This document shows positions 1 to 64,000 of a stretch of DNA of 64,000 nucleotides, in pieces. The notes beneath the pieces were generated by a model. The model was not told the origin of the DNA and did no database searches. It was given only the letters and a program-made list of their open reading frames with translations. The stretch is from positions 372,001-436,000 of the forward strand of contig NW_025062285.1 of the NCBI RefSeq assembly GCF_000002995.4, read 5' to 3'. The stretch's first letter is position 1; each line of letters begins with the position of its first letter. The stretch is from Brugia malayi. Lineage: Eukaryota > Nematoda > Chromadorea > Rhabditida > Onchocercidae. A program made the translations under genes and the position numbers.

Positions 1-2631
1 AAGGCTTGGATGCCACTATAGCATTAGAAGCAGCAGCGACAACAGCGCCAGCACCTGTTGATAATTTTGATGGACATTCAGATAAATTGTTAGCTTCTTG
101 GCACGCTCTAATTGCTGTTGGCCGCAACGATGATTGACAATTGCGACCAGCTGGTTTACGTGTTCCACGCCATACGCAACGTAACAAACGCATCTGCGAA
201 ATAGACGAAACTATTGAAATTAAATAATATGTAGCATATACATTATACGTTATTCACTCAGACTCTAAAAAATTTTTAATTTTCTTTTTTTTCAACACAA
301 ATATAGGCCAATACCTGCACTCCACCATCGCCGCATGTTCGGCTACATTGTCCCCAGACGGATGGTCTCCAATCAGCCGTACAGTTCACTGCAATTGCAT
401 TGCATTTGTCTTTTAAAAGTTAATTCATTTTTGTCAGCAAAAAAAAAGAAAAAAATGTGTAAAGTCAATTATATTTAAAGAGTATTTTACTTCAGCCAAG
501 ATTGGTTTTCTTTCTATCAACTAGGCTTATTTATTTTGTTGATAATTTCATATGAATGTCTCTAGGCTCAAGTATTTCCTATTCTTGTCCCCAGCAAATG
601 CTGAAAAGTACAAAAGTAACATTTGCTGATTGTCTTTTCTATCGAATGCATCCATTTCTGTAAGTTAAAATTCGGAAAATCATAAAAACTTTCCATTGTA
701 CTAATTCATTTGTTGAAACAAAATTTATCGAAGAATAACAAAACTTAGGCTCAAAGAAAATAAACTAAAACCTTAAATGAGCCAGAAACTAGTGTATTTA
801 GATTGGGACAGAGGAGAAAACAAATGCTAAAGTTGACATGAGACATGAGCATTCATTGATTTTCATAAATTGAAAAAGTGGCAAAACCAAGCCAAAGAAA
901 AAATGAAAAAAGATTGAGAAGGAATAGTTAAAGGCTCCATCTTTTCAAATATAATAGCAAATCGTTCTCTTTATTGGCCAAGGACAAGAAAGGATCTCAG
1001 ATATACATATATTTACTGCAAATAGCCTTGGCCCATTTGAAGTGAATGCTTGTTTAGCTTTTATAGTTGCGATGCTACGAACAATTGAATGCCATTAAGC
1101 TAAGCTTCATTTAAATTTATAAAATCAAATGCTTTCATTTATTTTTAAAATTATTCCTACTGTCTTCTTAATTCTTCCATTCTTTTCTTTAGCACATTTA
1201 TTAGCAATGAATTTAACACTTTTCTAAATTGTGGACATTTAGATATTTCTTAAACTTTAAGTTTCTAAGCAGATGTTTTGAAAAAGAAAAGACGGAAAAA
1301 ATATTTATCAGATTTAATTGGTTTTTTCTTTTTTCCTAAACAAATAATGAAAATTTAATTAAAAAGAAAAATGATTTTAAAAAGTTCAAAAATTTAATTT
1401 ATGCAGCACATTTCAACTCATTAGATTATTCATTTTAACTAATTAATTACAAAAATTATCGATAAATTGAATTGTTAAATTTTTGTCCTGTCAATATATG
1501 AAATATATTCCCGATTTGTTTCAGGTCACTTTCTTTTCCTGAATTCTATTTTAGTCCTTTTACCATAATGAATAAATCTGTGATCGAAAAAGACAACAAA
1601 GGAATAAATTATGAAGTGTATTTCAGGATAGATGCAGAGATGCATCAATCAGATTTTCCAAAATTTAGGATCAGCAAAAACTTGGAAATGAAATATTGAA
1701 AGTATTTGAAATTAAATTCGAACAAATTAAAAAAAAAAAACTACTTATAATTGGAGAAAAATTTCCACAGATCAACAAAATGTTCAAAGATTTATGAACC
1801 TAATTAACTTCCTAATTAATTTTTCAACTTATCGTACTGATAATTAATTTATCACTGATTTATTTTGAAAATGTTAATGAATTTTTTTTTGTTCTAATTA
1901 GACTAATTAATAACACATTTTAAAGATACTCTGAAATTGCTGTGATACACTCATTCCTAACTCTAATCAAAAACGAATTAAATGATACCATTGATGCATT
2001 CCTTTTTCACTTTTGGTCTACTTTCTCGATCACACAATTCAAATGGCGCATTTGTACCATTCTCATATGCGCACTTCACTTCACGCCTTTGCATGGATGT
2101 GGAATGTCGGATACAACGGGAAGATAAACACTGAAAATTAAAGAATTAATTAAATTAAAGCAAAAACAAATTGTTATTTATGAAATAATCACCAAAATAT
2201 TTAAAGAATATCTTAAATTTCTAATGAAAAATAGAATTGCTTTTTATCAATGTTTTATTCACTGATAATTAGTGCGAATAATTAAGAGTAACGTTAGGTT
2301 GAATTAATAGTTCATTGGGAATGATACCTCAGACCACGGTGATGCCTGCCACCGCGGGCAATGCGATGGAAGGCAACTTCTCGAGGAAGGTGGTCGCATC
2401 ACACCGAAACTTTCACACACGTCGTCATCCAGGTAGCCAACCGAACCTTGGTAACTAATCCGACATTTTAATTGTCTTACCTAAAAGTATTAATTAGAGC
2501 ATCTTAATTAGTCGCAAATTGATAGAAAGAAACAGAAATATGATTTGATCCAATCAATTTACCTGTGCTCGTCCTGGTTTCCCACATTCATAATGGGAAC
2601 ATTTTGACCATTCACCGGTAGCATAATCAAT
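1..2631 (-). CDS. madd-4: madd-4 TSP1 repeats 9 to 11 and C-terminal stretch, cut by window edge
   Basis: Exons are 2631-2563, 2480-2328, 2130-1989, 388-315 and 193 to beyond 1. TSP1-9 starts [17 protein letters not shown] and TSP1-10 [16 protein letters not shown]. Both have divergent CxxxxC openings without the O-fucose site, while TSP1-11 ([14 protein letters not shown]) is canonical. The donor at 1989 (G|GTATCA) was preferred over one 22 bases earlier because only it restores the frame CINVNCTADW across the next junction. The last visible part is Ala/Ser-rich ([15 protein letters not shown]) and still open at position 1, so the stop and the expected PLAC domain lie outside. Confidence 0.85.
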
Positions 2632-5600
2632 CTAAAATTGATATGTTAGCAAAGTTTGATTATCAACAAAATTATCAATATTGATTAGTTGAAATGTTTA
2701 CCTTAACATTGCCTGGTTCAGTCACTTCAGCTAATTTCTCCAACATTCGAATGTCATCGTTGTCTTTTAATGATTGTCGCACTTTCTGAAATGCAACTTC
2801 AGAATTTAAATCGCAACTGTTACAAAAATTTTTTCCAAATTTAAAAATTGAAATCTTTTTTTTTGAAAAAAAAAATAATTCCATATATTTTACATAAAAT
2901 CTAAAATAATAAAAAATATGATAAAAAATTTTGCAGCAAAAAAATTGCCCAAAATGAAAACTTGAAGAGAATATTAATATTACTAATTTGAAAATACCTG
3001 TATTAGTTGATGATCAACAGCAATCGGATCGTTCTCCAAATCATCATTCTCTATCATATTTTGATTTAACATTGAGCGAGAATCATTTACATTTCCATCC
3101 TGAAAAAATTAACAGATTTAATTTTAGGTCATTTCTTCAGTAATTTATTTTACAAATAAAATTTTTTAGGGTAAAAATTGAATATGACGGGAAGAAAGCA
3201 ATTACTTTATTTTCTCGTGACTTGAAACTTAACGTCACATTCCCCTGAATGCCATTAGCTATACACGCATATACGCCAGCATCTTCCATTCGGGCGTGAA
3301 AAATACGTAATGCACCATTTGATGATACTTTAATGTGCGCTAAATAAAATAAATCAAAGAATGAAACTCAAAGTAAAGTATTCCAGCATTTTGTTTCCTT
3401 TTCAATTCTCTAAGATTTCATTTTAATCATTCAATTTTCTGAAATTCTATAAATTCTACTCTGCGAATTTGTTTACAATAAAAATTACCATTGTTCGTAA
3501 TCTTTTGCCCATCTTTTGTCCAAGTAATTTTATTCTTTGCATAATTACGAACTGGGCATTTCACCTGAAAGTATACTTTGATTATTACTTCTATCCTTCA
3601 GATATCTTAGAAATAATCAAAAAATATAAGCTACAATTTTTCCTATTTATTTTCGCTTATTTATTTATTTTTTTTTTTTTTTTTTTTTTTGAAAAAAAAA
3701 TTCTTTCTGTAGAAAAAATAAATAATTCTTTCAAATGCTTGCATTTAAATTGCAGTGTTAATTGTTATTCGCATTTACTCTCGAAATAATTTCTAATTTG
3801 TCGCTTATTTTTCGTATACAGAAAGAATTTTTTTTTTCAAAATAAATAAATATACAACAAAAAAAAAATAAACAAAAAAATTGTAACTTATAGCTTATAT
3901 TTTGGTTGCGTCGTAATTTAAGAAATAATTTGCGACATTTCGAGCAATAATACATCCAATTAAAGCTAATTAAGTAATATGTCAAATTCAGTAATACTTC
4001 CAATTAAAGCTAATTAAGTAATATGTCAAATTCAGTAATACTTCCAATTAAAGCTAATTAAGTAATATGTCAAATTCAGTAATACTTCCAATTAAAGCTA
4101 ATTAAGTAATATGTCAAATTCAGTAATACTTCCAATTAAAGCTAATTAAGTAATATGTCAAATTCAGTAATACTTCCAATTAAAGCTAATTAAGTAATAT
4201 GTCAAATTCAGTAATACTTCCAATTAAAGCTAATTAAGTAATATGTCAAATTCAGTAATACTTCCAATTAAAGCTAATTAAGTAATATGTCAAATTCAGT
4301 AATACTTCCAATTAAAGCTAATTAAGTAATATGTCAAATTCAGTAATACTTCCAACCGATAGCAACGATAATATGAAAATCTCTTTTGCAGTGATTTGCA
4401 GTAAAGAATAATTTAACTGAGAAATAATTATCGAGCAGAAATACCTTCAGCGATGTGCCAACAAACAGCTTTGCACTGCCACCTATATTTAGTGTCAACT
4501 TTCGGCTATGTCCGTGCTGTGATGTCAAAGTTGACATCGGAGATGAAATCTCATCCTTTTCCGGAAACGTCGAATCAGCCAGGCTATTACACACACCTTC
4601 AAGTTTCACTAATAATCCTTCCTTCTTTTCATTTCATCTATTTTTGGTTATCAGATTATCTTCGACTTCTCATGCAGTACTTAAGGAATGAGCCATGCTA
4701 GGCTCATTTAACTATCCTATAGAGCCTTGTCTATTCTTGGCTTAGATTCGTTCATTTTTATTAGCTTGTTGCTATTTTGATTTGCATATAGACTGAATCA
4801 TTTTCAAATTTGATTGCTCTCTCTCTCTCCTTCTCTAATTTACCTAAGTCACAAAGTTGGACAGTTGGTGGCTTCTCGATATGACGGCATTGTATTGGAG
4901 GGTAAAAGTGTTTCAGTTGACCGTCAGCTACACGTTGTTCACAGGTCACTTCACGACGTTGCTCACCAGGACCGCAAGTTGTTGAACATTGACCCCAATT
5001 ACCAGTCTAAATTGAAATCTATCAAACAAATCTCTTAAAGCTAATTTTGAGAAATTTGGCTTTGAGTGAGCTAATTAGTGCTTCCATCCTTTTCCGATAA
5101 TTCGAGAAGACGCAACCTTCCATGCCGCAGGACAATCTACCAGGCCACACGCTTCGTTGCTGATTGGCTTTGGCTGTGGACACTGGCCATCTGGTAGAAT
5201 CAGTGTCGATTCCGCACCACCGGTCCGTGATATACGCCGTACGCAGCGTACCTGAATACTATGATATATTTGAGTGTCATTCATCTATCAGTTATAAGTA
5301 ATGAAAAGTTATGGAATAGACCAAAGTGAAGTACTTTGCAATTCATCTCAGAATTTGGGTGTGCAATAATATAGAATTAGTAAATTTATTGAGGTGGACA
5401 GGTGAACAAACCTTTCGAGTGCGTAAACCACCGCCGCAAGTGTGTGAACATTGTGACATCTCACCAATCTAGAAAAAATTAAATCTTAAATCGCAGAAAT
5501 TTTAATTTTTTCAATAAAAATTCAAATTTTTCCTATCTCTCACCAATCAGGTAAACAAAAGATTTAATTTGCTACGGTTTCTGTCCAGTCATTTACCAAC

Positions 5601-8600
5601 TCATAGCAACTTTGAATTTCAATAATTTATGTTTGAAAAAATATTATTAATTAGATTAAATATATTCTTGCAAACATTTTTAAAGAGTTATCAAATATTT
5701 TGTAGAGAAAAAAGGAATTAAAATTTATGAAAAGGACTTATGAAAAATAAAACTAACATCCCATTCCGGTGGACAAGGGTCATTATTGCAAGAACGTATC
5801 AAATCAACAGGGCGCTGTTTGGCATCACAAAATGACCATGCGACAGTGGTGCGTCGCTTGACATCGACACATCTAAGAGTGGAACGTTGCTTACCTAAAA
5901 TTAGAATTATTAAACTTTAGCCAAAGTCCAATAAATGATGTGTTACATTATGATCTATGTATTTGCTATCACTGATAGATTGATTATGTTTCTTATCAGT
6001 AGTAATGCCTGTATCACTGTCCACCAGTCTGGTCCTCTTTGCCCTTGTAAAATTTCAAAGTTGTATTATTAGTCTTACATGAACGTTCAGTAAAGACATA
6101 ATTTCAGGTCAATTATTTCTTATCACTGATGATTACCATCTAATCTTACATGTCAATATATTTTTAAAACTTAAAAGTGTCTGAAATGAATAGGAAAGTA
6201 ACCTCCAAGACAAGAAGCAGAGCAAACTGTCCAGTCACCGTAATCCCATTTGAATGAACGTGTGGGTGTCAACGATCGTTCACGTACAGGTAGCTCATTA
6301 TCTGCGTCATTTAATGCACACTGCTGCACTTGACACGGTTGAAATGCATTTGGTTTTGGCGTACCTTAAATTTCTCTTCGTATGATGAAGTGACACTGTC
6401 CTGTCCTCACCTGTCGTGACATTGTCCTCACCTGTCGAAGTATTTCATTTACTGAAGGGAACGAATTAAATTCAGTTATTCTAACCTTCACATTCATAGT
6501 CTGGCAGTTTAATAATATTTGAGGTGATTCCTTGTAAAGCTATGCATTCAACCGTACGTGTAGCTACGCCGGGACCACACGTTGCTGAGCATGGACCCCA
6601 TTGACCCGGGAAAAACCTGAAAATTTCACTCCAATTTCACTTTCGACGACTGCTTTATATATTCAGTTATAATTGATTTCTCCTAAATCAGTTAATCAGA
6701 CCTTATCTTAGTGAAATGAAAATTTTGAAATAAATGAGAAAAGAAAATGGGAGAAAGAGAGAAGGCAGAAATGAACTAATAGCGGTAGTGAATTTCAATT
6801 TTCCAAATAGCGAAACAATTTTAAATTCCATTTCTTATGTTTATAAACTTTCCTTAATAAGCAACTTATTGTTTTAGTTATTCTTATAAAAATATAATTG
6901 AAAGCAAAAAGATTTATTAAAAATTTTTGGAAAAATAAAAGTTTAATATTAATGTCTCTTTTCATAAATTTTCATTTAATTATGATACCTTTTCCGAAAC
7001 TAAACTTTGCTTAAAAAAAAGAAAAAAACAACAAAAATAGAACATTTAATTCTTTTCACTTATTCAAAAAACAACTTATTTATTGCTAATAAATTTAAAT
7101 ATTCAATTCATATTTTAAATTACACTTCTTTTTTTAATTTATTATTTATTTGTCAAAAAAGTTCAAATAATTTGCACTTTCTGTGTAATGCACAGCGTCA
7201 TTAAAATGAAAGAAAAAAAGGATTGTATTAAGGAAAGCAGCGAGTTACCGTGGTTGTGTACCAATTGCACCATTACTACCGCCGGCACCAACATCAGTAC
7301 CTGAACCCATGCTGCCACTGCCACCCATTAGATTGTCAAATGTCGAAGCGGCGAAACTGTCGTGCTGGATGCGCTGTTCGTCATTCCAGGCCTTAGCAAA
7401 TGGTGCTTGGGCCACGTAGCTGAAAGTTAGATCATTTGATGAACCCAATTTTAAAATTTTACTCTAATATTTTTTTTAAAAAAGTCCAATTTTAAAGTTT
7501 TAATTTCAGCTTAATAAATTTAAATCAAAAAAATAATAAACAAAATACAATGATGTGAGAGTCAACATGTATTGAAGAGACTTAATTCAATAAAAAAATA
7601 AAATCTCTGTTGTTGTACAGAAATTATTTATTAATTATCAGCAATCATTCTGAATTTTTAATTATTTTTAAGAAGAAATTAATTTTGAGAGTTTTTTTGC
7701 AGAAATCACATAAATCATAAAAAATTATGGTAATTCTAATGTTTAAATTAAGTTTAGATTTATGAAAATTTTCTGCATAGTTTTTAATTTTAAATTTTAA
7801 AAATTTTGTATAATCATATTTGAAATGCTACTTAAAATTGTTGAAAATGTTTTGGATTGTTCTTATGATCGCATAATAAGTAAAGTAAGTTAGAAAATAT
7901 TTAAAAAATTAAAATCCTATAACAAAATGATGTATGACTGTTTTTATAAAATTGCATATTTTTCTTTTTTTTTTGCGCAGAATTTAATTAAAAATTAAAA
8001 TTTGCAAAAACTGATAAAAGAATAAGTAATTCTTTTGGAATTCTATTTAAAAAAATAAAATTTTAGAATTTCTTTCAGGTCAAAATTTCAGGTCAGGAAA
8101 GAAAGACTTAGCGAAATTTATCAAAGCAATAAGAGCAAATGATTGAAAAGTTTAAATAACTTTTTCAATTTGCTATTCTATTGTTTGTACAAATAAAGAG
8201 CAAAATTATTTATTTTATTTGTTTGTATCACAGCAAAATATTTATTCGGTCTAATGGGTATTGCCGGGATAATACAACGGGGAGAATATTAAGTATTATT
8301 AATCATTCATACAAATCATACTCTTGAACTGATAAGATAGGAGAATTTACCTATTCAGTTTTACCTGACTGATGAGATAGAAGAATTTACCTATTCAGTT
8401 TTACTTGACTGATAAGATAGGAGAATTTACCTATTCAGTTTTACCTGACTGATAAGATAGGAGAACTTACCTATTCAGTTTTACCTGATTGATAAGATGA
8501 GAGGATTTACGCTTATTCAATTTTACCTGAAGGGCAGATAATTACTTTGAAATAATAAGTTATATTGAAGAAACTAATGTAGAAGTAATCATTGACCGAT

Positions 8601-11600
8601 TTCCTAGATCGCAAAGATAATTGCGATAAAAAAACATACTGTTAGTATTATCAGTTAGTGTTATCAGTGTAATTATTGGTTTTTACTGATGAGCGAAATA
8701 GAAGAAATTGTACTATTCAACAGCTATTATTATGATTTTTGATTAAAAAAACAAACAAATATTGCATTTTAGTGATTGAATAAATTAAAAAATTAGATGA
8801 AAATTTCTAAGCAATCATTTCGAATGGCACAAATGTCACATATTTGTCATTCGAGAATACAAATAAAATATTCTTAATTCCTTTTTTCCGGAAGTTTCGC
8901 ATAATTTCGTTTTTATTCTAAATTTAAATGAATAATAGTTTTTCTCTTTCCGTTAATCTTTAATTATGTGGAAACAAAAGTTCTCCCTCATAGTAAATAG
9001 TATTTATTAGAATTAGTAAAATTATCTGAGATAAAGCGGAAGGCTTCTTCCTCCCTTCTTATCCTTATAATACATTTCCGGAATGAAATTAATTGCTTTT
9101 ATTGTTGATCACTTAATTGTTCGCCATTTCTTATTGTTGTAGGAAATTTCTAAAATCTTTTCAATAAGGAAACGAAAGAAGCCCACTTCAATAGATGATG
9201 GCCGTTAACATTCAAAGTAATTGCTCCTTTGGTGATTGTAGAAAATTTACATTTTCAATAATACCTCTCTTTTCCACTCTTTCTCTTTCTCCCTCTCTCT
9301 CTCCTCTCTCCCTTCAAATTTCAAATTATAGTCTGCATTATGCACTTTACTTTACATTTTCGGACTGATCTCTTTCATTTGACCATTAAAGCTATCACTT
9401 TGCTCTTATGCTTTTATCAGAAACATTCCAACTGATAAGGATGTGATAGTTATGCCATATTCACTGTTATCTTTTAATCAAATTAAGTTTAACGGAGAAA
9501 CTTCCAGAGATAATTTGTTTTATTTGTAATCATTCTGGATAATTACTCAATTATTTGTTATTGTCTCAGTGCCATCAGATTTTCAAGACTTTTCCTCCCG
9601 AAATTCCGGGAATTTCCTTGATAAACTGTCTCAGAGTTTGCGGCCATATGATATCAGTTTTGAATTTTAGATAAGACAAGCATCATTGTCTCGTAACACT
9701 TCAGTTTAACACTGTAAATATAATTATTTTAAAATCTTACAAAAATTACATCTAATTAGTAAAGGAAGAAAAATTCGGAGGAAAATTGATTTTTAATTTC
9801 ATATTAAATTTATTGCCTAAAGATATAAGTAATTTAAATGATTAATTTATAGAAAAATACATAAATAACTTTTACGTATTTAAAATTTCTCTCTTTCTTA
9901 ACTATTAAAATTTAATTAAAATTCCATACGATAAAAATAAAATTCTGCATCCGAAAAAAATGTAACAAAGTTTTAAAGAAGAAGAAATCACAATATCGAA
10001 TTTTGCATTGAATTTTTTTTTTTTTTTTGGATCGCTTTTTTTGCATAAATATTTGATAAAATTTATTTTATAAAACAGTTTGAATGAAACAACGAATTTG
10101 CGGAATATAATTCAATTCCATTTATTAATTCAGTGATAATAAATGTGATTAACTGTTGAGAACAGTGATAATGATCAATGATCAGTGATCAATGACATAG
10201 GTCAAATATGTGACATTGCATCTCCCTTCATTCTTGCATTGTTGAACTAATAAAGCTTACACAGTTTATTATATTTAATTAAATTATGATTTCCCTTTAA
10301 CTTTATTAATTCAAATTTAGTTTATACGTCTGACGGTGTGTATATTATGCATTGCCATATGATCTACGTGTGACACGTGTATAATATGTTAACGTATATT
10401 GTACATTACATATTGTCTACGTGTGACACGTGTATAATATGTTAACGTATATTGTGCATTACATATTGTCTACGTGTGACACGTGTATAATATGTTAACG
10501 TATATTGTGCATTACATATTGTCTACGTGTGACACGTGTATAATATGTTAACGTATATTGTACATTACATATTGTCTACGTGTGACACGTGTATAATATG
10601 TTAACGTATATTGTACATTACATATTGTCTACGTGTGACACGTGTAGTACTTAATAGCATAGCAATCTCACAGATAAGTATAATACTGCAAACGTTCATT
10701 CAATTATGTAAAGGTAACGATGAAATTATTACTCCCAAAACAGTATATAATTAGCATAAAGGTTAAATTTCTTTTTTAAACGATTTCTTATTTTATATTT
10801 TTGATTAATTAAAAGTAAGAAAGAAAGGAAAAAAGAGGTAAACTAACAAATTATCATCCGCACGGACATATTCCGCAAGCATCCATATGCCAAGTAGACG
10901 TAACACCATTATCATCATTTTATCATTGTAACATTCAAATTGTCCGAAATACGTGAGCATTTCAGGATAAGTAAGGCTTTTAGCACACTTTAAGGATGGC
11001 TGTTTAAGGCTTGGCTAGACATTTCGTATGTAACAATGGCCAAACAAATATGAAAGCATTGCGAGAAACAACATTTAACTCTTTAAAGTTAGCCTAAGGC
11101 GTGGCTTCTCCTACTTTACTAGTACAGTGGTAGTAATTAGCAGTATGATAAAAGAATATTAGCATGAAGGATGGAAATACTACCAGCACTAGCACCAGGA
11201 CCACCAGCACCAGGACCGCTGCCAAGCATTCTTCCCCGCCTCTTCTGGGCAGTAATGGCGGAAAGTGGCGGCGCTTCTTGTCTTCTTTCTATCGAATTTC
11301 AACCCGTCACATTCCTCTTCATTCCATGCTGAGCCAAACCACTATTTACAATTGCCCATATTGCATGGTGGGATGATGTTTTGATGGAAGAGAATTCGGG
11401 AAATTGCAAATCCGAATGATTGATGCCATTAATCTCGGGTAGTCAGACCTACCCGAAATTAATGCCTGGATTATGATAGCATACAATGAATAGTTAAAGT
11501 AGCATTATAGTAAGAGTATCATAAAGCACAAAGTATGTTATAAACGGTAATTTATTATTGCTCAGTGCCATTTGTCAGTCGAATGAATGGATGGGAAATG

Positions 11601-13433
11601 AATTGAAATTTTTGAAGAATGCAAATAAAACTAAAATATTACTAAAAGATTTATGAAGGTAGAAAGGAACGTACTCTTTAAATAATAGCACAAACAATTT
11701 TAATAGAAAAAGAAATGGGAATATATTTCATTTCAAATTTTGTGTTTTATTCAAAAATATTAATTACTACTTTGTTTATTTCCTTTTATTTGCTATGCTA
11801 TAAGAAATGACATTTTACATCAGATTCAAAAATAAAACTGAATTTTGCTATAAATTTCATTATTAAAAGGAATTTAAATCTAAAATAAATTTGTTTACTT
11901 TGCTAAAAAAGTGCAATGATGAATTGTTAATTAAAAACAAAACAAATTAAAAATGTTTAATTTGATTGCACATCAAATTAAATAAATAACTTAAAAAAAA
12001 TTTCATTGTTTATTCAATTGAATTAAAATTTTTTACAGAAAGATATTAAAATTCCTCAAACAGAAAATATTATATTCATCCATAAAACTGATTATTTCAG
12101 TCGTTGCATATTTGCATGCACGCGTTCAAATATGCATGCAAATGAGTGCACGATGATTTCTAGCATTATGCTAAAGTTAAAGCAAATATTTATACTTAAA
12201 GAATAACTTAACATTTGTCATTTGTCATCATGAAATTTCACTTACAGTGGTATTTCATTCAGATATTCAGCATACTAAGCAATATCAAATTTTGAATGCT
12301 TTTCTTTCTTAATTAAATTACTTAATTAATGGAAATGTAATGAGAGATTTTTATTTAAAACAATCCGTTTTATTCTAATCGCCGAGATTTTCAGCTTGAT
12401 CCGGTGGAGTTAACCGGTAGAGAATATGAGTGGAAGTAAAACTGTGATTCAGTTTGTTAATTTGTAGTAAAATTCCATCTTTAGATAATCAAAAAGTATG
12501 CGATCTTTCCAAAATTTAATACTTTGTCTCACTTATCCGTTTTTTTTTTTTTAACAGAACTGAAAAGCGCATCATTTAAATCACAAAACTAAAACTTATA
12601 TTTCTAAATTAAGAAAAAAAAAAAAAAACGAATTGCTGAATTTTCCTAAATGCGCATCTGATCAACAAAATGTAAATTCATTTTTAAATTAAAAAATGAG
12701 CTGTAGAAATTTTCTTGAAAGATACTTGTAAAAGCATGCATGGCTCACATATGTCAAATTTTCAGATATTTGAAAAGTAAAACAATTCGTCAAAAATCGA
12801 AAACAACGACAATTCCAAGCAACTTGACTGCTATAAGTAAATCTCCCGAGGGAAATGAAGTGTCGGAGGGAAGAGAATTCGAAAATTTCATAAAATATAT
12901 ATAACATAAAAAATCGATAAAACAAATATTAGGAATTTAATGTTAGGTAATTACTTTATAAATGAAGGTAAGAAATGTGGTAGTAATAATCGAATAAGTT
13001 TGAAAGATCTTTTTTTCTGATTTTCCTTTTGCTACGAACACTTATCAAATTTGAAATGTTGAAGGAAAAACTAACAGTCTGCTACTTTAGACATTTAAAT
13101 TATCTCTGAAATTGTTAGAAGAAACATTTTTTTAGTTTTAATATTTTATTTTTGTTTGTTTATCTCTGAAAAATGTTTCTCACTTTTTTCTCATTTTTGT
13201 TGTTAATTGTTAAATTATTTTTTTTTTTTAAAAAAAGTGATAAACAATTGTGAAATGAAACATCTGAATGACGTGGTAATACGTAAAATGTGCGTCAATA
13301 TTAGCTAAAATAGAATCTTATGATTTTCTTCTTCACACTTCAAATTTGACAAATCATTTAAGTACTTACAAAATTTTCATTTCTTATTTTAGGGAATTTT
13401 AATTTTTACTATTTTTTTTTGCAATGATTTTCT

Positions 13434-13470
<37 letters not shown>

Positions 13471-16400
13471 AAGAAAAAAGATTTTTGTTGCAGAAAATTT
13501 TAATATTTTTGAGAGAATAAAAGCATAAATTACAGCAAATCGATAGAAAAGCTTAACTATCAGAGAATTAAAAAAAGGATTAAAGCAAAGTAACGAAAGT
13601 ATTTACTCTGTGATAGCTCTGACTACCTTATAAAACTTTGAAATCTATTGGAAATTTAAGTGGCACATCGCTTTCTGCATATATTACTCCCTTGAGTGCT
13701 TATTTCTTAAAATTTTAATATTTAATCTTAAAATTTTGAAATATAATCATTAATTAAGCTAAAACTTTTTTTCTTTTTTTGATTAATGTTCACAACGAAT
13801 TCTGTAAAACACTACTTGCCAATATGATTTATCATTTGTCTGAAATAAGCGCCTGCAAGTACCGCCAAATTTCGCATTTAATAATAAAAAGCAAATTAAG
13901 AAATTAGTTCGATGATATTAAACGATTTGATAAATATTTTATTGGAAAATTTAATGGAAAAAAAAGTAGCGATGGATTTAAATATGGCATTCATTGAAAT
14001 AATTTAAAAAATGATTAGAAAAGTAGATGGATGATATTAGGACTAGGCCTTAAATCCAAGATGGATGTTAAGAGTAAAGGAAGTTAGGCCTTAATCTGGT
14101 ACACTGTTATAAAAGATTCTCTGCGGATTGATGCTAATAAGACGAAAAGTCTTAATAATTTTAAAATATAAAAACAGCAGACACTTTAGTGAGATTTATC
14201 ATACATTGAATGAACAGTGAATTTATTAAAGACGAAATTTCCTCCATTTATAAATTTTTTTTTTTAACTTTTTATCAACTTTTTATCGATTGAAAAAATA
14301 AAAAAGCTTATTTAGCACATTTAAAAAGTTAAAGAATGTATCAAATACTTACCGAAAACGATTGAATGAAATGTCAGAAGGTCCAACAATTGCTGAAATT
14401 GAAATTTTATCATTATTGAACTGCTGGATGACTAACAATTAAAGGACTAACAATAGCAAAAAGAACCACAAATATTGATTTGGCGCTGATGTCGCATAGA
14501 TCAATTACTATTAACCAACAAAAATTATTCCTAGTGAATTATTGTACTTCTGCTAATGCCAGAAGAAAATTGCTACCAATTTCTAATAATTCAGAAATCA
14601 ATGGTAGAGTGTTAATTTAATTCAAATATTTTATATAAAAGGAAGAGGTAAGAATTTTACAGTTTTATCTTCAAAGTTCAAAGTTCATTGTAAATTGCTG
14701 GTATGACAGTTTTACTAAAATAAACTTTTGAAAACTAATTATTCCTTACGTAGTTTACTTTTCTATTTCTATTTCTTTTCTTTTTCGAATAAATGATTGA
14801 AAAAATGTTTTGAAATGATTTATTTTTATTGAAATACTTTCAATCAACGAATGAAAGCATTCACAACTTTTTGTTTTAACTTAGCGAAACAGTTATTTCG
14901 CTTTTTACAAACAGAAATTTTATTTAGTTTAGGAAAAAAGAAAAACTTAGCAATTATTACTTTTATTATCACTGTTAGATTACAATGATTATGATTGCTA
15001 TTATGATTACTGCTATTATTGTTATAATTACTGTTACTATCATTATTATCATTACTAAAGAAACTTTCCGTTTTACAGCATCTCATAAAAATTATTTGAA
15101 CAGAATTATTTGTAAATAAAAAGCTAAAAAATTTAAATATAATTTGCAGACATAATCGATCCTTTTTTTTTAATTAAAGTAACAAATATTTGATGAAATT
15201 ATAGCTTTGCTTAAAGTTATCAGTTATCTCTTATCAGTATTTAATGCAGTAATTCTGTACGGAGAGAATACCAGCAATATCGATGCTTAAGGTTCATCGA
15301 GAACTCTCAGAATTATTTCTATTATAGCATCCGTTCTGGTTTTTACAATTAGATTCCTAAAAAAGAAATCGGTTGCAATCTTCCGGGTCTCTCAAGAAAT
15401 TTAGAAAAGAAAAATTTTAAATATAATTCTAAAATTAGAAAATTTTTTCCCTTTTGTCTCATTCATATTTTTCTAACATTTTTTAAAATTTATTTCAATT
15501 AGTATTTTAAAATTTTGACAAAATCTCTAATTTTTGAACTTAGCTAAATTTTTGCTAATACATATATTTCCCATAAATCCTACATGCATGTATGCATGCA
15601 TGCATGCCTGCATGCGAAAAGCATTAGCAAGCATTCTTGAAACAATTTTCCAAGTAAATTTGAAGAAAGCGGAATAAGCATAAAAGAACTTTTAATTTCC
15701 AAATAATCCTTTTTTTTTTCTCTTTCAAAGGAATTTTTTTTTCTTTTTTCTCAAACGAATTATTCGCGTCAGTTTGCTTTGTTCAAATTTATTCATTCAA
15801 AAGAAGAAAATTTCATTCATTCAAAAAATCGAAGTCTTTCTTTTTGCTAATAATTTTTTGGCCATTACTAGCAGTCATTCATTCATTCCTTCTTCCTTAA
15901 CCCAACAAATCCTGGACGACCTTATCACTTCCAAGTACTGATATCATATCACAAGAAGACAATGATTAATACATTGAATTGTTGTAAACTATTTTGAGAT
16001 TTTAATTTTATTTTTTAATTGTTCAATAGTTTAGTTAAAGGAAGCACATAAAAATGTTTAATTTCTCGTCAAATAATTCAAATAATCTTTCATCTTTTAT
16101 TAATTGAAAAAAAGAAAGAAAAGAAAATTATTTCTATTCAATTGCTATAATCGTCGTAGCATAATTTCTAATTTTTAATTCAAAAAAGAAATATAGGAAA
16201 CGTTAAATTTTAATATTTATTTTAATACAAAAAAGAATAGCGACGAAATATGAAAGAACAAATTTATGCAAATTTCAGCTTTTTCTTAAAACTTATCTAA
16301 GCATTCTTTGATAAATGATCATCTCATTTTGTTCGTTTGAGTATGTCAAAGAATGCGAATAAATTTTTGAAATTGTCTGGCAATGAGCAATTTTTTCTTT

Positions 16401-19400
16401 CAAAAATTATACTATTTTGTGATTTGTCATTTAATTTAATTAAATTTAATTTTACGACCATTACGAATGTGTCATTAGCATATTTCAACGAGCATTAATA
16501 AAGTTTTTTAAGCCTTATCCCAGATTTTAGTATATTAATAAAGCCTTATCCCAGATTTTAGTATATTGTAATCTATGTGAAAGTATTTCGCAGTAATAAA
16601 TGTAAAATTGCACAGAGTGAAGGAATTCTTGAGGGATAATCAGATCGGAAGATTTTATTTTTAATAAAAATAGTAATAATAAAAAAAAAAAATAAAAAAG
16701 ATCAACGGGTCAAAAAGGTCTTTTTGACCTAAAATAATATTTTTGGGAATAATCGATTTATAAAAAACAAACAAATACTTCTTTTGATACTCTAGTAATA
16801 TCTATGTTCGTGAAAAAAGGCGGTTTTTTGTATTGAATTTTATTTATTTATTTTTTATAATCTTTGCACTAAGCAGCTAGGTAAATTAGTATCGTCTAGG
16901 TAAATTAACATCGTCTAGGTAAATTAACATCGTCTAGGTAAATTAACATCAAAAATTTATCAAATTTTCAGCAATTTTTGCTATTTGTTTTTTTAAAATG
17001 TATTTGATTTGAAATTGTTAATGTTATTATAATTGCAGATATTTGCAAAATTATCGATATTCATATTGCTAACAGAATCATTTGCATACTGAGATATGGA
17101 AGATATATTTTTGATTTAGCATAATTAATTAGTTAATAAGGATTCTAAATGGATTTTAAATTTATTACCCATATCTAATGTGTCTTTGCTTAAAACTAAC
17201 AGTGAAGACAGTGAAGCATTAACTGATATTATCACATGAACAATTCATATTGTTACTATTATTACTGTTAATGTCGTTATTATTGTGTTGTCATCATTAT
17301 TGTCATTAATATCATTGTGTTCCTTTTCTAATAATAACTTTGCTTATTGAAAATTTTATTTGTTACAAATAGGCGATGTGAAAATGGCACACAAAAATTT
17401 GAATCTCAAAAAATACGAATTTATCAAATTGTGCCAATTAGCTAATTAGAAGTATTAAGTAATTAACAATCTAATTAAGTGTGTGACATAGCTTATATTA
17501 GCATCTTAAAAAGCTGAATTAGACATTAAGTTAGCTTAATGGTTAATTTTTTTAAGTAAATATTTTAACCCTAAATAAATAATTGCATTAATACCAGCAG
17601 CTATTGAGATTCTTCTTGAATCATTTGAAATTCATTAAATTTCAAAAAAGACTAACAATCGTAGAATTCACTTGGACAGGTGATACCGGTATAGCACGGT
17701 TGACTGTCATCCGGTCGATCAGTATCCTTGCATGCGTAATCATCAATCCGTTCACCTTCTTGTTGACACTCAACCTGACACGATCGGAGTTGTAAGCTGA
17801 TTTTTTGTATTTTTTGTTTTTTGTTCTTGGGTAAATTATTGATTGATTGATTAATTAATTAATTAATTACTGAGTTTGTCTTTAATTTCAACTCTCTAAA
17901 GGTATTGCTTTTACTTCATTTCATCTGTATAATTTAAGTTTATTTTATTCCATTTGTTCCATCTTCAAATTATGCATCCATAAATGATAAATATTATCTT
18001 TTAATTTGATTACTCAAAAACGTTTACCTGTCTTGTCCGGTAACCTTTACCACACGTAACGGAACACGAACTCCAATCTCCCTTTTCCCATTTCGGGCAA
18101 CTTTTCCGATTGCATTTCCTGCTTATTGCCTGAAAGAAAAAAACAAAAGAATTCTAAAACAAGAAACTGAACATTCCAAATAGTTTAAACTTTTTCTTGT
18201 AACCAAACGAATTTCGATAGGAATTACAACTTATGTTCAATTAATGAATTCCGTTTAGTTATTTTAATCTAAAGTTCACTTTTCAATACGTTACTATGGT
18301 CTGAGAAAGGACAGAAAGCGTGGCCACAACGTGTTAAAGCGTAAAATTAAGTTGTCACTGTTATTGTGACAAGTCATATTGTTACACATCATTGTCGTAT
18401 TTGTCACATTATGGAATCGATCGGAAATTTTGTTTATCATAAAGAAAACAGTTGCAAAAGATTCAAATATTAATAATTCATTTGAAAATTTCAATTATTT
18501 TCCCTATAACTATCGATTTAAACTAAGATATATTTAAATTTAAATTAATTATAGATGGTGGATGATTGCTTCTTTCACATCCTTCCAACTTTTCTGTATC
18601 ATACCGGTCGATGGGTTTGCCAGCAGTACTGATCATCTACTTTCCGGTTTTCCACAACAATTCCGCTTGTATCGTTGGAACTTTCAACGCAGTACACCTT
18701 TCTAGTCTGATGTCCGCCATCACAGGATGCTGTACATTCGGACCATTTTCCGGTCATCCATCTAAGACAGAAAATCTTCCGAATAATTTTACTCTTAAAC
18801 ATTTTCAAAACTAAAACAAAAAAAGATTACAAAACAAACATATGAAAAGTAATATGTACGATAGCAAGAATCAATGCTTAAATTGCTTATAATTTATAAT
18901 TTAACATTAAATTTTCAAAATGCAAATCAACAAAAATTGAAATTTTTTTTTTTGCTGCGAATTCATTGACTCAATTAGTACATATTACTTAATGAAGCAA
19001 TTTTGCATTTGCTGCATGTTAGTGCATGACTTACTGCATTCCAAGGAAGTAATACAGGTTAATAGCAAAGGTATGCAATGCTTAAATATAAATTATTCAT
19101 TGATTTTTTGCATTCTTTGATGTTTTAGAAAATTCAATGTTAATTATTAAAAAGGTAGTAAGAAACAAAAGTGTATGAAATTAATTTGAATTTTTGTCTC
19201 TCAGTAGAATTTAACCTAATTTGAAATTTCTCTTGCAATCCGATCCATTTGAAACAAATTTTATGAATTTCTTAATTAAATCAAAACATCAAATTTGGCA
19301 TTAACACAAAATTAAATTTAGTAGCATTCTTCTTTCATTATTTATTTCATTTTATTGGTTTAAATCCTTTGTATATTACCAGTTGATCATATCATAAAGC

Positions 19401-22400
19401 AAATATTCCTTCATTAACTAAACGAATACTTTCTTTTCTCTTAGATTATTATTACTTTCTCCGAAAATATTTCACTTCAAAAAGTAAAATTTGAAGTGAA
19501 TGCAAAAAAATTAAAAAGTTTTCTCACATTTTTTCCGTTTTCACAGTTTTTTGCACAACAAAAAGTGCGTTTCTCATTTGTGTCTTTCGCTTTTCGTTTC
19601 TTTTTTGTGATAAAATTATCCAAAAAAAAAACCCTTTTCCTTCATGCAAAAATAGACGAATATAATTTTAAATTGTTTTATTGTAAGTATTATTAATTCT
19701 GTATAATCTCATTACTACACGAAGTAAAAATTTACGTGGATTATTACGTGAGAATGATGTATTACGTAAGAATAATGTATTACGTAAACCTTTGACATTA
19801 ATTATTTTAATTTGGATTTAAAAATTTTTCCGTAAAAAAAGAATGTGAGATAAATTAAAAAGTAAAAGCAATAAAATCATGCTATTAGCATAATTATTAC
19901 TAAACACATGCAAATTCACAAGAAAACGAAAGAATTTGCCGACAATAATAATACAAAAGCATCCTTCAGGTTTAATTAATTAAAGGTTAATTAGTGAAGA
20001 AAAAAATTTAGAAAAGAGAAAATAACGAAGAAATTTTAGTGAAGGAAATTTTGCAGTCAGATTATGTATACAAAGCTATTTAAAGAATTAAAATTAAAAT
20101 ATTCCTTTTGTTATTGAAAAGAGGTAAAAGTTAATTTCTTGAAATGAAAGTTATTTTACTTAAACTTTAGGTAAATCACCGCATTGCCAGCATACCGGCA
20201 CACACTGTAATCTGGAAAATTGTTATACCCTCTTTTTTTTTTCTCTCTCTCTCTCTCCGACATACAAATTCATGCAGAAAATTTGATTGCAATAACCTGC
20301 AGCTGAAAATATCATTTATTAACCATAATAATATTGTGACAAATATTCCCGTACGACACTTGCGCCGCTGCAAAAAAACTTCCCCTTTGTTCGCCACAAA
20401 AAATGTATCTACTTGCTGTTTTTCACAATCTATCAATAAAAGATTATACACATGTCTTTACACTACCGTTGTTAATTTAACCATAATTGCAAATTTCCCT
20501 ATGGCGCAACTGTCGCACAGTGATAGAAATAAATTGCTACACACTTCGCAAAAGCAAAAAGGAAATTGGTCTGCGTGTTTCTAGGAATCTGTATACAATC
20601 GTTTATATATATATGTGTGTGTGCAGGTGAGGTGTACCTCGAGAGTAGGTGCAGACAGGTATCAAATTGATACTTAATGATTTATTATCAGTGTTAACTT
20701 ACTGATATGATACGGTAATCGATGGTCTGAAGAGCGCAGCAGTAGTAATGACAGTTGTAGTTAATAATAGCTTCATTAATAATAATAACATCAAAGAGAG
20801 AGTTTTTCTTTTTCTTTTTCCCTCCTTCTCTCTCTCTCCCTCTCTCCTTTCAATAATTTACAGATTGTAATTTGTAATTTACAGATTGTAATTTACTTCC
20901 AATAATTTACAGATTGTAATTTAATTTTTATGGTTAAAGAAATGAAAAAGAAGTCAGAAATCAGTAATTAGTTCAATATTTCTGGAAGGTAATAGAAATA
21001 TATGAAATGAATTTTTCGGAATGATTTAATGTTTTCCGGAATATATCATTGTCAGACAGACAAATTGTTGAATGGAATCATTTAATATAAACAAAGTTAA
21101 ATTTTAATTTCGAAAAGGCAAAGTTTTATTTTTATGAATTATGAAGAAAGGACATAGTACTGTGAGGATGACGAATGACTGATGAGCAGGTGACGGTGAC
21201 GGTCACTCCTACCTTTCTACTGCTTAGCAGAAGATGACGAGTGGACAGTGGATAGTGGACAAAGACGTAGTGGTCATTCCTCTAATATTTCACACTTTTT
21301 TAATCTCAGTGAATTAACAAAATGATAATTCTACCACTTCGTTGAATCATTGAAGTAGAGCCTAAAATTTTCGAAAGTACATCAATTCAAAATTATCACT
21401 GCTACTACTATCATACTATTACCACTGATGCAATCATCCAATTGATAAGTGGACTTAGTTGAAGGGAAATTTTTTGAAATAATTGAATTTGCCTTAGTTT
21501 CTATGAAAGATGAAATGACAAAGAATGAAATGAATGCAAATCTCTCTTAGCTATAAATTTTATTTTCTAAAAAATTTGACAAATGATATTGTGAGGTATT
21601 ATTGGATAAAAGATAAGGGAGTGATTTGAATTGAAGAGAGAGTAGCATATTTCTGCAGCATACAATTAAATTTTTTCTTTCTTTTTTTAAAGTTGTAGTG
21701 TTACCATGAAAAAATATGATAGAAAAAGGAAAAGAAAAGAAATGAAAAATTGAATTTTTCATAATTAAATTTATTTCGCTGTAGAATTTAGATAATTAGA
21801 CAAAATAGGAATTCAATGTTCGCAGATGAAATAGTAAATAGGAAAAAAGTACAAAGACAAATTTGCTGAATGTTGTCATTTTGAAGAGTTAGAAAGAATA
21901 AATTTTATTTTTAGCTTATAATTGTGGCAATGATAAGTGTGAAGGAATATTCAAAGGAATTAGTTAATTGTATAAATAAAAGTTTAGAGTAATTAATTAA
22001 AAAGTTAAAAGCTTTTTTTTTCTTTCTTTCTTCATTTTTGTGAAGAAAAAGAAAATATTTTCAGTATTTTGTTGTATTAGTAATGTGATAAAAGGAATAA
22101 ATGGGCTAATTGCGCTCTCTTTTAGTGTACCTTTCGCTTCTTAATAAAAATTTAATTAATTAATTAATAAGGTTTGGACTTTTATGCGTTCGTTCATTTG
22201 CTGTGTGTTAATTGAATGTCATTTTAGAGAAACCATTAGGTAAGTTCATTTAATCAGCTTTTGTCATTTCATTTGATGATCAAAGGTTAATACTGATAAA
22301 TGTTAGTACCTGAAGCAAACATTATTTACACTTCAAAATAGTCTAATGCAATTTAAAATGGGAATTTTTTTTTTTTTTTTACTTGTGTCAGTAAGTAAAC

Positions 22401-25400
22401 ATAGGATATTTAATTGAGAAACGGTGGGAAATTCAATTAAGTTAGAGTTTACAATTTATAGCTGCAAATAGTAGAAGGTAATTTTAAAAAGTCTAAATTT
22501 TTGCAAAACCATTTTGGAAGTGCATTAATGGCATTTATAATGCGAATAATAAAATTTTACATTTTGCTAGTGAAGAAGTGAAGGATTTCGTTAGGAGTAA
22601 ACTTTTCCTGAAATTTATTCAAACGTAAATTTTGAATGCATCATTGGGTAGCATTTTGAAAGTGAAATGTTTCATGCAAAAGAGTGAATGAAGGAAATAA
22701 ATTTGCTAAATGACCGTAAAAATTGAACAATGATTGAAAGGAATTTGTTTTAACTTTTTGGAATTTTACTTAAAAACTCGAAATGAATTTGAGAAACCGG
22801 AAGAGACAGTCTTCGTTTCCTGAAGAAAAAGAGGGAAATCATTTTTTTTTTAAATTATTCTCTTTGTTTCTAAATGCTAATTTGATCATTTTTGCAGATC
22901 ATTTTGTATTTATCATTATTAACAGTAAAATTATTTTATTGCATTAATTCTACTTTAATCACAAATTGAGAGGCAAAAAGATTAATTTATATTTTGAATT
23001 ATTTTGAGGAAACTTCATCAAAACTTTATTTATGTTTGATCGTCGACCGTTTTCTCTTATGAAATATCGTTTTTTCCGCTTTTTCGAATTGAATTTATGT
23101 AATTTGTTCCTAAATCCGACTATGCATTTGTTACATATCGTATTACATACTTCATTCTCTCACGTTAATTATCAGGTAATATTCCGGTGAAGTTTATTTC
23201 CCACATCGGAAATACAGATTTTGCTATAAATGGCCTTCTCTTTCATTCCTTTTAAAAATTAATAGAACCGGAATGTGTCCAGTAAATGAACCATGTGCTA
23301 ATAGGGTGAGAAAAATGAATCCTTTTGGGCTGCAAAATTTTTCTAACAAAAGAAAGACGTGAAGAAGTGATCAAAGAGGACGGAATTTTGACGTGAAAAG
23401 ATAAAATGATATAACTCTGTCCACTCATTTGTCATTTTGCTTATTTGTTAGGTCAAAAGAGAAGAAGAAAGCAGCAAGTAATATAGGAAGGAGAATGACC
23501 AACCAAGAAGTGTCAACCTCATTTGCATAATTGTAAAGCCAAGGTCACTCATTAATAGGTCTACAAAAACCATTCAAAGTTGTAAATTAAATTGAAGCAT
23601 TCATGAAATTTCCGGTTTTCAGAATTTCTCTAATGCGATGCAATGGCCAAAATTGTTTACATTTATATAACTAATATCATTTGTTTCATTGTTGAATGCT
23701 TATTAATTGATTTTTTTTTTCTGCAAATAATTCCAATCTGATTTATCGATTGATTGGTAGATCACTGCATAAGTATCTTCTAAGATAAGCAAATTAATGA
23801 TTGTTGTTTCAGATTTCCATAACTTTATTTTTATTTTTTTTTTTTGCTTTTTAAAAAACTGATGAAAGAGAGAGAAGGAAGTGGAGAAAAAAGAAAAAGC
23901 GATAATTGGTGAATATTAGAGGTTGTATTTTCAAAGAATAAATAAAATGTTGAAAGACTGAGAAGAAATGAGTAAGCAGTTAATATAAGTTAAAAGAAAT
24001 TTAAATTTTAAAATCTGTAAATCTTATAGAAATCCCATAATTGACCAAATAACTAAAAGCATACTGTGATGGACAAACGATATGTGGACATTTCTCGACC
24101 AGTGGACGTGGTCGAGGCTGGTCAGCACAAAGTCGTTCCGGCACCACTCGTTCATTCCGCACATTTTGGCATACTGATACTGACACTCGATAAGCTGAAG
24201 TAAGGAACTCTCCGTGTCCATAAAGTGCTCATCAGTTTGTCACATACATAATAGGACTCGAAATAAAACTTAAGGTATTACTTTATTAATTACTTGAAAT
24301 AAAACTTAAGGTATTACTTCATTAATTATAAGTAAGAAGTAAAGATTAGTTCTATTTCATCAAATCTTTTGGAGAGTTTCCATGCGTCTTAACACTATAA
24401 CAAATAGATTTCAGTTAAATGAACTTACCATTCGGTCCGCAAGTTGTGTCGCAAGGTGAGAAGTGTTTCGTGTCTTTCCACTGGAATATTGTACTCCGAC
24501 AAGTTTCACCCGTGCCGCCACATATTCCGCAAAGGTCGTAGCGAGCGTTCGACTGCACAATGCCGTCGCAACCGACATGCTCAAACGGAATGAGTAATTA
24601 GCTGATAGGATCAAATGAGTGATTAGCTGATAGGATCAAGTGAGTGATTAGCTGATAGGATCAAATGAGTGATTAGCTGATAGGATCAAGTGAGTGATTA
24701 GCTGATAGGATCAAATGAGTGATTAGTTGATAGGATCAAATGAGTGATTAGTTGATAGGATCAAATGAGTGATTAGCTGATAAGATCAAGTGAGTGATTA
24801 GCTAGTGAGATCAATCAGACCACTCAAAAACAGTTCAATTTCAAGTTTTTATGATTTGATAGGATAAACTGCGACCTGACAAATGCCATTCACACAAATA
24901 GATTTATTGTATCCTTCGATGTGACACGCACTGCCATCAGCCATTTTTCCTAATTTCTTCTCTTCACCAGTTTTCAGGGAACGACACACCACGATACACT
25001 TCAATAATAAGCAAATTTGAACTTCAAAAGAAAAGCAAATTTCAATAATAAAATTGTGAGATAACAACATTATCCATACTACCATTTCTGTTTTTTATAA
25101 AATTGAAATATTTATTCAAAGAATTCTTTTTTTTTTTTTTTTTTTTTGGTAATTATAATCTGATAATGTTGCTGCCATTACTACTTTTTAAATAAAATAC
25201 AACCAAAGATATGGAATTAATAAGATTGCTGAATTGAAGAGCGCTATTTACCTGGTAGCTACTCTCGACTGGCACCCATTTCTGTGACAACAATTTAGGA
25301 TTGTTAGCAATGACATTTAACTCTGAGCAACGTTCCTCCTTAGAATGAATTGAGGAAGTGTTGTTACATTGCTGAAATATTTTTGGTTATAATGTCGCAG

Positions 25401-26075
25401 ATAACTTTTAATTTTATATTAATTTAACGTTATTGTTTTAGTGGAATTAAGTTATCAGTTAAAACATTAAATTAATTTAGTCATATGAATAGGCGAAATT
25501 TTGATCAAAAAATGCTGATCAGTGATAATTTCTTTTTTTTTTTCGATATTTTTCTAACTTTCTACTTCAAAAGGTAACATTTAAAGAAAGAAAATCATTA
25601 TTTGTTTGTATGATTTTTTTTTTTTTTACAAATAAAAAGTGAAAGAACAGAAAAGGTATAATGGAATTAACAAACTTGCATGTTACAAACACGCTCACGG
25701 CGGTTTGGTCCAACACATCGTAGGTCCAAACAGCGCCTCAACTGACTTGATATTCCATCACCGCACTGAAAGAATCTCGATGTTTTTTAAAAAATCAAAA
25801 AAATTTTACTTTACTTACTTATTTAATACTAACTAAAACAATTTTGTTCATTCTATAATAGATTCTCTTTTAAATGAATGAAATTTTGTTTCGATGAAAA
25901 AAAATAAATAAATAAATTACTGTTTAATTACAGAGATAATTAACTAATAATTCAATAAGTTTGAGAAAAGAGTTGAACGAACCAAATTAGAACAAGGGCC
26001 CCATTCAGACCACTTGGCCCAACCTTGATGAATTATTCTTTCCAAGTTTGAATTCTCACTGATACAAGAATTTCG
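1..26075 (-). CDS. madd-4: Punctin/MADD-4-like ADAMTS-like protein, 27 exons, 3' end outside window
   Basis: This gene encodes a secreted extracellular-matrix protein of the ADAMTS-like/punctin family, without a protease domain. In C. elegans MADD-4 is released by motor neurons and organises postsynaptic receptors and muscle-arm guidance through UNC-40 and neuroligin. About 1081 residues can be read here: TSP1, cysteine-rich module, TSP1 x3, linker, TSP1 x4, one Ig domain, acidic linker, TSP1 x3, then an Ala/Ser-rich stretch that runs off the left edge. The punctin architecture predicts a PLAC domain beyond it. Exon phases agree throughout. No stop codon lies in the window and the first exon of the long form was not found. 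The combination of many TSP1 repeats with a single Ig domain is the main reason for choosing madd-4 over other ADAMTSL or papilin genes; a related nematode TSP protein is the alternative. Confidence 0.78.
2702..3099 (-). CDS. madd-4: madd-4 acidic linker after the Ig domain
   Basis: Exons are 3099-2998 and 2785-2702, both in phase 0 with good TTTCAG acceptors and CAG or AAG|GTA donors. They encode 62 residues rich in Asp, Asn and Glu (for example [15 protein letters not shown]) with no cysteine. The stretch is probably a flexible connector between the Ig domain and the C-terminal TSP1 repeats. No domain is recognised in it. Confidence 0.8.
3206..4596 (-). CDS. madd-4: madd-4 linker and Ig C2-type domain
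   Basis: Exons are 4596-4445, 3564-3489 and 3339-3206. After a Ser/Thr-rich linker the Ig fold starts at [14 protein letters not shown]. The first cysteine is in VKCPVRNY, the core tryptophan in ITWTKDG, and the second cysteine sits in the classic [11 protein letters not shown] motif, followed by strand residues GNVTLSF. This is the single Ig domain that distinguishes punctin-type proteins. The 0.9 kb intron between the first two exons is filled mainly by nine copies of a 44-bp repeat. Confidence 0.88.
3949..4355. repeat. 44-bp minisatellite, about 9.2 copies
   Basis: The unit begins AATACTTCCAATTAAAGCTA and continues for 44 bases. Nine copies are nearly identical; only the first differs at one base near its start. 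The array fills about half of the intron within the Ig domain region of madd-4. The homogeneity suggests recent expansion. Confidence 0.95.
4844..6616 (-). CDS. madd-4: madd-4 TSP1 repeats 5 to 8
   Basis: Exons are 6616-6486, 6364-6203, 5894-5758, 5468-5412, 5251-5117 and 5006-4844. TSP1-5 begins [19 protein letters not shown]1-6 [19 protein letters not shown]1-7 [14 protein letters not shown] and TSP1-8 [14 protein letters not shown]. All four keep the C-x-x-(S/T)-C-x-x-G pattern used by protein O-fucosyltransferase 2. Introns often split repeats just after the CGxG motif, as in other ADAMTS-like genes. A 19-residue exon at 5468-5412 is short but keeps phase 0 on both sides. These repeats would form the N-terminal half of the proposed short isoform. 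Confidence 0.88.
7249..7419 (-). CDS. madd-4: madd-4 low-complexity linker exon
   Basis: This exon encodes a 57-residue linker: a mixed polar part ([15 protein letters not shown]) followed by a Gly/Ser-rich part ([16 protein letters not shown]). It has no cysteines and lies between TSP1-4 and TSP1-5, so it is probably a flexible hinge. It begins with one base that completes a codon from a phase-2 donor. Two upstream donors have that phase: the microexon at 14353 (long form) and the signal-peptide exon at 10848 (proposed short form). Confidence 0.8.
8326..8530. repeat. 40-bp minisatellite, about 5 copies
   Basis: The unit contains CTGATAAGATAGGAGAA followed by TTTACCTATTCAGTTTTACC. On the minus strand, the sense strand of madd-4, each unit carries two donor-like sequences (CAGGTAAAA and AGGTAAAT). 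On the plus strand it has adjacent GATAAG/GATAGG motifs. The last copy is diverged. Confidence 0.95.
10364..10646. repeat. 53-bp minisatellite with E-box, about 5.3 copies
   Basis: Each unit starts TACGTGTGACACGTGTATAA. It contains the inverted repeat ACGTGT-G-ACACGT, one CACGTG E-box and a GTTAAC palindrome. Copies differ at one position only (TGTACATT or TGTGCATT). The array lies about 200 bases inside the intron that follows the proposed signal exon at 10848-10918. Confidence 0.95.
10848..10918 (-). CDS. madd-4: Alternative first exon with signal peptide, short madd-4 isoform
   Basis: Starting at the ATG at 10918, the frame reads [20 protein letters not shown], then DDN: a short n-region with Arg, a hydrophobic core LLGIWMLA and a plausible signal-peptidase site after Ala. 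The exon ends TT|GTTAGT with two spare bases, which is the phase required by the linker exon at 7419. The joined product would be a secreted protein of TSP1-5 to TSP1-8, the Ig domain and TSP1-9 onward, without the cysteine-rich part. C. elegans madd-4 is known to make such a short form from an internal promoter. The block is richer in GC than the surrounding intron. An in-frame ATG lies 15 codons further upstream, so the exact start is open. The exon and its use are inferred. Confidence 0.6.
14353..14392 (-). CDS. madd-4: madd-4 40-base linker microexon
   Basis: This short exon is bounded by a TTTCAG acceptor and a CG|GTAAGT donor. It starts with two bases completing the codon left by 17672 and ends with two bases completed by the first base at 7419. 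It encodes about 13 residues ([13 protein letters not shown]) with no cysteine, forming the start of the linker between TSP1-4 and TSP1-5. It is flanked by introns of 3.3 and 6.9 kb. The exact phase fit on both sides and the strong donor support it despite its size. Confidence 0.7.
16509..16567. repeat. 31-bp tandem duplication
   Basis: Two copies of a unit beginning AAGCCTTATCCCAGATTTTA, identical over at least 27 bases. Confidence 0.9.
16877..16949. repeat. 19-bp tandem repeat, about 4 copies
   Basis: Unit CTAGGTAAATTAACATCGT. On the plus strand each copy contains a donor-like AGGTAAAT, but this is antisense to madd-4. Confidence 0.9.
17672..18761 (-). CDS. madd-4: madd-4 TSP1 repeats 3 and 4
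   Basis: Exons are 18761-18605, 18129-18028 and 17774-17672. TSP1-3 starts [16 protein letters not shown] and keeps the C-x-x-S-C-x-G O-fucosylation pattern. TSP1-4 starts [16 protein letters not shown] with the same pattern and closes with PCYTGITCP. The junction from the previous block is phase 2 and is completed exactly by the single base A at 18761, giving CPSQ-WMTG, which confirms the 5.3 kb intron between them. The last exon ends with one spare base at an A|GTGAAT donor and joins the 40-base exon at 14392. Confidence 0.85.
18762..24064 (-). other. madd-4 intron, 5.3 kb, no gene seen
   Basis: The phase-2 intron between TSP1-2 and TSP1-3. Both strands are AT-rich with scattered poly(T) runs, a TC-rich tract near 20225-20260, a TA/TG microsatellite near 20603-20625 and the imperfect repeat at 20851-20932. 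Open frames in it lack domain signatures or splice support. A somewhat GC-richer patch at about 21140-21260 consists of simple GA/TGAC-rich sequence and gives no convincing protein. Confidence 0.6.
20851..20932. repeat. Imperfect tandem repeat
   Basis: Three copies of TTTACAGATTGTAATTT with short variable spacers, following a TC-rich tract. Confidence 0.8.
24065..26075 (-). CDS. madd-4: madd-4 N-terminal block: TSP1-1, cysteine-rich module, TSP1-2
   Basis: Exons are 26075-25983, 25765-25676, 25371-25252, 24998-24876, 24579-24429 and 24194-24065, with phases 0,0,0,0,1,2. The first carries the WxxWxxW start of TSP1-1 ([12 protein letters not shown]), a typical C-mannosylation pattern, and the second continues with CGDG and its remaining cysteines. 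The third and fourth form an ADAMTS-type cysteine-rich region ending in SICVNGICQ. The fifth has the hallmark VGCDG and [11 protein letters not shown] motifs. TSP1-2 ([10 protein letters not shown]) starts almost directly after these, so the usual ADAMTS spacer of about 120 residues appears to be missing. The acceptor of the exon at 24579 is immediately preceded by a 25-bp tandem array. These exons belong only to the long isoform if the internal signal exon is real. Confidence 0.85.
24256..24328. repeat. 37-bp tandem duplication
   Basis: Two near-identical copies of a unit containing GAAATAAAACTTAAGGTATT in the intron between the cysteine-rich exon at 24429 and TSP1-2. Confidence 0.9.
24592..24813. 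repeat. 25-bp minisatellite, about 9 copies
   Basis: Unit GAGTGATTAGCTGATAGGAT plus CAAAT or CAAGT. The array begins 13 bases from the exon end at 24579, so it forms the sequence directly upstream of that acceptor on the minus strand. Each copy holds a GATA core. Confidence 0.95.
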
Positions 26076-27529
26076 CTGTAAAATTTTACCTTATTAGTCT
26101 ATATGAAATTTTAATTTTTTCCACATGAAAAGAAAGATTTTCATTATCATAACTTTTTTTTGAAATTGATAATTGAATTATTAAAATAATATAAAGTAAT
26201 AAATTAAATTATTTTAAATGAAACAATTGTAATTTGTATTAGTCTGAAAGTGTTCTTTACATTTTATTAATTTTTCGAATTTTTATCTTAAAATTACAAG
26301 CAATTTCCATAAATTTCTACTTTTATGAAACATATTGAATAAATTTGATTATGTAATAAAAACAAAAAATAAAAAAATAGAATTTATAATAAAATTACTT
26401 AAATTTGAATTTATATGATAAATTCATTTACTTTCTTAATTTGCTTTCTTTTTTCAGTGCAAATTTATTGAGCAAAATGAAAATAAAAAGAAACGGAAAT
26501 TGAAAAAGAAATATAAAAAAATTTTCCAAATAATATTTCTCTTTTTGTTTTCTTTGTATATAATTTATATTTAAGTATTACTGAGAAAAAGGATTCATTC
26601 ATTTAATATTAATATCCCTCTGAAAGTGAAAAAACATTGAAAAGTTTTTTATTTATTTCCTTTGTTTTAAATTCAATAATAAAAGAAAAAGAAGCATTTT
26701 GCATTGGAATGGAAAGGCAATTTTCTTTCCTAAATTTTGTTTATTTGACAAACTTCCAATTTTTTTATTTTTTTCTTTTTTTTAAAAAAAAAAAAAAAAA
26801 AAACATCAAAATGATTGATGAAAAAAAATAAAAAATGAAATAAGCATACACGCAAATATATACAAATCCAATATTTTTTGCATTACCAAACTGCCTATAA
26901 CAATCAATTTTATTTTTTCTCTGTCTATTTCTCTCCCTCTCTTTTCCTCTCTCTCTCTCCCTCTCCATCTCTTTTAGAAAGAAAGAAAAGGATAATAAAA
27001 AGAAATGCTATCAAAATTTCGCAGAAAAAAGCAAAATTATCAAAAGATTTTAATTAAACTAAGAAAATAATTCTCCTAATTTTCTCTTTTGGAATAAATT
27101 CATCAGTGATAAGCATCCTCTGATAACAGATAATCTATAAGTGATAGTATTGTATTTAAAAAGAGAACAGATTCTAATTCAGACTGATTAAAAATTAATT
27201 GTGGCATAGAATATACGTTTATGCCTCTTTAAAAGCGTTGTAAAATAAATTTTAATTAATTGCTAAGCATTTTAATTAATTACTAAGCATTTGTTTCGAT
27301 GATAAAAAATGTTATAATTGCAATAAAGGAATGAATAAATTAAAAGAAATTAATGATAGTGAAGTCATTGTTTATATTTTAAATAGTTTCAAATATATAA
27401 TATATCTGATAAGTAATATTTCACCGCGCTGTGTCTCTTCCATTTTAATATTATCTCGCTGAATTATCAATATTTCTTGTATCTTTCATCCCATAATCAC
27501 ACAAATTTTACACAATTACAACAAATTGT

Positions 27530-27915
27530 ATCAATAAACATAATTCAACTTTACCTGTATCAATAAACATAATTCAACTTTACCTGTATCAATAAACATA
27601 ATTCAACTTTACCTGTATCAATAAACATAATTCAACTTTACCTGTATCAATAAACATAATTCAACTTTACCTGTATCAATAAACATAATTCAACTTTACC
27701 TGTATCAATAAACATAATTCAACTTTACCTGTATCAATAAACATAATTCAACTTTACCTGTATCAATAAACATAATTCAACTTTACCTGTATCAATAAAC
27801 ATAATTCAACTTTACCTGTATCGATAAACATAATTCAACTTTACCTGTATCAATAAACATAATTCAACTTTACCTAAATCAATAAACATAATTCAACTTT
27901 ACCTGTATCAATAAA
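27530..27915. repeat. 29-bp minisatellite, about 13 copies
   Basis: Unit ATCAATAAACATAATTCAAC plus TTTACCTGT. Thirteen nearly identical copies. On the minus strand every junction reads ACAGGTAAAG, a strong 5' splice site (CAG|GTAAAG). It lies upstream of the first recognised madd-4 exon, probably in its first intron or promoter region. Confidence 0.95.
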
Positions 27916-28615
27916 TGTAATAAGAGGAACAGAATTTTGATCGATTGATATTGCACCAGCATATTGGATATGATAATTATCACTGATCAACGTTGTATCA
28001 CATATTCTAATTGTTCATCATTTTGCACTAACAATAAGACAAGTCGAAATGGCAGCAATGATTGCACACTGAATTTTAGGTAAATATAATTTAGCGAAAT
28101 GGTAGAAAAATGAAAATTAAATCTGAAAAATAGTTTAATTATGATAAAAATTAATTGCAGCAGTGTAATTTTTTGAGCATTTTTGAATAAATTATTTGCT
28201 ACACTGATCTAACAGTAAGAAATGATATTATCACTGATAGACTGATAATTATGATAAGTCATTGATAAGTTATTCTTTTCATGTTGACTGTTGCAATGAA
28301 CTTTTGATGATTGCTTCCAAATAATTCGGAATTCAATAAATGCTGCAAAATTTTTAGGCTTTTAACTTGAAGAAACAGAAATGAATCGATTGAAAGGTTT
28401 CAAAAAATTAGCATAGTTTAATGATTATTTTTGCTAAAATCTATTTTTGAACTTTTTAATTAAATAAATATTTCATTAAAATAATAAAATTGCTTATTTA
28501 GACAATGATGAAAATTTGCAGATAATAATATAATATTGCTTGAAGTAATTAAATAAGAAAAGTGATTGGATTTAAAATTAAATTTGAGAAGGGAATGTGT
28601 GGATGGATTTTTATG

Positions 28616-28811
28616 AAATTATTACTGATAATGTTACTTATCATGAAATATTACTGGCAATGTTACTTATCATGAAATTATTACTGGCAATGTTACTTAT
28701 CATGAAATTATTACTGGCAATGTTACTTATCATGAAATTATTACTGGCAATGTTACTTATCATGAAATTATTACTGGCAATGTTACTTATCATGAAATTA
28801 TTACTTATCAT
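28616..28811. repeat. 30-bp minisatellite, about 6 copies
   Basis: Unit TTACTGGCAATGTTACTTAT plus CATGAAATTA. Because 30 is a multiple of three, it leaves an open plus-strand frame of repeating hydrophobic decapeptides (MLLIMKLLLA). Nothing indicates that it is translated. Confidence 0.95.
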
Positions 28812-29200
28812 TTATTGCTGATAAGCACATGGCAGAAAGTTAATTGCAAAAACTTTGCCATAGCTGCAAAAGAAAATTAAAAGTTTTATTACAAAATATG
28901 CACAGTTTGACTTATGATAATAATATCAATGATAACACTATCCAATCACAATTGATAACACTTATAGCAAAGAGTGAAACTCATTTTAAAATTATATCAG
29001 CACTTACTCTCAGTGAAAGTCGAATTTCTCATGGAATTATCAATTTTGAGAAAGAAGCAGAAAGCATAGAGCGATGATTTCACAGAATGCATAAAATAAG
29101 ATTGTGTTTTTGTAAGAAATTTTGCTTCCTTAGGTAAAATAGTTTAAAAGTGAGAAAATGATAAATTAGCGAGAAAAAAGGAAAGGAAAATTGAACTTCT

Positions 29201-29437
29201 CGGTGATTTCTTATTGAGAACTACCGAGAGATTTCTTATTCAGAACTACTGAGGGATTTCTTATTGAGAAGTACCGAGGGATTTCTTATTCAGAACTACT
29301 GAGGGATTTCTTATTGAGAAGTACCGAGGGATTTCTTATTCAGAACTACTGAGGGATTTCTTATTCAGAACTACCGGGGGATTTTTTATTGAAAATTACC
29401 AAGGAATTTCTTATTCAGAACTACTGAGGGATTTCTT
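29201..29437. repeat. 25-bp minisatellite with 50-bp super-period
   Basis: Unit related to ACTACTGAGGGATTTCTTAT plus TGAGA or TCAGA. About nine copies. The middle copies alternate between GAG/ACCGAG and CAG/ACTGAG forms, so a 50-bp higher-order unit was amplified. Confidence 0.9.
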
Positions 29438-30741
29438 TGAATAGTAAAATAGTTTTTCTCATTTTCATTAACAAATTGTCCAATAGAAATTTCTAAAAGC
29501 AATTAAAGATACTTTATCATTTGAATATTTAACAGCCTTTACAATCATTTTTAATCACGATTACTGTCAATAATTTTGCTATTAGTTAGAATATTGCAAC
29601 TGATAAGGATGATCAAATAATCAATTAAAAGGTGAAAGGTCATTTATTACTCCAATGGAAAAGATTTGTGTTTTTGATGGAAGTATGAGAAAGAAATGAA
29701 TCATAACTAATTTACACCCTGCATTTCTTACTTTAACTTTTAAATTAGTGTGAAAGACTTTTCGACGCCATACTTTTTTCGACACATAAATCATTAATTG
29801 CACTGTTAAGGATGAAATGAGTAAAACGATGTCACATAAATATAACTCAAATTCACACTATGCACAATTTATATTTGAAGTGCAATTTAATGCGTTTCAT
29901 TGAAATAAGTCCATTAAAAGGATCAAAATTTCCTTCGTCTTCCAAATTATGGATTGTGACAATGTGACGAGAAGAGACGATGCATTCTTCATTGCTCACT
30001 TAGCACAATTGCGCAAATGTCAAATTCCCCCCCAGTATTTTCATAACAAACATTCATCATGTATTTTACCAAGAAAAAAAAAAAAAAAAAATTGAGCAGA
30101 AAACAGTTTCGTATTATCATTTGCTCATTTAAATATTCAATTGTTAAGAATGTTACCATTATATGAGATTTGTTGATGAAATTATCAAATGAATTATTAT
30201 CAATTGAATTATTGATTATATCGATTAAAATGATATAAAATGAGGGCGTAACGTGTAAATCAAATCATAAAATACGTGAGCTAAACGGAATTTACTTGAG
30301 AAAATTGTTTATTTACGTATTTACGTGAATTTATTTATCTACGTGAAATGTTTGTTTTATTTACCAAATTCTATTGAATACAAAATGCGCCGTAATGCAA
30401 TTGTATATTCCGAAAGAGTTAACACCGATGGCTTCAAAACAAGAAGTGTAACGGAAATTTCATCAATTTGCGCAATTTTTTAAATTCTATTATAAAATCT
30501 TGTGGCTAACAATGTTTGAGAAAAGATTTTAGGAGTAAAACTTCTCCCAAACTACCAATAAGACATTTTTGCGACAATGAAATTTAATTTATAATTTATG
30601 CTAAAGGAAAGACGATGGTTAGAGGATCCGTTATGAGCAGCATAGGTACTTTCAGAATAAAATTTTTGATCAGAGCAAATCGTTTATTGATGGATAAAAT
30701 AGCGCCAAGCAATTTCTTTTCTAAAATAAAAATGGGATAGC

Positions 30742-30810
30742 AAAAAGTTAAATACAAAAAGATCAATTAGCATTTAAAAAGTTAAATACAAAAAGATCAA
30801 TTAGCATTTA
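30742..30810. repeat. 34-bp tandem duplication
   Basis: Two identical copies of a unit starting AAAAAGTTAAATACAAAAAG. Confidence 0.9.
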
Positions 30811-33800
30811 ATTATCCGAAGACTTTTGCTCTGGAAATTAAATTCATTTCATATTAAATGAATTAAAATTCTTTCATCAGACAATTTTTTGAATTAACTT
30901 TACAAAAAAAAAAACATATATATTTCGTTTCTAGGAACAGAACCATTTCTTGTTGTTCAGAATAAATTAAACTAAGATAGTTACTTCAACTATTCTGCAA
31001 AAAATTTTTTTTTTTAAAAAAACTTTTTGTTTGAGAATTAAAGAGCTCTTTAAATGGTTGAAGAAAATTTTTGTTACAAAAGAAGCAGAAATATGATGGA
31101 AAAATTTATCGTAGATGAAAACTAATTAAAATTAATATTGAAATTGTAATCTTTGTTCTATATTGAAACGAACTACGACAATTTCAATTGAATTGAAAGA
31201 GTAGAAGAGATGACAAAGGTAGTAAAATAATGAAATGAGGGAAATCGTATGAAAAGAGTTGGACATTTCAAGTTGACCAATAAATGCCTTTAGAAATAAG
31301 CATAAAAGATTGCATAGCAGTCACCGTGGCCATATGAAATACATTGAGTAATGCTCTTTCGACTAGGTTTATTTATTTATTTATTTCTTTATTTATTTAT
31401 GCTCATTCAAGCTTTCACATCTTTCATTGAAGATTGAAAATGATTTCAAACAGAAAATCTCTCGAAGTTAAATATATATACCAAAATTAAAATTTCTACA
31501 AAACAATTTTTTTTTTTTTTTTGAATTTAAATTATGAAACGATTCAATTTATGAGCAATTTTTCTCGCTGTTTTCACTGTTTTTTTAATTATTATGCATA
31601 GCACAATGCTTATCAATGATAACTTTTACAATTAATATGAAATAAGAAATTGAAACAAAAATGCATTTCTTCTTAAAATACTTTTAGAAAAAATATCATT
31701 GAAAATAGCTGAGAGCTTGAAATGTGCATAATATTATTACTCATTTAGTTTTCTTTTTTAATTCGAAAAAAAATCAAATTTTAATTAAATAAAAATTAAG
31801 CAGAACAGAGTGATTATTTTAGTGAATTTTATTTATTATTTTGCTGATAATAATAAATCAACGATTACGAAAAAAAAAAAAAAAAATCAATGCTTTAGAT
31901 TTTAGAAAAAGAAAAAGGAAAGGAAGAAAAGATCAGTTTAGCGCTTAATTTCCGTTTGTCATTCACTGATGCCGGAAAAGTCTTCCTGTTTTGTCCTATG
32001 GGATGGATCGTCCATTTCGTTTCCTTCGATAAACAGCGCCACTTTATGTGTTGTGAATTTTATTCCTTAATTCACTATTTTTTTTCTGTGTTTCAGTTCT
32101 TTCCGATTTTATTTTATTTTCCCTTTTCTTCCGAAATTATTTTATTCTCTTTTATTTCATTAACTTTTTTGTTTTTCTCATATTTATTTAACAAACAACA
32201 AAGAGAATGAAGAAAAGAGAGAAACGTTTCTCATTTTGTCTCTCTCTCTCCCTCTCTTTATAAAGCTCTTGTCATGACACAAAAGTTTCGTTTCCTTTCC
32301 GGTTTCTCTTTTGCCTTCTCCGTTTCCTGATCCGTCTTTCTTCCATTAATCAAATGGAATATTTATAGGTTTAGAATTTGATCATTCAAATTAAACAAAC
32401 ATATAAGCGCTAATCAATCTTATCAGAAAAGATGATTATATCAACATTTGATAATGCTATTATAAGATTACCGGCATTTTCATAAAATTGCTAAAAATCG
32501 TTGACATTAGCGCTGTTTTGTAATTTGTCCTTTCTCCTAGAAGTAAACAAACAAAAAATAAAGAGAAAAAAAAAGAAACAAATACTTGAAATAGTAATCT
32601 TTTTTTAAATAATTAACAACTGAATTTAATCATATAAGTGAAGATGACATTACACGAAATAATTTGAAATCGATAACTGATAAAAGTGACAAAACAAATA
32701 AACAAACAAATATGCAAATAAACAATAAACAGAGGAACAGACGATTGGGAGTCTTTCAACAAAATAATTTTTCTGTTTTTTGTCATAATTTATGATATAT
32801 ATGTGCGAACGCAGAATAATAGTAATAATAATATATTGGCCAATGTGAAATATAAAAAAAAAGAAGCGATGGAAATGAGATATTGAAAGTTTGTTTTGAT
32901 TTGATGAGTTTGTCAACGATTGATCGAGTAGAGACATACGGGTGACAACGATGAGCAAAAAAGAGCAATGCTAGGATCTGAGATGAAAGTAGCGAAATTT
33001 TGAATAACAAAAATAAAAAATTTTTATTTGATGGATCATACATACCTCTTTGCATGATATCTCAAATTTATTAAAATAATAAATCATAAATAAAATTGTT
33101 GTTATATTATAAGATAGTTATTTTGATCGTTTAAAATATACAAGAAAGATGCCAATAATGTGATACTTTAAATGATTTTTTTATTTTCACTTAAATCAGC
33201 AAACTTTTTTTTTCAATTTCTTCTTTTGAAATTCCTTAAAAATTTGCAAAGTACTTTTTTAATTGAGATTATTATTTAAAGAAAACTTTTCAAACTAATA
33301 TTAATTTTTACTGAATTAATTTATGATTAACTAACCATTTAACATTAAAAATAACAGCTTGAATTTATAATCCTATCATTTCACTCATTTCATATCACTT
33401 TTAAACTACTATTTAAGCTTCTACCAATGCTACTAAATTACTAAAATTAATGCTTTATAAAGAATTTTCAAAAAAAAACTTTTTTTTTATGAGAAAAATT
33501 TTATTTCACTACCATTAATTTTTCTTTTAATTTCATTTTAATAAATTGACTATATTCATAAGCATTTTAGCAAATAGTAACAGTGGTAATTTGCTTGATA
33601 GTCGGATGATAGAGAGAAAAAGAAGCAAAAATAAGTTGCAAGAAATAATTGTCGCCTTGTTTTCTTCTGCTATTCATAGAGGACAGTCACAGAAATGGTG
33701 ACATTATGGTGTGACACTTCATAAGCGATCCCTCATATACTTTTGGTCGTTTAAGTATTACTGATGATTGATTTCCCAATACAGTAAAATATTTAATACA

Positions 33801-34929
33801 AACATAACTTGGAAAATAATCAGTAAATTTAAATTTCAAAATTACAAATTTCAAAATTGAAAAAATTTAAAAATGAGTATGGAAAGAGATGTGTTGACAG
33901 AAGTAATGAGAAAGAGAGAGAGGGAGAGAGAGAGAGAAAAGGAAGGATAATGGATAGGAGAGAGAGGGAAAGAACTTGGTGACATTGATAATTTATTGAG
34001 AGCAAAGAGATTTGATTAAATTTCCATGTCGAATATGCGTGAGTTTTATGTTTTTTGAGTATTAGCAATAACTTTGCATATGCTGCTGCTACTTTTTTTT
34101 TTGCTATTATTACTTTTTCTAATATAAATAATATAAAATTATAAGTGAGAGATAGAAATTTAAAAAAAAAAAATGGAAATTTTTTAATTTTAACTTTTAT
34201 GGATGGAAAAATTAGTGGTTTGAAGTGAAAAATCATCAATTAGAAAAAATGATTTACACTACTAAATCACATTTTAATTTACATTTGAGTCAAAGATCTA
34301 TTTCAGTTTAAAAAATATGGAAATGAAGCAAATTTGTTCTAATCATATCACTATTATTATCAAGAGAACTTCTTTCAATAATGAATAAAGATCTGTGATA
34401 AGTGAAAGTAAAATGAAAGATTTTCACTTTCTTTTAATTTGGTATTTCCGAGTTCGCGCAGGTCACGTACACGTAATTGTTACTTTACGTGGATACAGCA
34501 TATAATGTATACGCATTATTTTTTTGGAATTGTATCAAATGCTATTAAAAGAAAACAGGAAAGTTTACCCTTTTCAATTTTTCCTTGAATTCTGTGAATA
34601 AAATCAAAATAGTCAATAAATTTAAGAGTACTCATTGGACTAATTTTATTTGAGTGAAATTAAGCTAAACTAAATTACATTAATTAGAATTTAATTAAAT
34701 TAACCTAACTTCTTATGTGCATTAGCATAGCTTAATTTTTCTGCCAAAATCAAAGAATGTATTAATAAAATGCTCAAAAGTATTTCTAATTTGAAAAGAA
34801 AAATGTTTGAATGGTCAATGATTAATTCCAAATAAGAAACAATTTTGAATGATTAATAAAATAAAGACATTACTTCAACAATCGGTAAGTGATTATTAAT
34901 TAACCAAAATGCATCTCGATGTGTTCTAA

Positions 34930-35120
34930 CATGCCTTGGCCTTTATGTCATCTTTACGTGCCCTAAACATGCCTTGGCCTTTATGTCATCTTTACGTGCC
35001 CTAAACATGCCTTGGCCTTTATGTCATCTTTACGTGCCCTAAACATGCCTTGGCCTTTATGTCGTCTTTACGTGCCCTAAACATGCCTTGGCCTTTATGT
35101 CGTCTTTACGTGCCTTAGGC
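34930..35120. repeat. 38-bp minisatellite, about 5 copies
   Basis: Unit CATGCCTTGGCCTTTATGTC plus ATCTTTACGTGCCCTAAA. The first three copies have ATC and the last two GTC after TATGTC, which points to stepwise duplication. The unit is clearly richer in GC than its surroundings. Confidence 0.95.
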
Positions 35121-37198
35121 ATGTCTTTATCTGTCTTATTTTTACGTGGCTCAAATGTGCATTAGTCTATGTCTCATTTATATTCATTTGCATTATTAAA
35201 TGAAACGATGATAAAAATTTAAAATGAGCGAAATTGAATTAAATTTGATCAATAAAGTGAAACAAAAAAAGCGTAAATTATTGAGCAGAAATAGGAATCA
35301 CTGATTGGAAGTATGATTAGCAATCATTATTGATTATCAGTGATCAGTGGTGATCACTGCTTGTGTTGCCATTTTATGATCGAAAGGAGGGAAAGAGCAA
35401 AATGTCTTTTGATGTTAGCAATGGCTATTGAATTCTTTTTAAATATTTGCTAAGATTATTTGTCAACTTAAGCTTTTTTTTTTCAAAGCTTTTTTCAAAA
35501 TTTTCGACAAATGAAACACTGAAATATAATTTTGAAAAGGAAAAGAGGAAATTTAAAAAAAAAAAAACGAATTCTTTTTTCAGTTATAATTGGAAATAGT
35601 TAAATTAGATATTCAATTATTGGAAATGACTAAAAGAACACCAAACAGATCTATAATTTGAATCAACACACATTATAATAGCAAAGCATAAACAGTGGAA
35701 AAGTAAATTTAAAAAGCAGAAGGACAGAAATTAAACCTAGCATAATAAAACTAAAATTTATTCAAACATAGCTGTTTTACTGGAACGAAAAGAATGAAAT
35801 TTGAAAGTTTACGTATTTTTTAAATGTATATAAATTTAAAATATTTTGTTATTTAAAAGATGAAAGTGAGGAAGAGATTGGATGGTAAAGAAAAAAGGAA
35901 GAGGAGTGGAAAGTTTGAGTAAGTATTAAATTTTACCCATGGGATTACTTAAAGATTATGCTAACAAGTTCATCAAAAGTAGTCAGAGAGTTTCTTACCC
36001 TTAAATGTTATATTTACTAATCACATATGCTTTTTAATCCTAAGCAAAAACTCGAAATTATTCCAAAATTCGGTTTCTTTTAAAGTATGCGTTTTTTTCA
36101 ATGAAATAAATTTCTTTGGTATTCATAAATTCTAAATGGCTCAAATGGGAAAATTGCGCATCCAATTGCTACAATAATATGTAAAAATTTTTAATTTTCC
36201 GATGCAAAGAATTTGGCTTTAGATGTTGGCTATGATTAATACCTCTATTATAATACAGGTGTATTATTAATAACAGAACTAGAGGAATCAGAATATAGCG
36301 ATAACGACTGAACTTCGATTCTCAATCTGCTTGGGATAGTGACAAAGGTCATTCTATCATTGCACTTAATCCAATAAAATGGCCATGAATGTCACATGGG
36401 TGAATTAAATTGTCCTCCATGTTTCATTCGAAACTTTAGATTTTAGCAGTTCAAAATAAAGAAGCAATTTAAGAGATAGAAGGCTAATCATATGGTTGAA
36501 ATTTGCTGAAAGAGCAAAACTATCGGAAATTCATGTTGAATTCGAAATGAGTCCAATTAATACTTACAAAATTAAAAATTACTTTTCATTCGAGCTTTTC
36601 TCAGCTGTAAAACAATATTTCAACTTTCAATATTTGTATTTACTGATCAGCAAAAATGAAAAAATGGATGAAATTAAAGCCAAGATAAGATGGAACGAAA
36701 TTTAAATGATTAGAATTTTATCAACTTTAAAAGAAAATGGTATTGTTGTGTGTAATACTTAAAAGTGTATCATTAATTAATTACTATAAAAACAAAATTA
36801 CACATAGATATTTTTTCATTTGGAAAATAATAATTATTTTAGTATGGCAAAATTGCTTTATTTTGTTGTGCTCAGCTACAAACCATCCATCGCAGATGGC
36901 CTACAATTCTTCTCGAATAAAAGCAAAAGATGCTAAATTCAATTCTTTAGCTTATGTCTTTACTTGTTGACAACTTTTCAACTGAATGATTCATTCGCCC
37001 TCTGCGCCGTAAAGTACACAGTAAAGCCAAAATATTTCAGAGTTTTCTTTAGGAAAGTACTGGCGAAAGTTGCTATATCATGCAAAACTGTTGCACTTGT
37101 ATACGTGGAACCAATGTGAAATCTTCGGTATTATGCAAATATTAGCGCTAATGTCCCATCTATAACTCTCGAAGAGTTATTTAAATGAGTGCTGTGTG

Positions 37199-37272
37199 GC
37201 CTGAGTAGCGCAGTTGGTTAGCGCGTCAGTCTCATAATCTGAAGGTCGTGAGTTCGAACCTCACCTCGGGCA
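37199..37272 (+). tRNA. tRNA-Met (CAT), elongator type
   Basis: A 74-base cloverleaf. The acceptor stem GCCTGAG pairs with CTCGGGC (one T-G pair), the D arm is GCGC-AGTTGGTTA-GCGC, the anticodon loop CTCATAA carries CAT, and the T arm contains GTGAG-TTCGAAC-CTCAC. The discriminator base is A and no intron or encoded CCA is present. The anticodon arm TCAGT-CTCATAA-TCTGA matches animal elongator tRNA-Met rather than the initiator. A TTTTT run at 37279-37283 is a suitable RNA polymerase III terminator. The gene stands alone between madd-4 and dkf-1. Confidence 0.96.
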
Positions 37273-37278
37273 TCCCCG

Positions 37279-37283
37279 TTTTT
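37279..37283 (+). terminator. RNA polymerase III T-run terminator of tRNA-Met
   Basis: Five consecutive T residues begin seven bases after the end of the tRNA. Confidence 0.75.
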
Positions 37284-37940
37284 GCTCTTTGATATGGTTG
37301 GTACACGTGTTCAACTGCACAAGCACTTCCAGAAATACAGAGTGTAAGGGCAAACAAACATCGCTGATCAATTGATAATCTTCGGGTCTAATCGATATTG
37401 ATAATCTTATAATCTAATCGATAATCGATTGATCTCACTCCTAGGTCAACATACTGTTTAATAGTTTAATTTTGCTTTTTTTTTCAACAGTTTAAGTTTA
37501 ATTTTGCTGTGATTCAAATCTCGTGCAAAATTTATCATTTATTTATCCGGAAATGACTCACTGTCTCTTGCTTACGTATATTTATTGTCCCTCCACTGAG
37601 ACACTTACGTGACTGTTAGATATTTTAGCCGTTGCTTAGGGTAAAATCTCCCAATTTACCTTACAGTTATAGTTATCCGATACTTTCCCAAGCATTTTGG
37701 ACTTTTTAGTACTTCCAACTATTTATTCTCATTTTCTATTAATAACAACTTACATTATTAACAGAAACTTACAGCAGAATTTAGAAATATTTAAAAATTC
37801 TTTACATTCCAAAGATTGAAATTATCACTAATATCATTTTTCATTCATTAGAGAGTACTGATAAGAGGACACAACGATATATCTGTGTTGTCGCGAACAA
37901 ACGGTGTGTCCCTCTGTCGATCAGTTCACTGATATTTCAG

Positions 37941-38121
37941 AGTGTTTCTGTTGCTGTCAACAGCTGACCGAACTTTTGTTTATGTGTTTACAGGTAAAGC
38001 ACAAAGATTACAGTGCTCTCTCTTTCAGGACAGTTCGATCGATCCTTGTAATCCACCGCTGCATTTATCAGTCTATCAAATAGATCTGTGTTCATGCACC
38101 TTGGGATACTGTAGTGGAAAG
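37941..38121 (+). CDS. Unrecognised cysteine-rich exon candidate
   Basis: A frame from 37942 stays open for 66 codons. Within it, 38029-38121 is flanked by a good acceptor (CTCTCTTTCAG) and a donor (AAAG|GTATGC) and encodes DPCNPPLHLSVYQIDLCSCT followed by LGYCSGK. The composition and cysteines look protein-coding, but no start codon or partner exon is certain. The minus strand is also open across part of the block, so strand is not secure. No family was recognised. Confidence 0.25.
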
Positions 38122-38251
38122 GTATGCAACATAAGACAGTAACTTTTCTCTACGTCAAATTCGATCGTTGTCTCAAGAGTGACCGACCGTTGGCTGAATT
38201 GATGAAATTATTTAGTATTATTGAGGAATGTTTTGAATGAAAGTCAATCAT

Positions 38252-38618
38252 ACATGAAGGCCAAGCAGGTTGTACCATGGAGGCCAAGCAGGCTGTACCA
38301 TGAAGGCCAAGCAGGTTGTACCATGAAGGCCAAGCAGGTTGTACCATGAAGGCCAAGCAGGCTGTACCATGAAGGCCAAGCAGGCTGTACCATGAAGGCC
38401 ATCAGGCTGTGCCATGAAGGCCAAGCAGGTTGTACCATGAAGGCCATCAGGCTGTGCCATGAAGGCCAAGCAGGTTGTACCATGAAGGCCATCAGGCTGT
38501 GCCATGAAGGCCAAGCAGGTTGTACCATGAAGGCCATCAGGCTGTACCATGAAGGCCAAGCAGGTTGTGCCATGAAGGCCAAGCAGGTTGTACCAGAAGG
38601 CCATCAGGCTGTACCAGA
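38252..38618. repeat. 22/23-bp GC-rich minisatellite with 45-bp higher-order unit
   Basis: Two monomers alternate: CCATGAAGGCCAAGCAGGTT plus GTA (23 bp) and CCATGAAGGCCATCAGGCTG plus TG (22 bp). In the middle they form a regular 45-bp dimer. Since 45 is divisible by three, long open frames arise on both strands (for example MKAIRLCHEGQAGCT repeated on plus). These are by-products of the repeat unless transcripts show otherwise. Confidence 0.95.
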
Positions 38619-39467
38619 TAAACTGAAAGGCAATGCAAAGAAAAGCCATTTTGTTTCATTTCTCGTTTATTTTCTATTTCAGTAATTTAAGGAATAGCTT
38701 AAAGAATTTCGAGGCCTAATGCAAGCAGTTTATTTCATAAATTTTTTTTTTTAAACTGAAACAACACTGTGTGCATTGTAATGACTGTGCATTAAATAAG
38801 TACCTAAAAAAAGTTTTGCTGAATTGATTGAGGAATGAGAGATGGAATTCATCCATCTTTGTCAAATTTACCTTTTCTGTTCCATTTATGCTTTGTCAAA
38901 GCATTTAATTGCAAATAAAACATTCATCAAACTGTTTTTTAAATGATTTTTCTCAAAAAATTTTGTAAATTTTATCTAGTTTAGCAGTGAAATTCAATCA
39001 TTCTAACTACTCTATTTCAACTATCTTATCGGATCGATGTATCTGACAATGCATACCATCAGGATTTAAGGTAGGTAAACTGGGAAAGCCATTTGTTGGT
39101 TAGTCGACACCCACCTAAGTTATTCACCTGTGACCGTTTTCAAATTACTAATTCTGAATCATTAATTAGATTGACTGATTATCGCTATATGAGTAAAATT
39201 GGCCAATTTCAAGAAATGTCTTCAATCGTTCTCTTCTTGTAAAATTCCAATTTTTGTCTCTGTTTGCATTAAAATGGAACAACGGTATTCATTATCATCA
39301 CCATCAAATTACCAGCAATAATTAATTAATAATAATAGCAATAAATAATAATGATAAATACCAATAATAATAAATAATAACAACAATAAGTAGATGAATA
39401 AACAAATGATAATAATGATAAATAGTAAAACAACAGCGATTTGTCTAATCGATGACTACATTACAGT

Positions 39468-39842
39468 TTGGCATGTGGTACAAAGGCGACAATATTAAAG
39501 AATCGAAGGAGAAACCAGTTCTGTCTCGGCGATGGACCCTCTACTGAAATTGTTTGCCAGCTGCTGCAGTCTTTGAGTCAACCAGCATTTCTCGACTGCA
39601 GCGGTACCGTCTGCAACCGCTGCGCAACTCACACGTCCATCTTCTACCTTTGTCCATCTCATCGATACGCATCAGAGATGCATCACAGCCACTTATCCCT
39701 ATTGTTGCTTTTCACTTCTGTTTATCTTTCACTCGAATTTCGGTTTAAACGAACCAAAACGACGAAGTTTAACTCTTCCTTCTTGTTTTTGTCAAATTAT
39801 TATTCAACTGGGAAAAGTGGTAACTACATAGAAATGATTTGA
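39468..39842 (+). CDS. Unrecognised cysteine-rich open frame, possible TSP1-like half
   Basis: After an ATTACAG acceptor at 39467 one frame is open for 124 codons in a GC-richer block. It contains ACGTKATILKNRRRNQFC, then cysteines spaced x10, x13, x4 and x2, ending DCSGTVCNRC. The spacing resembles the second half of a thrombospondin type 1 repeat, but the tryptophan-bearing first half was not found upstream on this strand. A donor-like site (AGCG|GTACCG) near 39604 could end the exon. It could also be an untranslated exon of dkf-1. Function unknown. Confidence 0.25.
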   Translation: MACGTKATILKNRRRNQFCLGDGPSTEIVCQLLQSLSQPAFLDCSGTVCNRCATHTSIFYLCPSHRYASEMHHSHLSLLLLFTSVYLSLEFRFKRTKTTKFNSSFLFLSNYYSTGKSGNYIEMI

Positions 39843-40062
39843 CTGTAGTCTGAATAGTTCCGGAATAATATGTCGGAGTGTGTATTCAGGCTAGTCCGGC
39901 AAATGCTGGCTTGTGTTGATCCGAGCAGAAATTGGTTACGTACTTTTAGAAGCATTTCAAAGTAATCGACGAAGTATTTTGAAGTTTCCTCTCATTTAAA
40001 AGCTTCGCAATACACTGCAGTTGCCTTGATCCTCTTCTTTTGACTGTGATTCCGGAAATCCT

Positions 40063-40074
40063 GATGTGTTTCAG
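40063..40074 (+). promoter_or_regulatory. Splice acceptor upstream of dkf-1 start, possible trans-splice site
   Basis: GATGTGTTTCAG matches the nematode acceptor consensus and lies 80 bases before the chosen ATG. The dkf-1 frame has a stop (TGA at 40080-40082) just after it, so this junction can only join 5' untranslated sequence: either a spliced leader or a cis-spliced leader exon. Confidence 0.4.
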
Positions 40075-40154
40075 GACGATGATTGCAAGCTCCATCATTC
40101 TGATGGACAATTCCTGAATTCCTTCACTTTCTCTTTTACGCTGATAATAACTCA

Positions 40155-40750
40155 ATGCTGAATAACAATTCCGGAATTAACGGTAACAATGATGATGTGA
40201 CAGCAATGGATACCTGGGAGGATCGAAGGATATCGATAACACTTCAGTACGGCTCACTGAAGGAAGTATTAGTCCTTGAGCGATCCGATAATCCGCAGGT
40301 CAATATCGGTTCATTTTGTTAGGTGCATTTAATGCTATATTAGAGAAGCGGAAAGTATACTGAAGTGTGTGTCTGATGTGCTGATGCTCCGAGATATCCA
40401 GGTGTTTCTGGAGATTCTCTTCGAAACTTTTGGTAGACACTGGTGATAAGTAAAGCTTATTTGAGAGATGAGTCTTCAGTCTGTCTCCATTTGGTAACTT
40501 GGCTTGATCTCGACATCCTTCAAAGTTGAGCGAAGTGATTCTTTCATATATAAATTCTAATAATAATAATAATTTAAAGTCAATTTAAATTACTTCATTT
40601 TAGCAATTTGAACTGCTCTGTGAACGTGCCAGACAAATAGCTGAAAAGCATTACGACGGTAAATTAGCGAACGGTTGTGAACTACACTTATTCAGACATG
40701 ATTATAACTCGCCAAATATGCTGCAGCATTTGGCTTCTGTTACCCAGCTG
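40155..40750 (+). CDS. dkf-1: dkf-1 N-terminal region (residues 1-97)
   Basis: The first exon has an Asn/Asp-rich leader ([14 protein letters not shown]) followed by [19 protein letters not shown], which aligns with the start of the PKD N-terminal ubiquitin-like region (ISFHLQIGL in mammalian enzymes). The second contains [19 protein letters not shown], matching the conserved LFRHD segment. This region mediates dimerisation in PKDs (family knowledge). Confidence 0.88.
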
Positions 40751-43700
40751 GTATTCCATTTCCGCATTTGTTGTGACCGTTTGCGCATAAGTTCCGGGCA
40801 GCACATGTACTTGAGGTTTCGGTGATTAGTTTGATGAGAATTGAAGAAGTCAATTTGAGGATAATGGTTGTATCGTGGAGATAATTTTGATAGATCGTAA
40901 CGAACGACCAACACGTCCTCACGTGCTCGCTGTTACGTCATATATGACTCCGACATTTTGTGATTATTGTGGTGAGATTCTGGTTGGCTTAATCAAGCAG
41001 GGTTTGCAGTGCGCCAAATGCCGGTATCAAATTCCTATTAGTTTTAGTATATCCGAGTTTTCCATTTCCAGAAATACTTTTTTTTTTTCAAATATTTCAT
41101 TTACTGTTAAATATTGGCGTTTTTCAATTTGCATTTAAAAATAAAGTTCAATATTTTTGTAGATGTAATTTTCATAAAAAATGTGCATTTGCGCCAAGGA
41201 ATAATTGTGCCAAAAATAGCCTAACTACGATTCTTCCAAGTACTGCTTCTACAGGTATTTGTATTCTTTACTTTTCTTTTTTGAACGAAAGCAAGAACAA
41301 CTGATTTCATTCTATTTGGAACGTACGTACGCTGCTTACGTGATAACCAAATCGTAATTAATTACTTAAACTAATTGCTATACTTGTAGATGATCTTCGA
41401 TGCCAGCAAGATGCCGCATTTGCCTTGCCGCACACATTGGCTGTACATAATTACAAGACGCTCACTATTTGCAAAGTGTGTGACAAAATGTTAATTGGTC
41501 TAATGAAACAAGGACTGCGTTGCCGTGATTGCAAGGTTCCACAACACAAGTTTCAATTAGCTAAGTAGCATTCATCCGCTGATTGCTACTTTCCTCCAAA
41601 TTTAAATGTTTTAGAAAATTTGTTGTGAACAGGTGGTTACCATGCGGCACTCTTTCAGGTTAACGTCCATAGGAAGTGCGCTTCACTGTTACCTATGAAT
41701 TGTCAGATAGCAGACGGTGCTATAACACCTTCGTTCGATCAGCTAAGTGTTGACGATGATACGTCGTTGCTTTCGACTGCGTATGATGAAGCTGCGGCAC
41801 AGGAAGAGACCGATTCGATGATACCGCTTGCTCGGTTGCCAGGTTTCCGGCTTTTCCAGTTCTTATTTCACGTATACGTTGATGGTTAACAAATCTAAAA
41901 TGGTATCAATTTTGAATTTGAAGGACAAGCATCAACACGAGTTACAAATCGACAACCAACAGTGGAAGGATGGATGATCCATTTCATGCTTGATCAACCT
42001 GAACGACGTCTTAGACACTACTGGATTCTTTCCGGTGGTGCCATTAATATGTACAATGAATATAATGAAGGTAGCAAATGATGTAATTTGTTAAGAATTC
42101 TATCAAACAGATCCATGCGAGCGGTGCTGAATATGCGAAAGAATTAGAAATTCTTATTATGGAGCTAAATGTTGCATTAAATTAAAATTTTAAGTTTGGA
42201 ATTTCTTTTTTGATGTGAAGCTAAAATTTTGAAATTTTATTTAAATAGGTGTAAATCCACATCGCATTTATCGAACTATTCCACTTGGTGGCATAATGGT
42301 TTTGACGCCGTATAATGGACCGCCTTTGCATTCAAGGTTTATTGTTATGAACTCAGAAATTTAAAAATGTGAAATTTGAAATTAAATCTTGAACTTCTGA
42401 AAGCATTCCACTCCACTCCACGATACTTTTATTTCAAAATGTAACAAGAATGGAATGAAATCGTGAATATGAAATGCACCCATTTTCAATAAATTTTATT
42501 CTTCACTTGTCGATTCGCTTCCATTTAAGAATGAAATTTTAAAAATTCAAATAGCTTTATCAAATTAATTTTAAAATTTAATTTCTTGTTCCAATTTAAA
42601 TATTCCTTTTATAACTCATATATAATGGAAGCAATGATTCACAGTACGTATTTATTCAAATTAATTCGTTACTTTGCAGTTTTCCGGCTCACTGTTTTGA
42701 AATCCGGACAACATCGCATATGGTGTACTGCGTAGGTGAAAATTTAGATGTGTACAGTGCTCCTCCTTCAAAAGTTCCACGTCACGCAAGTGGGAAAAGT
42801 AATTCAAATGCGCAAATGTGGTTTCAGGTGATTAATTGATTATATTTTTTCATCAGACATCTTCACTTATTCTAAAGGAATTTAATTTCTCGAGATAGAT
42901 GTGACTGATATTTCAAAGGAAGTGAAGAAAGTCAAAAGACAATATAACTAGTGAATTTAACTGATACTTAAATGGCTTCATGAAGACTTTCTAGGCTTTG
43001 CAACAAGCATTGCGACCGCCACCATCTAGAAACGACTCGTCAAGCACAGAACCAGCATTACAATTCACCGAGTTGTATCAGGTTCATTTAATTCAAATGT
43101 TAATTAATTTCCAGGCAGCAGCACTCACTTCTATAAGTTATAAGGGAACTTGACTTTTCCTAATTTTTAGAACTTTTTTGCTATTTTAAAGTTACTTCAT
43201 TTTTGATTCGGTAAGAATCAGAAAGGGAAAATTTATTTCGTCAGATTTTGGGAGATAAAACACTTGGATCCGGACAGTTTGGTACCGTTTATGCAGGCGT
43301 TCATCGACAAAGTGGACGTGAAGTTGCTGTAAAGGTAAGCGTTTAGATTATTTTAAATTTCAAACATTGGTTTTTTTGTTTTTGACTTAAGTCATAACTA
43401 ATCTCTTTCTTTATTTCATGGCTTGCTAATGATAATAAACAAGAGATAGTGCTAATTTACCTGATGCAAACAACAGTTCATCAAATTTATTAACCTACAA
43501 ATTTTGGAGGATAGTAGAAGTAAGCATAAGCAGAGAGATAAGCTTGTCAATATCAGTGATGATAAAATGTAATTGTTGACAAGTTGACAAGTTGAAATTT
43601 GGAAGAGTTGAAGGATTGCTGAAATGCGTTCAGGTAATAGCAAAGGATCGCTTTTCAAAGAAGTCACCGGCGGGAGTGGACACATTGCGAAGTGAGGTAG

Positions 43701-45443
43701 CAATTCTGCAATCGATTAGTCATTGCGGTATTATCAAGCTGGAATCAATGTTCGAAACAAAGGATAAAATTTTTGTGGTAATGGAGAAAATGAATGGTGA
43801 CATGCTGGAAATGATTTTAAGTCAGGTATGTTGAGAAGTGTATCAATCATTTCTGTAATCTCAGGTATGTTGAGAAGTGTATCAATCATTTCTGTAATCT
43901 CAGGTATGTTGAGAAGTGTATCAATCATTTAGAAAAGTTTGGAAAGAAGCCTTCGTTACCTAGTTAAGTGCTTGAGGACAAGAAAGTCGGAATATTTGCG
44001 TTATATTAAACAATTTTTGCTGTCGAAAATAAATGAAACTTACAATCACTTACTGATAACAAAGAAAAGTTGAATATTTCATCTCACTTCAAGAATTTCC
44101 ACTCTTCTTAATTCATTTTCAGGCTGCGGGTCGCCTGGACGAACGAGTTACCAAATTTTTGATAATACAAATTTTGTGCGCCCTTCGATATTTGCATTCA
44201 AAGGGAATCGCACATTGCGATCTCAAACCGGAAAATGTCCTACTATCTGATCTCGTCAATGTTTTCCCTCAAACAAAACTATGCGATTTTGGCTATGCTC
44301 GATTTATCGGTGATGCTCAATTCAGGTAGTTCATTGTTCATTTTGAAATTTAGTTTATAAGATACTCGAGAGTTTAACCTGATGAGATATACGGTCTACG
44401 AAGTGCTGCTTTAATGAGCCGTTAAGACTAAAACTTGTAAGGCCTGGAATGTTTTCCTCGGTTACAAGAAATGTAACTGACTGTAAAGTATTGTCAACTT
44501 AACAAATTGTAAGGTTAACTCAGTTTCATGGATGAGGGAAGAGAAATTGCTTCATTGGTGATAATTTCAGGAAAACGATTGTTGGTACTCCGGCCTATTT
44601 AGCTCCGGAAGTTCTTCAAAAGCGAGGTTAACTTTGAAAGAAAAGAATTTCCTTCATTTCCCGAAATTACTACTTATTCAGTTACTTGTTTGTTGTAAAT
44701 TATCTTTGTCAATCACTTACTGCTTGATATCATTTCTCGGGATCGCATTCTCGGGATTTAACTGCTTTTCATCAATCTAATGTCAAAGATAATTTGTAGG
44801 TTACAATAAATCGCTCGATATGTGGTCTGTTGGTGTGATAATTTACGTGACGTTAAGTGGTACATTTCCGTTTAATGATGGCGAAGAAATTGCTGAGCAA
44901 ATACAAAATGCTGCCTTCATGTTTCCGGCTGAGCCGTGGCAACAGATATCACGTGAAGCTATTGACCTGATTCAGAGATTACTTAAAGTGAAGGTAATAG
45001 CCGTCTTGTGGTGGTCAGATGGCATTGACTGGAACCGTTCCGTCATTTGTTACCTGCACCACCGTTAAGTCAACCGTTAAGCTATCCATCCCAGACAGAT
45101 AGAAAATCAAAACATTTGGAAATTCTATTTATGTCCGCCACATTTCGATATTGCGGGGCGTTCCATGTGGAGACAGTAGGTCAAAGGTCGAGGTCGTTGT
45201 ATTCTCGACATAGAGAAACCAATGCCCAATAGTCGGAGTTTGCAGATTGAGGAGCGTTTGTCGATTGATGAATGCATGAAACATGAATGGCTGGGTGGAG
45301 CGCAAGTTTACATGGACTTAAGACGATTGGAGTTGCAGTTGGGCGGAGAACGGTACCTGACAAATGCGGAAGATGACGTCCGTTATGCTCACTTTTTGGC
45401 AAGTGAAGAGCTTATCACTCAGCAGATTCCGCCGCTGATCTGA
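40155..45443 (+). CDS. dkf-1: Protein kinase D, complete, 16 exons
   Basis: This gene encodes a diacylglycerol-activated Ser/Thr kinase of the PKD family (759 residues). Exons: 40155-40298, 40604-40750, 40860-41023, 41163-41254, 41390-41535, 41659-41842, 41924-42070, 42249-42336, 42680-42827, 42995-43081, 43245-43334, 43634-43825, 44123-44325, 44571-44626, 44800-44993, 45246-45443. All phases match and the last ends in TGA. The start is the first in-frame ATG after a stop at 40080; a second ATG 17 codons later is possible. Order: PKD N-terminal region, C1a, C1b, PH, kinase. The length is near C. elegans DKF-1 (about 720) rather than the longer DKF-2. The single activation-loop Thr also fits DKF-1, a regulator of movement and growth in C. 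elegans. Confidence 0.93.
40860..41842 (+). CDS. dkf-1: dkf-1 tandem C1 domains
   Basis: C1a spans about residues 118-167, from [19 protein letters not shown] to [14 protein letters not shown]1b spans about 197-246, from [18 protein letters not shown] to [13 protein letters not shown]. Both keep the H-x12-C-x2-C zinc pattern, the QGL(Q/R)C core and the final cysteines, and so should bind zinc and diacylglycerol or phorbol ester. C1a has the Pro typical of good ligand binders (MTPTF), while C1b has Leu-Thr there (KTLTI), which may lower affinity. The C1b exon continues into an acidic linker ([20 protein letters not shown]). Confidence 0.92.
41924..43081 (+). CDS. dkf-1: dkf-1 PH domain and linker to kinase
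   Basis: Exons 7-9 encode a pleckstrin-homology domain at about residues 306-423, starting [20 protein letters not shown] and running through [35 protein letters not shown] and the C-terminal helix tryptophan (NAQMWFQ). In PKDs this domain inhibits the kinase in the resting state. Exon 10 adds [17 protein letters not shown], completing the helix and a Ser-rich linker. Confidence 0.9.
43245..45443 (+). CDS. dkf-1: dkf-1 kinase catalytic domain
   Basis: The Gly loop [11 protein letters not shown] (from residue 457), the VAVK lysine (K479), the HCDLKPEN catalytic loop (D576) with the Cys typical of PKDs, and the DFG aspartate (D598) are all present, as are GTPAYLAPE and [20 protein letters not shown]. 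The activation loop reads [17 protein letters not shown]: mammalian PKD1 has Ser at the positions of Q609 and T613, so only one phosphorylatable residue remains. The C-terminus ([18 protein letters not shown], then DDVRYAHF) follows the PKD pattern and ends PPLI. Confidence 0.94.
43822..43930 (+). repeat. 39-bp tandem repeat carrying the exon-12 splice donor
   Basis: Nearly three copies of a unit starting TCAGGTATGTTGAGAAGTGT begin at the dkf-1 exon end at 43825. The real donor CAG|GTATGT is therefore followed by two further identical donors 39 and 78 bases downstream. Use of a later donor would add a codon series beginning GTA TGT TGA, an immediate stop. Confidence 0.9.
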
Positions 45444-48400
45444 GAGATACAGAAATTGATGCGAATTTTTGTGAATTGATATCTTGTCACTAACAAGGTA
45501 GCTGACAAAAGCTGTATCAAGTAGCTGGGTTGAAATTATCAGGTGAGAATAGGAATGATTTTTTGTTGGAGAATTTGAATAATTTCACCTTGTCATTCAT
45601 GGCGACACGTAGAAAGGTGGAATTATTTTGATGAAAAGAAAAACTTTTTTGATGCAAATTCGTCAATCACTTTGCGCTGCAGTTATTCCGGTGACACACC
45701 TACCTGAATCGATATTGGAAAAAGGTGTGGTATGTGATGGGAATATTTGAATTCAAGATTATAGTCTGAATTTTACACAGATTCCTGAAGTCTCTAAAGT
45801 TTTTTATCTTTTGAATAACTTTGAGTTTTCATTACATAATTATTTGATTCAGTTTTTATGCATGTTTAAACCTTATTTGAAAGTATTTTCATTGCATAAA
45901 TTTTTGCCTTCTTGAAATTTTAGCAAAGAATTTTGAAGTAATTTCTGTATAATTTGAATTGATAATTTGAATTGAAAAGAATGCTAAATTATTTGAATAA
46001 TATCTGCGTGACTTCCCTTTTGACATATAATCAAGAATTATGGGAAAAAAGAAGTGCGCGGCGAATATTCCGAATCAATGATCAAAAGTAAAAAAAAAAA
46101 AAATCGATTGCTTCTATGATCAAAAATGAAAATGATTTTCCAATAACTTATGAACTTCTATTGTTTAAGAAGTTAGAAATTCAGCCGTTCAGATAGAGGT
46201 GACCTTTCGCCTTTAGTTACTTTTGTTGACCTTTGTTGCTTATGGCTAATATGACTTTTCCGTAAGTTTGGTTCAAAAATGATACGAGTGAAGTAGAGAA
46301 GAGAAAATCGAAATATCTGCAATTAAAATTCAGATTGATTCGGATCAATATTTCGTTATTCTGGAAACGTAAAAGTGTATTGCTTACGATGCATAAATAT
46401 TTAAGAATTAATCCTTGCAGCAATTACGTGGCACAGATTTTTTCACTTTTGTCAACGTCGAATTTGCATAAGTGCCAAAGGTCATAGAGGCTATCACGAA
46501 ATAACTTAAATTCAATTTAAAATCTTAACTTTTTCACATAAATATTCGCATAACTGTTTAACTTGAATTTTCACATTACATTTAAATTTTTTATTTAAAC
46601 TAATACAAAGAAAGAAATGAACGTTGCTTGACATATATTTGAAGATTTGAAATGGTCCAGTTGAAAGACTGATATTTTAATATGTTGCTTATCATTCTAT
46701 TAACCTCGATGCTGAATAATTTTATAAAATCTCGATGCTGAATAATTTTATAAAATCTACCCTCGATGCTGAATAATTTTATAAAATCTAAAATTCGACT
46801 TTAGAAGCTGAAAAACTAATATTTATGAAGTTGCATTAAAAGTAATACTATCAAAAATTTCTATTCTCATTTTAACACAGCATTCCATTGAACATGCCTT
46901 ACATTTTTCACGAGATGCTACTGCAGTCATACGTGGTGCACTCACGTAAACCAAGTGAAGAGTGCGTGACAAGTGCACGTTGATGGAATATGCTTCTCAC
47001 TTTGAATATTCGTTTATTCACAAGCGATCAACCCATCACGGCTAATCCTCAGAGAGTAAACATGAAAGATGCATAATTTCAATCGAATGAATCACATATA
47101 TACATAGCACAAATAATTTGTATGAAACAATCAGATTTGAAGTATTTCATAAAATTAGTTGCATTTCAATAGCGACAAGTTCGCAGATTTATAGGAAACT
47201 TAAGAAACTTGCTAATGAACAATTTTTCATTTTAAATTTCAAATATTAAAATAAAAATTTGTTTATCGGTCCTTTACTTACTCAATTATAAGATGTCGGA
47301 TGATAGCAATCGGAAAGGACCGATATTTTAAGTTAAAAATGGTATGGAAACGAACTGTTTAAAGCATCAAATGAGATGCAACAAATTAATACGGAAACAT
47401 CAACAAATAAGTAAAGCAGTTTATAAAGTTATGTCATGGGTAAAATCTCTTATTTTCCTGATTTGTTCGAATTTTCAGCAGTTAACTCAATGAAACAAAA
47501 GGAAAAACCGGCCATATTCCTGAATAATGTTTTCATAGAAAATTAATTCATCGTTTCCGAAATGTTTTAATCAAACTAATCTCAGATCTCCGGTTTTCCG
47601 ATATCCTTTCCTTTCTCATTTTCTTCACGCTTCCTTTCCTAATTAAGCCTTACTCATAACATTTCCAAAATTTACACAATCATAAAAACAAAATAAAAGC
47701 ACAAAAAGAAGGCAAAAAATTATAAGAGCAAGAGGAGATCATTTACCTGTATTATTTCTCTACGTGTATAAAGAGACGCAAGTGAAAAAAGTTCGGAAAT
47801 CTGATCGGAAAGTAATTAGGAGATGAAATTAAAAAAGTGACAAGCTACATCAAACCACGCAACATCTAAAAACTTTCTCGACCTCCCTCATTTCTGTTTC
47901 CGGTCAGCTTCAACTCTCCAAAGTTAATCAGCTATCAGTTATTATTCCTATCTCACATCATTCCAGTACTTTCATAAACCGGATTGAAATATCGTAAAAG
48001 TAAGACGTCAACTTTAGCAGTTTGCAATAAGCAAATTCATTTGTCAACATTAAATGATGAATAGTTGACAAGCGCTGTTTAAACTTATATCTTCAAAATA
48101 ACTATGAAGTTTAGAAAAGATACAAATGTTAGCAGAGATGGAATAAAGAAAAGTGATCTTATGACTTCAGCCATTTCTTCCCTTCTACTAAAATTAATTT
48201 ATACTATTAAGAACGGAAATAATTAAGGATTGAAGTGAAATTCCTCGAAGAGTACCTGTAACCCGTACCTGTATTAGAGATAAATGTGGTAGACATTTGG
48301 AATGGAATTTCTTCTGCTAAATGCTAATTTTTAGCAGTAGAAGTGAAAATGATATCACTATTTTGCATAGATCAAAGAACACTGATATTTATGTTCGATG

Positions 48401-48503
48401 CTTCAAAGTTACTGCGAAGTGGAAAGAATAGATCGATTCGCAGGATAAAATGATAAAAAATAACTTAGAATGTTGTTTAGCCCACCGAGGAATTTCGCTA
48501 ATG
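45444..48503. other. Spacer between convergent dkf-1 and semaphorin genes
   Basis: About 3 kb that must contain both 3' untranslated regions. It holds the three-copy repeat at 46704-46792 and a poly(A) run near 46090-46102. No canonical AATAAA signal lies close after the dkf-1 stop, and no further gene was seen on either strand. Confidence 0.55.
46704..46792. repeat. 26-30-bp tandem repeat, 3 copies
   Basis: Unit CTCGATGCTGAATAATTTTA plus TAAAAT, in the spacer between the convergent kinase and semaphorin genes. Confidence 0.9.
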
Positions 48504-49477
48504 CTATAAATAAACTTTTTTAACCTTATAATCCCTTGGTAGAGTACTGTTATTCAAATATGTTACAAAATTTTTTTCTGTCGGAAATTTGGGTGTCACA
48601 AAACCGGAGTTGACATTACTACCGAAATTTAAAAATGGCGTGCCATTTTGAGGTACACCAGAAGCCAATGATACAGTATCCTTTCCAGGTCCGGTACCGT
48701 AAACATGCTCCAATTTGGCACCAGCTAAGGAGTCGTGACGTGTTAAGCGTGCACGTCCGTATGAATCATAACTTCCTTAAATGAAAAAATTGAATCGTTT
48801 TGATTGACATCAGGTTAGAAAGTAGACAATTGATTAATAATTGAAGAAAATCTTGTGAATTTAGTAAGGTTGATCCAAAAAAGTAAGTGAACCGTAAATA
48901 AATCTGTCAACCTGTAGAAGAACCGGGCGAACGATGCTGACCATCCTGTACTGATCTCCACTTGGAAAACCGGTAGCCGGCAAAGAAGCCACAGGCGGAA
49001 GCAATAGCCATCGTTATCAAAACAGCAATGACAAGTCGTTCACTACCGGAATTGTTTGCTTTTTCGTCCGATGAAGTGACGCGTTCCGAATGTAACTCTA
49101 AAGTAACTGTTTGAAATCGACAATGGAATTCACTGCTAGCGGATTAAAAAGATGCCATTACTGTCTGATACGAGGGAGAGAGAAGAAGCAGGGACAGTGC
49201 CGGATCGACGTTTCATCAAACCGAGCAGCGCCTCCTTACCGTCAATCGCGTAGTAGTCAGGATTCACGGCGCCTTCAGGACATTGCTCCGACTGTCCGAG
49301 GAGTATGTTTTGGACGAAATTCTCGCCTGACCACACGCTGCGACCAATACAACGTGCACTGTCTAAATCCCATGCACAGTGTGCGTCCTGCAAGTGCACG
49401 CAACCTGCACAATTCCGTTGTTCCGAACAATATTCCAGCGGTACTGCCGCTATTTCGTCTGCACTGACCACAATCAA
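48504..49477 (-). CDS. smp-1: Semaphorin PSI domain, membrane segment and cytoplasmic tail
   Basis: The exon at 49477-49240 contains the PSI cysteine pattern: [20 protein letters not shown] then [11 protein letters not shown] and CP. The donor at 49239 was chosen because its one spare base restores the frame into 49097-48912. That exon has a short stalk followed by [20 protein letters not shown], a membrane helix, and a basic stop-transfer end (YRFSKWRS). The tail exon 48775-48504 is Ser/Gly/Asn-rich and ends DYKVKKVYL, a hydrophobic C-terminus that could be a class II PDZ ligand (inference). Confidence 0.88.
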
Positions 49478-52400
49478 CTGCAATTCATATGAAAAATGTT
49501 AACTGATTAATCGAGAATTGTCATTTTCAATCATCGAAAAATTGTGGAAAATCTTATGAAAAATGTTTAGAAGGCTTCAAACATGCAATTCTGATATGTG
49601 TGATATAATCAGTTAGTAGTTAATTAGTTAGTTACCTGCTCATTGGTAGCCATCAAATTAATGATCGGTGAATTCTTGGGGAAAACTTTCACCGACTGAA
49701 CGATTGTTGTAGGACCATCTTGGGGGTCATAGAGTTTCAGGACATGTCCATCTGAGGTACCAATGTATAAGGCGTTATGTGTTGCTCCTTTTTTAACTGA
49801 ATGAACCTGTAAGAGAGGTATTTAGATGCTTATCACAGATCACCAATCACTTATCATTAATTAAAATTTAATTATCAGTAACAAATTCTAATTAACATCC
49901 CAGCGATCTATTTAACTACAATTTATTCGTCTCCACTTCCTTTATCAGACAATATAAGAATGATGAAACTTTGTTATTAAAAAAATTGATTTTTAACAGA
50001 AAACTAATATTCGTTTAAAAGAATATATATAAGAATTAGTCATTTTGTACGACACCGCCCGAAACTTTTTTAAAACTTTTTTTTTTTGTTGAAACGAATT
50101 TGCAATCTTTCTTCTTTCAACGATTTAAGATGAAGCAATTTCGAGAATTTAAGCACAATCAGACAACACTGAGATCATTTTGATGTATACCAGAGTTCTC
50201 TTTGACAACACACAGGTATAAGTAGCAGTAAATATGAATTTTATACCTTTTTTTAGGTATCAATTCCTGATTATAAAATTTTAGCTAAAAAAAAAATCTT
50301 TATCAAAAAAAAAAAATCACAAACTTTTGGGGAAATGGCAATCTGTGTGAATGAAGCACGTTCAGGTCCCTGAACAAGGATTGGTTTTGAACGTACCGCA
50401 GGTACCGCTTCATGCATCAGTGGATTGCGTGCGATGAACGAAACAATGTTTTCCGATAACTTTGATGAATCCGTAACGCACTGAAACAGCAAGCAATGGC
50501 ATGCATGCGTGATGAATGTGAACTGCGCTGCACTCTGCGAAGTGTTCACGTACGAGTAGTCTTCCTGTTGGTGAAAAATATAAACCATTCTCATGGAATA
50601 TACGTGTAATAACATGACTTACCGATCCAGGCCTTGGAACAGGCATACTCTCGTGTGGCCTATAAGGTACCCAAAAGCTTTGAGCAGTTTTTTGGATTTT
50701 AAAATGTCCATAATCAAAAATCCGTTTGATAGTTTCCATCCGGTATACGCATACAGCTGACATTCGAACACTGCTTTCAGGTGTTGAAAAAACGGCGTAC
50801 ACGTAAGAAGAACCATCGATTGCCGCTACTGGTTCGGTCACCGCTTCTGCAATCGATGAATATTAAAATTAAATTAGACTGTTTAATTATAAATGGAACT
50901 CATTTGTGTGATCTGATTTTTCCTTCTGCAGAAAAATCTTCTGAATTCTGAATGATAAATTACTTTCACATTGTGCATATGTTCCTGTAAATATTTCACC
51001 GTTTTACATTCCCACAATCAATCAATATTTATTATATCGATATTTTGTGATATCGAGAATGATTGCTTATTTGACTAAAATGAAAATTTGAGAAGGATTT
51101 TTAAAAGCATTTGCTCCTTTTTAAGTTCACATCGATTCGGCTGCCAATTTTTTATTTTATTGGTAGAAAAGTTGAAAGAAGATCCCACTAACACTTTTAC
51201 TTCTCAAATTCTTTTACTTTTTCAAAACACAAGCAGAAGTGATCGAGAATTTCTCGCTGCGTCATTCAAACTCAAAGACATTCATCCGTTAGAAGCAAAG
51301 TGAAATTGACAAGTAACTCATACGCAATTCATTGAAGTAAAATGGCGTATTTGCTGGCACTGAACAGTTCAGTCGTGCCTTCACGTACGACGTCCAACGT
51401 TCGTGGGCCGGACGGGCGCCACCGCGATCGCTTCTGCAAACTCTTGCAACTCGAGCGTAGATCTGCAACGGAAGGCTGACTAATCATCGGCGGAATCAAT
51501 TAAGTGAGACAGATAAGTATGCTTATCTAAAGTATGACAATGACATATTAAACTGTTTAATGAAATTAGCAACAGAATTAAATAATTGAAATAGTGAATT
51601 GAAAACTTTTTGTTTTTGTTTCTTCTGTTTCTTCTTTTTAGTTTTTGTTTTTGTTTCTTCTGCATATTAATTCATTTTTTGAAACATTTTAAAAATTTTA
51701 TTAGAAAGTATTAAAAATATTATTATAATCATTATTATAATACCTGTCGATCGCCATCACTCACTTCAGCAGCCCATTCGCGATACCAGAAATAAACATG
51801 GTTGCCGTAAACAAATGATGCCACGAAATTTGGTGCTGCAATAATAAGTAAGCAAATAAACAATAAACCGATCGACAAATAAACAATGAAGTAAGAACTG
51901 AATGAGAAATTTCAATACTTTTTTTTTTTTAATTTAATATATCCAATCGTAGACGCAATGCGCATCTTAAATTATTCCATTTTGTTGTTTAACAGTTTAG
52001 AATAACTGAACTATCGATAAGGCGCAAAAGGATGAAAACTGTTTTCCGTTGTGCGGAACGCATATTACAATACTATTCGGATTTAATGCGATGGATAATT
52101 TGAGTTGACTGAGATTAAAAGAATTGATTGCAACCGATTTCAAGTATCAGTTTCATCCTAACAGACATAATTTATTTAATTATTCTTCTTAATTAGGATA
52201 TAATCTTAATCGCTAAATCAATGTATTTTTTTCTGATTAATTCTGATATTAATTAATTAATTAATTAATGATTCCTGGTGACGTAATTCATACATTTTAC
52301 AATGAATACTAAAGCACATTTTATAATATTCATTCGCTGAGTATTATAGAAAAGAATAGAACGCTCTTCAAAATGCACTTGATGTGATGGATGATTTGAG

Positions 52401-55400
52401 TTGATTAGAATGAAAAGCCTTTTATAAAATAAGGTCAACAAGGTCATCGTTAATTTCAAAAGATATCTCTTTTTAATATAAAAAAGTTTCTACAAATAAG
52501 CTTGGGTATTGTTGTTCGAAAGAAAAAAGTGGATAGTCGAATTTTTGTAATTTTATTTTTTTTTAAATTGAAAATAAGAAATTATTCGATTCTTCCTTGG
52601 CAGATTTGCATAGCAGCAGAATGTATCATAATCTTATCTAAAGTTTTTGGCCAATCGTTTACTTTCTTCCTCATTTTGTCAAATCACTCTGATAAATGTT
52701 TTTCCTGATCTTTTATGAAAAAAATTAACGAAAATCATTCATTGGTGAAATGTACAAATGAGAGCGCAGCAGCAGGAACTTAATTTTGCAGGAATGAATT
52801 AGCTGTGGAATGTCCAAGCCTTAAATTCTATCGGAGAGAATTGTCCAAGCCATAAATTCTATCGGAGAGAATTGTCCAAGCCATAAATTCTATCAGAGAG
52901 AATTGTCCAAGCCATAAATACTTTTGTCTCATGGCACATTATATGGAATAATTTCACAAAGGAGTGCTCAGGAAATGAAATGAATGTTATTTTAGAACAA
53001 GCACCGAGGCATTGCAAACTGTCATAAAGGGTTGATAATTACCTATTATTAAACAAGGAGTTTGATTTCTGCAATTATCCTAAGTCTTTTCCGGAAGTCT
53101 ACAAGGAAAATTGTGAGACCAAAAATTTCATTTTATTTTGAATATTTGAAAGTTAAAAAAAAATCATTGATATTTCACTCGAAATTATATTCTCCCTTAA
53201 AGCTTTAGATCAGAAAAAGATCGGAACTATTCAAAATATTTGAAGAGTCCGTCGAATAACGATGAACGATGGGGTCACCGGCAAGTAGATGGGGTCACCG
53301 GTAAGTATTCTTAATCTTATCTACCTTATTGCATGCAGCACCTCTTGAAAGCATTATAGGATGAGTAGTTGTTGAATCTCTTCAATTACTAAACTACTTA
53401 AGAACCAGAGACTCATGCCGGAATATTGAGAACACCTTGTCGCCAGACGATTAAGAGGTCATGAATTGTCCCATATGAAATGGTCTCATTGAAAATTTAC
53501 AGGAATGGCTTAGCTCTTCTTTTCCACTTTCAATCAATCGAGAAAATTCATTCTGGTATACTTACAGTCGAGTACTTTAAGGTCATCTCGTTGTGTCCTT
53601 AATCCTTCGTCATCCGACAATCTTTTCCTGTAAATAAGTGGATCATTGCCGGCAAAATCTGATACTGTTCCGGTATAAATTTCATTAGCATCGGCAATGT
53701 AAACCGCGGTAGAATTATGTTTTGGATCGTACGGTGCAATCGCCTGAAAGCAAATAACTAATTCCGAAGTAATATCAAATATTTGAAGAAAGTTGAAAAC
53801 GAGAAATTATACAGTAAAAAGTTCAAAGCTTAGTTAATAAAGTTTGTAAAATTTGAAAGGAAATAAATTAGGAAAAAGTTTAGAAATTTACCTGCCCATC
53901 GAATTGGCGTCTCTGTTGCAGCATGCGATCATCGTCCGAATAAGCGTATTCGCGACATTTGGGCGAATATGCGTGTGTGCCACAAATAAGACTGCGTCCA
54001 TTGGATTGTCGCACCATAACTCGAATATAGTTATGACATTCCACCTGAAAATAACAAAAAAAAAAAACAATTTCATTTCGGGTAGGGAATATTGATCAGT
54101 GCAGTTCTCAATCAAATAACGTTACCCGGCTTTTGCCCTTCATAAGGCAATCCTCGATCGTTTGTCCTGGCGGTTGCCATTCTAACACCTGTAAATTGTA
54201 AAGATAAGAAATGACGGGAAGAGAATCTCCTATTCAATTGTGATGCTAAAAGACACAAAGTATAGGTTTTATTTTGCACCTTGCACCTTGCACCTTGCAC
54301 CTTGCACCTCGCACATAACATTAGCATTTTTTTTCCTGCTACTATGCTAAGAATCACAGGAAAAGCTTTTATTAGGTGATCTTTTGGATCACGTCCGAAC
54401 TGCTGGCACTAGAATAAAACATTAAAATTCACTGAGCGTAAAAGTAAGTTCTCGTGAAAATCTCGCGAGTTCAATTTTCCTTGAAATTTATTTTCAACAT
54501 GCTTTAACAATATAACTCAAAGTGAAGCAGCACGAGGCTCTCAAGAGACTAATTGGTCCACTGATCAAAAATTAAGGAATGTCATAGACAAGAAGCATAG
54601 TACTTTTCTAGTGATCATTTTAAAATAGTTGTTTAATTCTTTTTAGTTCCTCAGTAATTTTTGAGGTTGACAAAAGATTTCATAAACCTGCTGGGTATGA
54701 GCTAAACTTTATAAATTTATCTGAATTTGATTTCAAATTCATAAGTTTCAAAAGTAACTCACATGTGACACTTGTAGATTGGCCATTGATAAATTATAAA
54801 CTTTGTCCCTGCAAAAGTATAGATTTAAAGAAATTTTAATTTCATTTCATTTTTGCCACCATGGTGTGCTAAATGGCCATTCAGGAAATTTAGTGGAAGA
54901 AATGAATTATGCTCTCACTTTCATTAATTCTATTTGCTAATTATTAGCAAGTAAGGAAATTATAATTTTTAAATTTTATTTTGATGAAAAAAATTCATGG
55001 AGCATTAAATTTCCATATTTATTTATTTATTCAATCTGCAATCTAAAACTCTTCCCTTACATTACCGATCGATAATTATTGTGATGTGAAAATTTACTAT
55101 CGATTTTTTAAAAATCTTCCCATCTACATTTTCTTCAAATATATCGCAACAGATTTCTTCACCACTGCAAAGTGCGCACATTGTCATCCCTCCATCAGTG
55201 CGACCTTTTGGATCTGTCACATTTCACACTTTTCAACAATTCCTACATCTTTTTTCGTGTCATTATTGCTGTATCTTTGGTAAAAGTGCGAACATGAAGG
55301 CATAAGTAGTCAACGTGATCCGGAACTCGTAAGTGATGTCATCAGTAGGTCAGAGCGTAAATATTATCACTACTGATACTGTCATCCTTATTGTTTCTTC

Positions 55401-58400
55401 CAGTCGTTACCACTTATCAACATTATTTCTCTATTTGCATACACATTATTATTATTATCATTGTCTTCATAAAAAGTGATTATAAAAAGATATTATCATA
55501 TATAAATGTGGGACAAAGAGTTGACAACAAGGCCAAGTCATTTAGGATCAAAGGTCAAAAATTATTCTTGCTTTTGTTCTTCTGGTTTTCACACTGAAGA
55601 ATTACTGTGTTAGCATTTCAGAACCATGGCAAAACGATAACTTATTATAAAAACTGCAATAAGCAGAAAAGAACGATTGATCTGATCTGATCAAAGCAAT
55701 CAATAATCATTCATTAGCTAAAACATTACCTTTCCTTATTGTTTTCATTTTCGAATAATTGATTTGTGCATGATATCTGTTCAGTTCTGGTACCATTTAC
55801 TCATAAATATTACTTTTTGTGCTGTATTCTTGTACTTTAAGTATTGCTGATTTGTTTGAGTGTAGGAATTGAATTGGAATTAATTGTGATCTGTTGCAAC
55901 TTAAGTATACTACTCATTAAATCAAAATTAGTATCGATTTATAAATGATATTTTAAGTCGTTGATTATTATAAAATCTGATGAATTCATTGCTGTCAAAG
56001 TACTATGGAAAATAATGACAAGGAGGACAGGAGGACATCTGTCCTCTTTGTCACCATTACTTTCCACATTTCATTTCACTTTGTCACAATGGCACATTTC
56101 AATGGTACCCCTTCTCATTAAACATCCCATCACATTTATTACTTCATTAGTAAAATAATATAGTGAAATAATAATAATAACAAATAATAATTAATAAATA
56201 ATAATATAATGATAACAACCATTGTCTAACTAACTAAATGGCACAGCATTGGCGCTCTGTTGACCTCCAAACGGACGGTTGAGCGCAACTAGTAGAGCTA
56301 TCTGATGACGGAATAAGAAACAATAAATTTTATAGCTATTTTATTCTCTCCTACATACATATATTGCCCTTATTACAAATTTCATTGTGTAATTTTGTTT
56401 TCCAGTTTATCTCATAATTTTATGTCATTTAAGAAAGTCATATTTCTCAATTTCCACGCTGACCTTGGCAAGCACTAAGTCTAAATTTCCACGCTGACCT
56501 TGGCAAGCACTAAGTCTAAATTTCCACGCTGACCTTGGCAAGCACTAAGTCTAAATTTCCACGTGACCCTGGCAAGCACTAAGTCTAAATTTCCACGTGA
56601 CCCTGGCAAGCACTAAGTCTAAATTTCCACGTGACCCTGGCAAGCACTAAGTCTAAATTTCCACGTGACCCTGGCAAGCACTAAGTTCACTATGCACTTT
56701 GGTCCACCTAAACTTCTATTACATTCTTTTATATTTCTCCCACTGCTTGCTTATAAAGCATTGTTAGCATATCGATGAAAGTTATTGAAGCCATATGGCT
56801 ATCTCAGAATCTTCACAGAGACATCTCTCTCTCTCCCTCCCTCTCTCTCCCTCTCTCTCTCAGTGAGACAATTCCCTTTTGCGAGACAAAATTTATGACT
56901 GGAAGGATGTTTAATAGTGAAATAAATTTAGAGAAAGTTCTTTTCTGCAAATACTAATCTTTCAACACTAACGATAATAACATTGAACTTTTCTTTTCAC
57001 TTTGAGATAAAATAGATTTTATTTATGTCATAAAAATAAGAAGGAAATTAGAAATAATTTTAAAGTTGAAAAAATTCAGCAATTTCTTTTTTTCTTGATT
57101 AGCTGGAAATTACTTGGACAGAAAAATGAAAAATTCCGGGCATCTTTCTGGAATCCTCATTTCCTTAAGAACGGATAACCTCTTCCTTTATCTGTAAATT
57201 ATAAAATGTTGCGCGATTTATTCACTAGTAAATAGTAAATAGCAATTATATGTACACAGAAAGCGCTGTTATTTTTATGTTTTACTGTAAGCGCAAAAGG
57301 TATGACTTGTCTGGGTGTAAAACTGCAGAGAGGAAAGTAGAGCTGCGACTACCAGCGTATTTCACGTAATTCGCTACCTCACGTAGAGCTTCCAATAGAC
57401 ACTTCTATGTATCGTCCCGTTGCTACCTGTACCTAACTGAGCTATTAGTCAGTGCTTATGTGACTTGCAACGAATCTTTGCAAACATTTCGATTAAGCTA
57501 ATGTTAATTTATTAAATACCGCCAACTCATTGTTAAGCAAATATCGTCTTTTAAGATATGCGCAGATGTCGTATCAAGCAGTTACTTTGTGGCGGGTTAA
57601 ATTCTTTGTTTGTTTACTAACTTTTTGTATTAGTAATGCAAAAGTTATAATTAAAGAATGTTTTAAAATGGTGAATTGCAAATTTAGTGAAAGATCATCC
57701 GACTTCATCCGGAATTGATTGTGTTCAGGAAATAATAAGTCACTGATATTGATAAGGTTTTGATCTTAGAAGGATCATACACACATATGTACATGCATTT
57801 GAAGATTTCCGAACACAGAAATGTCTTTCCTGAACAGGAAAACGGATGGCTCATTTCAGGAAAGGAAAGGACTGCTGCCTTGCTCGAAGGCACCACAATC
57901 TTCAAAACTTCACTCTCTTAAATTACCCTAATGACTGTCACTAAAGACCAAAAAGTTTAGCAAAATTCGAAGAGTGAAAAATGAGAAAATTCCGATTCAT
58001 AGTGCAAAGTGTCTTCCCTGTTTACCATAAATGCCTTAACTTACTTGCAGAGTATTTTCAAAGTAATTCCTAACAGTAAATAAGGTAATAAGGTATAAGT
58101 GAAATGTCTCTCAGTCAAAGTTGTCACTCTCTTATGATCAACGCAGTCATGCGAGACCGTAACTGATTGCTAACTCTCAGTCGATTTTATCACTCGGACA
58201 TAAAACTGTTTCCGGTTTGAAAATATTTTAGTGAGAGAGGGAAAAAGAGGGAGAAAAAGAGAAAAAGAGAGAGAAAGAGAAGACAGAAAGAGTATACTAA
58301 TGGATAACACTGTTGGAAGTATTTCAGCAAGATCTAATTGCTTGTTGTTTACATTCCCTTACTAGATCTAAAAATTCATCACGTATCAAAGGGACTGCTA

Positions 58401-58982
58401 GACGTTACGTGTACCCTTACACGCTAATATCCACAACGAAACGTAAAGTCAATTTTAAAAGTAGCGAATTTAATTGTGTGAAAGGAAGAATGTCTTAGCG
58501 AAATTATGCATAATTTTCAGTATAACCAGGTGTATTTTTGCGCTGCGTCTATTTGTATACTAAAATTAATTGCTAAATCTCTGTTTCTCTCTTTGTTTTC
58601 TTTTTCTTATTTAGTAAAAAATTTTGATTACAAATCATTTTACCCAAAAGTATGCAAGAAATGGTACTTCTCAGGAAGAAACATTATACTAACATATGTA
58701 TTTGATAACTGAGGAGTGATTTAGTGATTGGGGGTGAAAGGTTACATCAAAATGTAACACAAGAGGTGCAGTAATAGCTGGTTGAAAGTGATTTTGTTAT
58801 TTGATGACTGTATGGCACAGGTAGATAAATATCCTGAATACCTGAAGGTAAGTCTTACCTTGCACCAACAAGGAGCGAATCGCCATCTGCCTCTAATAGT
58901 TTGAAATAGTTCGAATCATTTTCTGTTACTGGTTCCGATGTTGACAATCCACTACGACCAGTAAATCGTTTTCCGGAAAATG
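48504..58982 (-). CDS. smp-1: Class 1 transmembrane semaphorin, 13 exons, 5' exon(s) not found
   Basis: This gene encodes a membrane-bound axon-guidance and epidermal-morphogenesis ligand that signals through plexin. Exons: 58982-58859, 54808-54763, 54188-54126, 54044-53892, 53743-53566, 51835-51744, 51462-51324, 50846-50623, 50480-50325, 49806-49636, 49477-49240, 49097-48912, 48775-48504. Phases agree and the last ends in TAG. About 680 residues are visible: sema domain (to about 450), PSI (about 460-520), membrane segment (about 550-575) and a 105-residue tail. The transmembrane segment and lack of an Ig domain separate it from secreted class 2 (mab-20) and point to smp-1 or smp-2; I cannot tell these two apart. 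The first recovered exon begins with two bases of a split codon, so a signal-peptide exon ending in phase 1 is missing. Confidence 0.85.
49636..58982 (-). CDS. smp-1: Semaphorin sema domain exons
   Basis: Ten exons (58982 to 49636) give the seven-bladed propeller. Diagnostic motifs in order are [143 protein letters not shown] and [10 protein letters not shown]. Cysteine positions follow the family. The N-terminal region before the first motif is short ([16 protein letters not shown]), and the start is in an undetected exon. Confidence 0.88.
52809..52920. repeat. 31-bp tandem repeat, about 3.6 copies
   Basis: Unit ATTGTCCAAGCCATAAATTC plus TATCGGAGAGA, inside a semaphorin intron. Confidence 0.9.
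53268..53307. repeat. 20-bp tandem duplication
   Basis: Two copies of GATGGGGTCACCGGYAAGTA in a semaphorin intron. Confidence 0.85.
54274..54314. repeat. Heptamer repeat
   Basis: Five copies of TTGCACC (the last TCGCAC) in a semaphorin intron. Confidence 0.9.
54809..58858 (-). other. Semaphorin intron, 4.05 kb
   Basis: Contains the E-box minisatellite at 56448-56686, a CT-rich tract near 56825-56860, a GA-rich tract near 58228-58290 and a slightly GC-richer patch at about 57290-57480 with no supportable exon. The open frames in it have no domain signature. Confidence 0.6.
56448..56686. repeat. 34/35-bp minisatellite, 7 copies
   Basis: Unit CTAAATTTCCACG(C)TGACCYTGGCAAGCACTAAGT. The first three copies have ACGCTGACCTTGG and the last four ACGTGACCCTGG, so the lost C creates a CACGTG E-box in the latter. 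It lies in the 4 kb semaphorin intron. Confidence 0.95.
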
Positions 58983-61900
58983 CTGAAAATATTCAGTACT
59001 TTTTTACATTTTATTATAATGAAATTATTTCATTCTGCTTTTTATAAAATACTGACTGCCTTGGAGTTGTGAGAGAAAAAAGATTTAACTATTTCTGTAA
59101 TGCATCAATACTTTCATCATTTGATCGCATTTTAGCATCTAAATTATTCACATGCATGCCGCTATGCATGCTTCTGTGCATGCATGCATCAAATATGTTC
59201 TGTTTCCGTTGTATCTAATCAGTAATGTACAACATAGAGTTTCATATGGTATACTTTCATTCCTTTAACAACTACCGCCGAGTAACTTTGCTAGGTAATT
59301 TGTTAATCATATGGTAATACTTCCCACAAATTACTTTCCTGACTTTGAAATTAAGATTGTACGAAAGCTATGAAAAATGAAGGTGTTCTATCATCAAATA
59401 TTTATCGACATTACACATATTACGTGAGTTCTTACGCTGCTTACATATGTGTCTTCACGCATGAACGTACGCATCAATTTTACGTGATGTTGTACACGCT
59501 CTGCACAGATAAGTAATGCAAGTCAAAATGTTTGATAATTATCATTCATGAAATGTTCTGGCACTTATGCAGTGCTGATGGAATGAAGTATACAAGGATG
59601 AACGAATATGAGAGCTACACGTGTGACTCACTCAGGACACGTTTCGACACGCTTCTGACGTACTTCTGTTGGTGTAAAGAGTGGAACGTCTGAATGTGAT
59701 AGTTGTAATGTTTCCGAAGGAGTGTATGAAATGATGAAGTCTTCAAACTTTCCAGAAGAAAACAATTTTTATAAGTTAATGAAGTGACCACGTGACTCCG
59801 GGAAAAAGAAATGAGAGAAGTTGGAAAGTATGCGAATGTAAAAGGCAATTAAATCAGACGAGAAAATGATGAATTTAAAAAAAAAAAAAAAATCGTTGGA
59901 AATAATTTGGTCAAAAGGAAAGTGAAAATTTATTTGAAATATTCCGCGGCATTTCACAAAAGTGCAATGTTGTTGACAGATATGAAATGAGCTGCATTAG
60001 CATCTCAAAATGAAATACCACTGATGAAATTCAGTATGAAAATTATTCTGAAACACTGATTGACACAGGTTGGAAAATTAATTTCACTTTTTTTTTTCGA
60101 TTTAGGAAATATGAGCTATTTTTTACAAGTAATTACAATCTGATCTCTGATAATTCTTTTCTTTTCGTTCTCGTATTTTGAAAACTGTGATCAACTGTCC
60201 AAATGTCTCCTCTCTCATTCCTATCACCATCAATAAATAGGCATAATTGGAAAATAGTTGATCATAAAAAAACTTTATAGGAAAAATTGTGGTAAAGTAG
60301 TAGCAGTTGTTGGGCAATTTCGTTCTTTAATCCCATTTCGTGTTCAGAGTACTGTGACCCATTCATCCTTTTTTCCATCACTTCACGGGTGACACTGGTG
60401 ACATCGGTGACGTGTTAAAACAAGGGGAAATTTCCTTCCAGTTAATATAACATAGTCATGCACTTAAGGACTAAGAACCGACAACCTTTTTGCTTTCATA
60501 TTACTGAAGAAAGTAATGAAGTTCTGGGTGACATTGACCATCAGAAATAGAGTTGACAGTTCAACGTCAACTGTCAACTATCAGACAGGTTTTTATGGGA
60601 TGCATCAACGGTAGTTTTATTTATAGCATTTGTCTTCTCGTAATTTTAGCGATGGTCAAAAAGAAAAAGTTGCGATAGAGTTAATTATTTACCTGTTCCT
60701 AACATTTAATGAGTGACCTTTCCGACACCTAATATAATTCAGTGATAGCAATCTTAAGATATCAGACGAGTATACGTTATCGTGTCCAAACATCTATAAA
60801 TTTTTATGTGCTCTGCGCGATCGAAGAATTTTAAAGTTTCTCGCTTTTCGCTTAATTATTTTCTTATTTGTTCATTGCATGATGGTATATCTTATTTGCC
60901 CACTTCCTTATTTGTACATCAATTGCTTATTTGCCCACTTCGTTATTTGTACATTAATTGCTTATTTGCTTTCTGTCTGACTCACTTTCTTTAATCTTTA
61001 ATCTGTTAATTTGTTGCTCAAACATAACAGTTTATTTCGTGAAAATAAATGAAAGCTTGCCAATTTTTGAAATTTGCAGTAGGACGGAGCAAGGAGCAAA
61101 GTTAGATGGCAAACAAAGTCGCTCGATCATTGCCATTATCATTTCTCTCTCTTGGCCCAATGAAGGAATGATCCCTCGAGAGAGCACTGAGAGAATTTAT
61201 CTCTTTCCTGGTTTTTCGCTTGGCCACAAAAGCAGATCCTAGGCTCGCTGGTTCAGCAATTATCTGTTTTCCGATAGCTGTCGAATTGCCAAGCAGTAAA
61301 GAGCCTTGCGAAGTTAGCTTTTATCCGAGATATTTGAATGATGTTGGGAGACAAATTAGCGAGAATTATGATGCTAAGTCTGCAGTGCATTTATAGCTAG
61401 CATCTACTGACGAAAGTTGAAAGGTCAAAGTTACAAGCATCAATAAAATGTTAAAGGAATGTGACTTCACCGTTTTTCAGCTTGATTGACATATGCGACA
61501 ATCTTGCAATTATTTTCTACTAAATAGGATGGGCCGAAAAATCCCGAGAGACAAATACTAGATTTTGAAGATGTGAAGTTTCCTTTTAGGACTTTTTAAA
61601 CATTCTTTTAGCTTTGTTAAAATTTAGTTTGCAATAGAATTGAAATATTTTTACGATAAGAATACATTTTTAGATATTACAGACCTTAGAACGATCATAT
61701 AAAAGCTAAATAAATCAATAGAAAACAGAAAGGAACATTTCATCGCTTGGAAGCATTTTTTCGCCCGAATAAATTAACATAATAAAATCCGTATACTTTT
61801 AATATGATTCGTCGGACGGTCAATGACTGCAAATTTCTTTCCGTTTCGTTTCCTCTCTAATAAAATGGCTAAAAGCTTATATCGAACATATGCCATAATT

Positions 61901-64000
61901 AAATGAAGGATGAAATATTAGCATAATTTGTATTTAGATAATGACAATACTTAATGATTGCTTCTTTCAGTTCCTTAAAATTTTTGCGACCAATGAAAAT
62001 TTTTTTTAAAAAATTTTTTAATTTTTTTATAATTTCTTTAAAATAACTATGTGCATTCACTTCAGATTTATTAATTACTTTTCCATCAGAAATGTAATAA
62101 AAGACTAACACTAATAAATTATAGCAAATTTCCAAAAAAAAAACTGAATCGCATCCTTCCACTATCTTTCATTGTCCACTACCTCCCATAAAGGAAGGAC
62201 AATGTCCGAAAATGCTTCCCTGCGGTCATTATTAGTGTATATACAATCCCTAACAAAAGTGTTCCGTGTTTGAGTGACCACAGGTCACACTCTCTCATCA
62301 ATGGTAAACATACATTTGGATTGCTTCAAGACAATACATACATACATAGATACACACACACACACACACACACATACATATACATACATACATACACACA
62401 TACACATACATACATACAGCAATTGTTGCTAATATAAAAAATTGATTTTAATGCTAAATGAAATTTGAGATTTTGAACAAAAAAAAAATTAGAAATTAAA
62501 ATAGTCTATTTCACATTAAAGAAATCGAAATTGCCGCACGATATGATCGATCAGTGCTGCTTAGCTAACATTTATTTCATAAAAAGCAAATATCTACGCC
62601 CTATAAAGTTTACTTTGACATATTTCGGGAACTGAAATCGGAATTTCGAAAATTTTCAAACAGTTTCCGAAATGCTTAATCCAGTACTGTCGAAGAAAGC
62701 CTTTTTCTAATACAAAATTAAAAACTGAAAATATTGAGCAGTGAACTCATTTTAATAAAACTACGATAGATTTAATTTTCATTTTAGAGTTCCTACGTCA
62801 AATCAATGAAAGAAATTACTTTCAAAAAAAAAAAAAAAAAAATGAATTATATTTTCACATGTGTTCTCCATTTGCTTTTTTGTATTTTGTAAATCACAAC
62901 AGAAAAGAAAAAACACTCCAATTACTCTTTTTTTTAAACCCATAAAACTTATGGTTGGGAATTCGGAAATTCTCACTACATAAATTCAGTTTTCCCATAT
63001 TTTCTCTGAGCAACCAGAATTCACCGTAAATGAATTTCAGGTCAGTCAACAAATATTTCCTGAAATATGTAGGTAAAAAGAATCAGTAATATCCAATTAA
63101 TCCAAAGCAAGCTATTATCTTTTGACTATTATGCAAAAAAGAATCGAACTTTGCTTATAAAATATTCAATTCTTTCATTGAAATCATACAAAAACCTTTT
63201 TCTTTTAATTCTGCTAAAACTTCAGAAAGCCATTTCAAACAGTAAAATTAATAATTGCATGCAGCACACATGCAAGCATATCTGGATGGATTGATGTAAA
63301 ATGACCGAATTAAGAATGAAAGGATAGATAGAATCGTTTTGGTTGATAAACAAATGCGCCCGTCGAAATGTGAGCAGCAACTTTTGTCACTAATTGGTGA
63401 TTTAAATGGAATAATCCTTTTAAAGAAAACTAAAAATTCATTCGACGATTCTTCTAATTTTGTAGGAATAATTGATTTGATTCCTGGATTTGATTTCTAA
63501 GACAAATTTGGAACTTTTTCTCAGCAAAATTTTTTGCGCCCATCTTTGAGGTCAATGAACTTCAATTCGTTTCAGTCGTAGTTTGAGCAACGGAAATGAA
63601 TAAAGCGGTTGAAATTAGGGAAAGAAAAGAAAGTTGACATGACGGAATAGATAAGAAGACGTAATGTATGTGGCAATTAAATGATAATCATTAACCAATG
63701 AATTGAATTAATTCATCTAATGGATCGATCGATCGGTCAATCGATAGATTAGCACAAAATCTGTTCCTTTCATGAAAATCTTTCTCGATGATTTATTATT
63801 GGCATCTGAATAACAAATTAAATTATCATTATAAATATTGATTTGAAGGAGTTAAAGTTGTGTTCAAATGATCAAAGAAGCATATGCTGTTTTATAGATT
63901 TGTCGAGAGTTTAATATTTAAAACGATCTTCTCACTCATACACATTTCTAATGATTGATCCATCTGTGTTGCTTCAAATCCATGAGATGAAACTAACATG
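58983..64000. other. Region upstream of the first recovered semaphorin exon
   Basis: About 5 kb with the microsatellite at 62338-62418, poly(A) runs and a GC-richer patch at 61080-61330. The missing signal-peptide exon and promoter of the semaphorin gene may lie here or beyond the window. No exon with the required phase-1 donor was found, and nothing else can be supported on either strand. Confidence 0.5.
62338..62418. repeat. CA/CATA microsatellite
   Basis: About 80 bases of alternating CATA and CA dinucleotide repeats, including a run of about ten CA units. Confidence 0.95.

What the first reader, a model, noticed from the sequence alone, without database searches (positions are those of the whole stretch)
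10848..10918. Signal-peptide exon inside the largest madd-4 intron implies a second secreted isoform
The exon was not suggested by any domain match. It appears as a minus-strand ATG followed by a hydrophobic leader with a plausible cleavage site, and its donor leaves two bases, which is the phase required by the exon at 7419. The product would begin with the Gly/Ser linker and TSP1-5 and lack TSP1-1 to 4 and the cysteine-rich module. C. elegans madd-4 has short forms from an internal promoter with distinct synaptic roles, so this would show the arrangement is old within nematodes.
Basis: partly seen in the sequence, partly recalled or inferred. Interest (0 to 1): 0.75.

Follow-up and report, generated by a model that had tools for sequence, protein, structure and literature searches.

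The report
Start exon for short synapse-organizer isoform
A small exon inside an intron of a parasitic worm's madd-4 gene very probably gives the gene a second start with its own secretion signal, an arrangement known from C. elegans, where the short form decides which receptors gather at nerve-muscle contacts.

Summary
On the minus strand, 10918-10848 encodes [23 protein letters not shown] plus two bases and joins exon 7419-7249 in frame. The decisive evidence is one relative. Loa loa protein P0002 (A0A1I7VID5) starts MVSRLFGLWMFMEYVVAVDDNF and continues into the same downstream protein. This leader scores 63 at the exon; the next best place in 64 kb scores 34, and the best of 340 shuffled sequences 39. 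The two leaders share 15 of 22 columns, with one whole-codon gap and the same junction residue, F.

The modelled product has 7 TSP1 repeats and an Ig domain, like C. elegans MADD-4S, but no PLAC domain was found. The nearest mapped upstream exon does not join 7419 in frame; a candidate 40-nt exon (14392-14353) would restore it, leaving the leader in a 6.9-kb intron. A perfect UNC-3/EBF (COE) site, one of 97 in the 86.8-Mb genome, lies 1.9 kb upstream.

The arrangement is known from C. elegans and from Bursaphelenchus xylophilus cDNAs, so this is a new filarial member of a known kind. No transcript could be tested, and the signal-peptide reading rests on simple rules.

The parts
10848..10918 (-). 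First coding exon of the short isoform: leader [23 protein letters not shown] plus 2 nt (TT); probable signal peptide with V-R-A as -3 to -1; initiator possibly the Met at 10909
   Evidence: homologous Loa loa leader; only one match in own genome for 10830-11000
10840..10847 (-). Donor GTTAGTTT of the leader exon (phase 2)
   Evidence: the same GTTAGTTT donor ends the gene's exon 5894-5758
7249..7419 (-). First exon shared by long and short forms ([13 protein letters not shown]... plus Gly/Ser linker), acceptor ACTTTCAG
6486..6616 (-).
6203..6364 (-). Shared exon, TSP1 region
5758..5894 (-). Shared exon, TSP1 region
5412..5468 (-). Shared exon, TSP1 region
5117..5251 (-). Shared exon, TSP1 region
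4844..5006 (-). Shared exon, TSP1 region
4445..4596 (-). Shared exon, linker before the Ig domain
3206..3564 (-). Two shared exons (3564-3489 and 3339-3206) with the Ig domain
1989..3099 (-). Shared exons 3099-2998, 2785-2702, 2631-2563, 2480-2328, 2130-1989: linker and TSP1 region
1..388 (-). Shared exons 388-315 and 193 to beyond the window end (stop codon ends 89 bases outside, read in L009)
17657..17774 (-). Long-form exon ending the fourth TSP1 ([39 protein letters not shown] plus 1 nt); with this donor it cannot join 7419 in frame
14353..14392 (-). Candidate 40-nt long-form exon (S)[12 protein letters not shown](R); acceptor ATTTCAG, donor GTAAGT; restores the frame into 7419
   Evidence: Ascaris P0007 has a linker at the same position
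12844..12853 (.). Perfect UNC-3/EBF (COE) site TCCCGAGGGA, 1.9 kb upstream of the leader ATG
11468..11473 (-). TAATCC (UNC-30/PITX-type site), 555 bp upstream of the leader ATG; such sites are not more frequent here than chance
11100..11460 (.). GC-rich block (45% against 27% for the intron), only one match in own genome; candidate promoter or 5' UTR region

Best explanation
The exon is the alternative first coding exon of a short, secreted MADD-4 (Punctin) isoform in a filarial nematode close to Brugia pahangi. A promoter inside the intron upstream of exon 7419 (inferred) starts a transcript whose first coding exon supplies a signal peptide (inferred from simple rules). It is spliced at 10848|7419 onto the shared exons, giving about 760 residues: a short mature N-terminus (DDNFYVAQAPF...), a Gly/Ser-rich linker, 7 TSP1 repeats and one Ig domain. 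The long form's first TSP1 repeats and cysteine-rich module are left out. By analogy with C. elegans (not shown here), the short form would act at GABAergic nerve-muscle synapses and the long form at cholinergic ones, with promoter choice setting the balance. The exon, its frame and its conservation in Loa loa are shown; transcript, promoter, secretion and function are inferred.
For: Exon, donor, acceptor and phase are as described. Loa loa P0002 starts with a homologous leader joined at the same codon: 15 of 22 columns identical, one whole-codon gap, junction residue F in both; score 63 against a maximum of 39 in 40 plus 300 shuffles. One match only in its genome. The product has 7 TSP1_ADAMTS stretches plus Ig, as C. 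elegans MADD-4S has 7 TSP-1, Ig and PLAC (PMC9083331). C. elegans madd-4B has its own first exon, ATG and promoter (PMC11385328). B. xylophilus has madd-4A and madd-4B cDNAs with predicted signal peptides (PMC9427778). Some other short nematode models begin with hydrophobic leaders, e.g. P0010, P0016, P0018, P0021, P0046. An exact COE site, 97 in the genome, lies 1.9 kb upstream, and the genome has an EBF/COE gene.
Against: No transcript evidence. Of six filarial database proteins fetched (P0001-P0004, P0006, P0008) only P0002 carries the leader; four start elsewhere and P0008 is partial and begins beyond it. The spirurid relatives P0005 (Thelazia) and P0017 (Dracunculus) also lack it, as do other short nematode models such as P0012, P0015, P0028 and P0038. 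P0002 is itself probably a gene prediction (not verified). The hydrophobic core is modest, especially in Loa and from the 10909 start, and the 10909 start did not pass my own rule set. The six acceptor-like sites between 11470 and 11019 are weak, the nearest about 100 bp upstream. The region search for leader relatives returned only P0001, by its shared part. Leaders of five more distant nematodes do not align with this one (scores 10-17). No trained signal-peptide predictor was available. No PLAC domain was found.
Confidence: 0.85

Rival explanations
1. Chance: an open stretch of intron that happens to read as a hydrophobic leader with a donor in the right phase.
For: Judged on the leader alone, 7 of 60 shuffled introns yield something comparable, and its hydrophobic core is modest.
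Against: The Loa loa leader fused to the same exon matches this spot at score 63, with a maximum of 39 in 340 shuffles; the gap is a whole codon and the junction residue is the same.
Confidence: 0.04
2. Conserved non-coding DNA: the stretch is a regulatory element of the intron whose sequence conservation makes a leader-like reading in two species.
For: A GC-rich block and a COE site lie upstream; only one relative with the leader was available, and only as protein.
Against: ATG, open frame, donor phase and general hydrophobic pattern are kept while 7 of 22 columns differ, and the one gap is in frame.
Confidence: 0.07
3. The exon is an internal exon of the long form rather than a first exon.
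For: The frame is open upstream to 11014.
Against: With the stated ends, inserting it after 17657 or after the candidate exon 14353 breaks the frame; other acceptors upstream were not tested in this way. It would put a hydrophobic stretch in the middle of a secreted protein, and the Loa model begins with it.
Confidence: 0.04

Closest known systems
C. elegans MADD-4B / MADD-4S (Punctin short isoform)
   Same: Own first exon with ATG inside the madd-4 gene, alternative promoter, product equal to the C-terminal part of the long form with 7 TSP1 and an Ig domain (PMC11385328 and PMC9083331, passages read).
   Different: Filarial species; no PLAC domain found in the modelled C-terminus; expression and function untested; TAATCC sites no denser than chance.
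Bursaphelenchus xylophilus Bxy-madd-4B (MT769320)
   Same: Short cDNA with predicted signal peptide beside a long form; both promoter regions were cloned (PMC9427778, passages read).
Loa loa A0A1I7VID5 (P0002)
   Same: Homologous leader, same junction, 84% identity over the whole product.
   Different: One extra codon before DDN, shorter Gly/Ser linker; listed only as an Ig-like domain-containing protein.

Membership tests
MADD-4S/MADD-4B short isoform | Separate first exon with its own start codon inside the madd-4 gene | tested here: met
   By sequence; conserved in Loa loa. Not by transcript
MADD-4S/MADD-4B short isoform | Leader works as a signal peptide | tested here: inconclusive
   Rule set passed from starts 10918 and 10915, not 10909; modest hydrophobic core; no trained predictor or assay available
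MADD-4S/MADD-4B short isoform | In-frame join to the C-terminal half: 7 TSP1 repeats and an Ig domain | tested here: met
MADD-4S/MADD-4B short isoform | PLAC domain at the C-terminus, as described for C. elegans | tested here: inconclusive
   No PLAC Pfam hit in the modelled product and no match to one cysteine pattern in the gene region or 8 kb downstream; an alternative 3' exon is not excluded
MADD-4S/MADD-4B short isoform | Transcribed from an internal promoter | not testable with these tools
   Only indirect: GC block and exact COE site
MADD-4S/MADD-4B short isoform | Secreted by motor neurons, positions GABA-A receptors | not testable with these tools
   Known for C. elegans only (PMC11385328, PMC9083331, passages read)

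The most novel reading that the evidence does not exclude
The internal promoter and its wiring are conserved too: a filarial UNC-3/EBF factor drives the short isoform through the perfect COE site at 12844-12853, so the promoter-choice code that sorts acetylcholine from GABA receptors in C. elegans also operates in filarial motor neurons.
Probability: 0.3. Interest if true: 0.55.

Novelty: new member of a known kind. Interest (0 to 1): 0.42.

Why it matters
It extends the two-promoter design of madd-4 to filarial worms. It also points to an exon that four of the six filarial database proteins fetched lack (P0001, P0003, P0004, P0006; P0008 is partial), so existing models probably start the short protein in the wrong place. 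Together with the COE site it makes it testable whether the isoform code for cholinergic versus GABAergic synapses is shared across nematodes, including parasites whose nerve-muscle receptors are drug targets (the last point recalled, not looked up).

Tried and rejected
Chance leader: rejected on the Loa match. Direct long-form splice 17657|7419: rejected, it reads into a stop; other donors in that exon were not tested by script. Leader as internal exon with the stated ends: frame broken. UNC-30/PITX sites: 2 TAATCC in the 3.4-kb candidate region against 1.75-2.1 expected, so no support. B. pahangi P0001 start (MFYQFC): a guessed back-translation was not found in the searched stretch. Genome search with the 22-residue Loa leader gave no candidates, not even the known place, so it says nothing. 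The leader-region search of the protein database scored 1 of 25 candidates, P0001 through the shared part, and missed the known relative P0002. Long-form search: among the 120 listed of 195 hits, filarial proteins cover at most 24% of the 460 residues searched, so no filarial long-form protein was seen in the list. Rfam: no hits in 7000-15000. Literature: madd-4 with Brugia 0 papers, punctin with filarial 0, MADD-4 with Ascaris 1 review not opened. I fetched 31 of the 91 proteins. In the alignment the row P0012 was cut at the wrong repeat and was not used.

Full report
What is there. The window lies at G000:C2:372001-436000 in an 86.8-Mb assembly. Its first 26 kb carry, on the minus strand, a gene whose short-form product is 96% identical to a Brugia pahangi protein (P0001), so the host is a filarial nematode of or near the genus Brugia; the species is not established. 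I built the shared part of the gene from splice sites and open frames: exons 7419-7249 down to a last exon whose stop codon ends 89 bases beyond the window edge (L009). The upstream long-form exons were read by eye.

The exon. Minus strand 10918-10848 reads [23 protein letters not shown] plus TT, followed by GTTAGTTT; joined to 7419 it reads on in frame through a Phe codon. Donors beginning GTTAG end three other exons of this gene. By a simple rule set the leader is the only such locus listed in the 6.9-kb intron, but shuffled introns give one in 7 of 60 trials, and the rule set passes the starts 10918 and 10915, not 10909. Its hydrophobic core is modest: best 9-residue mean 2.4 from 10918, 1.8 from 10909 and 1.8 in Loa, against 3.5 in Panagrellus and 2.7 in Pristionchus. 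These features alone are weak.

Conservation. A protein search with the predicted short form returned 91 proteins, of which I fetched 31. Loa loa P0002 covers 100% of the query at 84% identity and starts MVSRLFGLWMFMEYVVAVDDNFYVAQAPF. Over all six frames of the 64-kb window its first 22 residues hit the claimed exon with score 63; the next place scores 34 and the best of 40 shuffled windows 39. In 300 shuffles of the intron the mean is 28.5 and the maximum 39. Fifteen of 22 aligned columns are identical, with one whole-codon gap. The Loa protein starts at the residue matching the fourth Met, so 10909 is an alternative start.

Results on the other side. Of six filarial proteins fetched only P0002 has the leader: P0001 starts MFYQFC, P0003 MSKSFFS (which looks like read-through of the acceptor), P0004 MVNAPF, P0006 further in, and P0008 is partial and begins beyond it. 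Thelazia P0005 and Dracunculus P0017 lack it too. The 16 members of the P0001 cluster could not be viewed, so a Brugia record with the leader may exist.

Wider relatives. Several short nematode models begin, by eye, with hydrophobic leaders before the homologous region: Panagrellus P0010, Aphelenchoides besseyi P0016, Steinernema glaseri P0018, Strongyloides papillosus P0021, Pristionchus P0046. Others of similar length do not, e.g. P0012, P0015, P0028, P0038. The five leaders do not align with this one (scores 10-17 against 69 for Loa), so homology of the exon itself is shown only for Loa.

The long form. The exon ending the fourth TSP1 (17774-17657) leaves one base; joined directly to 7419 it hits a stop. 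A scan for exons that would restore the frame gave 111 candidates. The best by a combined score of splice sites and similarity to an Ascaris linker is 14392-14353, with ATTTCAG and GTAAGT, reading [14 protein letters not shown] before YVAQAPF; a longer version sharing its donor ranks second. On splice sites and frame alone 0.03 of 300 shuffled introns yield such a site. Ascaris P0007 has a linker at the same position ending TIDRYRYVAQAPF. I take this as a likely but unproven long-form exon. With its stated ends the leader exon cannot sit in the long form.

The product. The short form has 7 TSP1_ADAMTS stretches and an Ig domain. The review PMC9083331 (passages read) gives C. elegans MADD-4S as 7 TSP-1 repeats, an Ig-like C2 domain and a PLAC domain; no PLAC was found here. 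[quoted passage not shown]

Promoter signs. Between 11100 and 11460 GC is 45% against 27% for the intron; the block has one match in the genome, and 7000-15000 has no Rfam match. The intron holds the window's only exact COE site, TCCCGAGGGA at 12844-12853; 18 rows, both strands counted, match with at most one mismatch over the whole window. The exact pattern occurs 97 times in the 86.8-Mb genome, against 45 for the reversed control pattern, so about 0.004 are expected in the 3.4 kb between the candidate exon and the leader; shuffles give 0.003-0.007. TCCCNNGGGA as the UNC-3 site is printed in PMC5498135 (passages read); PMC12776094 prints a shorter form and PMC6057746 a looser one (passages read). 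The genome has a COE/EBF DNA-binding domain gene. I tested two motifs and only this one stood out; TAATCC did not (2 seen, about 2 expected). The surrounding 301 bases have one match in the genome.

Known or new. The kind is known from C. elegans, and a second lineage from B. xylophilus, where cDNAs for 1125 and 723 residues both carry predicted signal peptides and both promoter regions were cloned (PMC9427778, passages read). Searches for madd-4 with Brugia and punctin with filarial found no paper in the held library. What is added here is the exon in a filarial worm, its conservation with Loa loa, a likely extra long-form exon and a candidate UNC-3 site.

Verdict. The exon is very probably real and the start of a short isoform (0.85). 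It is a new member of a known kind, of moderate interest.

Noticed in passing
window 14353-14392, minus strand: Candidate 40-nt exon that the long form needs to reach exon 7419 in frame; not mentioned in the finding.
   Followed up: partly
window 12844-12853: Perfect palindromic COE (UNC-3/EBF) site, one of 97 in the genome, in the intron upstream of the leader exon.
   Followed up: partly
P0001, P0003, P0004, P0006 (database proteins): Filarial protein models of this locus start at different, probably wrong places and lack the leader; none of the filarial proteins listed joins the long-form N-terminus to the shared part.
   Followed up: partly
L009 5418-5488, minus strand: tRNA-Gly (gcc) gene about 2.5 kb beyond the window's low end, downstream of madd-4.
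   Followed up: no
window 3948-4355, 8328-8530, 10340-10646, 24589-24803, 27527-27915: Tandem arrays of 25-53 bp units, 90-99% matching, in introns of this gene and nearby; one (10340-10646) lies about 200 bases downstream of the leader exon.
   Followed up: no
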